A stretch of 64,000 nucleotides of DNA from Denitrovibrio sp. (GTDB lineage: Bacteria > Chrysiogenota > Deferribacteres > Deferribacterales > Geovibrionaceae). A program made the translations under genes and the position numbers. The notes beneath the pieces are model-generated. The model saw nothing but the letters and a program-made list of their open reading frames with translations, was not told the DNA's origin and did no database searches. Position 1 is the stretch's first letter, and the number at the start of each line of letters is the position of its first letter. This document shows, piece by piece, positions 1-64,000 of the stretch. The DNA is taken from NCBI GenBank assembly GCA_002869145.1, contig PKTM01000015.1, positions 1-64,000 of the forward strand, in the 5' to 3' direction.

Positions 1-1
1 A

Positions 2-562
2 TGGGACGTAATAGAGTTTCCATCGCAGTTTCTGGAGCTGTTTGCATATAACAAAGATGTGCTGAAAATGTTCGCAAAACACCACGAAACCGGCAAAGTG
101 CTGCCAGATGATATGATAGAAAAACTGGACGGTGTTCGGAAATTCATGTCAGCAACAGCGCTTCTTCGCCAGATAGAATTTGGTCTGTTTGACATGAAGA
201 TACACGAAAAGCCATATACAGCTAACGAGGTTCAGATGATACTTGATGATGTGCGCAAAAAGACAGCACTCATCAAACCACCAGAATACAACAAGTTTCA
301 GAACGGTTTCAGCCATATATTTGCAGGAGGATACTCTGCCGGATACTATAGCTACAAGTGGGCGGAAAGATTATCGTGCGACGCTTACAGCATATTTCTG
401 GACAAGGGTGTTTTCGACAGTGAAACAGGTGAAAAGTTTCTGTCAAATGTCTTGAGCAAAGGTGGCAGCGCTGACCCTATGGAGCTTTTTGAAAAATTTG
501 CTGGCAGACAACCAGACAACGACAGCCTGCTGATAGTGAACGGCATTACACCGTCAGTGTGA
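2..562 (+). CDS. M3 family oligopeptidase (oligopeptidase A/PrlC-like), C-terminal part
   Basis: The reading frame is open from the window edge, so the 5' end lies outside. The visible 186 residues match the C-terminal helical lobe of M3 zinc oligopeptidases: DVIEFPSQFLELF, then a region ending LLRQIEFGLFDMKIH, and the FAGGYSAGYYSYKWAE segment that follows the active site in this family. The HExxH zinc motif must lie upstream of the window. Family members are cytoplasmic and degrade short peptides, including cleaved signal peptides. The stop overlaps the stop end of the convergent ferredoxin gene by nine bases, and there is no terminator between them. The family is secure; the exact subfamily (PrlC or Dcp) is inferred. 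Confidence 0.85.
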   Translation, partial: WDVIEFPSQFLELFAYNKDVLKMFAKHHETGKVLPDDMIEKLDGVRKFMSATALLRQIEFGLFDMKIHEKPYTANEVQMILDDVRKKTALIKPPEYNKFQNGFSHIFAGGYSAGYYSYKWAERLSCDAYSIFLDKGVFDSETGEKFLSNVLSKGGSADPMELFEKFAGRQPDNDSLLIVNGITPSV

Positions 563-1495
563 CAGTTTATCTATGACATTAAGGTGTCTGCGGTACTCCT
601 GATTGGTTACAGTTGATTTCCAGAGACCTGCAGTCATAGCACCTGCAACAGTTAATGTCAGAAGCACTGCTATTACATATGGCAGCAGCTTGTGGTTCAT
701 ACCAGATGTGACCTTTAAACAGTCATCACAGTTTCTGGCGTTCACACAGTCAAAACAGCCAAAACACTCTGGAGTGTCTATCCTTGACTTGGTATGCACC
801 TGAATATCGTTCGGGCATGCAGCAGTGCATTTGCGGCAGCCTGTGCAGTTTTCTTCCGATCTTTTTACCTTAAAAGGGGAAAAAACGGAAACCAGACCAA
901 ACAGCGCACCGTAAGGGCACAGAACTCTGCACCATACATTTTTTGATATTAAAGTCAGCAGCAAAATAACAGCTAAAACTATAACTGTTGTTCTGGAAGG
1001 ATCTGTGAAAAACTGAAGCATCTTAGCATCAGCAATAATATTGTAGGGTGCATTCAGAAATGACTCTATCGCACTTACTGTCAGATTTATAAGAATTATA
1101 TAAACAAAAAAAGCAAGTAAACCGTACTTTAAAATGGTCAGAGTATGAAAAAGATATTTGTTTATCCTTTGTTTTAACCCGATGTGCGAGAGCGTTTCAG
1201 AGACAAAACCCACAGGACAAATATGCGAACAGAAGCTTTTCTTAAAAATTATGCTGATAATAAGGAAAAAAATTAAAAGTGTCAGCCCTGCAGGATGTAT
1301 ATAGTCGTATATTCCTGTCAATAAGAACTTTTTAAGAGACATAAGTGCACTGATAGGGAGAAAACCCTCAACAATACCTGTCTTTACTCCGGCATCACCG
1401 CCGCTCCTTAAAACATCTATATAAATATAAAAACGAATGCCGGCTAAAATAACTATAATTAATATAACTAGTTGTAATATTTGCCTTTTATTCAT
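554..1495 (-). CDS. NapH/NosR-like membrane polyferredoxin
   Basis: This 313-residue protein has an N-terminal membrane segment, further hydrophobic helices, two CxxxCP motifs on the membrane face (CSHICPVG and CRVLCPYG), and a C-terminal 4Fe-4S pair (CTGCRKCTAACP and CFGCFDCVNARNC). One more hydrophobic helix closes the protein. This is the architecture of NapH/NosR C-terminal/CcoG-type electron-transfer proteins, which pass electrons between the quinone pool and periplasmic or cytoplasmic reductases. No nap or nos genes are nearby, so its partner is unknown. A perfect FNR-type box lies about 50 bases upstream, which fits anaerobic control. AGGGTG ahead of the ATG is a usable ribosome site. 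Confidence 0.8.
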   Translation of the reverse strand: MNKRQILQLVILIIVILAGIRFYIYIDVLRSGGDAGVKTGIVEGFLPISALMSLKKFLLTGIYDYIHPAGLTLLIFFLIISIIFKKSFCSHICPVGFVSETLSHIGLKQRINKYLFHTLTILKYGLLAFFVYIILINLTVSAIESFLNAPYNIIADAKMLQFFTDPSRTTVIVLAVILLLTLISKNVWCRVLCPYGALFGLVSVFSPFKVKRSEENCTGCRKCTAACPNDIQVHTKSRIDTPECFGCFDCVNARNCDDCLKVTSGMNHKLLPYVIAVLLTLTVAGAMTAGLWKSTVTNQEYRRHLNVIDKLSH

Positions 1496-1539
1496 ATTTC
1501 ACCCTAAAGTACAATATCATAACTTATATGATAAAAAAA

Positions 1540-1553
1540 TTGATTTATATCAA
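1540..1553. promoter_or_regulatory. FNR/DNR-type operator TTGAT-N4-ATCAA
   Basis: TTGATTTATATCAA is a perfect inverted repeat matching the FNR/CRP-family consensus. It lies in the divergent region between the minus-strand polyferredoxin (ATG at 1495) and ablA. A TATGAT -10-like hexamer at 1516-1521 (minus strand) follows at roughly class II spacing, so activation of the polyferredoxin is the more likely role. It could also influence ablA from about 85 bases upstream of its start site. Site identity is by consensus only. Confidence 0.65.
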
Positions 1554-1596
1554 AAAGATACAATTTTAATACACACTTCTTGAACCATATTTACTA

Positions 1597-1624
1597 TTGA
1601 AATATTTTATAGGTACCGTACAAT
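1597..1624 (+). promoter_or_regulatory. Candidate ablAB promoter
   Basis: TTGAAA, a 16-base spacer and TACAAT precede ablA. A second overlapping candidate (TTGAAC at 1580, 17 bases, TATTTT at 1603) lies just upstream. An AGGAGG ribosome site at 1636-1641 sits four bases before the ATG. Confidence 0.45.
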
Positions 1625-1645
1625 ATTTTAAACTTAGGAGGAATA

Positions 1646-2953
1646 ATGAGTATTTTTACAAAGACCCAGCAGGAGATAGCAGAGAGCATTGAATCTGATG
1701 CCGTTATAAAAGACTGGAAAGACTGGAGATGGCAGTTCAGAAATTCAATTACAAACATCGAAGACTTTGAGGACATTTTAAATATTAGTTTTTCAGAAGA
1801 GGAAAAAGCCGAACTGAAAAAAACTTTAGAACACTTTCCAATGGCGATAACACCTTACTACGCATCACTTATCGACATTTCTAATTTTAAGGATGACCCC
1901 GTTTTCAAACAGTCATTCTGCTCATCAAATGAACTAAACATTCAAAAGTACGAAATGGGCGATCCCCTCAGCGAGGATTCTGACAGCCCAGTGGAAAACA
2001 TAACTCACAGATACCCTGACAGAGTGCTTTTTCATGTGAGTAACATGTGTGCTATGTACTGTCGTCACTGCACACGAAAAAGAAAAGTTGGTGATCAGGA
2101 TCACATTCCAGACAAAGACACACTACAAAAAGGAATACAATACATAAAAGATAATCCGCAGGTAAGGGACGTTCTGCTCTCTGGCGGAGATCCTTTTATG
2201 CTTTCAGACAGCACTATTAAGTGGCTTTTAGAAGAAGTTAGCGCAATAAAACACGTGGAAGTTATCCGTATCGGTACCAGAATGCCTGTAGTACTTCCTT
2301 ACAGAATAACAGACGAACTGGCTGAAATATTAGGCAGTTTTGATAAGCTCTGGGTTAACACACATTTCAACCACCCAAGAGAGCTGACTGATTCTTCCAG
2401 AGAAGCAGTAAAGAAGCTTGTCAAACAAGGCATCCCTATGGGCAACCAGACAGTACTTCTGGCTGGAGTAAACGACTGCCCGTATCTTATGAAAACGCTT
2501 ATGCAGAAGCTTGTTAAAAATAGAATCAGACCATACTACATATATCAGTGTGACCTTTCAGAAGGGCTTTCGCATTTCCGCACCCCTGTCAGCAAAGGAG
2601 TGGAGATAATAGAGTCCCTAAGAGGACACACCAGCGGGTTTGCCGTACCAACATATGTTATTGATGCGCCAGGAGGCGGTGGAAAAATACCGGTTAACCC
2701 TAACTACGTAATATCTTATTCAACAAACAAGGTAATTCTAAGAAATTATGAAGGGGTCATATGCTCCTATAAAGAACCTGACAGCTATGAGCCAGTATTT
2801 TGCGACAGAGACTGTGACGAATGCACACTGGAGCTGAAAACAGAAGGTACAGAGTATCTGCCGCCTGTAGGCATCGAAAAGTTAATGGCAGACAACGAAG
2901 AAGAGACATCACTCATCCCTTCAGATAATGAGAGGGTTTCAAGGAGGTCTTAA
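1646..2953 (+). CDS. ablA: L-lysine 2,3-aminomutase
   Basis: A radical-SAM, PLP-dependent enzyme that converts L-lysine to L-beta-lysine. The CxxxCxxC cluster motif is at Cys135, Cys139 and Cys142 (CAMYCRHC), and [11 protein letters not shown] is the family glycine-rich motif. The PLP lysine is probably the one in [10 protein letters not shown]. Clustered C-terminal cysteines ([11 protein letters not shown]) match the structural zinc site of lysine aminomutases and separate it from the shorter EpmB proteins. It is followed after three bases by ablB. The pair makes N-epsilon-acetyl-beta-lysine, a compatible solute known from methanogens and some bacteria, so a role in salt stress is likely. 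The length of 435 residues is normal, and the ATG has a strong ribosome site. Confidence 0.95.
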
Positions 2954-2956
2954 CTT

Positions 2957-3769
2957 ATGGATGAAATAATCACCTTGGGAAAATCAAAGGTGCATCACGG
3001 AAAACACAATAACAGAGCATATATTCTCAGCTTTTCAGATTCTGACACCCACGCCACAATTGACTTAGTTGAGGTGCTTTCAAGAAAAGAAGGCTACTCA
3101 AAAATAGTAGCTAAAATCCCGGAAACAAGGCTTGATCTTTTCAAAAGTAAAAACTTTGTTAAAGAGGGAACAATAGAAAGCAGCAATTACGAAAGATACT
3201 ATTTTGTTTCAAAGTATCTGACAGAAAAAAGGCGACATGTCGAAAATATTGAAGAGATAGAAGATGTTATAAATACAGCTCTCAACTGTGAGCAGAAGGA
3301 AGAAAGCACAGACTACACCATCAGGGTGCTGAACAAGCAGGACATTGACCAACAGATTAATATCTATAAAGAGGTGTTTAAGTCTTACCCTTTCCCTATA
3401 TATGACAGGAGCTTCATAGAAGAGACTATGGATAATGATGTCACATATTACGGAGTGTTTGACGGTGACAGGATGATTGCCACATCAAGCGCTGATCTGG
3501 ATCCTAAAACAGGATGCGCAGAGATGACAGACTTCGCCACACTGCCGGAACAAAGGGGTAAAGGCTTCGCTGTCACACTGCTCAAAAAGATGGAGGAAGA
3601 CCTTAGCAACAAAGGGATAAAATCTTTTTTTACAATTGCAAGAAGTGTCTCCTACGGCATGAATAAAACATTCGCCAGATGCGGATACTCTTTCAGCGGA
3701 ACACTCTTCAACAACACCAACATAAATGGTGAAATTGAGAGTATGAACATCTGGTACAAGGTTATATAA
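2957..3769 (+). CDS. ablB: beta-lysine N6-acetyltransferase
   Basis: A 270-residue GNAT-family protein. The acetyl-CoA-binding motif EQRGKGFAVTLLKKME lies in the C-terminal half, and an N-terminal beta-rich segment is typical of AblB. It should acetylate the epsilon amino group of beta-lysine made by AblA, giving the zwitterionic osmolyte N-epsilon-acetyl-beta-lysine. The gene starts three bases after the ablA stop, with a ribosome site (AAGGAGG) inside the ablA 3' end, so the two are translationally coupled. A bidirectional terminator follows directly. The name rests mainly on GNAT motifs plus operon partnership, which is the diagnostic context for this family. Confidence 0.92.
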   Translation: MDEIITLGKSKVHHGKHNNRAYILSFSDSDTHATIDLVEVLSRKEGYSKIVAKIPETRLDLFKSKNFVKEGTIESSNYERYYFVSKYLTEKRRHVENIEEIEDVINTALNCEQKEESTDYTIRVLNKQDIDQQINIYKEVFKSYPFPIYDRSFIEETMDNDVTYYGVFDGDRMIATSSADLDPKTGCAEMTDFATLPEQRGKGFAVTLLKKMEEDLSNKGIKSFFTIARSVSYGMNKTFARCGYSFSGTLFNNTNINGEIESMNIWYKVI

Positions 3770-3771
3770 AC

Positions 3772-3801
3772 AAAAAAGGCGGTCAGTTGACCGCCTTTGT
3801 T
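3772..3801. terminator. Bidirectional intrinsic terminator
   Basis: GGCGGTC-AGTT-GACCGCC forms a perfect seven-base stem at 3778-3795. It is flanked by an A-run on the left and a T-rich run on the right, so it can end both ablAB (+) and the convergent sulfotransferase gene (-). Confidence 0.85.
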
Positions 3802-3805
3802 TTTG

Positions 3806-4816
3806 CTAGATACATTTGTCAGGAATAGGAAAGTTATAGTCGAAAAGCTTCCATGAAGCTTTTACATAGTCAAACATCTGCTTAACGCTGTCGCTTTCAT
3901 AAAAATCTTTATCATAATCTTCAAACTCGAAAAATGAAGTCTCTTCAATCCTTTCACCTTTCTTCTCTTTTTCAAGTACGGAGTTAATGAAGTCTGTCAA
4001 TTTCTCTCCATATTCAACAACATAAAGATTACCGACTGGTCTGCATTCACGTATTATACTTGAGTAAAGGTTTGTCCATATTGACATGTTCTGTATGTGA
4101 TCCTCTCTCGTTATCTCTTCGGCTCCGCTAGTCTGAACGATGGCTCCCGGATGGCGAACTGTAACATAGTAGTTCGCTCTGTTGCCGAAAAGAAAGTTCA
4201 GGAACTTTACAGCATAGCTGAGTGCTGAGCTTTTAATAAAAAAGTGTTCACTGTCTGGTGCTTCATTATTTGCATATACAAGAAACTGGCAAAGTTCAAA
4301 AACGAGACTGCTGAAATTCCATGGAAGTCTCCACCCCATGTCGTATTCTGTGGCCAGGTGCTCAACACAGAATTTTCCGTTTGGCATAAAGTTGTGTGTC
4401 ATGGAGAGCAGAAGGTCGTTCCACGGCCATTCATATATATCGGACATGGCCTGATAAAGTGTTGTACCACCGGTTCTTGGCATACCAAGCACAAAGTTAA
4501 ATGTGCGCCCTTCAATATACGGCTTCACAACGTCACCCTTTTTCTCGATAATGCCCTGATAGAGTTTGACAACCTCGTCTAAATGTTTCTGAAGTTTCTC
4601 CTGATACTCTTTAGTATTTATTTGTTCGCCTACAATATCGTGGTGCTTGTTCCTCAGCTCATCGAAATCTTCGATTTCCATTCCGCCTTCTGTGACAAGC
4701 TTCCATGTCTCTTTCGGGTCTATCCCGGCAATATACTCAAATGTGCCCATAGAAATAGGTACATTCATTTTTGAAGTCATAGTCAGAGTTTTAATGTTTT
4801 TTTCTTTTTCGCTCAT
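3806..4816 (-). CDS. PAPS-dependent sulfotransferase family protein
   Basis: The protein has 336 residues. GMPRTGGTTLYQAM is the 5'-phosphosulfate-binding loop of sulfotransferases, and YYVTVRHPGAIVQTSG resembles the 3'-phosphate-binding strand and helix. The family moves sulfate from PAPS to an alcohol, sugar or amine; nothing in the sequence tells the substrate. There is no signal peptide, so it is cytoplasmic. It stands alone between the ablAB terminator and metH on its own promoter (TTGAAA-17-TAATAT). No PAPS synthesis or polysaccharide genes are nearby. An isolated sulfotransferase may modify a lipid, a small metabolite or an exported glycan. The family is secure but the function is open. 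Confidence 0.8.
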   Translation of the reverse strand: MSEKEKNIKTLTMTSKMNVPISMGTFEYIAGIDPKETWKLVTEGGMEIEDFDELRNKHHDIVGEQINTKEYQEKLQKHLDEVVKLYQGIIEKKGDVVKPYIEGRTFNFVLGMPRTGGTTLYQAMSDIYEWPWNDLLLSMTHNFMPNGKFCVEHLATEYDMGWRLPWNFSSLVFELCQFLVYANNEAPDSEHFFIKSSALSYAVKFLNFLFGNRANYYVTVRHPGAIVQTSGAEEITREDHIQNMSIWTNLYSSIIRECRPVGNLYVVEYGEKLTDFINSVLEKEKKGERIEETSFFEFEDYDKDFYESDSVKQMFDYVKASWKLFDYNFPIPDKCI

Positions 4817-4852
4817 ATTTTTAGTCCTTAGAAAAATTTAATATCGGGTAGA

Positions 4853-4881
4853 ATATTAACCCCAGAGTACATCATTTTCAA
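4853..4881 (-). promoter_or_regulatory. Candidate promoter of the sulfotransferase gene
   Basis: Read on the minus strand: TTGAAA (4881-4876), a 17-base spacer and TAATAT (4858-4853). This gives a leader of about 30 bases with AAGGAC before the ATG. Confidence 0.45.
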
Positions 4882-4923
4882 GAAATAAAAAATAAATGTA
4901 ACCCACAAAGTCCTTAAACCTGC

Positions 4924-4952
4924 TTTACACAGTTGCTTGTTTGGTTTAAATA
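4924..4952 (+). promoter_or_regulatory. Candidate metH promoter
   Basis: TTTACA, a 17-base spacer and TAAATA lie 31 bases before the metH ATG. The leader is too short to hold a cobalamin or SAM riboswitch. Confidence 0.35.
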
Positions 4953-4982
4953 TATACTAAGTAAAAAAATGGAGATCTATAA

Positions 4983-7900
4983 ATGTTCAAAGAATATGCT
5001 AAAAACAGAATAATACTTTTTGACGGAGCTATGGGAACATCCATCCAGCAATATGAGATAAATGAAGACATTTGGCAGGGGAATGGCGGATGCAGCGAGT
5101 GGCTTAACCATGCTGCCCCACAGATTGTACAGGAGATACATGAGCAGTATTTTGAAGCCGGCGCAGATGTTGTAGAAACAAACACCTTCGGCGGAACAGA
5201 GCTTGTTATGTCTGAGTATGGTTTAGAGGACAGAACATATGAGCTGAACCTGCTGGGTGCACAAATAGCCAGAAAAGCAGCAGATAAATATGGAAAATTT
5301 GCCGCTGGTTCTATGGGTCCGGGAACAAAGCTGCCCAGCCTTGCCCAGATAAGCTATGACGATCTTTACACAATGTACCACTCACAGGCAGAGGCTTTGC
5401 TTGAAGGCGGAGTTGATCTTTTTATAATAGAAACGTGTCAGGATCTGCTCCAGATAAAATCAGCTCTGAACGCTGTTTTTGACGTAAAAACGCAAAAGAA
5501 TTCAGATCTGCCGGTTATGGTCTCTATTACAGTAGAGCAGAACGGAACTATGCTTATGGGTACCGACATAGCCGCAGCTGTTACACTTCTTCGTGAGTAT
5601 CCACTCTTTTCCATCGGGCTGAACTGTTCCACAGGCCCAGACCTGATGCATAACACTATACACACCCTCGCTGAGAGCTATGACGGATATATATCATGTA
5701 TACCTAATGCAGGCCTGCCCCAGAATATAGGCGGTCAGATGGTCTATTCTATGACTCCTGAGAGGCTCGGGGTAATTGTTGATGAGCTTATTAAAGAATT
5801 CCCTATCGCTGTGATAGGCGGATGCTGCGGAACCACACCAGAGCACATCAAAGCACTGCGTCCGGTGGCTGATAAAAACAAACCAAAATCACCTCTTGCC
5901 AAAGAATATAAAGGCGAAGCGTCCAGTTTATACACAGCGACACAGCTTATTCAGGAACCCGCCCCCGCGCTCATAGGAGAGCGTGCAAACGCAAACGGAA
6001 GCAAGGCTTTTCGCGAGATGCTTCTTGCTGAAGATTTCGAAGGGATGCTCGCTGTTGCAAAAGAACAGGAAGAATCCGGTGCACACTTTATAGATGCCTG
6101 TGTGGCATACGCAGGACGTGATGAAAATGCAGACATGAAAAAATTTATGACAATGCTTAATAAAACACTCACAGCCCCTGTGGTGATTGACTCCACCGAA
6201 CCTGATGTAGTGCTAACCGCTCTTAAGTCATTTGCTGGCAAACCTGTTATAAACTCTATCAATTTCGAAGACGGCGGAGAAAAACTACATCAGATACTCC
6301 GCGCAGTGAAACAACACCCGTCTGCTGTGATTGCTCTCACCATAGACGAAGACGGTATGGCGATGACAGCAGAGAAGAAATTCGAAATTGCTGAAAGAAT
6401 ATACAACGTTTTCACAAAAGAGTACGGCCTGAACCCAAACGATCTTATTTTTGACCCGCTAACCTTCTCTATAGGCAGCGGCGACACCACACTAGTGGAC
6501 GCAGCCATTCAGACCAATAAGGCTATAAAGATGATAAAGGAGCAGCTTAAAGGGGCAAAAACTGTATTAGGGCTTTCAAATATTTCATTCGGCCTCTCTA
6601 AACAAAGCAGACCTATACTTAATTCCGTCTTCCTTCACGATGCTGTTGAAAATGGGCTGGACATGGCTATTGTACACGCCTCTAAAGTTCTCCCAGATTC
6701 AATGATTTCAGACGAGGATAAAAAATACTGCAAAGACTTGCTGGCAGGGAAAGAGGGAGCACTAAACGCTTTCATAGAGTATTTCAGCAAGAAAGAAGGC
6801 GTTGTGCAACAGGAAGAAAAAACAGACCTGCCTCCTGATGAGATGCTCAAAAATCTTATCAAAAAAGGACGAAAAGCAGGACTGGAAGACACCTTAAAAA
6901 AGCTTATGAGCCAAATGAGACCAATAGAGATAATAAACAATATAATGCTCGACACTATGAAAGAGATTGGCGAGCTGTTCGGAGCTGGAAAAATGCTTCT
7001 TCCTTTTGTGCTTCAATCAGCGGAAACAATGAAAGCTGCCGTCTCTATTCTGGAACCTCACATGGAAAAAGGTGATACAGAGACCAGAGGACGTGTTGTG
7101 CTTGCAACCGTGAAAGGAGACGTACACGACATCGGTAAAAATCTTGTGGATATTATACTTTCCAACAACGGCTACGAGGTTTATAACCTCGGGATAAAGG
7201 TTTCTGTGGAAGAGATGATTGAAAAAGCTAAAGAGATAAATGCTGATGCCATAGGAATGAGCGGTCTGCTTGTAAAGTCAACAAACATTATGAGAGACAA
7301 CATAAACGAAATAAACAGACAGGGCATGAATAAAAGAATTCTTCTGGGAGGAGCCGCTCTCACAGAAAAATTTGTAAATAACGACTGCATACCTATTATG
7401 CCGGGAATGGTTAACTACTGCAGAGATGCTTTTGATGCGCTGAAAGTATTGTCTGGGGAAAGCGAAGGTTCCACTGCACCTGAAAAAACATATTCCGACA
7501 GAACAGCAAAACCAAAAGAGGTAAAAAAACCAGTACTAGAGACTCCTCCAAAACCTCCTTTTACAGGAACAAAGATTGTAGAAAATATTAATGTAGACGA
7601 TATACTTGAATACATGAACAAGCTTGCACTCTTCTCTCATAGATGGGGATACAGCAAGAAAGGGATGCCTGACTACGAGTATGAAGCACTGATAAAAGAT
7701 ACAGTTATTCCAGAGTTTGACGAAACCCTCGCTGAGGCAAAGGAAGCAGGGATACTTGAACTGGGGATTAAATATGGATATTACTACTGCAACTCCGATG
7801 GACAGGATCTCATTGTTTATAAAGATAACACAGATGAGGAACTCACCAGATTCACATTTCCAAGGCAAGATATTGCTAATGGTGTGAGCCTTTCAGATTA

Positions 7901-8336
7901 TTTTCAGCCAGTAACAGCAGGGGTAAAAGATGTAGTCGGTTTTCATGTGGTAACAGTGGGCAACAAAGCTGCGGAATACTGTCAGCAGCTTTTCAAGGAA
8001 AACAAATATAAAAAATATTACCAGTTTCACGGATTTTTTACAGAACTTGCAGAAGCTATGGCAGAATATGCGCACAAAATGATAAGGGTTGAGCTTGGCA
8101 CTGACGGAAAAGATGCGAAAAGTGCACATGGGATTATCTCTCTTGGATATTCAGGCAGAAGGTATAGTTTCGGTTACCCCGCTTGCCCTGATCTTGCACA
8201 GAACTCTCAGCTTGACTCATTTCTGGATTTCTCAGAAATAGGTGTCACACTTACTGAAAGCCATGAGATGGTATCTGAGTATACCACTTGCGCAATAGTG
8301 GTGCATAACAGCACTGCTGAATATTATACAACATAG
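4983..8336 (+). CDS. metH: Cobalamin-dependent methionine synthase
   Basis: This 1117-residue enzyme moves a methyl group from 5-methyltetrahydrofolate to homocysteine through methylcobalamin. Domains in order: homocysteine-binding barrel (residues 1-290) with zinc cysteines in GLNCSTGP and GGCCGTTP; pterin-binding barrel (about 320-590); B12 cap and Rossmann domain (about 610-850) with the cobalt-ligand motif DVHDIGKN; then a proline/lysine-rich linker and a C-terminal AdoMet reactivation domain ending with GYSGRRYSFGYPACP. Having the activation domain on the same chain is the E. coli-type arrangement, although the pterin and linker regions are compact. It is transcribed alone. Confidence 0.96.
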   Translation: MFKEYAKNRIILFDGAMGTSIQQYEINEDIWQGNGGCSEWLNHAAPQIVQEIHEQYFEAGADVVETNTFGGTELVMSEYGLEDRTYELNLLGAQIARKAADKYGKFAAGSMGPGTKLPSLAQISYDDLYTMYHSQAEALLEGGVDLFIIETCQDLLQIKSALNAVFDVKTQKNSDLPVMVSITVEQNGTMLMGTDIAAAVTLLREYPLFSIGLNCSTGPDLMHNTIHTLAESYDGYISCIPNAGLPQNIGGQMVYSMTPERLGVIVDELIKEFPIAVIGGCCGTTPEHIKALRPVADKNKPKSPLAKEYKGEASSLYTATQLIQEPAPALIGERANANGSKAFREMLLAEDFEGMLAVAKEQEESGAHFIDACVAYAGRDENADMKKFMTMLNKTLTAPVVIDSTEPDVVLTALKSFAGKPVINSINFEDGGEKLHQILRAVKQHPSAVIALTIDEDGMAMTAEKKFEIAERIYNVFTKEYGLNPNDLIFDPLTFSIGSGDTTLVDAAIQTNKAIKMIKEQLKGAKTVLGLSNISFGLSKQSRPILNSVFLHDAVENGLDMAIVHASKVLPDSMISDEDKKYCKDLLAGKEGALNAFIEYFSKKEGVVQQEEKTDLPPDEMLKNLIKKGRKAGLEDTLKKLMSQMRPIEIINNIMLDTMKEIGELFGAGKMLLPFVLQSAETMKAAVSILEPHMEKGDTETRGRVVLATVKGDVHDIGKNLVDIILSNNGYEVYNLGIKVSVEEMIEKAKEINADAIGMSGLLVKSTNIMRDNINEINRQGMNKRILLGGAALTEKFVNNDCIPIMPGMVNYCRDAFDALKVLSGESEGSTAPEKTYSDRTAKPKEVKKPVLETPPKPPFTGTKIVENINVDDILEYMNKLALFSHRWGYSKKGMPDYEYEALIKDTVIPEFDETLAEAKEAGILELGIKYGYYYCNSDGQDLIVYKDNTDEELTRFTFPRQDIANGVSLSDYFQPVTAGVKDVVGFHVVTVGNKAAEYCQQLFKENKYKKYYQFHGFFTELAEAMAEYAHKMIRVELGTDGKDAKSAHGIISLGYSGRRYSFGYPACPDLAQNSQLDSFLDFSEIGVTLTESHEMVSEYTTCAIVVHNSTAEYYTT

Positions 8337-8357
8337 ACTTATTCGGACTGTTTTAGT

Positions 8358-8386
8358 TTGATTTTTAATTTTACTTGTGATATTAT
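8358..8386 (+). promoter_or_regulatory. Promoter of the superoxide reductase gene
   Basis: TTGATT, a 17-base spacer and TATTAT form a good sigma70-type promoter. The expected start site is near 8393, directly in front of the palindrome at 8395-8413. Confidence 0.6.
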
Positions 8387-8394
8387 TTTAAACA

Positions 8395-8413
8395 CTAATA
8401 TTAATAATATTAG
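8395..8413. promoter_or_regulatory. Perfect 19-bp palindrome, PerR/Fur-box-like operator
   Basis: CTAATATTAATAATATTAG is a 9-1-9 perfect inverted repeat placed just after the -10 box and before the AAGGAGG ribosome site. Its core AATATTA-N-TAATATT has the 7-1-7 spacing of Fur/PerR boxes. The position over the first transcribed bases would suit a repressor. The regulator's identity is inferred from shape and from the oxidative-stress target gene. Confidence 0.6.
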
Positions 8414-8432
8414 AATGTAAGGAGGTAAAATT

Positions 8433-8819
8433 ATGTCTATAGGCGAATTTGTAAAAAGTGCTGATTTTAAATCAGAGAAACATGTACCTGTTATTGTGGT
8501 CCCATCTGGAGTTAAAGCAGGCGAAGCTTTTGAAGTAGAAGTTTCCGTTGGTAAAGAGATACCACATCCAAATACAACAGAACATTTCATAAACTGGATA
8601 TCTTTGTATTTTAAGGCTGAAGATGGCGCTATTATCAACCTCGGCAGAGCAGATTTCACTGCTCATGGAGAATCAGCAGCAGGTGCAAACCAAGGTTCTG
8701 CACACACTGACCCATTTGTAGTTTTCAAGGTAAAACTTGAAAAAGCTGGAACTCTTTTCGCTACTTCCTACTGTAATATTCACGGTCTTTGGGAAGGCAC
8801 TGCAGACGTGGCTTTCTAA
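8433..8819 (+). CDS. Superoxide reductase, neelaredoxin type (class II)
   Basis: This 128-residue protein reduces superoxide to hydrogen peroxide without making oxygen, as anaerobes do. All ligands of the catalytic iron are present: Glu15-Lys16-His17 (EKHVP), His45, His51, and Cys114 plus His117 in CNIHG. The N-terminal desulforedoxin-type Cys4 iron site of class I enzymes is missing, so it is the one-iron class. It is monocistronic, with its own promoter, an operator-like palindrome, a strong AAGGAGG site and a terminator. Electrons probably come from rubredoxin, which is not encoded in the window. Confidence 0.93.
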   Translation: MSIGEFVKSADFKSEKHVPVIVVPSGVKAGEAFEVEVSVGKEIPHPNTTEHFINWISLYFKAEDGAIINLGRADFTAHGESAAGANQGSAHTDPFVVFKVKLEKAGTLFATSYCNIHGLWEGTADVAF

Positions 8820-8840
8820 CGAGATAATAAATTAAACTTA

Positions 8841-8869
8841 AAAGCCCGCTTTAAAGCGGGCTTTTTTTT
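8841..8869 (+). terminator. Intrinsic terminator after superoxide reductase
   Basis: AAAGCCCGCTTT/AAAGCGGGCTTT is a perfect 12-base inverted repeat followed by a run of T. The A-rich left flank lets it also act for the minus-strand run that ends at 8899. Confidence 0.88.
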
Positions 8870-8898
8870 GCATATTTATAAAAAAGTGCTGATCAGGA

Positions 8899-11541
8899 TT
8901 ATCCACTTACCACTTCAAGATTTTTTCCGACGACCTGCGTAGTTTTATGCTCATCACCAAGAACTTCTTTATATATCTCGTGTGCCTGACCAAGATATTT
9001 TTTAGCCTCATCTTTTCTGCCCATACGATACATAAGCTCGCCCAAGTTATTTAATGTGGATGCAAAAGATTCAGTGTTCCCTTCCCCAAGAGCTTTTTTG
9101 CTCTCAAGAGCATCTAAATAATATTTTTCAGCTTTTTCAAAATGACCCATTCGGGAAGTTAAAAAACCGAGATTATTAAAACCGAGAGCTGTCTTTTTAT
9201 GAACTCGTCCAAGAACTGTCTCATAAACTTTTGCTGCTTTTTTGTAGCTTACCTCTGCATCGGAAAGGTTTCCGGTAAGGTATTTTAGTTGGGCATAATT
9301 AGAGTAGGATGTTGCAGTACTTGGGTGATTATCACCATATAACTTATCTTTTATTTCAAGTGCACGCTTGTGCATACTTTCAGCTTTGTCATATTCCTTA
9401 TTCTTTTGATATGCAAATGCCAAATCATTTATAGCCGAAGCAGACGCTTTGCTGTTTGGGCCATAGGTTTTAACTGTTTTTTCCAGAATATCTTCGTAAA
9501 GCTTGGCCGCCTTGTCTGGGTTACCGTTTTTCAGCACAGATTCAGCGTAGCTGCCCAAAGACCTGATAGTCTCTTTGTCATACTCGCCGTGTTTCTCTTT
9601 TTTAACGCTGGATATCTTTTTATAAAGCTGAACGGCCTTAGGCAGGTTCCGTGTGTTTGCATAAATAGACGCCATCTCTTCTTCAGCTTCAATTCTCTTG
9701 TCATCATTCTGATCAAGACCTTTGCTGAGAATAGCGTTAGCCCTTTCTGTAAACTCAAGAGCTTCACCTTTTTTGCCAGCTAGCATATAAAAATTAGATA
9801 ACGCCATCAAACTGTCAGCTACATCAGGATGCTCTGGAGTAAGTGCATCTTCCCTTATCTGAAGCCCAGAAAGCAGTATGGGTTCAGCTGCGTTAAAGTC
9901 ACCTGTGTGTGTGTATATAGATGCAAGTTTTATCATGGCAGGCACTGTTTCTGCTGTATTTTTGCCAAACTGCTGTATGAATTCGTTAAGAGTGTTCTGC
10001 ATTGTCTCTTCAGAATTTATAACTCTGCCGGCCTTCAGATAAAGGTAGGCCAGAGTATCGCATAATGCGACTGTCTCTTCGTGAGTGCCGCCCAGAATAC
10101 CTTTCACATGATCTCTCACATGTTCATATATGCCAAGCCACATATTAAAAAACTCAGCAGACAGGAATTCTTTCTCAATACCTCTGAACCACATGAGAAA
10201 ACCGTCAATATCAAGCGTGTTTTTAGCATGATAGACTGCTTCATAAAGATGCAGAGGTAAATTCAGATAGTCTTTGGATGAGTTCAACTTAGAAACATGG
10301 TATTGATAAGCCAGATAATGTATATTCTCTAGCGTATCAGAATCAAGTGTCTTTATTGCCTGTTTTTTATATGCCTGCTTAATAGAGAAAAAACTGCCGC
10401 CAAGACGCTCCACAAAACGCATGTCAGTAAAAACTTTTATGGGCAGTGTGCGTTTGTCGCTATTTGCAGCATATGCCTGACGAATAACCTCAAAAAGCTC
10501 ACCGTTAAAAACACGAAGTGCGCTCAAGACCTTAGCGAGTGCTGCTACATCAGACTTAAGTGCACTCAGGTGAAGCTGAACAATGCTTTCAGGGTCTGAT
10601 TCATATGTGTCAAGTGTCGGAGCCATCATGCCGGACTCAACCATCATGTCAGAAGTCTCTATGCAATAGCTGATAAGAGCCGGATTGCCGTCAGTATTAT
10701 CATAAATGGTCTCTATTATGGCCTCACCATCTATCCCTATGGAAACAAAATATGCGCTCCCATCATCTTCGTCAAAGTTTTTGAGATGAAATGTGTCTGA
10801 TTGAATTCCTGTTTTAAGCGGTGACATGGATTCCTTTGATATATACAGGAACTTACCGCATTGAGCTTTATCTGCAAGGCTCACTGCCCAGCTATTGCCG
10901 TTGTCATCCACTTCAAAGATATCATCAGCGTTCTCAAAAACGATAATCATATCCTCGCCTGTCTTTCGCTTATAGTCTTTTAGCCCAGCTGCGAAAGCTC
11001 CTATGAGAGACTCCCAGTTAAGCTGATTCTGGGCTTGGAACATTCTCATAACAGCCTTTCTGGCGTTCCCTTCGAACCAGTCATCCAAAACACCATCTTC
11101 AACAGCTTTATAAAAGTTCCTGCTGAAAAAAGTATCTGACTCGTATTTAGCAAAAACTTTCTTCAAAACAGTTGAGTTGTTTTTGAAGAATTTAGCAGGC
11201 GGGATCTCCATTTTTCCATGTATGCGCTCAACTCTCATGAGATATATAAGGTCAAACAGTGAAAAACTGTCCGCCATGTTCTCATTAAGCTCCTGTCTGA
11301 TAGCGAAAAGGGCATTTTCAGGAAAGCGTAGATGTTTTTTGTTAAGGTCAACATCAACAACACCGGAGGTCTTATGGATATCTCTCACCACTGCAGCGAC
11401 AAGAGTACTTTTACCCACTCCTTCCTCGCCGTATATGTTTATAACCATTGACTTATTGTCGTGTTTAAGAGTCAACAGTGATGCAAGTTTATTCTTTATT
11501 TCGCTTCTTCCAGCGAAACCGCTCATAGGGAGTTCAATCAT
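8899..11541 (-). CDS. STAND-like P-loop ATPase with nine TPR repeats
   Basis: The protein has 880 residues. Near the N-terminus lies a P-loop ATPase with Walker A GEEGVGKST (about residues 38-46) and a Walker B-like strand MIIVFENADD. Then comes a helical middle region. The C-terminal ~370 residues carry about nine 42-residue kinesin-light-chain-type TPRs (for example INDLAFAYQKNKEYDKAES). This ATPase-plus-repeat-sensor layout resembles STAND signalling ATPases, but no N-terminal effector domain is present. I chose the ATG at 11541, which has a GGAG/AGGG site seven bases after the M16 peptidase stop; an ATG 45 bases further upstream has no ribosome site and overlaps that gene. It is last in the gdh-peptidase operon. 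The function is unknown; it may be a scaffold or switch. Confidence 0.7.
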   Translation of the reverse strand: MIELPMSGFAGRSEIKNKLASLLTLKHDNKSMVINIYGEEGVGKSTLVAAVVRDIHKTSGVVDVDLNKKHLRFPENALFAIRQELNENMADSFSLFDLIYLMRVERIHGKMEIPPAKFFKNNSTVLKKVFAKYESDTFFSRNFYKAVEDGVLDDWFEGNARKAVMRMFQAQNQLNWESLIGAFAAGLKDYKRKTGEDMIIVFENADDIFEVDDNGNSWAVSLADKAQCGKFLYISKESMSPLKTGIQSDTFHLKNFDEDDGSAYFVSIGIDGEAIIETIYDNTDGNPALISYCIETSDMMVESGMMAPTLDTYESDPESIVQLHLSALKSDVAALAKVLSALRVFNGELFEVIRQAYAANSDKRTLPIKVFTDMRFVERLGGSFFSIKQAYKKQAIKTLDSDTLENIHYLAYQYHVSKLNSSKDYLNLPLHLYEAVYHAKNTLDIDGFLMWFRGIEKEFLSAEFFNMWLGIYEHVRDHVKGILGGTHEETVALCDTLAYLYLKAGRVINSEETMQNTLNEFIQQFGKNTAETVPAMIKLASIYTHTGDFNAAEPILLSGLQIREDALTPEHPDVADSLMALSNFYMLAGKKGEALEFTERANAILSKGLDQNDDKRIEAEEEMASIYANTRNLPKAVQLYKKISSVKKEKHGEYDKETIRSLGSYAESVLKNGNPDKAAKLYEDILEKTVKTYGPNSKASASAINDLAFAYQKNKEYDKAESMHKRALEIKDKLYGDNHPSTATSYSNYAQLKYLTGNLSDAEVSYKKAAKVYETVLGRVHKKTALGFNNLGFLTSRMGHFEKAEKYYLDALESKKALGEGNTESFASTLNNLGELMYRMGRKDEAKKYLGQAHEIYKEVLGDEHKTTQVVGKNLEVVSG

Positions 11542-11548
11542 GTTTTCC

Positions 11549-12841
11549 CTAACTCTCCTTATCAGGTATTGTTCGCAGCCAGACATATTTTTTGTTAAAA
11601 ACGTCTTTTACAGCTGCTAAAATGCTCTTTTTGTCTACTTTGCTCATATTATCCAGAAATTCATGGTAATAATCAGGTCTTCCAACTGTATATGAGTAAC
11701 CAATATCGTTTGCCTCACTGGAAGATTTTTCTCTCTGAAAAACCGACTGGCTTTTCAGCCTGTTTTTGGCTTTCTCTATTGCTTCTACGGTTAGTATATC
11801 ATCTAAATCACCGATAGTCTTTATTATTTCGTTTTTTATATCTTCTGATTTTTCAGGTTGAGCATTATAAGTAAAGACAAATGTACCCATCTTTCGAACG
11901 CCATAATATCCACCGTTGATACTGTTTGCCAGCTGCTTATCATACTTCATTCGCATGTTTAAAACAGAGAACTCACCACCGGAAAGCACTTCGCTCAAAA
12001 CTTCCATAGCATAAACATCACTGTAAAGCAGACCACCAGCAGGAAAGCTTATAATGCCATACTCCTGCGCTATGTCCTTCTTTATAACTTTCTGAAAAGA
12101 CTCTTCAAAACTGACTGTTTTTTCAGTGTTATATATTTTACCAGCACTCACCGTGCTTTTCTGACTGAAATACTTTTCTGCCATCTTCTCAACTTTTTCA
12201 AAAGGTATGTCTCCAACCACAACCAGTGTCATGTTTTCTGGATGATAATACCTGTTATAATAATCAACTATCATATCTCTAGAAAATGACGTTACCGTCT
12301 CTTCGGTTCCTATGACTTCTCTGGAGTATGGCGATCCATCAAACATGACCTCAGCGAACTGTTCCCACATTTTGGCTGTAGGTCTGTCATACTTCCTTTT
12401 TATCTCCTGAACCACAACAGGCTTTTCCTTCTCTATCTCTTCTGTGATAAATTTTGCACGGAAAACCATTTCGCTGATAGTGTCAAAAGCAACTTCAGCC
12501 TTGTGCGATGGAGCTGTAATATAGTAAAAGGTGTAATCCTTACTGGTGGCGGCGTTCATCACACCCCCACTTGACTCCACTAAAGAATCTATCTCACCTG
12601 GTGCATATTTATCTGTACCCTTGAAGACAAGATGCTCCAGAAAATGGGATATCCCGCTCTCATTTTTCGTTTCATTTACAGAGCCTGTTTTAATCCATAC
12701 CTGAACAGATGCCACCTTCACATTCGGTATCTGTTTGTATATGAGAGTCAATCCATTATCAAGTTTATCGGTCTGCTGAGCCAATACTGTCCCCCCGGTT
12801 ACTATCAGCGTTAAAACCGCCAGTAGAAACGTTCTTATCAT
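11549..12841 (-). CDS. M16 zinc peptidase (processing peptidase/PqqL-YmxG-like)
   Basis: This 430-residue single-unit M16 metallopeptidase starts with a Sec signal peptide (MIRTFLLAVLTLIVTGGTVLAQ), so it is exported to the periplasm or outer face. The inverted zinc motif HxxEH appears as HFLEHLVFKG, with the downstream glutamate probably in the VVVQEIKR helix. The C-terminal half is the usual second, non-catalytic domain. M16B enzymes degrade or process peptides in a closed chamber, often as pairs; only one gene is present. Its start overlaps the gdh stop by four bases (ATGA), so it is translationally coupled to glutamate dehydrogenase, which is an unusual partner for an exported protease. 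Confidence 0.88.
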   Translation of the reverse strand: MIRTFLLAVLTLIVTGGTVLAQQTDKLDNGLTLIYKQIPNVKVASVQVWIKTGSVNETKNESGISHFLEHLVFKGTDKYAPGEIDSLVESSGGVMNAATSKDYTFYYITAPSHKAEVAFDTISEMVFRAKFITEEIEKEKPVVVQEIKRKYDRPTAKMWEQFAEVMFDGSPYSREVIGTEETVTSFSRDMIVDYYNRYYHPENMTLVVVGDIPFEKVEKMAEKYFSQKSTVSAGKIYNTEKTVSFEESFQKVIKKDIAQEYGIISFPAGGLLYSDVYAMEVLSEVLSGGEFSVLNMRMKYDKQLANSINGGYYGVRKMGTFVFTYNAQPEKSEDIKNEIIKTIGDLDDILTVEAIEKAKNRLKSQSVFQREKSSSEANDIGYSYTVGRPDYYHEFLDNMSKVDKKSILAAVKDVFNKKYVWLRTIPDKES

Positions 12842-15800
12842 TCTGCATCAAACCTCCGGATTAGATTGTAAAACATATCCAGTATAACATTATAAGGCAC
12901 AAGAGAATCTATTTCACCTAGTGACACTGACGCAAGAAAGTCTTTGTAGTTCTTGAAAAATGCCTCTTCTGAGTACATAAACTTGTCCAGCCATTTTCTA
13001 TCTTTGGTACATGCGTGCTGGGCTATGTTCTTTTGTAACAATTTAATCCTGATGAGTATACTTTCAAGGTTCACTCGCTCCCACTCGTCTCTTATCTTCA
13101 CTTTCTTCATACCTGTGGTAAGAGTGTTTATGCTGAGTTTATATCCGGCATAGTAGTATCCGTAAAGAACATCTCTAGGATCTGACCCAGTCTTAAGTGT
13201 AAGATCAAAAATATCATATGCAGACTTTAAATATCTGACATTTGTTACTTTCTTTGCAAGTCCGACAGGGATACCTCCAGAGACAAATGAGTTTACCATC
13301 TCATCATGGTTTACCTTCATATCTTTAGACAGATACTTTGGTATCTCTGCAAGTATAAACTCAAAGACATCTTTGGAGCCTTTCAGCATTGCTTCGTTGG
13401 CAGGGTCTATAAGCCACGCAGTGGCTACTTTCAGAGTTTTTTCTATCTCTATAAGTGCGCTGTAAATGGCAACGGCTTCCGCTTTGTTATCGAGTTTTTT
13501 CAGCGACTGCCGAAGCTCCATAACATCAAGAACATCTTCTGCCACAAGATAGCTCTCAGCCAGCTTAGTGAAGCTTACGCTGTTGTTTTTAAACAACTCA
13601 AAAAAGAAAGTTGCACCGGCCTGATTAGTAAGCCTGTTAACTACAGCTGTAGCAGCTATCTCTCTGCGAAGTGAGTGTTCGAAAAGTGTCTCACCAAAAC
13701 GCTCCTGAGTATCTTTAGGATAGTAGTTCAGGTATTCACGTTTGACCAGCTCGTGTTCAATGTCCAGATCCGCCTCTATGCTGTTATAAAGGAATATCTT
13801 AGAATATGCCAGAAGCACACAAAGCTCCGGCCTTGTGGGCGGACGGTCCATATCTATAAATTCTATATTTTCTATTCTGAAATCCAGAAGACCTATAGTA
13901 TTGAGATATCTTGCCATTTCACGATAAACTATCGGATTGGAATCATATCGAAGAGCTCCACAGCTTATCACCATAGACTGATGATAGTTATCTGAAAGTA
14001 CAAGCTCTTCCACTTCACCTGTCAGCTGCTCTATGTATTTGTTTCTCGCCTGAACACTTTCTATAAGCCCATCGTCCAGAAGTTTATCAAACATTATCTT
14101 CAGATTAACCTCATGGTCAGACATATCCACACCTGCGGAGTTGTCCAGAGCATCAGTATTAACCATAACTCCGTTCATCGAAAGCTCTATCCTTCCTCTC
14201 TGTGTAACACCGAGGTTACCCCCTTCACCAATAACCTTGAACCTGCATTCATCACCATTAATGCGGATATTGTCGTTGGCAGGGTCACCTACCTGAGCAC
14301 TGGTCTCTGTAGAGGCTTTGATATAAGTCCCTATACCGCCGTTCCAGAAAAGTTCCGCCTCCATCTTTACAATAAGGCGGAGAAGCTCCTCCCCTGTAAC
14401 AACGCTTCTGTCAGTACCAAGCATCTTCTTAACCTTCGGGTTCAGCTCAATCTTCTTGGCTGAACGTTCATAAATTCCTCCGCCTTCAGACATAACTGAG
14501 CGGTCATAATCCATCCATGTTGCCGTTGTTGAGAGTTTAAAAAGCCTCTTGCGCTCCTTAAAACTTAAAGCCGGATCAGGGTCTGGATCTATAAATATGT
14601 GAATGTGGTTAAACGCAGCGAGCAGCTTTATCTGTTTTGAAAGAAGCATTCCGTTACCAAAAACATCTCCTGCCATATCACCAATCGCAACAACAGTAAA
14701 AGGCTCCGTCTGTATGTTTTTTCCAAGCTCCCGGAAGTGGCGCTTCACGCTCTCCCAAGCTCCTTTAGCTGTGATACCCACTTTTTTATGGTCATAACCT
14801 GTGCTTCCGCCGGATGCAAAAGCATCACCCAGCCAAAAGCCGTTATCTACAGATACAGAATTCGCAAGATCGCTGAACGTGGCTGTTCCTTTATCTGCAG
14901 CTACAACAAGATAAGGGTCCTGCTGGTCATATATCTTCACATTTTCAGGATGCACAACCTTTTTACCCTTGTAGTTATCAGTAATGTCAAGGAGTGCTCT
15001 TATGTAGTTTTTGTATTGTTTAATAACGTTTTCTTTATCTTTTGCTCTGTCTGCGTAACGGTTTTTCACAATGAATCCACCTTTGGAACCCACTGGAACT
15101 ATCACTGCGTTTTTAACCATCTGCGCCTTAACCAGCCCCAGAACCTCAGTTCTGAAGTCGTCAATCCTGTCAGAAAAGCGGAGTCCGCCTCTTGCAACCT
15201 TTCCGCCACGCAAGTGAACACCATCCATCTGCGCAGAATGCACGAATATCTCAAACATTGGTCTTGGTTCGTGAATTATTTCGAGTTTTTTGGAAGCTAT
15301 TTTAAACGAAATATATTCCCGTTCGGGCACTTTGAAATAGTTGGTGCGTACAATACCGCCTATAACCTGAACGTAATATCTGAGAGCCTTGTCCTCAGCC
15401 ACAGACATAACCTTTTCGACACCTTCCATAATCTCAGCAATTATTGGTTCTATGTCAGGATTTTTCACCCTCAAGTCATATTTTAATTCAAAGAGTTTCA
15501 CAAGAAGACTTGCAAGCTTTGAATTATTTATCAGTGCAAAATTAAGGGTCTTCAGTGTGAAACTGCTCTCTATCTGTCTGATAAAGTTCCTAAGTCCACG
15601 AAGCACTGATATCTGCCTGTAAGAAAGCTTTTCTAAAAGAGCCAGACAGTTAAGTTTATCAGATTCCACAAAACCAGTAAGTATCTTGCTTACAAGAACA
15701 GGAACGACACCTTTGAAGTCTTCACAAAACGCTTCAGGATCTTCTATGTCTGCAAAATATACAGCGTTTACATGTTTCTTTGAATCACCGAATCTTAGCT

Positions 15801-17547
15801 CGTATGCGTCTTCTTCATAAACCTTCAGGCCAATGTTGTCGAGAATAGGCATCAGTTCTGTTAGAAGATACCTTGTGTCGGAGTATATCTTCAGTACTGC
15901 CTTCCCTTCATCTGTGTAAAGTCTTGAACGGACGCCTTTCAGGCTTTCCAATATTTTAATGTCTCCGAAAGTTGCCTCTGCGGAGTTTCGCGATCTGTAT
16001 GTTTCGCTAAAATTATCTATATATTTATTAAAAACAGTATCAACGTCAGATCCGCCTAACCTGTCACGCAGTACATCATATAGATTTGACTCCCAGGTGC
16101 GCATCATAGTAAAGATACCTATCTTCACCTGTGTTTCATCTACCTTGTCCAGAACACTAGTGTCTTTAACAAAAAGATGAAAATGCAGAAAATACCTTTT
16201 ATGCTCATCCTGTCTTACTGAAATATCCAGAAGTGTGGCATTGAAATAGTCCGTCAGATAGTCTTCCATCTCACTCACAAGCTCAGATGAGAACCTCTCT
16301 GAAGGCATTGCTACAAAGAAAAACATGTTGTTCAGCGGTCTGAAATCTCTGTAACATATGCGAACCTGATTAGTACCCTGCATGGAGATAATAAGCTCTA
16401 GCATCTCCACCATTAGTTTCTTGCTGAAATTAAAAAGCTCAACTTTCGGGAAGTAATCTATAAGGTCACGAACCCATTTATAGTCGTGTGAACCATGTAC
16501 AAAATTAAAGTGATCAAGAGTAGCCTTCACCTTCTCTTTTACAATAGGGATGTCGTGTGGGAGAGACTTCCGGCCTTTGTTTGAAAATAATCCGAGAATA
16601 CATATGAGCCTGGTAGCAGACTTGCTGCTGTCCAGAAAAAGCACCCTGTCAAGGTATCCTCTCTGTTTCATTTGAGACTTCACCAAAGACTTGTCCACAA
16701 CAACAGGGTAACCCTCTACAAAATTAAATTTGTCATTCTCCACATTGCTAAGGAGCGTATCATAGTCCGGCTCAGACTTGTCTAGTTTAAAAATACCAAG
16801 TTTGTTGCACGTGTGGCAGTTTTTGTCCTTGTCTATGTCAATGACCCTTGCACCCTGAAAGATGAAGTTGTCCTGTAAAAGCCAGTGAATGAACCTAGAC
16901 ACATCAAGCGCACTTGAGCGGTATTCTGTGGCTAGGTTATGAAGCAGTTCTGTTATTTTGTGAAAATCGTCAACAGACACCATCGCATTTTCGTATATCT
17001 CTGCAATGTCTTTGCTAGTCTCTTTTAGTGCACTCCCCTCTCTGTTTTCCAGAAATATTAATACAAAAGATTCATTTCTGGAACCGATGGATGTTTGAGA
17101 TATTTTAGACAAGTTGCCTTTGCGGTCACGTTCTATATTGAAAATGGGATGAAGGATGAACATATTCTTGAAATCCTTCTCTTCAAGATAACCCCATATG
17201 CTGTCGTAAAGAAACGGTCTGTCGTCAGTAACAACAGATATCATGCTGAAATTTCCGATGAAAAAATCTGTGTTCTGCAGATCATCAGTTTTCACATAAA
17301 CTTTCTTCTTCTTGCGGTCTGAAATAATTTTAAAAAGATATTTTACAAAACCCTCCAGATCTTCATCCGAAAGAAAGTTAAGCATATTAGTAGGTATCTG
17401 CCCAATTATAAGACCGCTAAAATCGAAAAGTATAGGGTCTTCATTTTTATATTTGCTGAATATCTTAGAGTGGCGCTGGTCTAGCAGGTCGCATTTGTAT
17501 TCCCCAAAATCAGATTTGGTTATACATGAAAAATACGAAGGATTCAT
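12838..17547 (-). CDS. gdhB: NAD-dependent glutamate dehydrogenase, large (L180-type)
   Basis: This 1569-residue enzyme oxidatively deaminates glutamate to 2-oxoglutarate and ammonia with NAD. The N-terminal ~500 residues hold ACT-like regulatory segments. The central catalytic core has substrate-binding VPVGSKGGFIVKNRY and a Rossmann region (VAIGDMAGDVFGNGML, then VIGEGGNLGVTQRGRIEL). A long helical C-terminal domain follows, as in the Pseudomonas/Streptomyces GDH-180 family (about 1600 residues). With sdh, pckA and korA in the window it supports growth on amino acids. GGGGAA precedes the ATG. It leads a coupled operon with the M16 peptidase and the TPR ATPase. The gene name follows Pseudomonas usage. 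Confidence 0.93.
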   Translation of the reverse strand: MNPSYFSCITKSDFGEYKCDLLDQRHSKIFSKYKNEDPILFDFSGLIIGQIPTNMLNFLSDEDLEGFVKYLFKIISDRKKKKVYVKTDDLQNTDFFIGNFSMISVVTDDRPFLYDSIWGYLEEKDFKNMFILHPIFNIERDRKGNLSKISQTSIGSRNESFVLIFLENREGSALKETSKDIAEIYENAMVSVDDFHKITELLHNLATEYRSSALDVSRFIHWLLQDNFIFQGARVIDIDKDKNCHTCNKLGIFKLDKSEPDYDTLLSNVENDKFNFVEGYPVVVDKSLVKSQMKQRGYLDRVLFLDSSKSATRLICILGLFSNKGRKSLPHDIPIVKEKVKATLDHFNFVHGSHDYKWVRDLIDYFPKVELFNFSKKLMVEMLELIISMQGTNQVRICYRDFRPLNNMFFFVAMPSERFSSELVSEMEDYLTDYFNATLLDISVRQDEHKRYFLHFHLFVKDTSVLDKVDETQVKIGIFTMMRTWESNLYDVLRDRLGGSDVDTVFNKYIDNFSETYRSRNSAEATFGDIKILESLKGVRSRLYTDEGKAVLKIYSDTRYLLTELMPILDNIGLKVYEEDAYELRFGDSKKHVNAVYFADIEDPEAFCEDFKGVVPVLVSKILTGFVESDKLNCLALLEKLSYRQISVLRGLRNFIRQIESSFTLKTLNFALINNSKLASLLVKLFELKYDLRVKNPDIEPIIAEIMEGVEKVMSVAEDKALRYYVQVIGGIVRTNYFKVPEREYISFKIASKKLEIIHEPRPMFEIFVHSAQMDGVHLRGGKVARGGLRFSDRIDDFRTEVLGLVKAQMVKNAVIVPVGSKGGFIVKNRYADRAKDKENVIKQYKNYIRALLDITDNYKGKKVVHPENVKIYDQQDPYLVVAADKGTATFSDLANSVSVDNGFWLGDAFASGGSTGYDHKKVGITAKGAWESVKRHFRELGKNIQTEPFTVVAIGDMAGDVFGNGMLLSKQIKLLAAFNHIHIFIDPDPDPALSFKERKRLFKLSTTATWMDYDRSVMSEGGGIYERSAKKIELNPKVKKMLGTDRSVVTGEELLRLIVKMEAELFWNGGIGTYIKASTETSAQVGDPANDNIRINGDECRFKVIGEGGNLGVTQRGRIELSMNGVMVNTDALDNSAGVDMSDHEVNLKIMFDKLLDDGLIESVQARNKYIEQLTGEVEELVLSDNYHQSMVISCGALRYDSNPIVYREMARYLNTIGLLDFRIENIEFIDMDRPPTRPELCVLLAYSKIFLYNSIEADLDIEHELVKREYLNYYPKDTQERFGETLFEHSLRREIAATAVVNRLTNQAGATFFFELFKNNSVSFTKLAESYLVAEDVLDVMELRQSLKKLDNKAEAVAIYSALIEIEKTLKVATAWLIDPANEAMLKGSKDVFEFILAEIPKYLSKDMKVNHDEMVNSFVSGGIPVGLAKKVTNVRYLKSAYDIFDLTLKTGSDPRDVLYGYYYAGYKLSINTLTTGMKKVKIRDEWERVNLESILIRIKLLQKNIAQHACTKDRKWLDKFMYSEEAFFKNYKDFLASVSLGEIDSLVPYNVILDMFYNLIRRFDAE

Positions 17548-17621
17548 TTAATTCCCCCTTGATGGAAAAAAGATAAATTTTATATGAGCGTGTCACCCCT
17601 CACATAATGTAATAATAAACC

Positions 17622-18101
17622 TTATTTTTTTTCTTTCAAAGCTATTTCGACAACAAATGATTGATCTTCGAGTGTAAACTTGACACCAACACATATAATA
17701 TGTGTCGGACGTTGAATAGTGTGACCTCTGCCTGTAATGACATTAGGTACAGAAATACTTAATTTCTTGCCTTTATCTGTAAAAAGCTTTTTTGTGCTGC
17801 CGGCTATCATATTGATAAGTTCGCCTATTGCATCACCTACATCAGTGTCCACCTCTTCCTTCTCTTCCATAAGAAAAATAGAAGCGATCTTCATAGCAAG
17901 GTCTTCCGGCAGGCTCACAGAAACATAACCTACAACATCACCAACTATACCTATGACAGCAGAAACATCATAATGAAGATTCTGGTCTGATTTTATATAA
18001 AGATCACCTTTTACCGGATTGAGCCCTGTCATTGTCTCAAAAACATTAATGGTGGAAGCAATGAACGGGTTTACAAATTCAGCTTTCACAAAAGCCTCCA
18101 T
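17622..18101 (-). CDS. cheX: CheX-like chemotaxis phosphatase
   Basis: This 159-residue cytoplasmic protein begins with the CheX pattern EAFVKAEFVNPFIASTINVFETM. It carries the ExxN phosphatase signature in GELINMIAGSTK (Glu and Asn three apart), the residues that dephosphorylate CheY-P in CheC/CheX/FliY proteins. Only one ExxN helix is visible, as in CheX. It stands apart from other chemotaxis genes; the nearest chemoreceptor is at 41.6-43.3 kb. No clear ribosome site precedes the ATG. It may act on CheY or on another receiver domain. Confidence 0.8.
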   Translation of the reverse strand: MEAFVKAEFVNPFIASTINVFETMTGLNPVKGDLYIKSDQNLHYDVSAVIGIVGDVVGYVSVSLPEDLAMKIASIFLMEEKEEVDTDVGDAIGELINMIAGSTKKLFTDKGKKLSISVPNVITGRGHTIQRPTHIICVGVKFTLEDQSFVVEIALKEKK

Positions 18102-18174
18102 ATGCTAATACTTTTTTACAGAATAAAACAATTTATTTGTAATGTCTATTAAAGACTTTCAAATTTTTACCCAT

Positions 18175-18738
18175 TCACTCTGTCATTAAAGATATGAAGT
18201 TATATAATATTCTAGCAGTCAAACCCCATATTATGTCATCTCCGTAGCGATAAAAATGAACCTCTCTGCTCTGATTTACATGTATCCAGTTTTCGCTGTA
18301 GTAGTTTGATGGATTCATCAGATGCGAAACGGGAATCATGTAAACCCTGTCCACTTCACTCTGCTGCAATGTAAAATCAGTTGATTTAAGAACTCCTGTA
18401 TAAGGTGTAACCCTATGTCCCCACTTCGAAAGCTCATCATCCATAGCGCCAAGAATCTGAACTCCTGATGATTCCACACCAATCTCTTCATGAGTTTCAC
18501 GCAGTGCGGTCTCATAAAGGCTTTTATCATCCGGATCCATAATCCCGCCGGGAAATGACACTTCTCCGCCATGATGAGTCAGATGTCTCAGCCTCTTTGT
18601 AAAAAGGATATTGCACTCTTGTCCATGATTTATGATGGGTATTAAAACGGCGGCAACACGAGGTGTAGCCGCCAAAGTATTTCTTTCGTAATTTTTAAGT
18701 TTTTTTTCTATATAGTCTACGGAGCAGTCTTTAAGCAC
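18175..18738 (-). CDS. Nudix hydrolase, CoA diphosphatase-like
   Basis: The protein has 187 residues. The Nudix box runs from GGIMDPDDKSLYETAL through RETHEEIGVE, giving GGxxDxxD...ALRExxEEIG, the form typical of coenzyme A diphosphatases (NudL/YeaB group). The CoA signature LLTKR is matched by ILFTKRLRHLTHHGGEVSFP, which sits directly upstream of the box. It should cleave CoA or its oxidised forms to 3',5'-ADP and phosphopantetheine, or clean up another nucleoside diphosphate derivative. Its start overlaps the alaS stop by eight bases, so it is probably coupled to alaS translation. Confidence 0.88.
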   Translation of the reverse strand: MLKDCSVDYIEKKLKNYERNTLAATPRVAAVLIPIINHGQECNILFTKRLRHLTHHGGEVSFPGGIMDPDDKSLYETALRETHEEIGVESSGVQILGAMDDELSKWGHRVTPYTGVLKSTDFTLQQSEVDRVYMIPVSHLMNPSNYYSENWIHVNQSREVHFYRYGDDIIWGLTARILYNFISLMTE

Positions 18739-21364
18739 TAAGCCCTTCCACTATTTTAACAGCAGCAGCTATCGCTTCATCAAGCTTCTCAGGGTTCTTT
18801 CCTCCGGCTTGAGCCATATCAGGACGACCGCCGCCGCCTCCGCCAGTGATCTTCGCTACTTCACGGACAATATCGCCAGCTTTAACCTTTCCTATGGTGT
18901 CTTTTGTAACACCGCAGACAAACATAACCTTGCCATCCGCTTCTGCGCCCACAACAACAACTCCGCTTTTTATCTTGTCCCTTGCAGTATCTACAAAAGT
19001 TCTCATGGCATCAACATCGGCACTTCCAAGCTTCACAGCCAGAACCTTTATACCATTCACAATTTTAACATCATCCATAAGACCTGCTGCTTCTTTTGAA
19101 GCGGCCTGATCTGCAAGTTTTTTAAGTTCTCTCTCTTTCAGTTTCAAAGATTCAGTAAGTTCATTTACTCTGTCAATTAAAGCATCAGGAGTCGTTTTCA
19201 GAACTCTTGAAGCCTCTTTCACCATAGCATCAACCTTCTGCATACCGGAAACCGCTGACATACCTGTCACAGCCTCTATTCTGCGCACACCAGATGCCAC
19301 TGACTGTTCGCTGGTCACCTTTAGAAGTCCTATATCGCCAGTGCGTTCAACGTGGCAGCCGCCGCAAAGCTCCTTGCTAAAATCGCTAATTTCAACAACA
19401 CGCACCTTGCTTCCGTACTTCTCTCCAAAAAGAGCCATCGCTCCAGCCTTCACAGCATCGTCTATATTCATATAAGTCTTTTTAAGCTCGGTATTTTCCT
19501 GAACAGCCTCGTTCACAATCTCCTCAATCCTTGCTATCTCCTCTGCGGAGACAGATGCATAGTGATTAAAGTCGAACCTGAGCCTGTCAGGGCTAACCAT
19601 TGAACCTGCCTGACGGACGTGATCACCCAGCACCATCTGAAGTGCCTTATGAAGCAGGTGCGTTCCGGTATGGTTTTTCTCTGTTGCACCTCTGGCCTCA
19701 GCGTCAACCTCTGCTTTGATTTTCTCACCTTTTTTAATGGAGCCAAGCTCAGTGAAGCCTCTCATGGCTATCATGCTGTCACCAAACTTATAAGTTCCTG
19801 TGACTTTAAATACCGCTGAATCCGTCTTTAAATAGCCCGTATCACCAGTCTGACCACCGCCCTCAGCATAAAAAGGAGTCTGAGCAAGCACTATGTCGCA
19901 ATTACCCTCAGCCGTATCTGTCTCTTTATCGTCTTTGATAATTGCTGCGACCTCAGATTCTGCATTCATGCTGGTGTAGCCTACAAATTCTGTTTTGATG
20001 CTGCTGGCTAGTCTCAGGTAAATATCTGAAACTTTCTGTTCACCGCTTCCTGACCATGATTTTTTCGCACGGTCCTGCTGAGCTTTCATCTCCTGCTCGA
20101 ACCCTGCTAAATCAAGAGCGTAACCATTGTCTTCTGCTATGTCTTCCAGCAGATCTGTGGGGAACCCGAATGTATCGTACAGTCTGAAAATATCATCACC
20201 TGAGATGACCTTGCTTTCAGAGTATTTTTCAAGCAGTTCGTCAATAATTTTAAGCCCTGTATTAAGTGTACGTGAAAAGGACTGCTCCTCGTTTGAAACA
20301 ACCTTTGCTATGAAAGGTTTTTTATCTGCAAGCTCAATGTAGTGGCCTTTCATAAAATCCACTACAAACTCACACACTTTAAAAAAGAATGCGCCGTCCA
20401 TGCCAAGCATACGTCCGTGTCTCATGGCACGCCTCATAATACGTCTGAGAACATACCCTCTCCCTTCGTTAGCCGGAAGAACCCCGTCACCTACAAGAAA
20501 AGTAGTAGCACGGCTATGGTCAGCTATAACACGCATAGAGACATTATCTTTTTCGTTAACGCCATATTTTTTGCCAGCGAGTTCTGCAATAAATTCCAAG
20601 ATAGGTATGAACAGATCAGTGTCATAGTTGCTTGTAACACCCTGCACAACTGATGCCACTCTCTCCAGCCCCATTCCAGTGTCTATCGAAGGTTCAGGGA
20701 GCGGTGTAAGTGTGCCGTCTTCGCTTCTGTTGAACTGCATAAAAACCAGATTCCAAAGTTCAAGATGTCTGTCGCACTCACAGTTTCTGTCACATCCAGG
20801 CTCCTGACAGCCGGTGTGCTCACCCTGATCTATATGTATCTCAGAACAGGGACCGCATGGACCTGTATCGCCCATCGCCCAGAAATTATCTTTCTCGTCT
20901 CTATATTCTATATCTTTAGGATCGAGACCAATTACCTCTTCCCATATTTTCGCAGCTTCCTGATCATCATTAAAAACAGATACGAACATTTTATCCGCAG
21001 GCAGTCCCATCTCTTTTGTAAGAAATTCCCAGCCGAACTTAATCGCATCAACTTTAAAATAATCGCCGAATGAAAAGTTTCCCAACATCTCAAAAAATGT
21101 ATGGTGACGTGATGTTACACCTACATTTTCCAGATCGTTGTGCTTCCCGCCAGCCCTTACTACTTTCTGACTGGTGGTTGCTCTCGTATAGCCTCTTGTT
21201 TCACGCCCTAGAAAACAGTCTTTGAACTGGTTCATCCCTGCATTTGTGAAAAGAAGTGTCGGATCATCGTGTGGAACCAGTGATGATGAGCTTACTATCT
21301 CGTGTCCGTTCTTAGCGAAATAATCAAGAAATTTTTGTCTGATTTCCTGTCCTGTCATAGTCAT
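18731..21364 (-). CDS. alaS: Alanyl-tRNA synthetase
   Basis: This full-length 877-residue class II synthetase charges tRNA-Ala. In order: aminoacylation core (motif 1 onward, with FTNAGMNQFKDCFLG), a tRNA-recognition region, an editing domain with zinc-binding HTGTHLLHKAL and CGGCHVERTG, and a C-terminal DHHA1 domain with GGGGGGRPDMAQAGG. The start has two ATGs two codons apart (MTMTGQEIR); GGAG lies seven bases before the first. It heads the minus-strand run together with the HNH gene 23 bases upstream. Confidence 0.97.
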   Translation of the reverse strand: MTMTGQEIRQKFLDYFAKNGHEIVSSSSLVPHDDPTLLFTNAGMNQFKDCFLGRETRGYTRATTSQKVVRAGGKHNDLENVGVTSRHHTFFEMLGNFSFGDYFKVDAIKFGWEFLTKEMGLPADKMFVSVFNDDQEAAKIWEEVIGLDPKDIEYRDEKDNFWAMGDTGPCGPCSEIHIDQGEHTGCQEPGCDRNCECDRHLELWNLVFMQFNRSEDGTLTPLPEPSIDTGMGLERVASVVQGVTSNYDTDLFIPILEFIAELAGKKYGVNEKDNVSMRVIADHSRATTFLVGDGVLPANEGRGYVLRRIMRRAMRHGRMLGMDGAFFFKVCEFVVDFMKGHYIELADKKPFIAKVVSNEEQSFSRTLNTGLKIIDELLEKYSESKVISGDDIFRLYDTFGFPTDLLEDIAEDNGYALDLAGFEQEMKAQQDRAKKSWSGSGEQKVSDIYLRLASSIKTEFVGYTSMNAESEVAAIIKDDKETDTAEGNCDIVLAQTPFYAEGGGQTGDTGYLKTDSAVFKVTGTYKFGDSMIAMRGFTELGSIKKGEKIKAEVDAEARGATEKNHTGTHLLHKALQMVLGDHVRQAGSMVSPDRLRFDFNHYASVSAEEIARIEEIVNEAVQENTELKKTYMNIDDAVKAGAMALFGEKYGSKVRVVEISDFSKELCGGCHVERTGDIGLLKVTSEQSVASGVRRIEAVTGMSAVSGMQKVDAMVKEASRVLKTTPDALIDRVNELTESLKLKERELKKLADQAASKEAAGLMDDVKIVNGIKVLAVKLGSADVDAMRTFVDTARDKIKSGVVVVGAEADGKVMFVCGVTKDTIGKVKAGDIVREVAKITGGGGGGRPDMAQAGGKNPEKLDEAIAAAVKIVEGLSA

Positions 21365-21387
21365 AAAAAAACTCCATTTATCCGTAT

Positions 21388-21681
21388 CTATTTATTTAAG
21401 TTATTAATGTATTCGTCCCATTCTATTGGTAAGAGGTATTTTTTCTTGCTGTTGCACTCTTTACATGCCGGAACAATGTTACCTTTAGAGGTAACCCCGC
21501 CTCTGGCAATAGGTACAACGTGATCCATAGTAAGTTCGGCCGGAGCAAATTTTTCTCCGCAGTAATTGCACACACCTTCAGAAAGTTTATTTTTCCACCA
21601 TGGTTTCTTTCGAAACTCTCTAGCCTTCTCTTTCTCTTTTCTGATGTGTTTTTCGTCTGCTGTAATGAAAAAGCTGTCCAT
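21388..21681 (-). CDS. Small HNH endonuclease-fold protein
   Basis: This 97-residue protein has an HNH/McrA-type core. The first zinc pair is CNYCGEKF, the catalytic core is [11 protein letters not shown] with the HNH histidine, the middle Asn is in [10 protein letters not shown], and the second zinc pair is CKECNSKK. A basic N-terminal helix ([12 protein letters not shown]) may contact DNA. Such small stand-alone HNH proteins are common in bacteria and few have a known role; it is not next to any phage or intron feature. No ribosome site precedes the ATG, and a TTGCAT-17-TATAAT promoter ends nine bases upstream, so its message would be almost leaderless. Confidence 0.82.
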
Positions 21682-21690
21682 AACAGGTGG

Positions 21691-21719
21691 ATTATATTAG
21701 CAGGAAACAGGAAATGCAA
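21691..21719 (-). promoter_or_regulatory. Promoter of HNH(-alaS) giving a near-leaderless message
   Basis: On the minus strand: TTGCAT (21719-21714), 17-base spacer, TATAAT (21696-21691). The predicted start site is about three bases before the ATG at 21681, and no Shine-Dalgarno sequence is present. Confidence 0.5.
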
Positions 21720-22040
21720 GGAATATGAAAAAACGGGCACGAACATCTACACTTTTATGACAATACAACGCACCTCCAATTCAAATTAAAAAATATTATT
21801 CATACAATCATATATATACAAAAAGCACTTTTTTTAATTATGTGCACTAATTTTATAGCCACACCCGCACATATTGTTTGTTTACTAACCTCTTTAACTT
21901 ATTGCTACTAAAGAACCCATAGTTTCTGTGAATGCATGGGCACTTGTTATTATAATTTCCAATAAGCATTATTAAGCTTAAAATTCTGCAAACCTCCATC
22001 TGAAAAGGGATTTAGCACATTTCAATATGCAAATTAATGC

Positions 22041-22069
22041 TTGAACATAAAAACAGTTTCAAGTAAACT
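22041..22069 (+). promoter_or_regulatory. Candidate pckA promoter
   Basis: TTGAAC, a 17-base spacer and TAAACT. The -35 and the spacer end (TTTCAAG) form an inverted repeat CTTGAA/TTCAAG that could be a regulator site. The leader is about 44 bases and ends in AGGAGGACATA before the GTG start. Confidence 0.4.
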
Positions 22070-22120
22070 CCCCTTAGTTTGTAAAACAACATTTTTATAT
22101 AGAACTTTCAGGAGGACATA

Positions 22121-23710
22121 GTGAGTAACAAAGACCTTAAAGGCCTCGAGGTATACGGTCTCACCAATTTAGGCGAGATAAAGAAAAACCTCACGGCTCC
22201 AGAACTTTACGAAGAAATCATCAAAAACGGTGAAGGCACAATAGCAAATGGCGGCGCAATGGTATGCCTTACAGGTGCAGTAACCGGCCGTTCACCTAAC
22301 GACAAATTTATCGTTGAAGAAGACACAACAAAAACTGACGTTAACTGGTCTAAAGGTAACGTACCAATCAGTAAAGAAAAATTTAACATCATATACAACA
22401 AACTTCTCGCATACCTCCAGACAAAAGATGTCTATGTACAAGAGTGTTACGCTGGAGCTGATGAAACTTCCAGAATAAAAGTTCGTGTAATAAACGAGTT
22501 CGCATGGCAGAACCTTTTCATAAGAAACATGTTCATTCAGGAGCCTGATGCTTCTAAGCTTGAAAACTTCATGGCTGATTTCTCCATTATCTGCTGCCCT
22601 AACTTTAAAGCTGCAGGCGATGTAGACGGTGTTAACAGCGAAAACTTTGTTATTCTGAATTTTGAGAAAAAGATAGTTATCGTCGGCGGAACAGCATACG
22701 CAGGCGAAATGAAAAAATCAATATTCACAGTAATGAACTACCTTCTGCCAAAGCAGGAGATCATGTCAATGCACTGCTCAGCAAACATCGGAAAAGAAGG
22801 CGACGTTGCCCTCTTCTTCGGTCTTTCCGGTACAGGTAAAACAACTCTCTCTACAGACCCAGAAAGAGCACTCATCGGTGATGATGAACATGGCTGGGAC
22901 GACAAAGGCGTTTTCAACATAGAAGGCGGCTGTTATGCGAAAGTAATAAACCTCTCCCGTGAAATGGAGCCTGATATTTTTGCTACCACTGAGATGTTCG
23001 GAACAATACTTGAAAATGTTGTTATGGACGATAATCGTCACGTTGACCTCGATGACGACAGCATCACAGAAAACACAAGAGCTTCATACCCTCTTGAGTC
23101 TATAGATAACATTGAGCCATCAGGAAAAGGCGGACAGCCTAAAAACATCATCTTCCTTACATACGATGCATTTGGTGTGCTTCCTCCTGTGTCAAAACTT
23201 ACTGTACCACAGGCAATGTACCACTTCATATCCGGTTACACAGCGAAAGTTGCAGGTACTGAAAAAGGTGTTACAGAGCCGAAAGCTGTTTTCTCCTCAT
23301 GTTTCGGAGAACCTTTCATGGTATGGCACCCTTCCGTGTACGCTAAACTTCTCGGAGAAAAAATTATCAAGAACAATGTTACATGCTATCTTGTAAACAC
23401 TGGTCTCACAGGTGGTCCTCACGGTGTCGGTTCCAGATTCAAAATCAGCCACACACGTGAAATTATTAAAGCCATTCTCTCTGGCGAAATTGATAAGTCT
23501 GAGTTTGAGCAGGACGAAATCTTCGGATTCGGCATCCCTAAAACTCTCGGCAACATCCCTTCAAATGTTATCCACCCGGTGGAAAGCTGGAGTGATAAGC
23601 AAGCATACAAAGCTCAGCTTACCCAGCTTGCTGAAAATTTCAAAGCTAACTTTAAGAAATACGAAGAAGGCACAGATCCAGAAATTATCGCTGGCGGACC
23701 GATTATCTAA
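22121..23710 (+). CDS. pckA: Phosphoenolpyruvate carboxykinase (ATP)
   Basis: This 529-residue enzyme interconverts oxaloacetate plus ATP with PEP, CO2 and ADP. The kinase-1a P-loop GLSGTGKTTLSTDPERALIGDD contains the phosphate-binding lysine, followed by HGWDDKGVFNIEGGCYAK. The substrate motif FLTYDAFGVLPP and the adenine-binding C-terminal segment are present. Start is a GTG with AGGAGG seven bases upstream. It is monocistronic, with its own terminator. In an acetate- or amino-acid-oxidising anaerobe it would act mainly in gluconeogenesis; carbonic anhydrase follows directly and could balance CO2/bicarbonate. Confidence 0.96.
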   Translation: MSNKDLKGLEVYGLTNLGEIKKNLTAPELYEEIIKNGEGTIANGGAMVCLTGAVTGRSPNDKFIVEEDTTKTDVNWSKGNVPISKEKFNIIYNKLLAYLQTKDVYVQECYAGADETSRIKVRVINEFAWQNLFIRNMFIQEPDASKLENFMADFSIICCPNFKAAGDVDGVNSENFVILNFEKKIVIVGGTAYAGEMKKSIFTVMNYLLPKQEIMSMHCSANIGKEGDVALFFGLSGTGKTTLSTDPERALIGDDEHGWDDKGVFNIEGGCYAKVINLSREMEPDIFATTEMFGTILENVVMDDNRHVDLDDDSITENTRASYPLESIDNIEPSGKGGQPKNIIFLTYDAFGVLPPVSKLTVPQAMYHFISGYTAKVAGTEKGVTEPKAVFSSCFGEPFMVWHPSVYAKLLGEKIIKNNVTCYLVNTGLTGGPHGVGSRFKISHTREIIKAILSGEIDKSEFEQDEIFGFGIPKTLGNIPSNVIHPVESWSDKQAYKAQLTQLAENFKANFKKYEEGTDPEIIAGGPII

Positions 23711-23723
23711 AAGTTTATATCAC

Positions 23724-23757
23724 AGAGCCGAAGGTACTTCCCTTCGGCTCTTTTTTT
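23724..23757 (+). terminator. Intrinsic terminator after pckA
   Basis: AGAGCCGAAGG/CCTTCGGCTCT is an 11-base perfect stem with a six-base loop, followed by seven T. The -10 box of the next gene (23762) begins almost immediately after it. Confidence 0.92.
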
Positions 23758-23758
23758 G

Positions 23759-23767
23759 TGCTATAAT
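23759..23767 (+). promoter_or_regulatory. Extended -10 promoter of the carbonic anhydrase gene
   Basis: TGCTATAAT is a full extended -10 element (TG-N-TATAAT). The -35 position falls inside the pckA terminator and has no consensus, so recognition would depend on the extended -10. Confidence 0.55.
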
Positions 23768-23802
23768 ACGAATCAAACAGCATTTGGATATTGGGAGATA
23801 AT

Positions 23803-24438
23803 ATGGAAAAACTATTCAATGGAGCCATCCAGTTTAGAGAAACCAGTTTTGAAAAGCGTAAAGACCTTTTTAAATCACTTGATAGAGAACAGAAACCTCA
23901 CACACTCTTTATTGGTTGTTCTGATTCCCGTGTTGTTCCCGGGCTCATTACTAAATCTATGCCGGGAGACTTGTTTGTAGTTCGCAACATAGCAAACATA
24001 GTACCTTCATATAGAATATCTAATGAATATGCATCAACCACATCAGCCATAGAATACGCTGTGAATGCCCTCCATGTGGAAAACATCGTCGTCTGCGGTC
24101 ATTCAAACTGCGGAGGATGCGCTGCTCTTTATTTCGAAGAACACGAGCTGGCACAGCTGCCGAACGTTGCCCACTGGCTGGAACAGGCTCAAAGTGTTAA
24201 AAATGAAGTACTCCTGAAACACCCTGATGCTGATCCGGTGCGAAGAGAGTGGCTTACTGAACAGATAAACATTGTAAAGCAGATGGCAAACCTGCTGAGT
24301 TATCCATACATCAGAAAAAAATATGACGAAGGTACGATAAAGCTATTCGGCTGGTACTACATGATAGGGACTGGAGAAGTTTATAATTTCAATCTTGAAA
24401 CTGGCGAATTCGAGCTTATTTCACTTGAAGCAAAATAA
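23803..24438 (+). CDS. Beta-class carbonic anhydrase
   Basis: This enzyme of 211 residues interconverts CO2 and bicarbonate. Zinc ligands fit the beta class: Cys with its Asp-Arg dyad in GCSDSRVVP, then His and Cys in CGHSNCGGCAAL. The VVRNIANIVP segment is the usual active-site strand. I start at the ATG at 23803 because GGGAGA lies at the right distance before it; a TTG 12 bases upstream has no ribosome site. Its stop is two bases from the stop end of the convergent xerC gene, so the two genes share no terminator space. Likely tied to carboxylation and decarboxylation by the pckA and korA products. Confidence 0.93.
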   Translation: MEKLFNGAIQFRETSFEKRKDLFKSLDREQKPHTLFIGCSDSRVVPGLITKSMPGDLFVVRNIANIVPSYRISNEYASTTSAIEYAVNALHVENIVVCGHSNCGGCAALYFEEHELAQLPNVAHWLEQAQSVKNEVLLKHPDADPVRREWLTEQINIVKQMANLLSYPYIRKKYDEGTIKLFGWYYMIGTGEVYNFNLETGEFELISLEAK

Positions 24439-24440
24439 GC

Positions 24441-25343
24441 CTACCTCTTTGCCAATGGATGGGCTGAATCGTAAACTCGCAAAAGTTCTGTCAGGTTCAT
24501 GTGTGTGTATTTTTGCGTTGTGGTGAGAGATTCATGCCCCAGAAGCTGCTGAATGGTACGCAGGTCTGCACCGCCTTCTAAAAGATGTGTTGCGTATGAA
24601 TGTCTGAAGCTGTGGGGAGAGAAATCAACAGGAAGCCCCGCCATTTTCAAATATTTTTCAACTATCCTTCTCACTGAACGGTCTGTAAGCCTTGAACCAT
24701 ATTTATTTATAAAAATAACCTCGTAATCAGGCAAATATCCTGTGCAAATTTCTTTTTTTACATCCAGATAGTCATTTATCATACCTATATGCATGTCTGC
24801 GATAGGAACAATCCGCTCTTTTTTTCCCTTACCGCGGACAAGAAGCCGACATCCGCCAAAATCTATATCAGACAAGTTCAGACCCACAAGTTCGCTCACC
24901 CGCACACCTGTGCCGTACATAAGTTCTAGTAAAAGAGCATCCCGCATCCCGGCAGGGTCACTCTTTTCAGGGGCATCCAGTAAAGCAATTATGCTGTCGA
25001 TATTAAACACCTTAAAAGCTTTCTGGTCTTTTTTAGGAAATTTAAGCATGCGTGCCGGATTATCTTCTGAGTGATTTTTCTTCTGCATAAAAGAGAAGAA
25101 AGACTTCAGACAAGCTATCTTGCGCTCAATAGTGGATTTAGCGAGACCCTTATCAAAAAGCATCGCAACAAAACCGCGCAGGGCGAAAAAATCTGCATCA
25201 TTGACGCTGTTAATGCCAGATTCCTCAAGATAACTGCACAAATCAGCTAGATCTCTGGAATAGTTTTTAAGCGTGTGCTCTGATGCGCCCTTCTCGTTCA
25301 GCATAAATTTCAGGTATAGAGTCACGGCTTTATCTATGTTCAT
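24441..25343 (-). CDS. xerC: Tyrosine recombinase XerC-like
   Basis: This 300-residue site-specific recombinase resolves chromosome dimers. It has an N-terminal SAM-like DNA-binding domain (ASEHTLKNYSRDL) and a catalytic domain with all active residues: Arg in TGVRVSELVGL, Lys in RGKGKKERIVPI, HxxR in HSFRHSYATHLL, His in GHESL, and nucleophile Tyr in TQKYTHM. XerC is preferred over XerD because of the VRGKGKKERIVPI form and because xerC lies near dprA-topA-trmFO in many bacteria; here it is separated from trmFO by two opposite-strand genes. No ribosome site is clear before the ATG. Confidence 0.88.
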   Translation of the reverse strand: MNIDKAVTLYLKFMLNEKGASEHTLKNYSRDLADLCSYLEESGINSVNDADFFALRGFVAMLFDKGLAKSTIERKIACLKSFFSFMQKKNHSEDNPARMLKFPKKDQKAFKVFNIDSIIALLDAPEKSDPAGMRDALLLELMYGTGVRVSELVGLNLSDIDFGGCRLLVRGKGKKERIVPIADMHIGMINDYLDVKKEICTGYLPDYEVIFINKYGSRLTDRSVRRIVEKYLKMAGLPVDFSPHSFRHSYATHLLEGGADLRTIQQLLGHESLTTTQKYTHMNLTELLRVYDSAHPLAKR

Positions 25344-25422
25344 GATTATATTATCGGACGTTTAATAAATTTATTCAATCTTGGCTGTTTTTAAATGCAG
25401 TTATTTATGTAATAATGCATCA

Positions 25423-25875
25423 ATGAAAAATATCATCATAAGCTCCTGCCTGCTAGGTGAAAATGTACGGTATAATGGCGAAGCTGTAGACATATCTGAA
25501 GGCGTGAGCGTGCTTTCAGATGAATATAATATAATTCCTGTTTGCCCTGAAGTGCTTGGCGGTCTTTCGGTTCCTCGCGAACCCTGCGAGATAGTCAACG
25601 GTACAGGGATAGATGTCTTAAACGGCTGCGCAAGGGTTATGGGGAGCAAAGGGGCGGACTGCACTGAAGCATTTTTAAAAGGTGCAGAAATTGTACTTTC
25701 AATTGCGAAAGAGCATAAAGCAGAACTTGCTGTGATGAAAGAGAGAAGCCCTTCCTGCGGAAGCAGCAGGATATATTCGGGCGAATTTAACGGAAACAAA
25801 AAACCAGGACAGGGTGTCACATCGGCACTTCTGCAAATGTCAGGGATAAAGGTAATAAGTGAAGAAGTCATTTAA
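25423..25875 (+). CDS. DUF523 family protein (YbbK-like)
   Basis: This 150-residue protein has the family pattern SSCLLGENVRYNG at the start, VCPEVLGGLSVPREPCEI in the middle and KERSPSCGSSRIYSG near the end. The conserved cysteines (SSC, CPE, EPC, SPSCG) suggest a metal- or cluster-binding site; the biochemical role is unknown. I start at the ATG at 25423, which directly precedes the conserved KNIIISSCLLG; a longer reading from 25381 adds unconserved residues. No Shine-Dalgarno is seen. It overlaps the next gene by 17 bases, so the two are coupled. Confidence 0.85.
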   Translation: MKNIIISSCLLGENVRYNGEAVDISEGVSVLSDEYNIIPVCPEVLGGLSVPREPCEIVNGTGIDVLNGCARVMGSKGADCTEAFLKGAEIVLSIAKEHKAELAVMKERSPSCGSSRIYSGEFNGNKKPGQGVTSALLQMSGIKVISEEVI

Positions 25876-26599
25876 ACTGATACTAATTTTGTCTGTGTTT
25901 TGCCTATTCGGTTTCGACACCGTGAAACTCAGCAATATCATAAACAAATCTGCAAAAATAACAGATTCGGGAGAGCGAATTGCATACATCTCGTCTGTTT
26001 TTAAAAATGTACCCTACAAAGATAACACACTAACAGGAAATTCTGACGAAAAGGAAGTTCTGGTTATCAATCTCAAAGAGATGGACTGCTTCACTTTTCT
26101 GGACTATGTAGAAGCACTGCGCCTATCTGCCAGCCCAGATGACTTTGTAATGAACCTAAAAGAAGTTCGCTACTTCAACGGTGAAGTCACCTATAAAAGC
26201 CGAAAACATTTCTTTACTGACTGGGTATCTGGCGAGCAAAACTCTGTGAAAGATATCACTCCTGAGCTGCCCGGCGGAATTACAGTGGAAAAATTTATCA
26301 ACAGAAAATCTAAAAATAAGAACTGGCTTAAAAATCTGCCCCATACAATGCGAATGATCACATATATCCCCTCTGAAAAATTTGACAAAGATGTATTAAG
26401 ACTGCTACAGACTGGTGACTATATAGGCACATACACTGATAAACAAGGACTTGATGTGACTCACACTGGTATCTTCATCCGTAATGAAGGGGGTGAGTTT
26501 CTGCGCAGCGCCTCTTCCAAATTCATGAAAGTGACAGACTACCCTTTTGAAAAATATGTAAATGGAGTGAAAGGCATTATCGTATTAAGGAACAAGTAG
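25859..26599 (+). CDS. Exported DUF1460 protein (NlpC/P60-like amidase fold)
   Basis: This 246-residue protein starts at a GTG with AAGG upstream, inside the DUF523 gene. Residues 1-20 form a Sec signal peptide (KLILILSVFCLFG); the cysteine is not in a proper lipobox. DUF1460 members are papain-fold N-acetylmuramoyl-L-alanine amidase-like enzymes. The likely catalytic cysteine is in MDCFTFLDYVEA, and the histidine is in THTGIFIRNEGG. It probably acts on periplasmic peptidoglycan fragments. Its coupling to a DUF523 gene has no known reason. Confidence 0.83.
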   Translation: MKKSFKLILILSVFCLFGFDTVKLSNIINKSAKITDSGERIAYISSVFKNVPYKDNTLTGNSDEKEVLVINLKEMDCFTFLDYVEALRLSASPDDFVMNLKEVRYFNGEVTYKSRKHFFTDWVSGEQNSVKDITPELPGGITVEKFINRKSKNKNWLKNLPHTMRMITYIPSEKFDKDVLRLLQTGDYIGTYTDKQGLDVTHTGIFIRNEGGEFLRSASSKFMKVTDYPFEKYVNGVKGIIVLRNK

Positions 26600-26642
26600 C
26601 TTAGACTTGTTATCCAGAAATAATTAAGCTTAATTCATACGC

Positions 26643-27941
26643 TTATGATAACGGAAAATTATCATAATGTTTCAAAGCTCTGTCGGCGTACATCTGTTTT
26701 TTCAGTTTCTTGTCTCTTATCTTCTTGCCAAGCCCAGGAAGCATGCCGAAATGGAAATTTGATGGAACATATTCTTTTTTATTTTCAGCTACTTCACCTG
26801 ACACATGTCTGGCAAGTGCACCTAAAGCTGTCTCTTCGTGAAAGCCTTCAAAATCAGGATGTACTATGGAATATGCTGCCAGAAGCCCAGAAGCGGCTGA
26901 TTCCAGATATCCCTCCACGCCCGTTATTTGACCAGCAAAATAAAGATTTTCATCGCCAATTACCTGAAAAGTGCGTTTCAAATGCCCCGGTGAGTGGATA
27001 TATGTGTTTCTGTGTATGGAACCATATCGCAGGAATTCCGCATCTTCCAGTCCGGGTATCAGGCGAAAAACACGCTGCTGCTCATGTATCTTCATTTTTG
27101 TCTGACATCCCACAAGGTTATATGCAGTCCCTTCACTGTTCTCTTTTCGGAGCTGGACAACAGCGAAATACTTCAGCTCTGTCACTGGATGCCTAAGACC
27201 CACAGGTCTAAAAGGCCCGAAAGTGAGCGTCTGATGACCTCTAGCCGCCATCTCTTCTATAGGCATACATCCTTCGTAAACATTCAGTTTTTCAAAATCT
27301 TTAAACTCGACCTTTTCAGATTCTATCAAAGCATTGTAAAATATGTCGTACTCTTCTCTGTTCATACCAAGATTCAGATAATCATTGTCCCCTTTCTCCC
27401 ATCTGCTTTTAAAAAACGCTTTTTTCATATTCACAGAATCAAATGATATGACTGGTGCGATAGCATCGAAAAAATAAAGCCCGCCTCCGAAACGTTCTTT
27501 TATTTTATCCGCCATTTTTTCAGACGTAAGAGGACCGGTGGCTATAATACATGGCCTGTCAGATGGGATATCTGTAAGCTCTTTTTCTATAACTTCTATG
27601 TTTGGATGGTTACGCACAGCACTGTCCACACCTTTGGCAAAATCTATCCTATCCACAGCCAAAGCGCTTCCGGCAGGAACTTTACACTTTTCTGCAGTAT
27701 CAAGTATCAGTGAGCCTATTTTCATAAGTTCCTGTTTAAGAAGACCGCTGGAGGTTTCAGGCAGGGTACTTTTAAGGGAGTTGGAACAGACGAGCTCGCC
27801 CAGAAACTCTGTCTCGTGGGCAGGGGTCATAACATTAGGGCGCATTTCATAAAGCTTTACTTTATAGCCTTTTTCTGCAAGATAAAAAGCGGCCTCACAA
27901 CCTGCAAGACCGCCTCCGGCTATATAAACTTTTTTATCCAT
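26643..27941 (-). CDS. trmFO: tRNA m5U54 methyltransferase, folate/FAD-dependent
   Basis: This 432-residue flavoprotein forms 5-methyluridine at position 54 of tRNA using methylenetetrahydrofolate and FADH2. The N-terminal dinucleotide fold reads GGGLAGCEAAFYLAEKG; ETEFLGELVCSNSLKS is the family hallmark, and the catalytic cysteine is expected in NVYEGCMPIEEMAARG. It starts one base after topA, as expected for the conserved topA-trmFO pair. A weak AT-rich hairpin (ATGATAA/TTATCAT) sits over its stop codon at 26645-26665. Confidence 0.96.
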   Translation of the reverse strand: MDKKVYIAGGGLAGCEAAFYLAEKGYKVKLYEMRPNVMTPAHETEFLGELVCSNSLKSTLPETSSGLLKQELMKIGSLILDTAEKCKVPAGSALAVDRIDFAKGVDSAVRNHPNIEVIEKELTDIPSDRPCIIATGPLTSEKMADKIKERFGGGLYFFDAIAPVISFDSVNMKKAFFKSRWEKGDNDYLNLGMNREEYDIFYNALIESEKVEFKDFEKLNVYEGCMPIEEMAARGHQTLTFGPFRPVGLRHPVTELKYFAVVQLRKENSEGTAYNLVGCQTKMKIHEQQRVFRLIPGLEDAEFLRYGSIHRNTYIHSPGHLKRTFQVIGDENLYFAGQITGVEGYLESAASGLLAAYSIVHPDFEGFHEETALGALARHVSGEVAENKKEYVPSNFHFGMLPGLGKKIRDKKLKKQMYADRALKHYDNFPLS

Positions 27942-30290
27942 TTACTGTTTAACTGAGATGGTTCCGTCTTCCAGCACCATCGTTGACTTAGCGTTTTTAC
28001 ATTCAGGATAACCTGTACATGCAAAGAACTTACCACGGCGGCTCTTTTTCAGTTTCATAGGTTTGCCGCATTTTTCACATTTAACATTCTCATCTACTTT
28101 ATCATATTTAGGAATAATCTGGCCTGTTTCGTTCACTTCCATATTTGCAGTGAAGTCGCACTCCGGGTAACCCTTGCAGCCAATGAACATACCGTTGCGG
28201 CCACCTTTTATGGTGAGACCGCTTTCGCATTTCGGACATGGTGTGCCTATCTCTTCACCGGCAGCTAATATCTTTATTTCGCCATCAGGCAGTTTAACGT
28301 AGTTTTTAATATTTTTACATTCTGGGTAACCCGGACAAGCCAGCACTTCGCCAAACCTTGTTCTTTTGAAAACAAGCTCCTTGCCGCACTTTTCGCACTC
28401 GATACCGGAGGGTTTATCCTCCTCTTTGGGCACCAGCTTAAAAGTACCGTCTTCCAGACGTTCATAATTTGAAGTGAATTTGCAGTCTGGATAAGCGGTG
28501 CATGCTATGAAGTTTCCATTACGTCCGTGTTTAATGGTGAGGTCTTTACTGCACAAAGGACACTTCATGTCAATTTTGAGGTCAGCGTTGAATTTTTTCT
28601 CTGCCTGCTCAAGCTCCGGCTTGAATTTACTATAGAAATCCCCCAGAACCCCTTTCCATGTAAGTCTACCCTCTTCTATACCGTCAAGTTCTTCTTCCAT
28701 CCCGGCGGTGAATTTCTTTTCGAATATCCTGTCGAAATTCGCTATCAGAAGAGTACAAACAACACGTCCAAGCTCTGTCGGTTTAAAACGTTTCTCCACC
28801 AGATCAGCATAATCTCTATCCATAAGGGTAGATATGATTGATGCATATGTAGATGGTCGTCCGATGCCTTCTGCCTCAAGAGTTTTAACAAGAGTCGCTT
28901 CTGAATATCTGGCCGGAGGCTGGGTAAACATCTGCTTACTTTCGTGTTTTTCAGGTTTGAGGTTTTCGCCATCTTTCACTTCAAAGATAAACTCCTGATC
29001 CTTCTCGCCATTATCATCCTTACCTTCTATGTACAGGGTTTGAAAGCCCGGAAATTTCAGAACTTTACCCTGTGACTTAAGCCCGTAAGGTCCGTTTTCA
29101 ATATTTATAGTATTTTGATCATAGACTGCATCCGACATGTTGCTGGCAACAAATCTATCCCAAATCAGCTTGTATAGTCTGTACTGGTCATTGTCCAGAA
29201 CGTCTTTCACAACATCTGGTGTTCTCATTACGGATGTAGGCCTGATTGCCTCGTGTGCATCCTGTATATTTTTATTTTTTGCGGCTGTCTTCTGCCCTTT
29301 TGACAGATAGGCTTCTCCGTATTGCTTTTTTATGAAGTCCCTAGCCTCTTTTGTGGCATCCGGAGATACTCTTGATGAATCAGTTCTCATGTATGTAATG
29401 AGACCCACAGGACCTTCTTTGCCAAGCTCAATACCTTCGTAAAGACGCTGAGCAACAATCATTGTTCTCTTCGCTGTGAAGCTGAGTTTTCTGGCGGCTT
29501 CCTGCTGAAGTTTTGAGGTTATGAATGGCAGCGCTGCACGCTCGTAAACTTCTTTGCGCACAACTTCTGCAACTTTGTAGCTGCCTGATTTAAGTTCAGA
29601 AAGAACTTTCTCGGCTGTTTCACCGTTTTCTATCTTAAACTTTTTACCGTTTTTCTTTTCCAGCCTCGCTTTGAGCTGAGCTTTCTGCCCGCCTTCGAAG
29701 ATAACGTCTATAAGCCAGTACTCTTCAGGTTTAAATTTCTCAATGTCTTCTTCGCGTTCAACCAAAAGCCTGAGAGCAACAGACTGCACCCTGCCGGCAG
29801 AAAGTCCGTATTTAAGAGATTTCCAAAGCAGTGGGCTAACAAGATAGCCAACCAAACGGTCAAGGATACGCCTTGCCTGCTGAGCATTCGTTCTGTTTTC
29901 GTTTATGGGACCAGTGTTTTTGATCCCGTCCGTAATTCCTTTTTTAGTGATTTCGTTAAAAAGGACACGATGTATTTTCTCTTTGTTTTTCTTACCCAGC
30001 TCTTCTGCTATGTGCCATGCGATGGCCTCCCCTTCTCGGTCGGGGTCAGGAGCAAGGTATATGTTTGTGGCAGAATTTGCTACTTTTTTAAGCTCGTCAA
30101 TAATCTTCTTTTTACCCCTTATAATGGAGTACTTCGGCTCGAAATTGTTGTCTATATCGACACCGAGTGAGCTTGATGGAAGATCTTTTACGTGGCCTAC
30201 TGATGCAAGAACTTTGAAATCCTTGCCAAGATATTTTTCTATTGTACGCGCCTTGGCGGGTGATTCTACAATAACTAGATTTTTGGGCAT
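27942..30290 (-). CDS. topA: DNA topoisomerase I
   Basis: This 782-residue type IA topoisomerase relaxes negative supercoils. It has an N-terminal Toprim domain (VIVESPAKARTIEKYLG, then APDPDREGEAIAWH) and the active tyrosine in GLITYMRTDSSRVS. Four C-terminal Cys4 zinc ribbons follow, each of the form CxxC...G-x-F/V-x-x-C-x-x-Y-P-x-C. E. coli TopA has three such ribbons plus two variants; four well-formed copies here are complete and evenly spaced. It is translated between smg and trmFO. Confidence 0.97.
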   Translation of the reverse strand: MPKNLVIVESPAKARTIEKYLGKDFKVLASVGHVKDLPSSSLGVDIDNNFEPKYSIIRGKKKIIDELKKVANSATNIYLAPDPDREGEAIAWHIAEELGKKNKEKIHRVLFNEITKKGITDGIKNTGPINENRTNAQQARRILDRLVGYLVSPLLWKSLKYGLSAGRVQSVALRLLVEREEDIEKFKPEEYWLIDVIFEGGQKAQLKARLEKKNGKKFKIENGETAEKVLSELKSGSYKVAEVVRKEVYERAALPFITSKLQQEAARKLSFTAKRTMIVAQRLYEGIELGKEGPVGLITYMRTDSSRVSPDATKEARDFIKKQYGEAYLSKGQKTAAKNKNIQDAHEAIRPTSVMRTPDVVKDVLDNDQYRLYKLIWDRFVASNMSDAVYDQNTINIENGPYGLKSQGKVLKFPGFQTLYIEGKDDNGEKDQEFIFEVKDGENLKPEKHESKQMFTQPPARYSEATLVKTLEAEGIGRPSTYASIISTLMDRDYADLVEKRFKPTELGRVVCTLLIANFDRIFEKKFTAGMEEELDGIEEGRLTWKGVLGDFYSKFKPELEQAEKKFNADLKIDMKCPLCSKDLTIKHGRNGNFIACTAYPDCKFTSNYERLEDGTFKLVPKEEDKPSGIECEKCGKELVFKRTRFGEVLACPGYPECKNIKNYVKLPDGEIKILAAGEEIGTPCPKCESGLTIKGGRNGMFIGCKGYPECDFTANMEVNETGQIIPKYDKVDENVKCEKCGKPMKLKKSRRGKFFACTGYPECKNAKSTMVLEDGTISVKQ

Positions 30291-30309
30291 AATTTATCCG
30301 TGTCAATTA

Positions 30310-30726
30310 TCAATTCAAATATTCTTCATCTTCCTCTACACCTGATGCGTAAAGTGATTTACGCTCCATAAGTGAATAGAGTGCAAGGTTTTTTATGGAT
30401 TCCACATCAACCTTATAACCCTCTGAGCTCATGGCGCTTTCGATAACATCCTCTAACCCAAGCGGGTCAAGTATGCCTGTGATGTGCAGTTTTTGCAGAT
30501 AACAGATAGCGTCAGAGGTAAGGGCGTTCTTCTCTTTTTTAGTAAAAACACGAAACCAGAAGTTCCCATCAAAGTTGCTTATATCAAGCACAGTCATGAC
30601 TTGTCTGATCTCGTGATCGTCAAAACCTGTGTTAAAAAGATAATCTTTGATAGCCTTCTCGCTGGTGTTCTCGCTAAATTCCAGATAGTCAATTACCATG
30701 TTGAGAGCTATGACAATTTTGTCCAT
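30310..30726 (-). CDS. smg: Smg family protein (DUF494)
   Basis: This 138-residue acidic helical protein of the Smg/DUF494 family is known for lying next to dprA and topA; its function is unclear. I start at the ATG at 30726, which has GGGGGA five bases upstream and matches the conserved MDKIVIALNMVIDYL start. A longer reading from 30798 would add 24 residues that lie in the dprA 3' end. It overlaps dprA by 38 bases and ends 19 bases before topA. Confidence 0.85.
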   Translation of the reverse strand: MDKIVIALNMVIDYLEFSENTSEKAIKDYLFNTGFDDHEIRQVMTVLDISNFDGNFWFRVFTKKEKNALTSDAICYLQKLHITGILDPLGLEDVIESAMSSEGYKVDVESIKNLALYSLMERKSLYASGVEEDEEYLN

Positions 30727-31891
30727 TGAGTCCCCCGGCAGCCCGGTACTTACCGTCGATTTCCCTGACAACATATCCCTCGAGCTCCATTTGCGCAAGG
30801 TTTATTGCAACACTCTCTATGTCGAACCCCGACATGGCGCTGAGTTCATCCGGGTTCAGCGTGCCTCTCATAAGCAGATCAAAGAGCTTTGTTTGCTCAG
30901 GGCTACCAAACTCTAATACACTCGTCTCTTGCTTGTCAACTTCTTTGAGGTCATAAATTTGGTATTTTAGCTCCTCTATCACATCGTAATATGACTGTAC
31001 AAGCTTCGCACCTTCCTTCAGGAGGGCGTTTGTGGCGTTATTTCTGTTATCTTGAAATGCCGGAACAGCAAAAACCTCGCGCCCCTGTTCTCCGGCGAGC
31101 CTCGCTGTTATGAGAGAACCACTTCTTTCGGATGCCTCCACGACTATTACACCGTAAGACATACCGCTTATGATACGGTTCCGTTTGGGAAAATTGAATG
31201 ATACTGGGGGGATGTCTGAAAGAAAATCAGTAATCACACAGCCTTTTGCAAGAACCTTATCCAGATGGCGTTTGTTCTCTGCCGGAAAGAAATGTTTCAC
31301 ACCGCATCCAAGAACAGCAGTGGTCACACCCCTCTCTATAGCTCCGAGGTGTGCTGCGATATCTATACCTCTGGCAAACCCGCTTACGACATTAAACCCT
31401 GCCTCTGCTAGGTCACATGCGAGCCTGCCAGCCAGCTCACATGCTGCACGGCTTGCGTTTCTGGAACCTACTATAGATATAGCTGGTTTTTGTAAAGCAT
31501 CCGAATCACCCCTTACATAAAGCAGCGGAGGCGCGTCTTTGGTCTGTCTGAGAAGTTCAGGGTATGATTGGTCATCTATGCATATAATGTCTGCACTTAG
31601 GTTTTGCAGAGTTTTTAGTTCGGATTTGAAAAGTGACGAGTCGATGTCTGAGGTTATTATGTTTTCTGCCACAGGTTTCTTCACGCCGAAAGAAAGCAGT
31701 GCCCCCATGTCGAGATCGAAGGCTTTTTCAAGGGTGCCTGCTCCTTCGAAAATACGCACAAGGGTTCTGTCGTCTGCACCTTTCACACATCTTAGCTTTA
31801 GAGTTTCTATCGCAAGGTCACTTGTCACACGCTCTCCTATGAATAAGCATTTTTTCCCATCCATGGAAAAAATGCCAATACGCTCGCGCAT
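30689..31891 (-). CDS. dprA: DNA processing protein DprA
   Basis: This 400-residue protein loads RecA on incoming single-stranded DNA during natural transformation. Helical N-terminal segments (LKLRCVKGADDRTLVRIFEGAGTLEKAF) precede the Rossmann-like core with SIVGSRNASRAACE, VVSGFARGIDIAAHLGAI, TTAVLGCGVKHFFPAEN and ASERSGSLITARLAGEQGREVFAVP. A DprA-type winged helix ends the chain (LLMRGTLNPDELSAMSGF). The start is uncertain: neither the ATG at 31891 nor the one nine codons in has a good ribosome site. First gene of the dprA-smg-topA-trmFO block. Confidence 0.93.
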   Translation of the reverse strand: MRERIGIFSMDGKKCLFIGERVTSDLAIETLKLRCVKGADDRTLVRIFEGAGTLEKAFDLDMGALLSFGVKKPVAENIITSDIDSSLFKSELKTLQNLSADIICIDDQSYPELLRQTKDAPPLLYVRGDSDALQKPAISIVGSRNASRAACELAGRLACDLAEAGFNVVSGFARGIDIAAHLGAIERGVTTAVLGCGVKHFFPAENKRHLDKVLAKGCVITDFLSDIPPVSFNFPKRNRIISGMSYGVIVVEASERSGSLITARLAGEQGREVFAVPAFQDNRNNATNALLKEGAKLVQSYYDVIEELKYQIYDLKEVDKQETSVLEFGSPEQTKLFDLLMRGTLNPDELSAMSGFDIESVAINLAQMELEGYVVREIDGKYRAAGGLNGQNCHSSQHGN

Positions 31892-31946
31892 AACAAGTTA
31901 TGCTGCGCTACGCACGGCGATTTCCATCCATGGAAATAAAGATACC

Positions 31947-33047
31947 TCACTGGCTAAGCAGATACTCACAAAGTAGTGTCACTCCAGGCAGTGTTGCACC
32001 TTCCGGTACGGTGTATTTTTTGTTATGAAGTGGCGGATGACTTTCGCCTTTTCTGACTCCTTGCCAGATAAAAGCACCCGGAGCGTGCTCCAGATAAAAA
32101 GCGAAATCCTCGCCACCCATACTCTTTTCGTATTCACCAAGAGGTATATTTTTTTCTTCGCAAAGACTGCGGAGCTTACCCACAATCGTTTTATCGCATA
32201 TAACAGGAGGTGTCCCTTCGTGTATGGTAAAATCTGTCTGGATACCGTAAAAGTCCTCTATGGCTTTCAGCCTAACCTTCATACCGTGCTCGATGAGCTT
32301 TTTCACAATCATTTCGAAATGCCTGAAGGTTCCGCCTACCCTGACCTCTTCTGGCAGGATGTTTGATGCTGAACCGCCGTTAATCTTTCCAAATGAAATG
32401 AGACCGTCAAGTATCGGGCTCTTCTTTCTGGTGAGGATAGTCTGGCAGCTCATAATATATTCCGCTGCTGCTGTAACAGTATCGGTTCCCATGTGCGGCA
32501 TAGCAGCGTGAGTGGACATACCTTTAAAAATGATGTCAAAGTGGTTCGAACCTGCCATGGTTCCGCCTTCAACAAGCGCAGCTTTGCCAAACTCGACATC
32601 TGGTGTTGTGTGGGTGGCAAGTATTTCACTGACACCATCCATGCAGCCTGCCTTTATCATTTCAACAGAACCGCTCACAAGCTCCTCCGCCGGCTGAAAT
32701 ATGAACCTAACATTCACATTTAGTTTATCTTTCATTTTAACCATAACATTTAGTGTTGTCAACAGAGTTGTCATGTTTGCATTGTGACCGCACAGATGGC
32801 TGTATTCTTTCCCCTCTTCGTCGAAAGGCAGCCCGTCCATATCAGCCCGCAGAGCTATTGTCTTCTCCGCCCCAACATCCAGCGTGCCGAAAACTCCTGT
32901 AACAAAAGCTTCCGTGTAGCTGAGCCCCATCTCTGTAAGCCGTTTTTTGATATATTCTGAAGTTTTGTACTCTTTCATAGAAGGTTCAGCTCTATCGTAT
33001 AGCTCTTTCAAGTCTATGTTCATCTGTGATTCATCAATATATTTCAT
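31947..33047 (-). CDS. M20D amidohydrolase (IAA/acetyl-diaminopimelate deacylase-like)
   Basis: This 366-residue di-metal amidohydrolase has ALRADMDGLPF, the metal pair HLCGH, catalytic glutamates in FIFQPAEELVSGS, and the C-terminal MGGEDFAFYLE with a late ligand histidine. The usual GHDxH reads GHNAN here; the Cys and first His ligands remain. It should remove an acyl group from an N-acyl amino acid, for example N-acetyl-diaminopimelate, or another amide. I start at the ATG at 33047, preceded by ACGGAGAA; a reading from 33095 adds a hydrophobic tail lacking a ribosome site. The exact substrate is unknown. Confidence 0.85.
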   Translation of the reverse strand: MKYIDESQMNIDLKELYDRAEPSMKEYKTSEYIKKRLTEMGLSYTEAFVTGVFGTLDVGAEKTIALRADMDGLPFDEEGKEYSHLCGHNANMTTLLTTLNVMVKMKDKLNVNVRFIFQPAEELVSGSVEMIKAGCMDGVSEILATHTTPDVEFGKAALVEGGTMAGSNHFDIIFKGMSTHAAMPHMGTDTVTAAAEYIMSCQTILTRKKSPILDGLISFGKINGGSASNILPEEVRVGGTFRHFEMIVKKLIEHGMKVRLKAIEDFYGIQTDFTIHEGTPPVICDKTIVGKLRSLCEEKNIPLGEYEKSMGGEDFAFYLEHAPGAFIWQGVRKGESHPPLHNKKYTVPEGATLPGVTLLCEYLLSQ

Positions 33048-33166
33048 ATGTTTCTCCGTTATTATCAATGCTGTCAGTAGTAGAATATATAACAAACTGG
33101 GGATTTTCGTAATATTAAAATCTTTTAAAAATAAGTAAATTGCGATGTATACCTAACAAAAGCGGT

Positions 33167-33195
33167 TTGTCTTATTCAGTAATATATAGTAAAAT
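33167..33195 (+). promoter_or_regulatory. selAB promoter
   Basis: TTGTCT, a 17-base spacer and TAAAAT predict a start near 33202. That places the ATG at 33197 outside the message and supports the start of SelA at 33218. Confidence 0.5.
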
Positions 33196-33217
33196 CATGA
33201 ACCGAATGGGAAATATT

Positions 33218-34552
33218 ATGGACAATAAAAACAACATCTTAAAAGATTTACCAAAGATAGACAAGCTGATGACAGACAGCAGGTTTGACGGTCTGAACAG
33301 TGAGTTTGTAAAGATATCCGCCAGAAATGTGCTGAACAGCATTAGAAATGAAATGCCCGAAAAAATAGATACAGGCGTGATATTTGACAGAATTTTAAAG
33401 CAGTACGAAGTGCTTGTGAAAGGCACACTTTATAAGGTTATAAACGCTACCGGAGTTCCTATTCACACAAACCTAGGCAGAGCACCCATCTCAAAAGAAC
33501 TATTTGACGAAGCATCTGACATAGTTTGCGGCTACTCAAATTTGGAGTACAACACTGAAAAGGGTAAACGAGGCGACAGGTATCACCACGCAGCAAATTA
33601 TCTTAGAATGCTCACAGGTGCAGAAGATGCGGTCATAGTGAATAATAACGCGTCTGCGGTTTTTCTTATTTTAAATACCTTCTGCAAAAACAAAGAAGTC
33701 ATTCTAAGCAGAGGCGAGATGGTGGAGATAGGCGGAAGTTTTCGAATTCCTGATGTAATGAAGGGCAGTGGAGCAAAGCTTATTGAAGTTGGAACCACTA
33801 ACAGAACCAGAAAAAGTGATTACATAGATGCTGCAACACAAAAAACCGCTATGATGATGAAGGTTCACAAAAGCAACTTCGAGATAGTAGGCTTCAGCGA
33901 AGAAACCGCACTGAACGATGTTTGTGATGCTGCGGCAGAGAAAGGGGTTATCTCCTACTATGACGCAGGGAGCGGATTGTTTGAAAAAGTACTCCCCGAC
34001 AGCGTATGCACAGACCTAACCATACCTCAGACTATAAAAAACGGCTTTGATCTTATCTCTTTCAGTGGATACAAAATGCTCGGTGGTTGTCAGGCGGGCA
34101 TTATCATAGGCAAAAAAGATCTCATTAATAAATTGAAAAAAAACCAGCTTATGCGGATGCTCCGTGTGGACAAGATAACTCTGGCACTGCTTCAGGCTGT
34201 TTTTAGAAAATATCTGAAAAAAAGCGGAGAGAGCCTTCCGGTTAACTCTATGCTGACGAATAAAGACCTGCAGAGTAAAGCACACAGACTGGCAGAGATG
34301 CTCCCTTGCAGCACAGAGGTTGTAAGCATCAGCTCCACCATAGGCGGAGGCAGTTGTCCGACATCTGAAATAGAATCATTCGGAGTTAGTATAAACATAA
34401 AAATGAAACCTCAGGCTATAGACAAAAAACTTAGAAACCACAGCACACCCGTCATAGCAAGGATCACCGACAACAGACTTGTGTTAGACGTGCGCACCAT
34501 AAGTGAGACCGAATTTGAAACTGTCAGCTCAGCCGTGGAGGGTCTTTTATGA
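33218..34552 (+). CDS. selA: L-seryl-tRNA(Sec) selenium transferase
   Basis: This 444-residue PLP enzyme converts seryl-tRNA(Sec) to selenocysteyl-tRNA(Sec) with selenophosphate. The early motif NATGVPIHTNLGRAPIS is diagnostic. The PLP lysine lies in SFSGYKMLGGCQAG; other SelA proteins usually read SGDKLLGGPQAG, so Tyr and Cys replace Asp and Pro around the lysine. Start is set by the promoter and by GGGAAA before ATG 33218. It overlaps selB by four bases (ATGA). No tRNA-Sec gene or selenoprotein is visible in the window. Confidence 0.94.
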   Translation: MDNKNNILKDLPKIDKLMTDSRFDGLNSEFVKISARNVLNSIRNEMPEKIDTGVIFDRILKQYEVLVKGTLYKVINATGVPIHTNLGRAPISKELFDEASDIVCGYSNLEYNTEKGKRGDRYHHAANYLRMLTGAEDAVIVNNNASAVFLILNTFCKNKEVILSRGEMVEIGGSFRIPDVMKGSGAKLIEVGTTNRTRKSDYIDAATQKTAMMMKVHKSNFEIVGFSEETALNDVCDAAAEKGVISYYDAGSGLFEKVLPDSVCTDLTIPQTIKNGFDLISFSGYKMLGGCQAGIIIGKKDLINKLKKNQLMRMLRVDKITLALLQAVFRKYLKKSGESLPVNSMLTNKDLQSKAHRLAEMLPCSTEVVSISSTIGGGSCPTSEIESFGVSINIKMKPQAIDKKLRNHSTPVIARITDNRLVLDVRTISETEFETVSSAVEGLL

Positions 34553-36402
34553 AAAAGAGTGTAATCTTCGGCACAGCCGGACACATAGACCACGGAAAGT
34601 CGTCACTTATATTTGCCCTTACCGGCAAGCATCCGGACAGGCTCAAAGAGGAACAAGAGAAAGGGATAACAATAGAGCTTGGATTTGCGGGACTGGAGAC
34701 TGAAAACGCAAAAATATCTTTTGTGGATGTACCAGGGCATGAAGGCCTGGTTAAAACAATGATAGCCGGCTCTGTGGGTTTTGATTCGGTGCTTTTCTGT
34801 GTAGACAGCAGAGAAGGGATTAAACCTCAGACAGTGGAACATTTTAATATAATCCGCACTATAGGTGTAAAATACTGCGTTGTTGCACTCACAAAATCAG
34901 ATTTGACAGATGAAAAGCAGATAGAAAAGACAAAAAAGGATGTTGAAAAACTTTTCAGCCTCAGCACTATAAAGATCATCGATTTTGTACCCACAGACAG
35001 ACAGAATCCTGAAACTATACAACAGCTTAAAAATGCTATTGATAAATGTGCTGGCAAAATAATGCCGAAAATTCTTACAAGATGCTACGTGGTTCGAGCT
35101 GACAGAATATTCTCCATTAAAGGCAGCGGAACAGTGGTAACAGGCACGTCGCTCTTTGGACAGATATCTACCGGTACAACTATTTACAACACAAAGAATA
35201 TGCGTTCAGCAAAGATAAAAAGCATTCAGGTTCACGACAAAACTGTGGAAAAATCTGTGGCTGGTGAAAGAACAGCGCTGAACCTGCCTGATTTTTCGCT
35301 CAGTGATGTACAAAGAGGGAATATACTCTCAGACAACCCGAAAATAGCTACCACCAAAGGCATATACGCTAACCTCACCGTTTTCGAAGGTATCCCCGAA
35401 AAGACCAGTATAAAGCACAACAAGACATATTCGATATTCATAGGCGCTGAAAGCTGCGAGGGGAAGATTATCTTTTACGACCAGAAGAAACTTACACATG
35501 GCCAAAGCGCTAACTGTTTCATTAAAATGGATAAACAAGTCACCCCATACTTTGACGAACCTTTCATTATCCGCTCCGGCAGCCCGCAGATAAGTGTGGC
35601 AGGCGGGCGTGTGCTGGGTATAGAAGAGACCTATCCGGACAGGAGACAGACCAAAGAGATAATGGAGCTTTTCAGCATATACGACTACGACAGAGCCATA
35701 AAAAAAGTGACAGAGGTCTTTTACTGCGGACTTAAACTGGCGGAACCTATTCAGTTTTCCGGACTAATCAGAAACGAACTGGCAATGAAGCTGGCACAGC
35801 TAAACATTGCAAATTTTCAGGGATACATAATAGATAACAGTCAGCTTGAAAGCTATGTGGAAAAGACTATAGAGATGCTCAACAAGAAAGGACTGCTGGC
35901 AATAAGTAAGATACAGCACACCTGTGAAGATCTGCCGGAGCACGTGCGGTTTGACATTATAAACCGTATTATTGAGCGGGCACAGAAACAGGACTATATT
36001 TTTGACGGGCAGACTCTCAAAAAGAAAGAGAAAGACCCATTTGAAGAGCTTGCGATATCCGTTTTAAACCACATGAAAGCTGATCCGACTATCTCTAACC
36101 CTGCAAAACTCGCTGAAAAGACAGGACTGCCGGAAGCCAAAATAGTAAAATGTCTTCAGTTTCTTTGCAACAGAAGCCTTGCTAAAAACATCGAAGGGAA
36201 CAATCATGTGACAATGGAGCTTCTGAACTCATTTGTGGACAAAGCAGTTTTAGAGTGCGAAGCAAACGGGGCAGCAGATCTGGCATCTATGAAAAAACAC
36301 TTTGAGCTCCCTCGTAAGCTGCTTGTGCCATTACTGGAGCAGCTGGATAAAACAGGACTGTTCATAAACAAAGATAATAAAAGGATACTCAAAAATAGAT
36401 AA
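34549..36402 (+). CDS. selB: Selenocysteine-specific elongation factor
   Basis: This 617-residue GTPase brings Sec-tRNA to UGA codons followed by a SECIS hairpin. EF-Tu-like G motifs: [13 protein letters not shown] (G1), [12 protein letters not shown] (G3), TKSD (G4). Translation-factor barrels follow, and the last ~200 residues are winged helices that bind the SECIS RNA. It is coupled to selA by a four-base overlap, and uvrB starts one base after its stop. The pair shows that the organism makes selenoproteins, which must be encoded elsewhere. Confidence 0.95.
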
Positions 36403-36403
36403 T

Positions 36404-38380
36404 ATGGGATTTAAACTCGTCTCTGACTACAAACCTGCCGGCGATCAACCGGAAGCCATCAGACAGCTTGTGGCAAATTATAAAACCGGAGAGAACGCTC
36501 AGGTGCTTCTTGGTGTGACATGTTCTGGAAAAACATACACAATGGCAAATGTTGTAGAGCAACTCGACGTACCCACTATCGTCATAGCTCACAACAAAAC
36601 ACTTGCGGCACAGCTATATGGTGAATTCAAAAAATTCTTTCCTGAAAATGCAGTAGAATACTTTGTAAGTTACTACGACTACTATCAGCCGGAAGCATAC
36701 AAACCACAGACAGATACATTTATAGAGAAAGATTCCTCCATAAACGAAGACATAGATAAGCTTCGGCACTCAGCCACCAGAAGTCTTTTAGAAAGAAGGG
36801 ATGTGCTGATAGTAGCCTCGGTATCATGCATTTATGGTCTCGGATCTCCAGAGGCGTACCACGGCATGCTGGTAAATCTTGAAGTGAATGACGATGTGGA
36901 AGTGCAGACAGTACTGAAAAAACTTGTTGAGATACAGTATGAAAGAAATGAGTACGACTTTCACCGCGGAACATACAGACTTAAAGGTGACACTCTGGAA
37001 GTGTTTCCCGCACATGAGGATTCTATCGCTTATCGTATAGAGTTTTACGGTGACGAGGTGGACAGGATAAGCGAGTTCGATCCAGTCACAGGAAAAACCA
37101 TAAAAGAGCGGCCAAAGATAGCCATCTACCCAAACACACATTATGTAACCACAAGCACTACAATAGAAGATGCTGTCAAAACCATAAAAAAAGAGCTGGC
37201 TGAAAGATGTGCAGAGCTCCTTAGCATGAACAAACTGGTAGAAGAACAAAGACTCACCCAAAGAACGATGTTTGACATAGAAATGATGCTTGAGACTGGC
37301 TACTGCAACTGTGTTGAAAATTACTCCCGTATCCTCGAAAACAGAAACCCAGGCGACACCCCGCCCACCCTGCTGAACTATCTGCCGAAAGATGCACTGG
37401 TAATAGTGGACGAATCCCACATGACTATCCCGCAGATAAGAGGGATGTATAATGGAGACAGAAGCAGAAAAACCACTCTGGTGGAGTATGGGTTCAGACT
37501 TCCGGCGGCCATGGATAACCGCCCGCTTAAATTTGAAGAGTTTCAAAATAGGGTCAACCGCATAATGTATGTATCAGCCACACCGGACGATTTTGAGATA
37601 AACGAAGCCAAGGGGCTGCTGGCTGAACAGATAATCCGACCCACAGGACTAATGGATCCGCCTATTGAGGTTCGCCCATCAAGAAATCAGGTGGATGACC
37701 TTTACAACGAAATATTAAAAACAGCTCAAAACGGCGAAAGAGTTCTTGTGACCACACTAACAAAAAGGATGTCAGAAGAACTCACAAAATATTACGATGA
37801 AATGGGCGTGCGGGTAAAGTATCTTCACTCAGAAATAGATACACTTGAGCGAATCAAAATCCTGAAAGAACTCCGTTTGGGAGAGTTTGACGTTCTGGTA
37901 GGGATAAACCTGCTCAGAGAGGGGCTTGATCTGCCTGAGGTTTCTCTGGTCGCCGTGCTGGATGCGGATAAAGAAGGCTTCCTGCGGTCTGAAAAAGCCC
38001 TCATCCAGACAATAGGACGAGCCGCCAGAAACATTAACGGAAGAGCAATATTTTATGCAGGCAAAGTAACCAGATCCATGCAGGCAGCCATAGACGAAAC
38101 CACACGAAGACGACAAAAACAGATGGAATATAATGAAGAGCACGGTATTACACCACAGACCATAAAGAACGAAATAAGCAACATTCTTGAATCAATTTAC
38201 GAAAAAGACTACGTGACTATTGATATTAATGACGATATAGGTATAACATTATCGGGACAGAAAGATAAAGATATAGAATCTCTGAAGAAGCTCATGCAGG
38301 AGCATGCGGCAAATCTTGAGTTTGAAAAAGCAGCAAGGGTCAGAGACATGCTTTTTGAATATACGTCAGGTAAAAAATAA
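36404..38380 (+). CDS. uvrB: Excinuclease ABC subunit B
   Basis: This 658-residue nucleotide excision repair helicase has Walker [11 protein letters not shown] (Cys where most UvrB proteins have Gly; the GxxxxGKT pattern is kept) and the beta-hairpin region [12 protein letters not shown]. The helicase motifs include [18 protein letters not shown] and [20 protein letters not shown], ending TIGRAARN. The C-terminal UVR motif ([20 protein letters not shown]) binds UvrC. It begins one base after selB, an unusual neighbour for a repair gene, and probably shares the selAB transcript. Confidence 0.97.
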
Positions 38381-38424
38381 ACTATTACGGCCACACAGGG
38401 TCTCTATATAAAAGGTTAATAAAT

Positions 38425-40674
38425 ATGTTTAAAAAAATACTCAAATACTTTGCAATACTATGCGTAGTTTTAACTCTCTCAGTTTCTGGGGGTGTGCTTG
38501 GATACATTTACAAGCTCAGCCTTGAGCTTCCATCCATCAAAGACCTGAAGGACTACGAATACAAAAGACCTACCATTATATATGACAGGAATGGAGATAC
38601 TATTGCAGAGCTGGGCGATGAGCGCAGATATCCGCTTAATATTGAAGAGATACCAGAGATGCTTCAAAACGCAGTTATCGCTGTGGAAGATGCTAGGTTT
38701 TATGACCACGGCGGTGTTGACCTTATGGGTATCATGCGTGCTTTCATAACAAACGTGAAGGCGGGACGTGTTGTTGAAGGGGGGAGTACACTCACCCAGC
38801 AGCTTGTTAAAATTATATATCTCACCCCTGAAAAGAAGCTGAAACGAAAGGTTAAGGAAGCTATTTTAGCTTACCGAATAGATAAAGCACTTTCGAAAAA
38901 GAAAATACTTGAGATGTACCTTAATCAGGTATATTTCGGCAGAGGGGCATACGGCGTAGAAGCCGCAGCTATAAACTATTACGCAAAAACAGTCAGCTAA
39001 CTCACAGTATCTGAGGCCGCCACTATAGCTGGTGTTCCGAAAGCGCCGGGGATATATGCACCGCACCTGAACCCTGATAAAGCTTTGAAAAGAAGAAATC
39101 ACGTACTTTTTCGTATGTTTGAAACAGGATATATAAGCGAATCTGACTATCAGAAGTTTTCTATGGAAGAGATGGTTATTATAGACCGTATCCCCCCTAA
39201 GAACATGGCTGCGGGATATTTTGTAGATTTTATCATCCGTCACCTGAAAGAGCAGGAAGGGATAGAAGATGTGGACAGTGCTGGTCTAAAAGTATTCACC
39301 ACACTTGATTTGAATATGCAGAAAAAGGCTGAAGATGCCGTTAAGTCAAACCTGCTTGAAATGACTGAAGCACTGGGTTTCAGAGGTGAACTTGCTGTTT
39401 ATAATGCTGAAACAGACACTCTCGAAGAGCTTCTTGATGTTCAGAAAAACTACCTGACAGAGCTGGGATTCGAAAAAGCTCTTGTTACAAAGGTAGAGGA
39501 GAACTTTGTGCATATTAAAACCTTAAACGGTGAAGGTATGCTGAATATAACAGATAACAGATGGGCGAGACCATACAAGGCATCATACTGGAGAAACACA
39601 GATTTCAGGCGCATACTCGACATAAACGACATTATTTATGTAACACTTCTAAGCGAAGAGGAGAAAACCTACCGTATGGCACAGGAGCCTATACTTGAAT
39701 CCGCTCTGCTTTCTGCCAGTCCTCAGACAGGCGAGATATATGCTATGGTTGGGGGGTTTGACTATCGCAAATCAATGTTCAACAGGTCATTTCAGGCGAA
39801 AAGACAGGTTGGGTCGCTCTTTAAGCCTATAGTCTACTCCGCAGCACTTGAAAACGGGATGAATATCATGTCACAGATACTTGATGCACCCGTCATAAAA
39901 GAGATGGACGAAGAGGGGGAGTTCTGGAAACCTGAGAACTACTCAGGAAAATTCTTCGGGCACACCACACTGAAAGAGGCTCTCACAAAATCCAGAAACC
40001 TTGTCACCATAAAGGTGGCTGAAAAGGTAGGTATTGATAAAATAATTGCTCAGGCACATAAATTCGGCATTAAAGAAGACCTGAACAGAGACCTCTCTGT
40101 AAGTATTGGTTCCGGCGCTGTATCTCTTATGGAGATGGTTTACGCCTTTTCAACATTCCCGAATCTGGGCGTAAGATACGAGCCTTATTACATTACAAAA
40201 ATAGAAAACTCTAAAGGTGAGGTTTTTGCAGAATATATGCCTTCAGAGCCTATCCCTGTTATCAAAGAAGGGACAGCGAACATTATGCTGGACATGATGA
40301 GAAATGTCGTTGTGAACGGAACAGGTAAAAGAGCTCTTGTTATACCAAAGCTGATAGCGGGTAAAACTGGAACCACAAACGAAAACAAAGACACATGGTT
40401 TGTTGGATATATGCCTGATCTGGTAAATGGCGTTTGGGTCGGGTTTGACGATTTTCAGTCAATTGGAAAGTATCGTGTTGGCTCAAACACAGCTCTGCCT
40501 GCCTGGGTAACTTTTACTAAAAACGTCCACGAGAATTTTGGCAAAAAGCTGTTTCCTGTATCAAAAGATGTAGCTTATTTTCGTGTGGATGAAGAGACTA
40601 AAAATATAACTAACAGTTTCTCAGGAGAGTATAGCTTCGAGCCGTTCGAAAGACCTATGACTATGACGGAGTAA
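38425..40674 (+). pseudogene. mrcA: Class A penicillin-binding protein (PBP1a-type), interrupted by an in-frame TAA at 38998-39000
   Basis: The reading frame is one 749-codon protein split by a single TAA. Upstream (191 residues): an N-terminal membrane helix and the GT51 glycosyltransferase with catalytic Glu88 in AVEDARFYDHGG and GGSTLTQQLVK. Downstream, same frame: LTVSEAATIAGVPKAPG finishes the GT51 domain, then a PBP1a-type OB insert, then the transpeptidase with Ser in GSLFKP, SRN and KTGTTNE. The family reads SELTLAEAA here, so TAA replaces a GAA glutamate codon by one base change. There is no frameshift and no decay elsewhere. It may be a sequencing error, a recent nonsense mutation or readthrough. 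A TTG at 39085 could restart the second part, but without a membrane anchor. Confidence 0.85.
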
Positions 40675-40682
40675 TATAAACT

Positions 40683-41636
40683 ATGTCTGAATGTAACCTT
40701 AATAACCTGCGGGCTGCGTATTTTGAGATCAAAAATGGAAAGATAAGCGACATGAACCCCGCTGGTGAAAAGTTCCTTCAGACAGGTCTAGATGCCGGCA
40801 TAAAGAATTTCAAAGAATACATCATAGAACACATAGACACCGGTGAAAACCTGATGCGTATTCAGCACAGACTCTTCGGTATTAAAACCATAGAAACACT
40901 GCCAGTCCTTCGTGTGCTTATTATAAATGTTGAGGAGTTCCGTCCAAACCTTGACGAGCTATTTGACATAAGCTCTTTTCAGCACGAAATGAAGAACCCG
41001 CTAACAGTCATAGACGGAACCAGCCAGCTAATCCTTGCTAAAAGCAACGACGAATACATAAAAAAATGTGCGAGCATCATCCTGAATGAAACAGACAGAC
41101 TGAAGCACATAATGCAGAACATAAGGCTGCTGTCTGATATGGTTATCGAATATTCTGAGTTCAGTCTCCCTGCTTTTCTGGAAGAGCTGAAGGATTCTCT
41201 GTCAGTGGTTTTTCCTGATATTAAGCTTCAGATGCAGGTGGAACCCTCTCTGGACAACATTGTGGCAGACAGAAAAAAACTTTTCATGGCAGTTAATAAT
41301 ATCATTAAAAACGCATGTGAAGCTCAGAAAGAAGGAGTCATTTCACTATATCTCTCAATAGACCCCACCATAAAATACATTGATAAGAATAAAGACTGGG
41401 CTCTGCCTATGCTGAAGATATCTATAATAGATACCGGGTCGGGGATAGCTCCTGAAACTCTGAATAAGCTTTTCACTCCATTTTTTTCAACAAAAAACAG
41501 AGGGACAGGGCTGGGACTGGTCATTGCCAAAGAGATCTCTGAAAAACATAAGGGGCGAATAGAAGTTCAATCCACCCCTGGAAACGGCACTACATTTATT
41601 ATATATATACCTATGATGCCTCAAGACCTTTACTGA
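40683..41636 (+). CDS. Soluble NtrB-type histidine kinase
   Basis: This 317-residue protein has a short PAS-like N-terminus ([22 protein letters not shown]), a HisKA dimerisation helix with the phosphorylated histidine in [14 protein letters not shown], and a HATPase domain. In the HATPase the N box is [14 protein letters not shown], the G1 box is [15 protein letters not shown], and the G2 box is [18 protein letters not shown]. There are no membrane segments. No response regulator gene is nearby, so its partner is unknown; the NtrB-like layout suggests an NtrC-type regulator. It starts eight bases after the PBP gene and its end overlaps the convergent chemoreceptor gene by 26 bases. Confidence 0.88.
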
Positions 41637-43263
41637 GAAAGAAATCAACATACTTCATGTCTTCCACGAGTATATGGTTTTTCACCCAGTTCTCCAGAAA
41701 GCTGATAACGTTAAACCCGATGACAGCCTCTCCTGCTATTATCTTCTCTTTCAAATCAAGAGCAGTGTTTTTAAGGTTTGTATGTATCTTCACATGATCT
41801 GATTCGTTGGGATAGCCGTACTTTTTAAACAGCTTTTCCTCGTGGTCAAAATGGTACACAGTATAATTAACCAACTCATCCAGTATACCAAGGAGTGTGT
41901 CGGATCCTTTGTTCGCCTGCATAGCGTTGTATAGTTTATTGATAAGCTTAATGAGTTCCTTGTGCTCGTCGTCGAAAACCTTTAGTCCAAGCTTTAGCTT
42001 TTCAGACCATGGCATGAACTCTTTCATTTTAGCTGAACGAAAACCGGATGCCTGAGTGGAGATTGTTTTTGCGAGACCTGTAAGGTTTTCACCTGCGTTA
42101 AATGATTCCTCTACTATCTTAATAATCTCCTCTGTCTGAGAGCTTATCTCTGTGGTGCTTCTGGTAACGTCACTAAGAGCGAGAGATTCCTCCTCTTTTG
42201 AGTGGACTATACCGTTTATCTGATCGGAAACATTAAGTATGTTTTCGTTGATCATCTCTATGGCCTCAACAGAATTATCTGAAAGCCCGATACCTTTATC
42301 TACAAGCTTCACAGAGCGCTCAACAGAGACATTTACTTCGTTTATCCTTGCCTGAAGGTCTTTAATAACGTCTTCTATCTGTTTAGTGGAATCAGATGTT
42401 TTCCCTGCGAGTTTCCGCACTTCGTCAGCAACAACAGCAAATCCTCGTCCGTGATCCCCTGCCCTTGCCGCCTCAATAGCCGCATTTAATGCCAGAAGAT
42501 TAGTCTGTTCAGCGATCTCGTTGATAGCAACCACTATCTGACCTATCTCCTGAGACTGTATCTGGAACCCTGTAACTACCTCAACAATAGAGTTTATACC
42601 GCCGGATATCTCTTCCATACTTTGCCTGTTTTCGCTGATGATATCTTTACCTTTTATAACCTGTTCGTTGCAGGCAGCTATGCTCTCTGAGGATGTACGG
42701 CACATATCCAGAACATTCTGTCCGGTGACGTTCAGCTCTTCTGCGGCTGAGCTCACGCTTACAACGCTGTCATTAACCCTGCTCACCATCTCGTTCACAG
42801 AACCATAAATATCCATCAGGTTTTTAGACGCGCTGCCCATGTTAACAGAGGCAAAATAAAAGCTGGAGATAGTATCTTCTACTTTTTCCATCATATGGTT
42901 GACGAGTAAGCCAAGGCTGGATAAGGAAGCTGGTTTACCTTCAGATACTCTTGCTGAGAGGTCACCGCTGTCGAGTTCTTCCAGAACATTAGTTATATCG
43001 TCCAACCCTTTTACAAAGTTCTTGTTAATGTAATATGTTAGTATTATGGCTAAGATAAGTCCTATAATCAGGAGTAAGATAGACAAAGCCATTGTTTTCA
43101 TCATTGTCTCATTAAGATATGACACCACAAGTGTGTCTGGCATGGTTGAAGCTTTTCTTACAAACAAAAAGTTAATAGCAAAAATACCTTCAGCAATTAT
43201 CCCTTGAAAAACAAGAATAAGAATAACTTTTGACAGAAAACCTTTACTGTGTTTCTTTTTCAT
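41611..43263 (-). CDS. Methyl-accepting chemotaxis protein with C-terminal hemerythrin domain
   Basis: The protein has 550 residues. Two membrane helices (about 11-30 and 54-76) flank a very short outer loop. HAMP follows, then the cytoplasmic coiled coil with the signalling hairpin [20 protein letters not shown]-type tip ([18 protein letters not shown]). The last ~130 residues are a bacteriohemerythrin: His in FDDEH, HFDHEEK, HVKIH and [10 protein letters not shown] supply the di-iron ligands. With almost no outer sensor domain, the input is probably oxygen bound at the cytoplasmic hemerythrin, as shown for DcrH of Desulfovibrio. GGGGCGG precedes the ATG. Confidence 0.93.
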
Positions 43264-43306
43264 ATCCGCCCCTTACAAGTAATTAATAATTTTACTAGTT
43301 ATGATA

Positions 43307-43335
43307 ATTTTACCTTATCGTTTTTAGTAAGTAAA
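43307..43335 (-). promoter_or_regulatory. Candidate promoter of the chemoreceptor gene
   Basis: Minus strand: TTTACT (43335-43330), 17-base spacer, TAAAAT (43312-43307). The leader is about 37 bases. Confidence 0.42.
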
Positions 43336-43343
43336 CAAATGGT

Positions 43344-43374
43344 TTGCGGCAAATATCACTTTATATTATATAAT
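43344..43374 (+). promoter_or_regulatory. Candidate promoter of the cupin gene
   Basis: TTGCGG followed by TATATA after 17 bases, or by TATAAT after 19. A GAGAGG ribosome site precedes the ATG at 43406. Confidence 0.4.
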
Positions 43375-43405
43375 TACAGAAACTACTATTAGTGAGAGGT
43401 ACAGA

Positions 43406-43726
43406 ATGCCATTCTTGAATCTGAAAAATATTGAAGAAAAAGAGATTATCAAAGGCGCAAAAGTAAAATTTATACACTCAGAAGGGATGACTTTTGCAGT
43501 GTGGAGCTTTAAAAAAGGTGCAATTCTGCCAGAGCACTCACACCCACATGAGCAGATATCAAAAAGGATAAGCGGACAGTTTGAACTTACCGTAAACGGT
43601 GAGGCTATTGTCTTTGAAGATGACGACGTTGCCGTTATCCCTTCAAACACAGTGCACAGCGGGAGGGCTCTCACAGATTGCGTCATGATGGATATCTTTC
43701 ACCCGGTGAGGGATGACTATAGATAA
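43406..43726 (+). CDS. Small single-domain cupin
   Basis: This 106-residue beta-barrel has cupin motif 1 as AILPEHSHPHEQISKRISGQFEL, with metal-binding His-x-His and Glu. Motif 2 is VAVIPSNTVHSGRAL, with the last His. Such small cupins bind a metal and act as isomerases, dioxygenases or sensors; the sequence does not say which. It is monocistronic and faces away from the chemoreceptor gene with which it shares a promoter region. Confidence 0.82.
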   Translation: MPFLNLKNIEEKEIIKGAKVKFIHSEGMTFAVWSFKKGAILPEHSHPHEQISKRISGQFELTVNGEAIVFEDDDVAVIPSNTVHSGRALTDCVMMDIFHPVRDDYR

Positions 43727-43750
43727 AAAAAAGGGCGGCAAAAGCCGCCC
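43725..43750 (-). terminator. Intrinsic terminator of the acrylyl-CoA reductase-like gene
   Basis: GGGCGGC-AAAA-GCCGCCC at 43733-43750 with an eight-base A-run on its left; on the minus strand this is a stem followed by a T-run. The plus side has no T-run. Confidence 0.8.
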
Positions 43751-43756
43751 GGTGAT

Positions 43757-44743
43757 TTATATTGTCACTACAATCCTGCCGGAAGTCTCCCCTTTCAGTA
43801 TCTTTGAAAGATATTCAGGAAGTTCGTCAAATGTTATGTCTACCGCCAACTCTTCAAGGTTAGAAAGCTTCAGATCTGAGGATATTCTCTCCCATGTAGA
43901 TTTTTTAACGTCTATTGGAAGCTCCACAGAATCAATGCCTAAAAGAGACACTCCTCTGAGTATAAAAGGGAATACTGTTGTGTTCAGATCCGGAGACTGT
44001 GTCAGTCCGCAAGTTGTAACAGCGCCGCCGTAGGCTGTGGTTTTAAGCGCTGAAGCGAGAATATTTCCGCCTACTGTGTCAACAACACCAGCGTAAAGAC
44101 CTTTTAACATAGGGCGTTTACTTTCATCGGTGGCTTCTTCTCTGCCTATGATCTCTTTAGCACCAAGGCTTTTCAGAAATTCGGCCTTGTCAGCTTTACC
44201 TGTAACGCCAACAACGTGAAAACCCAGTTTTGCAAGCATCGCAACTGCCACAGAACCAACTCCGCCAGTGGAACCTGTGACAAGGATTTTACCGCTTTCA
44301 GGGGTTATCCCATGATCCAGCAGTTTTATCACTGACAAAGCAGAGGTGAAGCCTGCTGTGCCATATATCATAGTCTCACGAAGGGTCAGGCCTTCTGGCT
44401 TTTTAACAACCCATCCTGCTGGCACTCTTATATACTCTTCGTAACCTCCGCTTGTATTCATACCAAGGTCATATCCAGTTACGATAACCTCTTCTCCAAC
44501 AGAAAAAGACGCGTCAGAGCTCTCTGCCACAACACCAGCAGCATCAATACCTGGTGTGTGCGGGAAGTTTCTAGTTACACCTTTGTTTCCGATACTGGAA
44601 AGGGCATCTTTAAAATTCAGAGACGAATATTTTACATTTATAAGCACGTCCCCTTCAGGGAGTTCATCAATATTTTTTTGTTTAACAGTAGAAATATATT
44701 TCCAATCAACCTCTTCTGTTACTAAAGCTTTAAATTTTTGCAT
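43757..44743 (-). CDS. Acrylyl-CoA reductase-like (AcuI/YhdH) medium-chain dehydrogenase
   Basis: This 328-residue zinc-free MDR-family oxidoreductase has the N-terminal GroES-like domain (SSLNFKDALSSIG, HTPGIDAAGVV) and the NADPH-binding Rossmann motif VTGSTGGVGSVAVAMLAKLG. YhdH/AcuI members reduce acryloyl-CoA to propionyl-CoA, relevant to DMSP breakdown in marine bacteria, but related quinone oxidoreductases look similar. AAGGAGG precedes the ATG, with a TGGACA-17-TACAAT promoter upstream. Confidence 0.85.
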   Translation of the reverse strand: MQKFKALVTEEVDWKYISTVKQKNIDELPEGDVLINVKYSSLNFKDALSSIGNKGVTRNFPHTPGIDAAGVVAESSDASFSVGEEVIVTGYDLGMNTSGGYEEYIRVPAGWVVKKPEGLTLRETMIYGTAGFTSALSVIKLLDHGITPESGKILVTGSTGGVGSVAVAMLAKLGFHVVGVTGKADKAEFLKSLGAKEIIGREEATDESKRPMLKGLYAGVVDTVGGNILASALKTTAYGGAVTTCGLTQSPDLNTTVFPFILRGVSLLGIDSVELPIDVKKSTWERISSDLKLSNLEELAVDITFDELPEYLSKILKGETSGRIVVTI

Positions 44744-44766
44744 TTTTACCTCCTTAATCTCAATAT

Positions 44767-44795
44767 ATTGTAACTCAATAATATATCATTGTCCA
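44767..44795 (-). promoter_or_regulatory. Candidate promoter of the AcuI-like gene
   Basis: Minus strand: TGGACA (44795-44790), 17-base spacer, TACAAT (44772-44767), then a short leader with AAGGAGG. Confidence 0.42.
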
Positions 44796-44839
44796 TTAAC
44801 TAGTTATATTTAAACGCCACAATACAATTGCAACCTCTG

Positions 44840-44868
44840 TTGACAGTTTTAAAACATTACACTATTAT
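44840..44868 (+). promoter_or_regulatory. Strong promoter placed for a leaderless message
   Basis: TTGACA (perfect -35), 17-base spacer, TATTAT -10 ending only five bases before the ATG at 44874. The start site should fall on or next to the A of that ATG. There is no Shine-Dalgarno sequence. Confidence 0.6.
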
Positions 44869-44873
44869 TCTGT

Positions 44874-46145
44874 ATGAATAATAGAACAGCATTATACTAC
44901 ATTTTATCAGGTCCTGTTTATTACCAAGTAATAAAAGACAGACGCAGACTGCAGCTGCTGAAAAAAGAGGTTCTGAAAGAGGAAATTTATTTTTTTGAGA
45001 AAAGATACGTCATAAGGGAATCTTGGCATAAAAGGTATTTTAAGATTCTAATTGCTGTTTTCAGTGTAAACCTTATAGCTCGAATGATAGAAAGAAAAAT
45101 ATCACGATCTCATAGTGTTTACCAAGATAATTATTCAAAGTTTGCTTTCTCTACTATGCTGGCTTTAAGGGAATACAACAACAACAGATCTTTCTTTAAT
45201 ATTGAAACGGAAGAATTTATCATGCTTAAAGATTTGATAAAAATAATAAATGATCGCGTGAACATGTATTGCAATCATAAAAAGTGTCATTTTAACACCC
45301 TGTCTCTTATACATTCAAATACTCCTTTGGGTATTGAAATTGAATTCACAAACAAAGGCTCAAAGGCAGGAAAGTTCTTTGAGAACAAACAAAAGGATGC
45401 GTTGTTCAACTTTTCGAAATATCATTTTTATCATCTCATAAAGTTTATGTGGAGATTTGGAGCTTATGTTGATTCAGAAATGCCATTTAAGCAATTTATT
45501 AGGAAAGGCGGCTTTCTTGAATATACATTCACAAGACCAGACATAGCCTTTAAACCATCACAGCCACTTACATCAAGCCCTGCGCTAGCTGCCAGACTTA
45601 TAGAAGAATCTATAAGGTTTACACCTGTCAGGCCTCATAGCCTGCACATAACTTTTCAAATAGATGAAAATTCAAAAAAACTGCCTGTGGTTTCATATGA
45701 AGAATTGTTTTTTATGATGATTTGTACCGGACATTTTGAAAATACAGGCAAAGGTCTCATTGAAACAAGGATTTCTGAAGGAAACATGAAGGACTGGGCA
45801 GTTATAAGAGACAGACGCAATGATAAAGGGTGGGTCAAAACCGTAGAGTTTACACATATGCGTGCCTGCAGAAGTTTTGTAAAAAGAGGAGTTTATGAGC
45901 CGGCTATACTTCTTCTTCTTGCTTATAAAAACCTCTTTAACTTTGAAAACGTTGAAGGTCACTCCAGCAAACTGAGAGAGTGGGCAAAAGCTCCTAGCGT
46001 ACCGTCTGTTAACATAGATTTTATGCTGGAAAAAGTCTATAGAGGCCTGAGTTTAGAGGTTTCGCTTCCAGAACATTATAAAAAAAATACTATAAAGTTA
46101 ATAAGAAAGCTTTACGATTATAATAAAAGTATGCTAGATTCATAA
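44874..46145 (+). CDS. Amidoligase-like protein (possible GS/GCS fold), uncharacterised
   Basis: I do not recognise a named family over the full 423 residues. The N-terminal ~130 residues are basic with one hydrophobic stretch (YFKILIAVFSVNLIA). From about residue 150 the pattern LGIEIEFTNKG, GGFLEYTFTRPD, PHSLHITFQI and KTVEFTHMRACRSF follows the order seen in GS/GCS-fold amidoligases: ExE metal strand, LE strand, H-x-T/H strand, basic strand. Those enzymes join an amine to a carboxylate with ATP. The gene next door is a gamma-glutamylcyclotransferase, a known partner of such ligases. The gene is more AT-rich than its neighbours, which may mean transfer. It could also be a fold relative without activity. 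Confidence 0.55.
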   Translation: MNNRTALYYILSGPVYYQVIKDRRRLQLLKKEVLKEEIYFFEKRYVIRESWHKRYFKILIAVFSVNLIARMIERKISRSHSVYQDNYSKFAFSTMLALREYNNNRSFFNIETEEFIMLKDLIKIINDRVNMYCNHKKCHFNTLSLIHSNTPLGIEIEFTNKGSKAGKFFENKQKDALFNFSKYHFYHLIKFMWRFGAYVDSEMPFKQFIRKGGFLEYTFTRPDIAFKPSQPLTSSPALAARLIEESIRFTPVRPHSLHITFQIDENSKKLPVVSYEELFFMMICTGHFENTGKGLIETRISEGNMKDWAVIRDRRNDKGWVKTVEFTHMRACRSFVKRGVYEPAILLLLAYKNLFNFENVEGHSSKLREWAKAPSVPSVNIDFMLEKVYRGLSLEVSLPEHYKKNTIKLIRKLYDYNKSMLDS

Positions 46146-46170
46146 ATAATAATAATTATCGGAGAGACCA

Positions 46171-46677
46171 TTGGCGAAAGATTACACAGTCTTTACATAC
46201 GGCACATTGATGAAAGGCTTTTACGGCCACGACAATTTCATGCTGGATGCAGAGTTCATCGGAGAGGCCACTGTAAACGGGGATCTTCGCTTCTTCACAA
46301 TAGATTATCCTGTTTTAATCAAAAAAACAAAAGGGGGCAAACCTATAAAAGGCGAGCTCTACAAAGTTGACGAAAAAACCTTAAACAAACTGCGCAAGTA
46401 CGAAGGTATAGGGAACCCATTCACTTGTTACACTGAGCGGAATGTAACTGCCAAAACAAAAGATGGTGATGTGATTGCCCGCTCATTTGTAGTTATACCC
46501 CGCATAGAAATGGCGATGCTATTTACTTCAAGACATATATCCGAGTGTTGCTGGCGTAAGTTTAAATCAAAAAAAATGCGCCTGCCTATCCCGCAGCCTC
46601 TTATAATATCAGCCGCCGCAGGTCTGCTTGCAGCTATTGTCTGGGAAATGCACGCATACGGAATTATTCACCTTTAA
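46171..46677 (+). CDS. Gamma-glutamylcyclotransferase (AIG2-like) with C-terminal membrane helix
   Basis: The protein has 168 residues. The substrate loop FTYGTLMKGFY, the proline strand IDYPVLIKK, and GELYKVDEKTLNKLRKYEG with the acidic residue expected to act as the base are all present. GGCT-fold enzymes release 5-oxoproline from gamma-glutamyl amides. The C-terminal hydrophobic helix (IISAAAGLLAAIVW) is unusual and should anchor the enzyme to the membrane. The start is TTG with GGAGAG five bases upstream. It lies 25 bases after the amidoligase-like gene, so the two are probably one transcript and may act on the same gamma-glutamyl-type bond. Confidence 0.78.
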   Translation: MAKDYTVFTYGTLMKGFYGHDNFMLDAEFIGEATVNGDLRFFTIDYPVLIKKTKGGKPIKGELYKVDEKTLNKLRKYEGIGNPFTCYTERNVTAKTKDGDVIARSFVVIPRIEMAMLFTSRHISECCWRKFKSKKMRLPIPQPLIISAAAGLLAAIVWEMHAYGIIHL

Positions 46678-46684
46678 AAGCAGA

Positions 46685-46709
46685 AGCTTGTCACCTAAGT
46701 CTACAAGCT
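46685..46709. repeat. Hairpin AGCTTGT/ACAAGCT after the cyclotransferase gene
   Basis: A seven-base perfect stem with loop CACCTAAGTCT. It is not followed by a T-run on either strand. The loop shares ACCTAAG with the neighbouring terminator loop at 46727-46734. Confidence 0.5.
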
Positions 46710-46710
46710 G

Positions 46711-46742
46711 AAAAAAAAGGCGCACAACCTAAGATGTACGCC
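46711..46742 (-). terminator. Intrinsic terminator of the mtaB-purC run
   Basis: GGCGCACA/TGTACGCC (one mismatch) with loop ACCTAAGA, and an eight-base A-run on the left that becomes a T-run on the minus strand. Confidence 0.75.
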
Positions 46743-46753
46743 CTAAAGACTTA

Positions 46754-47632
46754 TTAATCCATTAATATATCTGTGATCTGCCTGTAAGTGGCAGCAGTAT
46801 TTTTAACAACCTCTTCCGGAAGAACAGGTCCGGGAGCTGTTTTGTCCCAATCCAAAGTTTCCAGATAGTTTCTAACGACCTGCTTATCCATACTCTGCTG
46901 AGCTTTGCCCGGCTCGTATTTTTCTTTGAACCAAAATCTTGATGAATCAGGAGTAAGTATCTCGTCTATAAGAATGATCCTGCCATCAAGCTCGCCAAAC
47001 TCAAACTTTGTGTCAGCTATTATTATCCCTTTTTCAAGTGCGATGTCTCTGGCAGTTTCATATATCTTTATAGTAAGCTCTTTCAGCTTATGAGCTTTAT
47101 CAGAGCCAATTATTTCACACATAGTCTCAAAAGATATATTCTCGTCATGGTCGCCCACCTCAGCTTTTGTGGCAGGAGTAAAAAGGGTTTCAGGCATTCT
47201 GTCAGAATCGCGAAGACCCGCGGGAAGTTTTATTCCGCAAACAGCACCTGTTGACTTGTAATCTTTCCATCCAGAGCCTGTTATATAGCCCCTTGCCACG
47301 CACTCCACTGGAAATGGCTGACATTTTTTTACAAGCATAGACCGTCCATCCAGAATATCTTTATACTTGTGGCAAACTTCAGGCATCTCATCCACATTTG
47401 CAGTTATAATATGATTTTCAATGATGTGTTTTGTTTTTTCGAACCAGAAAAGAGCTATTTCAGTAAGTATCTTCCCTTTTCCGGGTACGCCATTCGGAAG
47501 GATAACGTCAAAGGCTGAAAGCCTGTCTGTTGTGACGATAAGCATCTTGTCGTCAAAATCATAAATGTCCCTGACTTTTCCCCTGCCAAGCAGTTTCATA
47601 TCTTCGAAATCTGTCTTAATTACAGCATCCAT
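46754..47632 (-). CDS. purC: SAICAR synthetase
   Basis: This 292-residue enzyme adds aspartate to CAIR in purine synthesis using [32 protein letters not shown] is the N-terminal nucleotide strand, [18 protein letters not shown] the substrate motif, and [21 protein letters not shown] the C-terminal metal motif. It is the longer yeast-type form rather than the 240-residue E. coli type. It is last of the mtaB-CoA reductase-purC run, 29 bases after its neighbour, with AGAGG before the ATG. Confidence 0.95.
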
Positions 47633-47661
47633 TAATACACTACCTCTTATATTTTAAATTA

Positions 47662-49311
47662 TCAGAGTCTTTTCAGCCTCTTATATGCTTCTATCCCGCC
47701 TGTGATATTATAGGCTTCATAACCCATGTTACGCAAATTGCGCACAGCCAAATATCCTCTGAAACCTACCGCACAATATATATAAGCTGGTTTTGATTTG
47801 TCTATAAAATCAAGCTTATCTCGGAGCTCGTCCACAAAGACATTTACAGCTCCCTCTATCATGTAATCTTCGCACTCTTTTTTCGTGCGGACATCTATTA
47901 TCTGTATATCGCTGTTTTTTTGAATTTTTTCAAGTATTTCCTCAGTAGTTACGGTATAACCATCGCCTTTTACAGAGTTGGATGCAACAAAACCTGCAAT
48001 GTTTAAATTATCTTTTGCTGAAGCAAATGCGGGAGCATAGCAAAGTTCAAGGTTTTGAAGGTCCTGAACAGTAAGTCCGGAGTAAAGGGCAACTGCCGCC
48101 TGATCTATCCTTTTGTCTGTTCCATCAGGGCCGCATGCTGACATTCCAAGCAGTCTGCCGGTTTTCTTTTCGAAAACAGTCATCATGAAGATAAAGGCAT
48201 ATCCTGGAAAATATGAAGCCTTGTTCACGTCTTCAGTATAAATATATTCAGCATCAAATCCTGCTTCCAAAGCTTGTTTGTGGGTCAGGCCTGTCTGAGC
48301 CATAACAAAACCTTCAAAACCGACTACGGCGGAACCAAGCACACCATTAAAGCTCATGTCACCGCCTGCCATGTTGCATCCTGCTGTGCGACCTTCTCTG
48401 TTAGCAGGTCCGGCAAGAGGAAGAAGGACTTTTTTTCCTGTAATAAGGTTAGTCTTCTCCACCATGTCACCTGCTGCGTATATGTCTTTTATGTTGGTCT
48501 GCATCCGGTCATTGGTAAGCACACCACCTTTTTCGCCAAGCAGCACACCAGCCTTTTCAGCCAAATCTGTATAAGGTTTTACACCTGTGCACATAAGCAC
48601 CATATCAGTCTCTATGACACTTCCGTTAGAGAGCGTCGCTTTAATTTTGCCATCTTGAACCAGTTTTTTCACATGAGTTTTTACAGTGACTTCGCAGCCT
48701 TTATCCACCATTTTCTCTCTAAGGTTCATAGCTACTATCTTAGGAAAGTTAGGCATAACCTCGCCAAGCGCCTCCACTACATAAGGTTTTACACCGCAGT
48801 GGAGCATTGCTTCAGCCACCTCTATACCAATGAAACCAGCTCCTATTATTAGTGCTGATTCAGGATTATTCTTCTCTATGAATTCTTTTACACTGTCTGC
48901 GTCTTCGACAGTACGCATAGTGAAATATGGTACATCTTCAACGCCTTCAATAGGAGGTATAAAAGTTTTAGCTCCAACAGCAAGCAAAAGTTTGTCGTAA
49001 GGCCTCTCTGTTATACCTGAGCCTGTCTTCAGGGCAACAATTTTTGATTTAGGATCGATGTCAACAGCTTCAGTTTTGGTAAGAACACCAGCGTTAAATC
49101 TTTTGCCAAAAGACTTTCTGGTATGAAGAAGGATACTGGAACGTTTTTCTATCGTTCCACCGGTGTAATATGGCAGCCCACAGTTTGCAAATGATATATA
49201 TTTGCCTTTTTCTACAAGGGTAATTTCAGCATCTTCACTGGTTCTTCGAGCTTTTGCTGCACCAGTTGCACCTGCAGCCACACCGCCGATAATAAGCAGT
49301 TTGTCAGACAT
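47662..49311 (-). CDS. CoA-disulfide reductase with C-terminal rhodanese domain
   Basis: The protein has 549 residues. The FAD fold begins LLIIGGVAAGATGAAKARR; the single active cysteine is in SFANCGLPYYTGG, as in CoA-disulfide reductases and NADH oxidases. The NAD fold has SALIIGAGFIGIEVAEAM, and FAD contact is in DIYAAGDMVE. Residues from about 460 on form a rhodanese domain with active Cys in YIYCAVGFRGY. The fused CoADR-Rhd enzymes reduce CoA disulfides, persulfides or polysulfide with NAD(P)H, useful in sulfur metabolism or oxidative stress. It overlaps mtaB by eight bases. Confidence 0.92.
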   Translation of the reverse strand: MSDKLLIIGGVAAGATGAAKARRTSEDAEITLVEKGKYISFANCGLPYYTGGTIEKRSSILLHTRKSFGKRFNAGVLTKTEAVDIDPKSKIVALKTGSGITERPYDKLLLAVGAKTFIPPIEGVEDVPYFTMRTVEDADSVKEFIEKNNPESALIIGAGFIGIEVAEAMLHCGVKPYVVEALGEVMPNFPKIVAMNLREKMVDKGCEVTVKTHVKKLVQDGKIKATLSNGSVIETDMVLMCTGVKPYTDLAEKAGVLLGEKGGVLTNDRMQTNIKDIYAAGDMVEKTNLITGKKVLLPLAGPANREGRTAGCNMAGGDMSFNGVLGSAVVGFEGFVMAQTGLTHKQALEAGFDAEYIYTEDVNKASYFPGYAFIFMMTVFEKKTGRLLGMSACGPDGTDKRIDQAAVALYSGLTVQDLQNLELCYAPAFASAKDNLNIAGFVASNSVKGDGYTVTTEEILEKIQKNSDIQIIDVRTKKECEDYMIEGAVNVFVDELRDKLDFIDKSKPAYIYCAVGFRGYLAVRNLRNMGYEAYNITGGIEAYKRLKRL

Positions 49312-50572
49312 AAAGAATATCCCCCTTTAATGTTCCATCTTTCAACGCTGTTGTTATTAATACATCTATAAATATATTAGGTTCAACAGGTTCTTTAAAT
49401 TTTATTGTAAAATAGTTATCAGTAATCCCAGTATTATCTTTTTGTGTAAGCACCTTATAGATATTTCCAATTCTTTTTTTTGCTGCCTCATATTTTATCT
49501 CTGCTGCTTTTGCACGGAGAAACTTCGCCCTCTCTGATTTGACTTTACCATTTATTTTATTGGGCATTTCAGAAGCTTTGGTTCCACTTCTGTCCGAATA
49601 TGCAAATATGTGCAGATGTTCTAGTAATGATTTTTCTATTGTACTGAGAGTCTCTTTAAAATGCTCATCTGTCTCTCCTGGGAAACCGACAATGACATCA
49701 GCGCCAAGCAAGCAGTCAGGTATTCTTCTCTTCAGCTCAGTAAGTTTATCAATATATTCCTCTGAAGTGTAGTTCCTGTTCATTCGTTCGAGAGTTTGAG
49801 AGCTTCCGCTTTGCAGCGGTATATGGTAGTGTCTGCATATCTTGTCAGTGTTGTTTTCCAGCAGAGAAATCATTTTCGGGGTGAGTTCATTCACCTCTAT
49901 AGATGTGAGCCTTATCCGAAAATCCCCTTCTATCTTTAAAATACCTTCTATAAGTGAGCAGAGGTCAAACTCACCAGCTATATCCATACCATATTTCCCA
50001 ACATGAATCCCAACAGGGACGATCTCTTTATAACCAGTATTTACAAGATTTTTGATCTCGCTGATTATGGAGTCGTAAGCCCTGCTCACAGGGAGGCCTC
50101 TGAGCGAAGGTATTATGCAATAGGCGCAATTGCTGTCGCATCCGTCCTGTATCTTAACAAATGCTCTGGTCTTTGTAGCCATAGATATATTTTCTGCCTC
50201 CACAAAACCGTGGGTATCGAATATACTCTCCAGATGGTCACTTTTTTCGGATATATGTTTCAGAACATCCATCTTTCCAGAGTTTGTCACCACAATATCA
50301 GCACCTATGCTTTTCAGCTTCTCTTTATCCTTTTCTGCTGCACAGCCTGTCACGGCTATGAGTGTTGATGGTTTTTCAGATTTAGCTCTGCGGATTAACG
50401 AACGAAATTTCTTCTCTGCATTCGCAGTGACAGCGCAAGTGTTAAGTATTATCACATCAGCTTTTTTTATATCATCGGTGATAATGAGGTTATAAAGTTT
50501 AAAATCATTTACGATTTTCTCACTTTCTACTTGATTAACTTTACATCCATATGTATAAATAAACGCATACAT
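49304..50572 (-). CDS. mtaB: tRNA t6A37 methylthiotransferase MtaB
   Basis: This 422-residue radical-SAM enzyme adds a methylthio group to t6A37 of ANN-decoding tRNAs. The N-terminal UPF0004 domain has its cluster cysteines in YGCKVNQVESE, LNTCAV and TGCAAE. The radical-SAM motif is CDSNCAYCIIP, followed by a C-terminal TRAM-type segment. MtaB rather than MiaB is indicated by YGCKVNQ and SLRGLPVSR. It heads the run with the CoA reductase and purC. A ribosome site (GAAGGA) is 13-15 bases before the ATG, rather far. Confidence 0.92.
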   Translation of the reverse strand: MYAFIYTYGCKVNQVESEKIVNDFKLYNLIITDDIKKADVIILNTCAVTANAEKKFRSLIRRAKSEKPSTLIAVTGCAAEKDKEKLKSIGADIVVTNSGKMDVLKHISEKSDHLESIFDTHGFVEAENISMATKTRAFVKIQDGCDSNCAYCIIPSLRGLPVSRAYDSIISEIKNLVNTGYKEIVPVGIHVGKYGMDIAGEFDLCSLIEGILKIEGDFRIRLTSIEVNELTPKMISLLENNTDKICRHYHIPLQSGSSQTLERMNRNYTSEEYIDKLTELKRRIPDCLLGADVIVGFPGETDEHFKETLSTIEKSLLEHLHIFAYSDRSGTKASEMPNKINGKVKSERAKFLRAKAAEIKYEAAKKRIGNIYKVLTQKDNTGITDNYFTIKFKEPVEPNIFIDVLITTALKDGTLKGDILYV

Positions 50573-50612
50573 GTTATAAATGTTTTATCCTTCTTTTAGG
50601 TTTTACTCGTTA

Positions 50613-50648
50613 AAAACGCTTCTGTAAAAGGGAGCGTTTTTTTTGTTC
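50613..50648. terminator. Orphan hairpin terminator between two divergent genes
   Basis: AAAACGCT/AGCGTTTT stem with a 12-base loop and a T8 run on the plus strand (T5 on the minus). Both flanking genes start outward from here, so it ends no known gene; it may be an attenuator in the mtaB leader or the end of a short RNA. Confidence 0.6.
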
Positions 50649-50668
50649 TGTTCATGGAATATATCCGA

Positions 50669-50697
50669 TTTACTTAAAAAGTGAAGTGTTATATTAT
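50669..50697 (+). promoter_or_regulatory. Promoter of the FliL-like/glnD operon, placed for a leaderless message
   Basis: TTTACT, 17-base spacer, TATTAT ending six bases before the ATG at 50704. There is no Shine-Dalgarno sequence. Confidence 0.55.
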
Positions 50698-50703
50698 ATA
50701 GGC

Positions 50704-51237
50704 ATGGAAAGAAATGACAACTCGCTTCCACGAAGAAAGCCTGAAAAAGAAGAGGAAGTAAAGCCTCCTTTTATAACGCTTAACCGCATTATAGGCTTGC
50801 TTGCTGTTTTACTAGTGGTCATTGTTTTATCATTTATGATCTACTCTTTCGGTGGCGGTCTGCAGCTTCTCGTCAGTTCCACTACTACCAGAACTGATGC
50901 CTTCAGAGACTATGATGTTGTTAAACAAATAAGCAAGAATTATTACGCTGTAGAGTTTCGTGACCTTATCACAAGCGCCGGCGGAATGAAAAAAAGATAT
51001 TACAGGTATGACCTGACCATTGAAACACAGGATAAAAACAGCACCGAAGACATAGTAGACACCAGAAAGAGTGTCATAGCACTTATTAATGGTGTCATGT
51101 CTACATTCCCGCCGGAAGAGATGAACACCGAACCGGAAAGAAACCGAGTCAAAACTATTATGGAACAGGAAATTTCAGGAAAATACCCTAATGTCAAAAT
51201 TAAAGGGATATACTTTACAAACTTCCTGTATGATTAA
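50704..51237 (+). CDS. FliL-like single-span membrane protein
   Basis: The protein has 177 residues: a charged cytoplasmic N-terminus, one membrane helix (about residues 25-45, LLAVLLVVIVLSFMIYSF), then a periplasmic domain. The end of that domain (DTRKSVIALINGVMS, then NVKIKGIYFTNFLYD) follows the FliL pattern of an amphipathic helix and a final VYFTEFVIQ-like strand. FliL sits around the flagellar stator and raises torque. No other flagellar genes are nearby, and the gene lies two bases before glnD. I start at the ATG at 50704, which fits the promoter; the GTG at 50686 would lie upstream of the predicted start site. The relation to FliL is moderate. Confidence 0.6.
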   Translation: MERNDNSLPRRKPEKEEEVKPPFITLNRIIGLLAVLLVVIVLSFMIYSFGGGLQLLVSSTTTRTDAFRDYDVVKQISKNYYAVEFRDLITSAGGMKKRYYRYDLTIETQDKNSTEDIVDTRKSVIALINGVMSTFPPEEMNTEPERNRVKTIMEQEISGKYPNVKIKGIYFTNFLYD

Positions 51238-51239
51238 AT

Positions 51240-53822
51240 ATGCAAACAATTGAAAACATAAAAAATTATTACAATGAATACTGGTTGAAAATAAAAAACA
51301 ACAGGCACTCCTACTCAACTCCATGGCAGTTTTCTCAAAGGCTTACCGAGCTTACTGATGAAATTGTGATCAGAGCGTGCAAGCTGGCTGAAGAGCAGGC
51401 TGAAAAAATTGACGGTATTGCCGTTCTGGCTCTCGGCGGATATGCAAGAGAGCAAATGGCTCCACATTCCGACATAGACATACTGATCCTTCACAAAGGC
51501 AAAGCAACCAAAAACCACGAGGCTTTTATAAACACATTTACAACGGTAATGTGGGACATAGGGACAAATCCGGGCATACAGATCAAAGGGATAAAAGATG
51601 TTGCAAGGGCTGCCATGGAAGATGAAGTTGTCAGGACATCATTCATAGACAACAGATTTCTCTTCGGCTCAAAAAGCGATTACGAATCATTTTTAAAGAT
51701 AATAAGCGATAAAGTCATGGAGAAAGGTAAAACAGAATTTCTCATGATGAAGATAGATGCAGTAAGAAACAGAAACGCAAAATTCCGTGATTCTATTTTT
51801 CGTCTTCAGCCTAATATTAAAGAAGGCTCAGGCGGAATAAGAGATATAAACACAATTTACTGGATATGCAAAATACTTTACAAAGCCAGAAACCTTCAGG
51901 AAACTGTAAAGCACAATGTACTGACTCAGGCTGAATATGATGCCCTTATCGACAATTGCGGATATCTTTTTGCGGTTAGAAACGAGCTTCACTACTATCA
52001 CAACAGAAAATACGATCTTATGACACTGGAAGCTCAGATGGAGATTTCCAAAAACCTCGGATACTCCGGCACTCACAGCATTCAGTCAGTGGAACTCTTC
52101 ATGAGGGATTACTACATAAGAGCAAAACAAACTTCTGAGATAACCAATAAAGTGATCAGCAGAACACTGGCAAAGCTATCGTCAAAAAGCATTCTTAAAA
52201 AGACTCACATTTCCAAACTTTCAGACGGCTACGCGCAATATGCAAATACACTGACCGTCCTTTCTAAAGACATCTTTGTTGAATCTCCTAAAAAGCTTAT
52301 AACTGTTTTCACTTATGCTGCAAGACGCGGACTGAAACTATCAGACTCAACATGTGAGCTTATCAGAGACAATACTTACCTGATAGACAATGCCTTCATA
52401 AAAGAACACGGAGCGACTTTTTTAAAAGCTATCAGCTCATTCCCAAACTCTTTTAAAGTTGTCACTAACATGTACAACTGCAACGTGCTTAAGTCTATGC
52501 TGCCTGAATTTGAAGAGCTCGAATGCAGGCCGCAATTCGATTATTACCACCATTACACAGTGGATGAACACACAATTCTGGCGCTCAGCTACATAGACAA
52601 GCTGGCAGGAAGTATCCCTCCGTCACTGGAGCTCTACCAGTCTGCACTGACTAAAATAGAACGCAAGGGTCTATTAGCATTAGCCATACTTCTGCACGAT
52701 ATCGGGAAAGGACAAGGTAAGAACCATAGCCTTGTGGGTGCAAAAATGGCAAAAATAATCTGTAAGAGGCTCGGCATAGGTATGGATGACACAGACACTG
52801 TATGCACTCTTGTGGAACATCACCTGCTTATGAGCCATATAGCACAAAGACGTGACCTTCATGACATAGATGTTATAGAGCACTTTACATCGTTCCTGAA
52901 CAGCGAAGAGGAGCTCAGGCTGCTTTTTCTGCTAACATATGCAGATATGAGTGCTGTGGGCGGAGCGACATTGAACGAATGGAAAAACAACCTCCTCCAA
53001 GAGCTATACACCAAGTCAGAGATGGCAATAAACAACGAAAGCCTACAGGATGAGTTTGACGTTGTTGTTAAAAGAAGAAGAGTAAAGCTTGAGGAACGCA
53101 CCAGACAATTACCTGATATATTTGAACTTTCCAAAACTATAGACGATGAATATATTTACTCAACAAAGGCTGTTCATATAATCAGATATCTTCAAATGGC
53201 TCAAAATGTCAATGACGAAAACGATATCTTTGTTGAACTGGACATAAGAGAAGGCCTGAACGCCATAGAGGTTATAGTCTGTGCTAAAGACAGACCCAGA
53301 CTTCTCGGTAGAATTTGCGGAGCGCTGACATCGCTGTCTTATAACATCAAGTGGGCCAAAATATATACTTTGGAAAACAACATCACTATTGACAATATTA
53401 TAATAGACAACCCTTTCAGCGGTAAAAAAATGCCTGACGTAAAACAGGAAGCACTGAAAAACCGTATCATAGAAACTGTCAAAGACACCAAAGATATACA
53501 AAAACAAATACAACAGTCTGAAAGCACTATAAAATCTCCGACACAGGTCTTTGCCAAAAAAGATAAAATCGTATTCGACAATGAAGTTTCAACGCAGTAC
53601 ACTGTAATAGACATATATGCGAAAGACAGAATAGGACTGCTATACGACATACTCTGCACCTTTTCAAAGCTGGATTTAAACGTCGCAAGAGCGAAGATAT
53701 CCACAGATATAGACAGAGTGGTTGACTCTTTTTACCTTTTAGACAAAGATGGCAACAAAATAACTGATCAGGTAGTCTTGGATATTATAACAGAGGAGCT
53801 TTCAAAACAAATTGAAACCTAG
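51240..53822 (+). CDS. glnD: [Protein-PII] uridylyltransferase/uridylyl-removing enzyme
   Basis: This 860-residue sensor of glutamine adds UMP to or removes it from PII proteins. The nucleotidyltransferase domain reads LGGYAREQMAPHSDIDILIL, with the catalytic DxD. Next are the GlnD-specific helical domain, the HD hydrolase domain (LAILLHDIGKGQGKNHS), and two C-terminal ACT domains that bind glutamine (KDRPRLLGRICGAL and KDRIGLLYDILC). It starts two bases after the FliL-like stop and overlaps the next gene by 11 bases. No PII gene (glnB) is in the window. Confidence 0.96.
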   Translation: MQTIENIKNYYNEYWLKIKNNRHSYSTPWQFSQRLTELTDEIVIRACKLAEEQAEKIDGIAVLALGGYAREQMAPHSDIDILILHKGKATKNHEAFINTFTTVMWDIGTNPGIQIKGIKDVARAAMEDEVVRTSFIDNRFLFGSKSDYESFLKIISDKVMEKGKTEFLMMKIDAVRNRNAKFRDSIFRLQPNIKEGSGGIRDINTIYWICKILYKARNLQETVKHNVLTQAEYDALIDNCGYLFAVRNELHYYHNRKYDLMTLEAQMEISKNLGYSGTHSIQSVELFMRDYYIRAKQTSEITNKVISRTLAKLSSKSILKKTHISKLSDGYAQYANTLTVLSKDIFVESPKKLITVFTYAARRGLKLSDSTCELIRDNTYLIDNAFIKEHGATFLKAISSFPNSFKVVTNMYNCNVLKSMLPEFEELECRPQFDYYHHYTVDEHTILALSYIDKLAGSIPPSLELYQSALTKIERKGLLALAILLHDIGKGQGKNHSLVGAKMAKIICKRLGIGMDDTDTVCTLVEHHLLMSHIAQRRDLHDIDVIEHFTSFLNSEEELRLLFLLTYADMSAVGGATLNEWKNNLLQELYTKSEMAINNESLQDEFDVVVKRRRVKLEERTRQLPDIFELSKTIDDEYIYSTKAVHIIRYLQMAQNVNDENDIFVELDIREGLNAIEVIVCAKDRPRLLGRICGALTSLSYNIKWAKIYTLENNITIDNIIIDNPFSGKKMPDVKQEALKNRIIETVKDTKDIQKQIQQSESTIKSPTQVFAKKDKIVFDNEVSTQYTVIDIYAKDRIGLLYDILCTFSKLDLNVARAKISTDIDRVVDSFYLLDKDGNKITDQVVLDIITEELSKQIET

Positions 53823-55251
53823 GCTGTATAAAAAGCTGATGAAGCACCCGGAGCTGGATAAGCTTCTCAGTGACTGCTTCAGCTTTACAAACAATCCAGA
53901 CGAGTCAGATGTCATTGTGACTGACAATCCGGATATGATTCGGGAAGCCCGACTGAACATAATCATATCTGCACATGTCCCTGAGAACAATGTCAGTGTT
54001 TCACCTGACCTTGATCCCGAAAGCATGCTGGAAGCCATAAAACTTTCTGTCAAAACATATTCGATCTCGCCAAGAATAGATAAGATTTCAATGCTTCAGG
54101 AGCAAAACGCGCTTTTGAGCGAAGCCAATAAAGGTCTTGTGGAGCTGTACAACCTTATCGATAACAAAAACCACCAGATAGAGTTCCTAAAGAATAAACT
54201 TGAAAACATAATAAACTCTGCCGGAGAAAGTATTGTAGAGATTAATAAATCTTCTCAGATTATCTATGCAAACAAAAAATTCACCGATACTACTGGTTTT
54301 GATTCTGAAAGCTGGAAAGATATGAGTTTTCTGGAATTGGTGCATCCTGACAATAGAGAAGACTACATCAATACCTTAAAAGTAGTGTCATCAGAAAAAA
54401 CATCCAACTTACAAATGAAAGTTAAGATAGCAAACGGTTCATACATAACAGTAAACGCCTATTTAACAGTAATCAATAACGGAGAAATGCATTTTGAAAT
54501 AATATTTGAAGATATCAGCAAGAAACTTCTTATAGAGCAGCACATGAAAAAACTGGAAGAAAAAGCCATTGTGGCAGGATTTTCCAGACACCTCTCTCAT
54601 AATATCCTTAATGCCCTTACAGTTGCGGCAGGTTTTTTGAGAAGGATACGGCAGGAATCAAACCTTACAGACTCACAAGGACACAAGTGGAATATTGTGG
54701 AACAGAAGTGTAAACTCATAGAGGAGATAGTTACTGGATACAACGACTATACAAACGCCATATCTATGCAAAGAGAGGAAACCTTTGATCTTGCCCAATT
54801 CATAAATCAACTAGCATTGGAGCTCAAAGAGAAGACTTTTTCTAAAAATTTCTCAGCATTTTTATATTACTTCCTTGACCAGTATAATTTAGATGTTTCA
54901 ACCCATTTTACAAAAAGCTACCCAGTAGAAGGGAGTAAGATCTTTCTAAAAATGGCACTTTGCTACATTATCAAAGACTCTATAAGGTATTTTGACGAAT
55001 TTACACCGCTGAATTTCAAGATAGTCACAGAAGATATGAACGGCCGTCTGACAGTTATGGTACATGTTCCGAGTGTAGATTTACCCGGAGCAATATTAGA
55101 CACAATGCTACAGCCCTGGAACCACCAGGTTCTTTCACAAAGTTTTGACTACTGGGGGATAGTTATTGCAAATGTCATAATAGAAAAGCATGGCGGAAGC
55201 TTGAGTCTGCGCAAAGAAGCTGACGGACTCTCATATATTATCGAGTTTTAG
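53812..55251 (+). CDS. PAS histidine-kinase-like protein with degenerate ATP-binding domain
   Basis: The protein has 479 residues with a TTG start; GAGGAG is 13 bases upstream inside glnD. Residues 1-85 are an unrecognised alpha/beta segment, then a coiled coil, then a PAS domain (about 125-240; ESIVEINKSSQIIYANKKF). A HisKA-like helix carries SRHLSHNILNALTVAAGF. The C-terminal domain has the shape of a HATPase (SVDLPGAILDTML, DYWGIVIANVIIEKHGG), but the N box has no recognisable Asn (IIKDSIRYF) and the G boxes are poor. It may be a phosphotransfer partner or pseudokinase in nitrogen signalling, given coupling to glnD. Confidence 0.7.
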   Translation: MKPRLYKKLMKHPELDKLLSDCFSFTNNPDESDVIVTDNPDMIREARLNIIISAHVPENNVSVSPDLDPESMLEAIKLSVKTYSISPRIDKISMLQEQNALLSEANKGLVELYNLIDNKNHQIEFLKNKLENIINSAGESIVEINKSSQIIYANKKFTDTTGFDSESWKDMSFLELVHPDNREDYINTLKVVSSEKTSNLQMKVKIANGSYITVNAYLTVINNGEMHFEIIFEDISKKLLIEQHMKKLEEKAIVAGFSRHLSHNILNALTVAAGFLRRIRQESNLTDSQGHKWNIVEQKCKLIEEIVTGYNDYTNAISMQREETFDLAQFINQLALELKEKTFSKNFSAFLYYFLDQYNLDVSTHFTKSYPVEGSKIFLKMALCYIIKDSIRYFDEFTPLNFKIVTEDMNGRLTVMVHVPSVDLPGAILDTMLQPWNHQVLSQSFDYWGIVIANVIIEKHGGSLSLRKEADGLSYIIEF

Positions 55252-55266
55252 AATAGCCTTAATTTT

Positions 55267-55380
55267 CTATTGTTCTTTATCATTTGGATAAAGTCCTGTA
55301 CCATCAATTTTTTTCTGCTGAACATCAGCTAAATAGAGAACTACAAATGAAAAAATTAACATAATCAGCATTACCCACAT
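55267..55380 (-). CDS. Overlooked 37-residue single-span membrane peptide
   Basis: A short frame preceded by a full GGAGG ribosome site six bases before its ATG (55386-55390 on the minus strand). It encodes a hydrophobic helix (residues 1-18, MWVMLIMLIFSFVVLYLA) and a polar tail DVQQKKIDGTGLYPNDKEQ. The layout resembles small subunits or regulators of membrane complexes, but I recognise no family. It lies 92 bases after the metallophosphoesterase stop on the same strand, so it may share that transcript, and it ends 15 bases from the convergent kinase gene. Confidence 0.6.
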   Translation of the reverse strand: MWVMLIMLIFSFVVLYLADVQQKKIDGTGLYPNDKEQ

Positions 55381-55472
55381 ATTATCCTCCGTAAAATGAT
55401 TAATCTGTAATATTTAATATACGCACTTTTTTCATAAATTACAAATTTTTGCACCATTCAAGAGTTTTCAGC

Positions 55473-56591
55473 TTACAGAGTTATCAGGGTTATCTCTGAT
55501 TCTGCGCCTATTCTAAGCGGAGGTCCCCAGTACGCTGTCCCCTGGCTAACGTACAGATGCATATCCCCAAGATCGTAAAGTCCTCTTACGTACTTATGAA
55601 ACAGATGTATAGCTATCGTCCAAGGAAAATACTGACCACCGTGGGTGTGGCCTGAAAGCTGAAGGTCAAAACCATGCTTTGCTATATAATCAGCAATCTC
55701 AGGTCTGTGTGACATTATCACCGAAAAATCATAGTCTTCGTCAGTCTGTTTCGCCTTTTTTGGATCAGGAGCTTCAAAGCCAAAACTTTTTGCCTGAATA
55801 TCCGGTATACCAGCTATCATAAGTTTTGCATCGTTGTGGTTAATTATGCGGTTACTGTTAGATAAAACGTTTATACCAAGACCTCTGACCACCTCCATCC
55901 ACTGGGTGACCCCAGAGTAGTATTCATGATTTCCTGTCACAAAAAATGTACCATACGTGCTCTTAATATCTTTCAAAGGGCCTATGTAGTCTGATACATA
56001 TTCGGCTGAACCATCCACAAGGTCACCTGTAATAACCACAGCATCAGCATCAAGCTCGTTTACCATGTTTACTATACGCTGCACTGTACCTGATCCAATG
56101 GTAAGTCCGGCATGAATGTCTGTAAGCTGGACTATTTTAAACCCTTTTAATCCTGCGTGAGTGCCGCTTCTGTTAAGCGCTATGGACTTAATAACGGGCG
56201 CACCAACAGCTCTATAAACACCGTAACCAGCCACAGGAAGAACTGCTAGGCTCATACCTGTACCAAGTGACGTTGTTAAAAACGCCCTTCTTGAAGGTGA
56301 AAATTTTGGAGATGCTCTTGAAACTAAAAAGCCTGTAATGCTTAATACGTGTTTAATAACAGCAACACAAAACAGAATGCTTACAATGCCCAAAACAACG
56401 ACACCAATCCAGAGCATAAATGTCAGAAGCTCGCTATTGCCGTATTCTCGCATGATAAGTCTTGCGATAAATGTAAGAAACATAACGCAAAATGTAACTA
56501 GCCCAATGGATATCCATCTCTTTTTTAAAAGAATCCTTGTTGTATATAAAGCCATAAAAAGCATTACTATAGATGCTACTAAAAAAAACAT
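55473..56591 (-). CDS. Membrane-bound metallophosphoesterase (YkuE-like)
   Basis: The protein has 372 residues. Three or four N-terminal membrane helices (to about residue 90) and a further hydrophobic segment precede the di-metal phosphoesterase domain: LTDIHAG (DxH), GDLVDG (GDxxD), GNHEYY (GNHE), MSHRPE and GHTHGGQ (GHxH). All metal ligands are present. A twin-Arg-like SRRAFLTTS sequence sits ahead of the third hydrophobic segment, as in YkuE relatives exported by Tat. The family cleaves phosphodiesters or pyrophosphates, often in lipid or envelope metabolism. CGGAGTG precedes the ATG. Confidence 0.87.
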   Translation of the reverse strand: MFFLVASIVMLFMALYTTRILLKKRWISIGLVTFCVMFLTFIARLIMREYGNSELLTFMLWIGVVVLGIVSILFCVAVIKHVLSITGFLVSRASPKFSPSRRAFLTTSLGTGMSLAVLPVAGYGVYRAVGAPVIKSIALNRSGTHAGLKGFKIVQLTDIHAGLTIGSGTVQRIVNMVNELDADAVVITGDLVDGSAEYVSDYIGPLKDIKSTYGTFFVTGNHEYYSGVTQWMEVVRGLGINVLSNSNRIINHNDAKLMIAGIPDIQAKSFGFEAPDPKKAKQTDEDYDFSVIMSHRPEIADYIAKHGFDLQLSGHTHGGQYFPWTIAIHLFHKYVRGLYDLGDMHLYVSQGTAYWGPPLRIGAESEITLITL

Positions 56592-56677
56592 TATTTCACT
56601 CCGATTCAGTTGTTAAACATTAATCTAGTATATGTTGCAGGGATTACAAGAAATTTCGAATAAATATTATACAAGTT

Positions 56678-57460
56678 TCAGAAAACACCTACAGATTTCA
56701 GGTAATGCATAAGCTGATATGTTTCAAAGTTGTCTGCTGCCGATGACTCTTCATTTAAAACATCAGAAACAGCAATAAAAGGGAGTTTATAGTCATCGGG
56801 ATGTCCACAGGCGTGCAGTTTATCGTGCCCGGCATGGTCTGATGTGACTATCAGAAAATATCTGCCTTTCTTTTTAATAAAAGTAAAAAGTTCCTGAAGC
56901 TCTTCATCAATAAACTTAAAGTCCTCAATATACTCCTCAGACAGCCAGCCATACTCAGGCCCAGTCATATCAAGGACTGAAATATGTAAAAATACAAAGT
57001 TTTTATCTTGAGTGTTCACATATTCAGTTGTTTTATATATTGGATATTCTTTAGAAAATAACGTGTTATCTATAGCACCGTTTATCAGATAACCAAGCTT
57101 GCTTTTACTATAAACATAAGCAGTACTGTATCCCATATTTTTAGCTATGTTAAAGATTGTTTTCTGAGATATTGTTGCATCGCCCTTGTGCCATGTGTTG
57201 TTTTTTCGGCCACCTTCCTCTGGACGGACACCAGTAAACATAGCAGAGTGACTGACAAGGGTCTTTGGAGGGTCTGTGCTTTTTCCGTTCAGCTTTATAA
57301 TGCCCTTTTCAGCCGCCTTAAATATATTCGGTGCGTTTTCCGCTGTAACCGCATCCGGATGAAGTGCATCTATAGATATGATCACCACATTGTTCAGCAG
57401 TTCAAATGCATAAATATTGAATGAAAATAACACCGTAAAAATTATAACTAATATTTTCAT
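56678..57460 (-). CDS. Exported alkaline-phosphatase-superfamily protein (type I phosphodiesterase-like)
   Basis: This 260-residue protein with a signal peptide (MKILVIIFTVLFSFNIYAFE) has the phosphodiesterase core: IISIDALHPDAV (first metal Asp), then TDPPKTLVSHSAMFTG (Thr or Ser nucleophile region) and VTSDHAGHDKLHACGHPDD (Asp-His, then His). It is short for the family (usually 350-500), lacking inserted domains. It probably hydrolyses a phospho- or sulfo-ester in the periplasm. It starts one base after terC, which points to one transcript with it. Confidence 0.8.
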   Translation of the reverse strand: MKILVIIFTVLFSFNIYAFELLNNVVIISIDALHPDAVTAENAPNIFKAAEKGIIKLNGKSTDPPKTLVSHSAMFTGVRPEEGGRKNNTWHKGDATISQKTIFNIAKNMGYSTAYVYSKSKLGYLINGAIDNTLFSKEYPIYKTTEYVNTQDKNFVFLHISVLDMTGPEYGWLSEEYIEDFKFIDEELQELFTFIKKKGRYFLIVTSDHAGHDKLHACGHPDDYKLPFIAVSDVLNEESSAADNFETYQLMHYLKSVGVF

Positions 57461-57461
57461 A

Positions 57462-58193
57462 TCAGTTTCCTACAAGACTTTTTCTTGAAACCTTTTTACG
57501 CGTTTTTATGTTAAGCATTTCTACTATGACAGAAAACGCCATTGCGAAATAAAGATAGCCCTTCGGTATATGGAAATGCAAACCTTCTCCTATAAGGCTT
57601 ACACCAATAAGTATAAGGAAAGATAGTGCAAGCACTTTAAATGTTGGATGCTCATTTATGAATCTACTTATAGACCCTGAAGCTACCATCATAACTAAGA
57701 CTGATACCACAATTGAAATCACCATAATGCTAACGTGCTCCACCATACCGACAGCTGTAATTACAGAATCAAGCGAAAAGACTAAGTCGATAATCATAAT
57801 CTGTATAAGCACAGAAGCAAAACCGGATATTTTAGGCATTGAATTTTCATGCTCTTCTTCGTCCTCTATTGAATGATGTATCTCAATTGTGCTTTTCGCC
57901 AAAAGAAACAATCCGCCAACAATCAATATTAAATCTCTCACTGACACACCATGACTGGATATATAAAATATTGGATTAGTTAACTTTACAATGACAAATA
58001 TAAGCATAACGAGGCATATTCTCATAATCATTGCAAGCCCAAGACCAATAATTCTGGCTTTATCCTGCTGTTCCGCTTTAAGTCTGCCCACCAATATGCT
58101 TATAAAGATTATGTTATCAATACCTAGCACGATTTCTAGAGATACCAGTGTGACAAGTGCTACCCACGCCTCAGGGCTTACTAACCATTCCAT
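57462..58193 (-). CDS. TerC family membrane protein
   Basis: This 243-residue protein has seven or so membrane helices. Motifs are LEIVLGIDNIIFISIL near the start and a related IDLVFSLDSVITAVGM in the middle, each with the conserved acidic residue inside a helix. TerC/YkoY/Alx proteins move or buffer metal ions such as manganese, often at the Sec translocon, and some are linked to tellurite resistance. I start at the ATG at 58193 because GGAGG lies five bases ahead; an ATG six codons upstream lacks one. First in a three-gene minus-strand group with two phosphatase-type enzymes. Confidence 0.9.
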   Translation of the reverse strand: MEWLVSPEAWVALVTLVSLEIVLGIDNIIFISILVGRLKAEQQDKARIIGLGLAMIMRICLVMLIFVIVKLTNPIFYISSHGVSVRDLILIVGGLFLLAKSTIEIHHSIEDEEEHENSMPKISGFASVLIQIMIIDLVFSLDSVITAVGMVEHVSIMVISIVVSVLVMMVASGSISRFINEHPTFKVLALSFLILIGVSLIGEGLHFHIPKGYLYFAMAFSVIVEMLNIKTRKKVSRKSLVGN

Positions 58194-58331
58194 TTTAGCC
58201 TCCGCTTTCAAGAAAATATCTTAACATAAATTAAAAAAAACATGAATATAAAGTAAAATGCAGAAGACTAGCCAAAGGCTTTACGAATCCATAATAGTTA
58301 TCGTTGAGTAAGACGAATGTTATATATATCA

Positions 58332-58366
58332 CAAAAAAAAAGGGTGGACATTAATGCCCACCCTTT
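58332..58366 (-). terminator. Intrinsic terminator of the sdhCDAB operon
   Basis: AAAGGGTGG/CCACCCTTT stem (58339-58366) with the loop closed further by CAT/ATG, and an A-run on the left that reads as T on the minus strand. Confidence 0.88.
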
Positions 58367-58396
58367 CTCTTTATACCAAGTATTTAATCTTAATAT

Positions 58397-59104
58397 CTAT
58401 ATCTGCTGATCGAGCAGCATTTTCCTGATCTTAACAATAGCGTCTGTTGGGTTAAGTTCTTTTGGACACGCCTCTACACAGTTGTAGATTGTGTGACATC
58501 TCCAAACACCATGCTTATCGTTGAGAATCGGAAGACGCTCTTCTGCACCTTCGTCTCTGGAATCAACAATGTATCTCCAAGCACGAAGGAACGCGTTTGG
58601 TCCGAGATACTTTTTGTCTGCCCAGAAAGAAGGACATGATGACGAGCAGCATCCGCAAAGGATACACTCATAAAGTCCATCAAGAAGTTTACGATCTTCA
58701 GGAGACTGGTAAATCTCTTTATCAGGGTTTGGTGACTTTCTGATAATGTAAGGTTTAACAGTGATGAACTTATTAAAGAAATCATCAACGTCAGTTACCA
58801 GGTCTCTCATTACATTCATCCCTGGAAGGGGCTGAATAACTAAATGATCTGAACCGAGGTCTTCGACCTTAGTCATACATGAAAGCATGTTAACGCCATT
58901 TACGTTTATACCGTCAGAACCGCAAACACCTTCACGGCAAGAACGACGGTAAGTAAACGTAGGGTCAAGCTCCCATTTTATCTGGTTCAGGGCATCAAGA
59001 AGCAGATAGCCAGGTCTTCTAAGTTCAACCTGAAACGTATCATAATAAGCTTCTTTATCCTTATCAGGATCGTACCTGAATACTTCAAATGTTACTGTTT
59101 TCAT
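58397..59104 (-). CDS. sdhB: Succinate dehydrogenase/fumarate reductase iron-sulfur subunit
   Basis: This 235-residue protein carries three clusters between FAD and quinone: 2Fe-2S ligands in CREGVCGSDGINVNG, 4Fe-4S in CILCGCCSSSCPSFW, and 3Fe-4S in CHTIYNCVEACPKELNP. The 3Fe-4S cysteine spacing is normal for SdhB. Last in sdhC-sdhD-sdhA-sdhB, 15 bases after sdhA, with GGGGAGG upstream and a strong terminator behind. Confidence 0.97.
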   Translation of the reverse strand: MKTVTFEVFRYDPDKDKEAYYDTFQVELRRPGYLLLDALNQIKWELDPTFTYRRSCREGVCGSDGINVNGVNMLSCMTKVEDLGSDHLVIQPLPGMNVMRDLVTDVDDFFNKFITVKPYIIRKSPNPDKEIYQSPEDRKLLDGLYECILCGCCSSSCPSFWADKKYLGPNAFLRAWRYIVDSRDEGAEERLPILNDKHGVWRCHTIYNCVEACPKELNPTDAIVKIRKMLLDQQI

Positions 59105-59119
59105 ATTACCATCCTCCCC

Positions 59120-60889
59120 TTAATACACTCTTGGTTTTGGTGGGAAAGTTTCAACAGAAATAGGCTTTTGGCGAACATTTCTGTAATCTACCCTTGGTGT
59201 TTTAAGGTCTTCTTCAAGGTACACTTCTGTGTGCTTGAGGAAGTTTGCATCGTCTCTGTCCGGATAGTCGTCACGGAAGTGGCCGCCGCGAGACTCTTTT
59301 CTGAGGATAGCTGCCGATGTACAGGCTTTAGCAACAAGTATCATGTTGTTAAGCTCGAGAGCCTCTATGAGGTCAAGGTTATAAACGGAAGACTTGTCAT
59401 TGACTTTATAATCGTCCATCTTAGCCTCAAGCTCGTTCAGAGTAGCATAGCACTCTGTCATAAGCTCTTCTGTTCTGAACACTGACATCTTCTTCTGCAT
59501 TACATCTGTAAGCTCGCCCCAGATCTCGCCGAATGTATGTTTTCCGTTAGCGTTGGCATACTTATTAATGTTAGCCACACCTTCGGAACCTGCATTATCA
59601 ACAAGACCAACAAGACTGTTCTCAGCAGCGTATTTTGCAGCCTGCTCACCAGCAGTTCTGCCGAATACAACAAGGTCGAGAAGTGAGTTAGTACCAAGTC
59701 TGTTAGCACCGTGAACAGAAGCAGAAGCGCACTCACCTGCAGCGAAAAGCCCAGGTACATATTCTTCACCATCCATGTTCCCTTTAATAACCTGAGTATG
59801 GTAGTTAGTCGGGATACCACCGTTCTGATAGTGAGCGGTAGGATTAACAGGGATAGGTTCTTTTGTACAGTCAACACCAGCGAAAACAAGAGAGAGTTCA
59901 TGGATACCAGGAAGTTTCTCCATAATGTTTTCAGCGCCGATGTGGTCAATTTTAAGAAGAACGTGGTCTTTGTTAGGACCAACGCCGCGACCCTCGAGAA
60001 CCTCAAGAGCCATAGAACGTGAAACGATATCTCTAGGCGCAAGGTCTTTGATAGTAGGAGCATATCTCTCCATAAATCTTTCACCCTGAGCGTTAAGAAG
60101 TATACCGCCCTCTCCACGAACACCTTCAGTAATGAGGTTTCCTGCTCCGTAAATACCTGTTGGGTGGAACTGGAAGAACTCAGCATCTGACCAGCTGCAG
60201 CCTTTTCTCATAGCGAGAGCAAGACCGTCACCAGTGTTAATGTGTGCGTTTGAGTTTGTCTGGAAGACACGGCAGTTACCACCTGTTGCAAAAACTACTG
60301 CTTTTGCGTTAAAGATGTGAAGTTCGCCGTTCTGGATATCGTAGCAGAGTACACCATTTACCTGACCTTCGTTCATAAGAAGCTCAAGCGCATAGAACTC
60401 ACTGTAAAAGTGTGTACCCTGATCAACTGATTTTTCATAAAGAGTCTTAAGCATAGCGTGACCAGTACGGTCTGCCGCATAGCAGGCTCTTTTTACAGCT
60501 CTTTTACCGAACTCAGCAGTGTGACCACCGAATGGTCTTTGGGCTATTTTGCCTTCTGGAGTTCTTGAGAAAGGGAGACCTATGTGCTCAAGAGCGATAA
60601 TCATCTCTGGAGCCAGTCTTGTCATATACTCGCAGGAGTCTTGATCCGCAAGATAGTCTGAACCCTTTACCGTATCAAACATGTGCCAGTGCCAGTGGTC
60701 TTCTTCCAGGTTACCAAGTGCAGCAGAGATTCCACCCTGCGCAGAAATGGTGTGTGATCTTGTAGGATAAACCTCAGACACTACCGCTGTTTTGCAGTAC
60801 TGGGAAGCAACCTGAGCTGCATTCAGCCCGGCACCACCTGCACCTACAACAACAACATCAAACTTATGATATTCAATTTTTACTGACAT
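59120..60889 (-). CDS. sdhA: Succinate dehydrogenase/fumarate reductase flavoprotein subunit
   Basis: This 589-residue catalytic subunit has the FAD fold VVVGAGGAGLNAAQVAS, the flavin-attaching His in TRSHTISAQGG, dicarboxylate-site residues in FHPTGIYGAGNLITEGVRGEGG, and HGANRLGTNSLLDLVVFGR near the C-terminal FAD contact. The C-terminal helical and cap domain ends with PPKPRVY. The length matches mitochondrial-type SdhA. It oxidises succinate in the TCA cycle or may run in reverse as fumarate reductase. Confidence 0.97.
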   Translation of the reverse strand: MSVKIEYHKFDVVVVGAGGAGLNAAQVASQYCKTAVVSEVYPTRSHTISAQGGISAALGNLEEDHWHWHMFDTVKGSDYLADQDSCEYMTRLAPEMIIALEHIGLPFSRTPEGKIAQRPFGGHTAEFGKRAVKRACYAADRTGHAMLKTLYEKSVDQGTHFYSEFYALELLMNEGQVNGVLCYDIQNGELHIFNAKAVVFATGGNCRVFQTNSNAHINTGDGLALAMRKGCSWSDAEFFQFHPTGIYGAGNLITEGVRGEGGILLNAQGERFMERYAPTIKDLAPRDIVSRSMALEVLEGRGVGPNKDHVLLKIDHIGAENIMEKLPGIHELSLVFAGVDCTKEPIPVNPTAHYQNGGIPTNYHTQVIKGNMDGEEYVPGLFAAGECASASVHGANRLGTNSLLDLVVFGRTAGEQAAKYAAENSLVGLVDNAGSEGVANINKYANANGKHTFGEIWGELTDVMQKKMSVFRTEELMTECYATLNELEAKMDDYKVNDKSSVYNLDLIEALELNNMILVAKACTSAAILRKESRGGHFRDDYPDRDDANFLKHTEVYLEEDLKTPRVDYRNVRQKPISVETFPPKPRVY

Positions 60890-60902
60890 ACCTTAATACT
60901 CC

Positions 60903-61211
60903 TTACATAACCTTAACGGCGAGAATCACAAGCGTAATAGCGAGTACCCAGTAAACGCCGTATATAACGCCTCTCCAGCCTTCGCTGGGGACATAGTCAT
61001 CTGTGATCATTTTAAAACCGTTAAATGTGTGAAATACACCAAAAGCTGCAATAGGGCCCAGAACAATCTGCATCATTCCTGCGCTTCCGCCTTTGATCAT
61101 GGAGAAAAAGTGTACGAATACAACGAGAATCAGGATGATACCTGACACTCTTTGCATAAGCCATCCGATTGTACCAGTATCACTGGTACCCATATACTTG
61201 TAGTTTCTCAT
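60903..61211 (-). CDS. sdhD: Succinate dehydrogenase membrane anchor subunit
   Basis: This 102-residue protein has three membrane helices. It contains the anchor signature GWLMQRVSGIILILVVFVHF with a heme-ligand candidate His, and GVFHTFNGFKMI in the second helix. Together with SdhC it holds quinone and heme b. GGGGGAA lies before the ATG, and it is 16 bases after sdhC. Assignment as D rather than C follows gene order. Confidence 0.88.
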   Translation of the reverse strand: MRNYKYMGTSDTGTIGWLMQRVSGIILILVVFVHFFSMIKGGSAGMMQIVLGPIAAFGVFHTFNGFKMITDDYVPSEGWRGVIYGVYWVLAITLVILAVKVM

Positions 61212-61227
61212 AATGCTAATTCCCCCC

Positions 61228-61584
61228 TTACGCCGTAAAGATCGGTATAAGACCGATGATGGTTATTACTAGTGTGAGAAATACTACAGCCATAAAGTAT
61301 TTCTTGAAAGTCTCTCTTTCTGCGGCAGCGCCGAACTCCATAAGGACTATTCTAACGCCGTTAAATGCATGAAAGGAAAAGCTGGCAAGAAAAAGTGCTT
61401 TCACTATTGAAAGCGAAACAACACTCTGAAATGGAGCAACTGCACCTGAAGCACCGAGGATGTGAAGAATCAGATAAAGTCCGATAATCACTCCTGATAT
61501 CCGATGAAGAAGCCATGCTACCATTCCGGGGTGTTTGCGATACCCAGATTTCTTTGGGTAGGTTACAAGGTCTTTCCTTGGCAT
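61228..61584 (-). CDS. sdhC: Succinate dehydrogenase cytochrome b subunit
   Basis: This 118-residue protein has three membrane helices. WLLHRISGVIIGLYLILHILG is the SdhC/FrdC heme b and quinone motif, and SFHAFNGVRIVLMEFG follows in helix two. I start at the ATG at 61584, which has AGGAG seven bases upstream and matches the usual short polar N-terminus; a reading from 61617 adds 11 residues without a ribosome site. First gene of the operon. Confidence 0.9.
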   Translation of the reverse strand: MPRKDLVTYPKKSGYRKHPGMVAWLLHRISGVIIGLYLILHILGASGAVAPFQSVVSLSIVKALFLASFSFHAFNGVRIVLMEFGAAAERETFKKYFMAVVFLTLVITIIGLIPIFTA

Positions 61585-61641
61585 CTTACACTCCTGAAAA
61601 AAGTTTTTAAGATACAAACACTGTTAAAATCTCAATTATTG

Positions 61642-61670
61642 TAACTATCATAATGAGTATGCCATGTCAA
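61642..61670 (-). promoter_or_regulatory. sdhCDAB promoter candidate
   Basis: Minus strand: perfect TTGACA (61670-61665), 17-base spacer, TAGTTA (61647-61642). The weak -10 suggests dependence on an activator, possibly at the palindrome next to the -35. Confidence 0.45.
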
Positions 61671-61674
61671 CCTG

Positions 61675-61686
61675 ATTGTATACAAT
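61675..61686. promoter_or_regulatory. Perfect palindrome ATTGTATACAAT upstream of the sdh -35
   Basis: A 12-bp perfect inverted repeat with GTATAC centre, four bases upstream of the sdh -35 box. The shape recalls GntR-family sites, but the regulator is unknown. The position suits an activator, or a repressor that blocks the polymerase edge. Confidence 0.5.
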
Positions 61687-61963
61687 ATACAAGCATTTTT
61701 TCACATTTATCCTTCAAAGCAATCAATTCCAAGGAATGCTCAGACACAATACAATATCAGAAACTCTGTTATAAAATTCAAGATGGCAGCTTTTTATAAT
61801 TAGTCATAAGGGGTATTTGTTCTTAACCTTACATTAACACTCTGCAGCCCTTTATTTTCAGCGCTAACATAATATCAGCTGACATCAGTTCTATCGCTGT
61901 TGACAAATACCATCTCTAACTGTTTAAATTGTTTGTGGGAAAATATATATTATTTGGTGAAAG

Positions 61964-62515
61964 ATGGATTTTGAACTGAACAGAAAATCAAAGACCATGC
62001 TCCTTAAAACAGCCAGAAACAGCATTAAAGCAGGACAGGACAGCCAGAAATACACTCCGGAAGATGTCCCTGTTGAGCTTGATTTTAACAGCGGATGTTT
62101 TGTAACACTGCATCTGCGAAACAGGTTAAGAGGCTGTATCGGGAATTTTCGTGACGACATTAATGTTGTCAAAAATGTTTCTGAAATGGCATCTCAGGCA
62201 GCATTTGCAGACCCGCGCTTTGGTCCGGTTTCCAAAGATGAACTGGGTATGGTGGATATCGAGATATCTGTCTTATCACCCATGATCAAAACATCTGCCG
62301 AAGATATTAAAATAGGCAGAGACGGAATATATATTGTCAAAGGACTTGACCGTGGAGTTCTTCTGCCTCAGGTAGCTACAGAGAACAAGTGGGATAGAGT
62401 AACCTTTCTGGAGCAGACATGCATCAAAGCAGGTTTGCATCCTAACGCATACACAGAGCCTGACACTGAAATATTCAGATTTGAAGCACTGATTTTCAGC
62501 GAAGACAATCATTAA
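61964..62515 (+). CDS. AMMECR1 domain protein (AmmeMemoRadiSam protein A)
   Basis: This 183-residue AMMECR1-fold protein has the invariant motif LRGCIGNF (residues about 47-56; NRLRGCIGNFRDD). Conserved partners often are a Memo-like and a radical-SAM protein, together called the AmmeMemoRadiSam system; neither is adjacent here. The molecular role is unknown. It is followed after 16 bases by korA, so the two probably share a transcript. Confidence 0.9.
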   Translation: MDFELNRKSKTMLLKTARNSIKAGQDSQKYTPEDVPVELDFNSGCFVTLHLRNRLRGCIGNFRDDINVVKNVSEMASQAAFADPRFGPVSKDELGMVDIEISVLSPMIKTSAEDIKIGRDGIYIVKGLDRGVLLPQVATENKWDRVTFLEQTCIKAGLHPNAYTEPDTEIFRFEALIFSEDNH

Positions 62516-62531
62516 TTAATGAGGAGAGTTT

Positions 62532-64000
62532 ATGGATAAGTCATACGTATGGAAAGCAGGAGGCCCTGCAGGAGCAGGAATAAGCACCCTCGGCCCCGTT
62601 TTCGCAAACATTATTAAAAAATGCGGATACTACTCACACGGGTATCTGGAATATCCGTCACTCATCAGAGGCGGGTACAACAGCTATCAGACTGTCTTTT
62701 CCAGAACACCGGTAACTGCACCTAAAAAGAGGATAGATATTTATCTGGCTCTGGCAGATGTCTGCTTCGAGCGAGAAGAGTTTGACGATGACACAATTAT
62801 TATTGGCGATTTTGAGAACCTTAAAAAAGCAGAAAATGCAAATGGTGTTAAAGTCGATATCCCTATGAAAAAGATCATAAAAGATATCGAAGGCAAAGAT
62901 ATCATGAAAAACACGGTAGCCTTGGGGGCATCTATTGCTGCACTTGGTCTGCCGAAAAAGATAATGGAAGAGGTAATCCGAGAGAGTTATCCTGAAAAAA
63001 TAGTAGAAATTAACGTTAAGGCCGCTGCGGCAGGCTTTGATGCCTGCGAGCAGAAGATAGATGGACTGGATGCCACACCGGAAAAAGGCTGCGAAGAGTG
63101 CGCTATAATGAACGCTAACGATGCAGTTTCAATAGGAGCCATAAGAGCCGGGTTATCTTTTTACAGTACATACCCCATGACACCCGCCAGCTCAATACTG
63201 CACACGCTTGCCAAACACAGCAGAGACTATGGCATCACTGTAAAACATACCGAAGATGAGATCTCAGGCATTTTAATGGCTATAGGTGCATCTCACGCAG
63301 GCGGCAGAGCTATGACAGGCACATCAGGCGGCGGATTTGCCCTTATGAACGAGGGTCTGGGGCTTGCAGCCATAACAGAGACACCTCTTGTTGTGGTGCT
63401 TTCTCAAAGACCCGGACCTGCAACAGGAATGCCTACGTGGACAGAGCAGTGTGATATGCAATACGCAATACACGCTTCCCAAGGAGAGTTCCCAAGGGCG
63501 GTCTATTCCCCCGGAGATCTGGAGGAAGCATATAAGTTTGCAATAGACGCTTTTAATCTTACAGAAAAATATCATGTACCTGTAATAATCCTTCTGGACA
63601 AATTCCTCTCAGAATCTGTTTTTATGTCGGGCGGTCTCGACCCTGATTATGGCGAGGTGGACAGAGGCAACCTCTTCGAAGGCGACAGCGAAAACCCTTA
63701 TAACTATTTTGAACGATACAAGGACGTCAAAAACGGAGTCGGTGCCAGAAGTTTTCCCGGTACTCCGGGAGCATTATATAATGCTGACAGCACAGAACAT
63801 GACGACATAGGTTTTGTTGTGGACACTGCAAAAAACAGAAAAAAACAGACTGACAGAAGGTACAGCAAAATGCCTCATATAGCTTCTGAAATGCCTCTGC
63901 CCGAGCTTATAGGCAAAAAGGATGCAAAGCTTACTTTTGTGTCATTCGGCTCTATGAAGCAGGTACTTCTTGAGGCTATGAAATTCGACGACAGGTTTAA
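62532..64000 (+). CDS. korA: 2-oxoacid:ferredoxin oxidoreductase, fused gamma-alpha subunit (5' part)
   Basis: The first 489 residues are visible; the gene runs off the window. Residues 1-190 are the gamma domain (GGPAGAGISTLGPVFANII, then LIRGGYNSYQ). From about 195 comes the alpha pyrimidine-binding domain: NANDAVSIGAIRAGL, YSTYPMTPASSILHTLA, TSGGGFALMNEGLGLAA, and a downstream domain II. This fused KorA form acts with KorB to convert 2-oxoglutarate (or another 2-oxoacid) and CoA to the acyl-CoA, CO2 and reduced ferredoxin. GAGGAG precedes the ATG. The exact substrate cannot be read from this part. Next to sdhCDAB it fits an anaerobic TCA cycle. Confidence 0.9.
   Translation, partial: MDKSYVWKAGGPAGAGISTLGPVFANIIKKCGYYSHGYLEYPSLIRGGYNSYQTVFSRTPVTAPKKRIDIYLALADVCFEREEFDDDTIIIGDFENLKKAENANGVKVDIPMKKIIKDIEGKDIMKNTVALGASIAALGLPKKIMEEVIRESYPEKIVEINVKAAAAGFDACEQKIDGLDATPEKGCEECAIMNANDAVSIGAIRAGLSFYSTYPMTPASSILHTLAKHSRDYGITVKHTEDEISGILMAIGASHAGGRAMTGTSGGGFALMNEGLGLAAITETPLVVVLSQRPGPATGMPTWTEQCDMQYAIHASQGEFPRAVYSPGDLEEAYKFAIDAFNLTEKYHVPVIILLDKFLSESVFMSGGLDPDYGEVDRGNLFEGDSENPYNYFERYKDVKNGVGARSFPGTPGALYNADSTEHDDIGFVVDTAKNRKKQTDRRYSKMPHIASEMPLPELIGKKDAKLTFVSFGSMKQVLLEAMKFDDRF

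Follow-up and report, generated by a model that had tools for sequence, protein, structure and literature searches.

An uncatalogued candidate ligase family paired with or fused to gamma-glutamylcyclotransferase-type proteins in Deferribacterota and Planctomycetota

Two neighbouring genes, one of an unfamiliar family and the other encoding a protein of the gamma-glutamylcyclotransferase (GGCT/AIG2) type, raise the question of whether their products act on the same compound. They lie in a window of 64,000 nucleotides, the whole stretch of Denitrovibrio sp. DNA analysed here. ORF1 (44874..46145, + strand, ATG start, 423 aa) is a predicted carboxylate-amine ligase and a candidate glutamine synthetase (GS)-like amidoligase, while ORF2 (46171..46677, + strand, TTG start, 168 aa) is a GGCT/AIG2-family protein. 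The genes are co-directional and 25 bases apart, exactly as a preliminary description of the locus had it, and GGAGAG stands at 46161-46166, upstream of the ORF2 TTG. The 2.88 Mb genome from which the window comes holds one ORF1 and one GGCT, the paired copy.

The sequence of ORF1 escapes the main protein family resources. Searches of Pfam and NCBIfam gave no match at E <= 10, nor did PDB sequences at the same threshold, and PHROGs gave none at E <= 1. As far as sequence comparison goes, the family is uncatalogued, with no entry in Pfam or NCBIfam. Of 51 genomes of the phylum Deferribacterota, 14 carry a homologue, full-length in 11 and divergent in three, the latter belonging to another class, possibly Chrysiogenia. 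A first protein fusing such a ligase to a GGCT was found in a Planctomycetota metagenome-assembled genome (MAG). The family was then counted in 7 of 392 genomes sampled across Planctomycetota, and in 99 of 397 genomes of the class of one of these carriers.

An alignment of 81 homologues, which span at least two phyla, defines the conserved core of the family, with Y55, G153, E155, E157, W193, G196, D200, G213, E216, P254, S256, H258, R299, R330, W370 and G391 conserved at 98-100%. All the following elements lie on the + strand. Motif 1, PLGIEIEFTN (45324..45353, residues 151-160), carries G153, E155, E157 and N160, the first three conserved at 99%, and its ExE is a predicted metal/carboxylate-binding site. 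Motif 2, WRFGAYVDS (45450..45476), holds W193 and G196 (both 100%) and D200 (98%). It is followed by motif 3, GGFLEYTF (45507..45530, residues 212-219), with G213, F214 and E216 (98%), and by motif 4, PHSLHITF (45633..45656, residues 254-261), with P254, S256 and H258 (98%). R299 (45768..45770) is invariant at 100%. Motif 5, VEFTHMR (45843..45863), contains the invariant R330, and the fusions have Q in place of its E325. The LGIEIEF, GGFLEYTF and SLHITF motifs singled out earlier are thus present, and conservation of their key residues at this level in at least two phyla argues that they are more than chance. The region before them (residues 1-135, 44874..45278) is also conserved, with Y55, N66 and N102, and is predicted to be all-helical in a low-confidence model. 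It had been described as a basic N-terminal extension. Its net positive charge is real (24 K+R against 14 D+E), but it is no add-on: fused homologues retain a helical region between GGCT and ligase, which makes it an integral part of ORF1.

The preliminary description placed ORF1 among amidoligases of the GS/GCS fold. The motif order of the family, ExE - D - E - H - R, is indeed that of Amidoligase_2 (PF12224), and the first strand reads GxExE, whose G, E and E are 98-100% conserved in Amidoligase_2. Details diverge after that point. W193 and D200 are conserved, with D followed by S in ORF1 of the window and DD or DH in other members. E216 is kept without the VSP that follows it in the ExVSP of Amidoligase_2, and SxH258 is kept with T, S or N in place of the second H of GxHxH. 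Membership of ORF1 in Amidoligase_2 was rejected on the missing second His of HxH and on the lack of any match to the PF12224 HMM, at E <= 10 for ORF1 and 15 family members, at E <= 1 for 49 fusions, and genome-wide; gp18 of phage LUZ24 does match this HMM.

More sensitive comparisons left a partial signal. Against a profile of 123 Amidoligase_2 sequences, which replaced a five-sequence profile that gave no signal, the profile-profile score was 24.9 for the whole family and 28.6 for its Deferribacterota members only. Column-shuffled profiles scored 13.9-14.5 +/- 2.3-2.6, with a maximum of 20.6 among 40, and the control pair Amidoligase_2 and COOH-NH2_lig, both described as amidoligase families, scored 22.9. 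One shuffle in a separate run of 100 reached 33.3, above the real score, so that the result is suggestive and not proof. Comparison of HMM to sequence, in both directions between the two families, gave nothing above the shuffles. Structure models, built from alignments of four rows, were poor for full-length ORF1 (AlphaFold2, pLDDT 56.5) and better for the ligase domain alone (pLDDT 71.3, pTM 0.77). For both models the most probable Foldseek match was a glutamine synthetase (8oon_A, probability 0.82; 5dm3_E, probability 0.60), with E 0.03-0.04 and TM 0.28-0.35. Neither the full-length nor the domain model had a match at E <= 0.001, and a BFVD fold search returned no meaningful match. The structure prediction proposed earlier for the ligase domain therefore pointed to glutamine synthetase without reaching significance, and the assignment to the GS/GCS fold keeps its motif order, a weak fold match and a suggestive profile score, but no sequence match in Pfam, NCBIfam, PHROGs or PDB. 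The models thus lend weak support to a GS fold, which is plausible, and ORF1 probably works like a GS-like amidoligase outside Amidoligase_2.

The identity of ORF2 is easier to establish and agrees with its first description. The GGACT domain (PF06094; 46189..46497, + strand, residues 7-109) is recognised at E 1.2e-17 and 65 bits, with a cut-off of 22.8, and the PHROG match is a gamma-glutamyl cyclotransferase. The YGTL signature (Y10-G11-T12-L13) and E78 of YEG (46402..46404, + strand), at the position of the GGCT catalytic Glu, are retained in all 11 adjacent GGCTs. In the fusions, Y24, G25 and the catalytic-type E104 are invariant in 49 of 49 aligned proteins. By sequence, ORF2 is an ordinary member of PF06094 with a predicted cyclotransferase activity. 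Its C-terminal hydrophobic stretch (46600..46650, + strand, residues 144-160), a possible membrane anchor, is modest (Kyte-Doolittle 2.02 over its 17 residues). Such a stretch exists in nine of the 11 adjacent GGCTs (1.46-2.79) and is missing in two; the fusions lack it, their C-terminus being occupied by the ligase. Membrane anchoring as an essential feature was therefore rejected. The membrane helix first described has its counterpart in ORF2, but a system confined to the membrane does not generalise, and anchoring is frequent but dispensable.

The association of the two proteins is constant in the loci inspected. The GGCT is the next same-strand gene in all 11 full-length Deferribacterota loci, with a gap that ranges, according to the start codons chosen, from -112 to +25 bases. 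The other neighbours differ among the four loci read, and no conserved neighbour besides GGCT was seen in these four. All 67 planctomycete homologues inspected are single chains, mostly of 640-730 aa, in which the GGCT is followed by the helical region and then by the ligase domain; in a Pfam scan of 49 fusions, no family but GGACT was shared by all (49/49). Within a GGCT tree that rests on a domain of about 120 residues and has limited resolution, the paired copies group with three orphan copies of genus g2 in one clade (support 0.96), while the fused copies form a separate clade (0.995) that groups with GGCTs linked to phage Amidoligase_2 (0.90). Since the two sets fall into separate clades, the ligase family probably acquired GGCT partners more than once, and such repeated acquisition argues for functional coupling. 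The co-occurrence with GGCT anticipated by the preliminary description was thus found in two arrangements and with separate GGCT lineages.

Several genomes depart from the simple pair. In genus g2 (G003-G005; L241, L244, L249), an orphan GGCT stands beside bioB, the ligase and the hydrophobic tail are missing, and YEG is changed to YED. Genome G006 has a full ligase-GGCT pair beside bioB, and the orphan state is probably a loss of the ligase. Persistence of the GGCT in this genus without the ligase implies that it has some use alone. In each of the three genomes with a divergent ORF1 homologue, the GGCT is part of a protein of about 400 aa (L033:9901-11130 (-); L245, L250, L257). In G014 the GGCT protein is a fusion with an N-terminal methyltransferase domain and is the convergent neighbour of a distant ORF1 homologue.

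Expression of the pair could follow a particular mode. A strong promoter-like site of the sigma-70 type, TTGACA-17-TATTAT (44840..44868, + strand), matches 11 of 12 consensus bases and ends 5 nt before the ORF1 ATG. The locus as originally delimited began at 44840, which is the TTGACA of this site. All 11 Deferribacterota loci (the one in the window and L022-L031) have a promoter-like site upstream of ORF1, its end 5-9 nt from the ATG; in most of them TTGACA stands at about -34 from the ORF1 start. Ten of the 169 genes of these loci reach 10/12 in this geometry; seven of the ten belong to the ORF1 family, and the remaining three seem to be orthologues of one another. This arrangement predicts a leaderless ORF1 mRNA, with its 5' end at the ATG or directly beside it.

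Conserved residues, constant adjacency, fusion and separate GGCT lineages are the direct observations from which a joint function may be read. From them we infer a fold, an activity, roles for single residues, a substrate and a direction for the pair. In our preferred reading, to which we give a probability of about 0.55, ORF1 is an ATP-dependent GS-like carboxylate-amine ligase of its own family, and the gamma-glutamyl-type amide that it makes is also the substrate of ORF2, a gamma-glutamyl (amine) cyclotransferase. Using E155/E157, D200, E216, H258, R299 and R330, ORF1 would bind metal-ATP together with an acid, glutamate or one like it, and form an acyl phosphate; it would then pass the acyl group to an amine carried by a small molecule or a macromolecule. 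ORF2, through E78, would later remove the acyl group and release the amine with 5-oxoproline. The net effect would be a transient gamma-glutamylation serving as tagging, protection or storage of an amine. Making and breaking such an amide is the simplest joint function that we can infer. A coupling between amidoligase and GGCT is also favoured by viral Amidoligase_2 loci, where a GGCT-like ORF occurs in 97 of 164 within the fetched flanks, mostly of 2 kb, and by genome G001, of the same genus as that of the window, which has neither ORF1 nor any GGCT.

The surroundings of the fusions offer hints on the substrate. In 35 of 67 planctomycete loci the fusion lies after a GT2 glycosyltransferase. 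A large ORF devoid of Pfam matches lies upstream in 34 loci and an alanine racemase in 21, and a GT9 heptosyltransferase or a Kdo/WaaP-type kinase lies downstream in about 14. About 22 loci, including L006, have none of these genes, and shared ancestry of the sampled genomes accounts for part of the conservation of this context. The glycosyltransferase-rich neighbourhood suggests an envelope-glycan amine as substrate in Planctomycetota; no context of this type was found in the Deferribacterota loci read. The large ORF upstream of GT2 and fusion (about 860-900 aa, hydrophobic; L312:106-2679 (+) and its relatives in 34 planctomycete loci) had no convincing NCBIfam match either, and is possibly an unrecognised membrane glycosyltransferase.

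Other explanations have to be weighed against these data. ORF1 could have another fold and chemistry, its ExE/H/R pattern being convergent, with the GGCT handling a gamma-glutamyl group on its product or substrate. Such a reading agrees with the lack of sequence match to any known ligase, the weak fold matches and the single shuffle that beat the Amidoligase_2 score. We nevertheless consider it doubtful, as the motif order is that of Amidoligase_2, the profile score exceeds the one between two described amidoligase families, GS came out twice as the most probable fold match, and phage Amidoligase_2 ligases are frequent neighbours of GGCT. The GGCT could also be a biosynthetic step removing a gamma-glutamyl protecting group, as BtrJ/BtrG illustrate in butirosin biosynthesis, the net product being another amide or amine. 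A single-chain fusion suits sequential steps, and the glycosyltransferase neighbours, together with alanine racemase in part of the planctomycetes, suggest biosynthesis; the pair stands alone, however, without pathway genes in the Deferribacterota loci read, and this option seems rather unlikely.

The chemistry would equally fit an ordinary turnover of glutathione or gamma-Glu-Cys, in which ORF1 would make gamma-Glu-Cys as a GshA substitute and ORF2 would degrade it. In a search for GshA-type enzymes restricted to the GCS2 type, 10 of the 14 genomes of the phylum with an ORF1-family gene lacked a GCS2-type glutamate-cysteine ligase, and its replacement is conceivable. The other four, including the genome of the window, have a GCS2 match as well; the pair had no glutathione genes next to it, and the neighbours of many planctomycete fusions include glycosyltransferase genes. 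With a GCS2 match in only four of 14 carriers, glutathione turnover is improbable as the main role. The frame of the GCS2-type match in the genome of the window (G000:C13:49362-50204) holds one TAG stop. Far less credible still is an origin of the pair as phage-derived or defence cargo. Its functional look-alikes, Amidoligase_2 and GGCT, are phage genes, but searches of 50,697 phage records and of viral contigs found no ORF1 homologue, nor did the plasmids searched yield any fused-type ligase. The neighbours in the window are housekeeping genes, and ORF1 is conserved across several families of one phylum. Returning to the make-and-break reading, a tentative and rather speculative extension can be formulated: ligase family and GGCT would together form a self-contained enzyme for gamma-glutamylation/deglutamylation, whose target would be an amine of an envelope glycan or of its lipid-linked precursor; in Deferribacterota the system would be encoded by a leaderless two-gene operon.

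The family deserves attention on several grounds. Automated annotation is blind to ligases of the ORF1 type and recognises only the GGCT part of the planctomycete fusion, which is carried by roughly one in four of the genomes sampled from one class. Fusion to GGCT in every planctomycete case inspected gives a testable handle on the role of the amidoligase-GGCT partnership, a question that also concerns many phage modules of like composition. Both halves would be contained in one purified fusion, so that making and breaking could be assayed together, and the glycosyltransferase genes around many fusions indicate where the substrate may be sought.

How far the system is new depends on the part considered. 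Pairs of Amidoligase_2 and GGCT are known from phages and mobile elements, including LUZ24 (gp18/gp22), Geobacillus phage GR1 and Tn6164. In LUZ24, Amidoligase_2 (gp18) and GGCT (gp22) occur together with a COOH.NH2 ligase (gp16) and a gene for a RimK-domain protein, and the annotation of UFV-P2 is much like this module (PMC3890496). An amidoligase adjoins AIG2/GGCT in Tn6164 (Orf22/Orf23; PMC3485107) and lies close to it in Clostridium prophages (PMC11318856). An aid to host nitrogen metabolism was proposed for a phage with both genes (PMC10945688). The literature searched yielded no tested biochemical meaning of the partnership. The claim of an undescribed system accordingly holds for the ligase family and not for the neighbourhood, common in viral loci (97/164) and annotated before: the partnership theme is already known, and the ligase family of ORF1 is the uncatalogued part. 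As a separate observation, an Amidoligase_2 domain forms the C-terminus of a helicase-like protein in Planctomycetota (L049, G217), with a GGCT-like gene directly downstream.

Each of the known families shares some features with the pair. The phiEco32-like COOH.NH2 ligase (PF14395) is an amidoligase-type family of the same phage modules (LUZ24 gp16), but ORF1 has no sequence match to it, and COOH-NH2_lig as a closer relative was rejected on profile scores at noise level (19.4 and 14.3, for a null of about 14.5 and a maximum of 22.5). Glutamine synthetase and GCS2 (PF04107) may share the fold, GS being the most probable match of both models, whereas TM stays at 0.28-0.35, sequence matches are absent and no GS/GCS2 domain was called in any homologue scanned. 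ORF2 has the YGTL signature and catalytic-type Glu of GGCT/GGACT/AIG2 proteins (PF06094); the family partners differ in the hydrophobic tail of nine of 11 adjacent copies, in forming the N-terminal domain of the planctomycete fusion, and in the methyltransferase fusion of the divergent G014, with proteins of similar length in two more genomes. Closest are the Amidoligase_2-GGCT pairs, with their GxExE, W..D, E, H, R order and a GGCT/AIG2 gene adjoining or near the ligase candidate. ORF1 nevertheless scores nothing on PF12224 and has neither the second H of HxH nor the SP that follows the conserved E in Amidoligase_2, and a glutamine amidotransferase or ATP-grasp gene, often added in the phage modules, was not seen with the ORF1 pair. 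The ORF1 family further differs from phage Amidoligase_2 in its conserved helical N-terminal region, in a chromosomal location in at least two phyla and, in Planctomycetota, in its fusion to GGCT.
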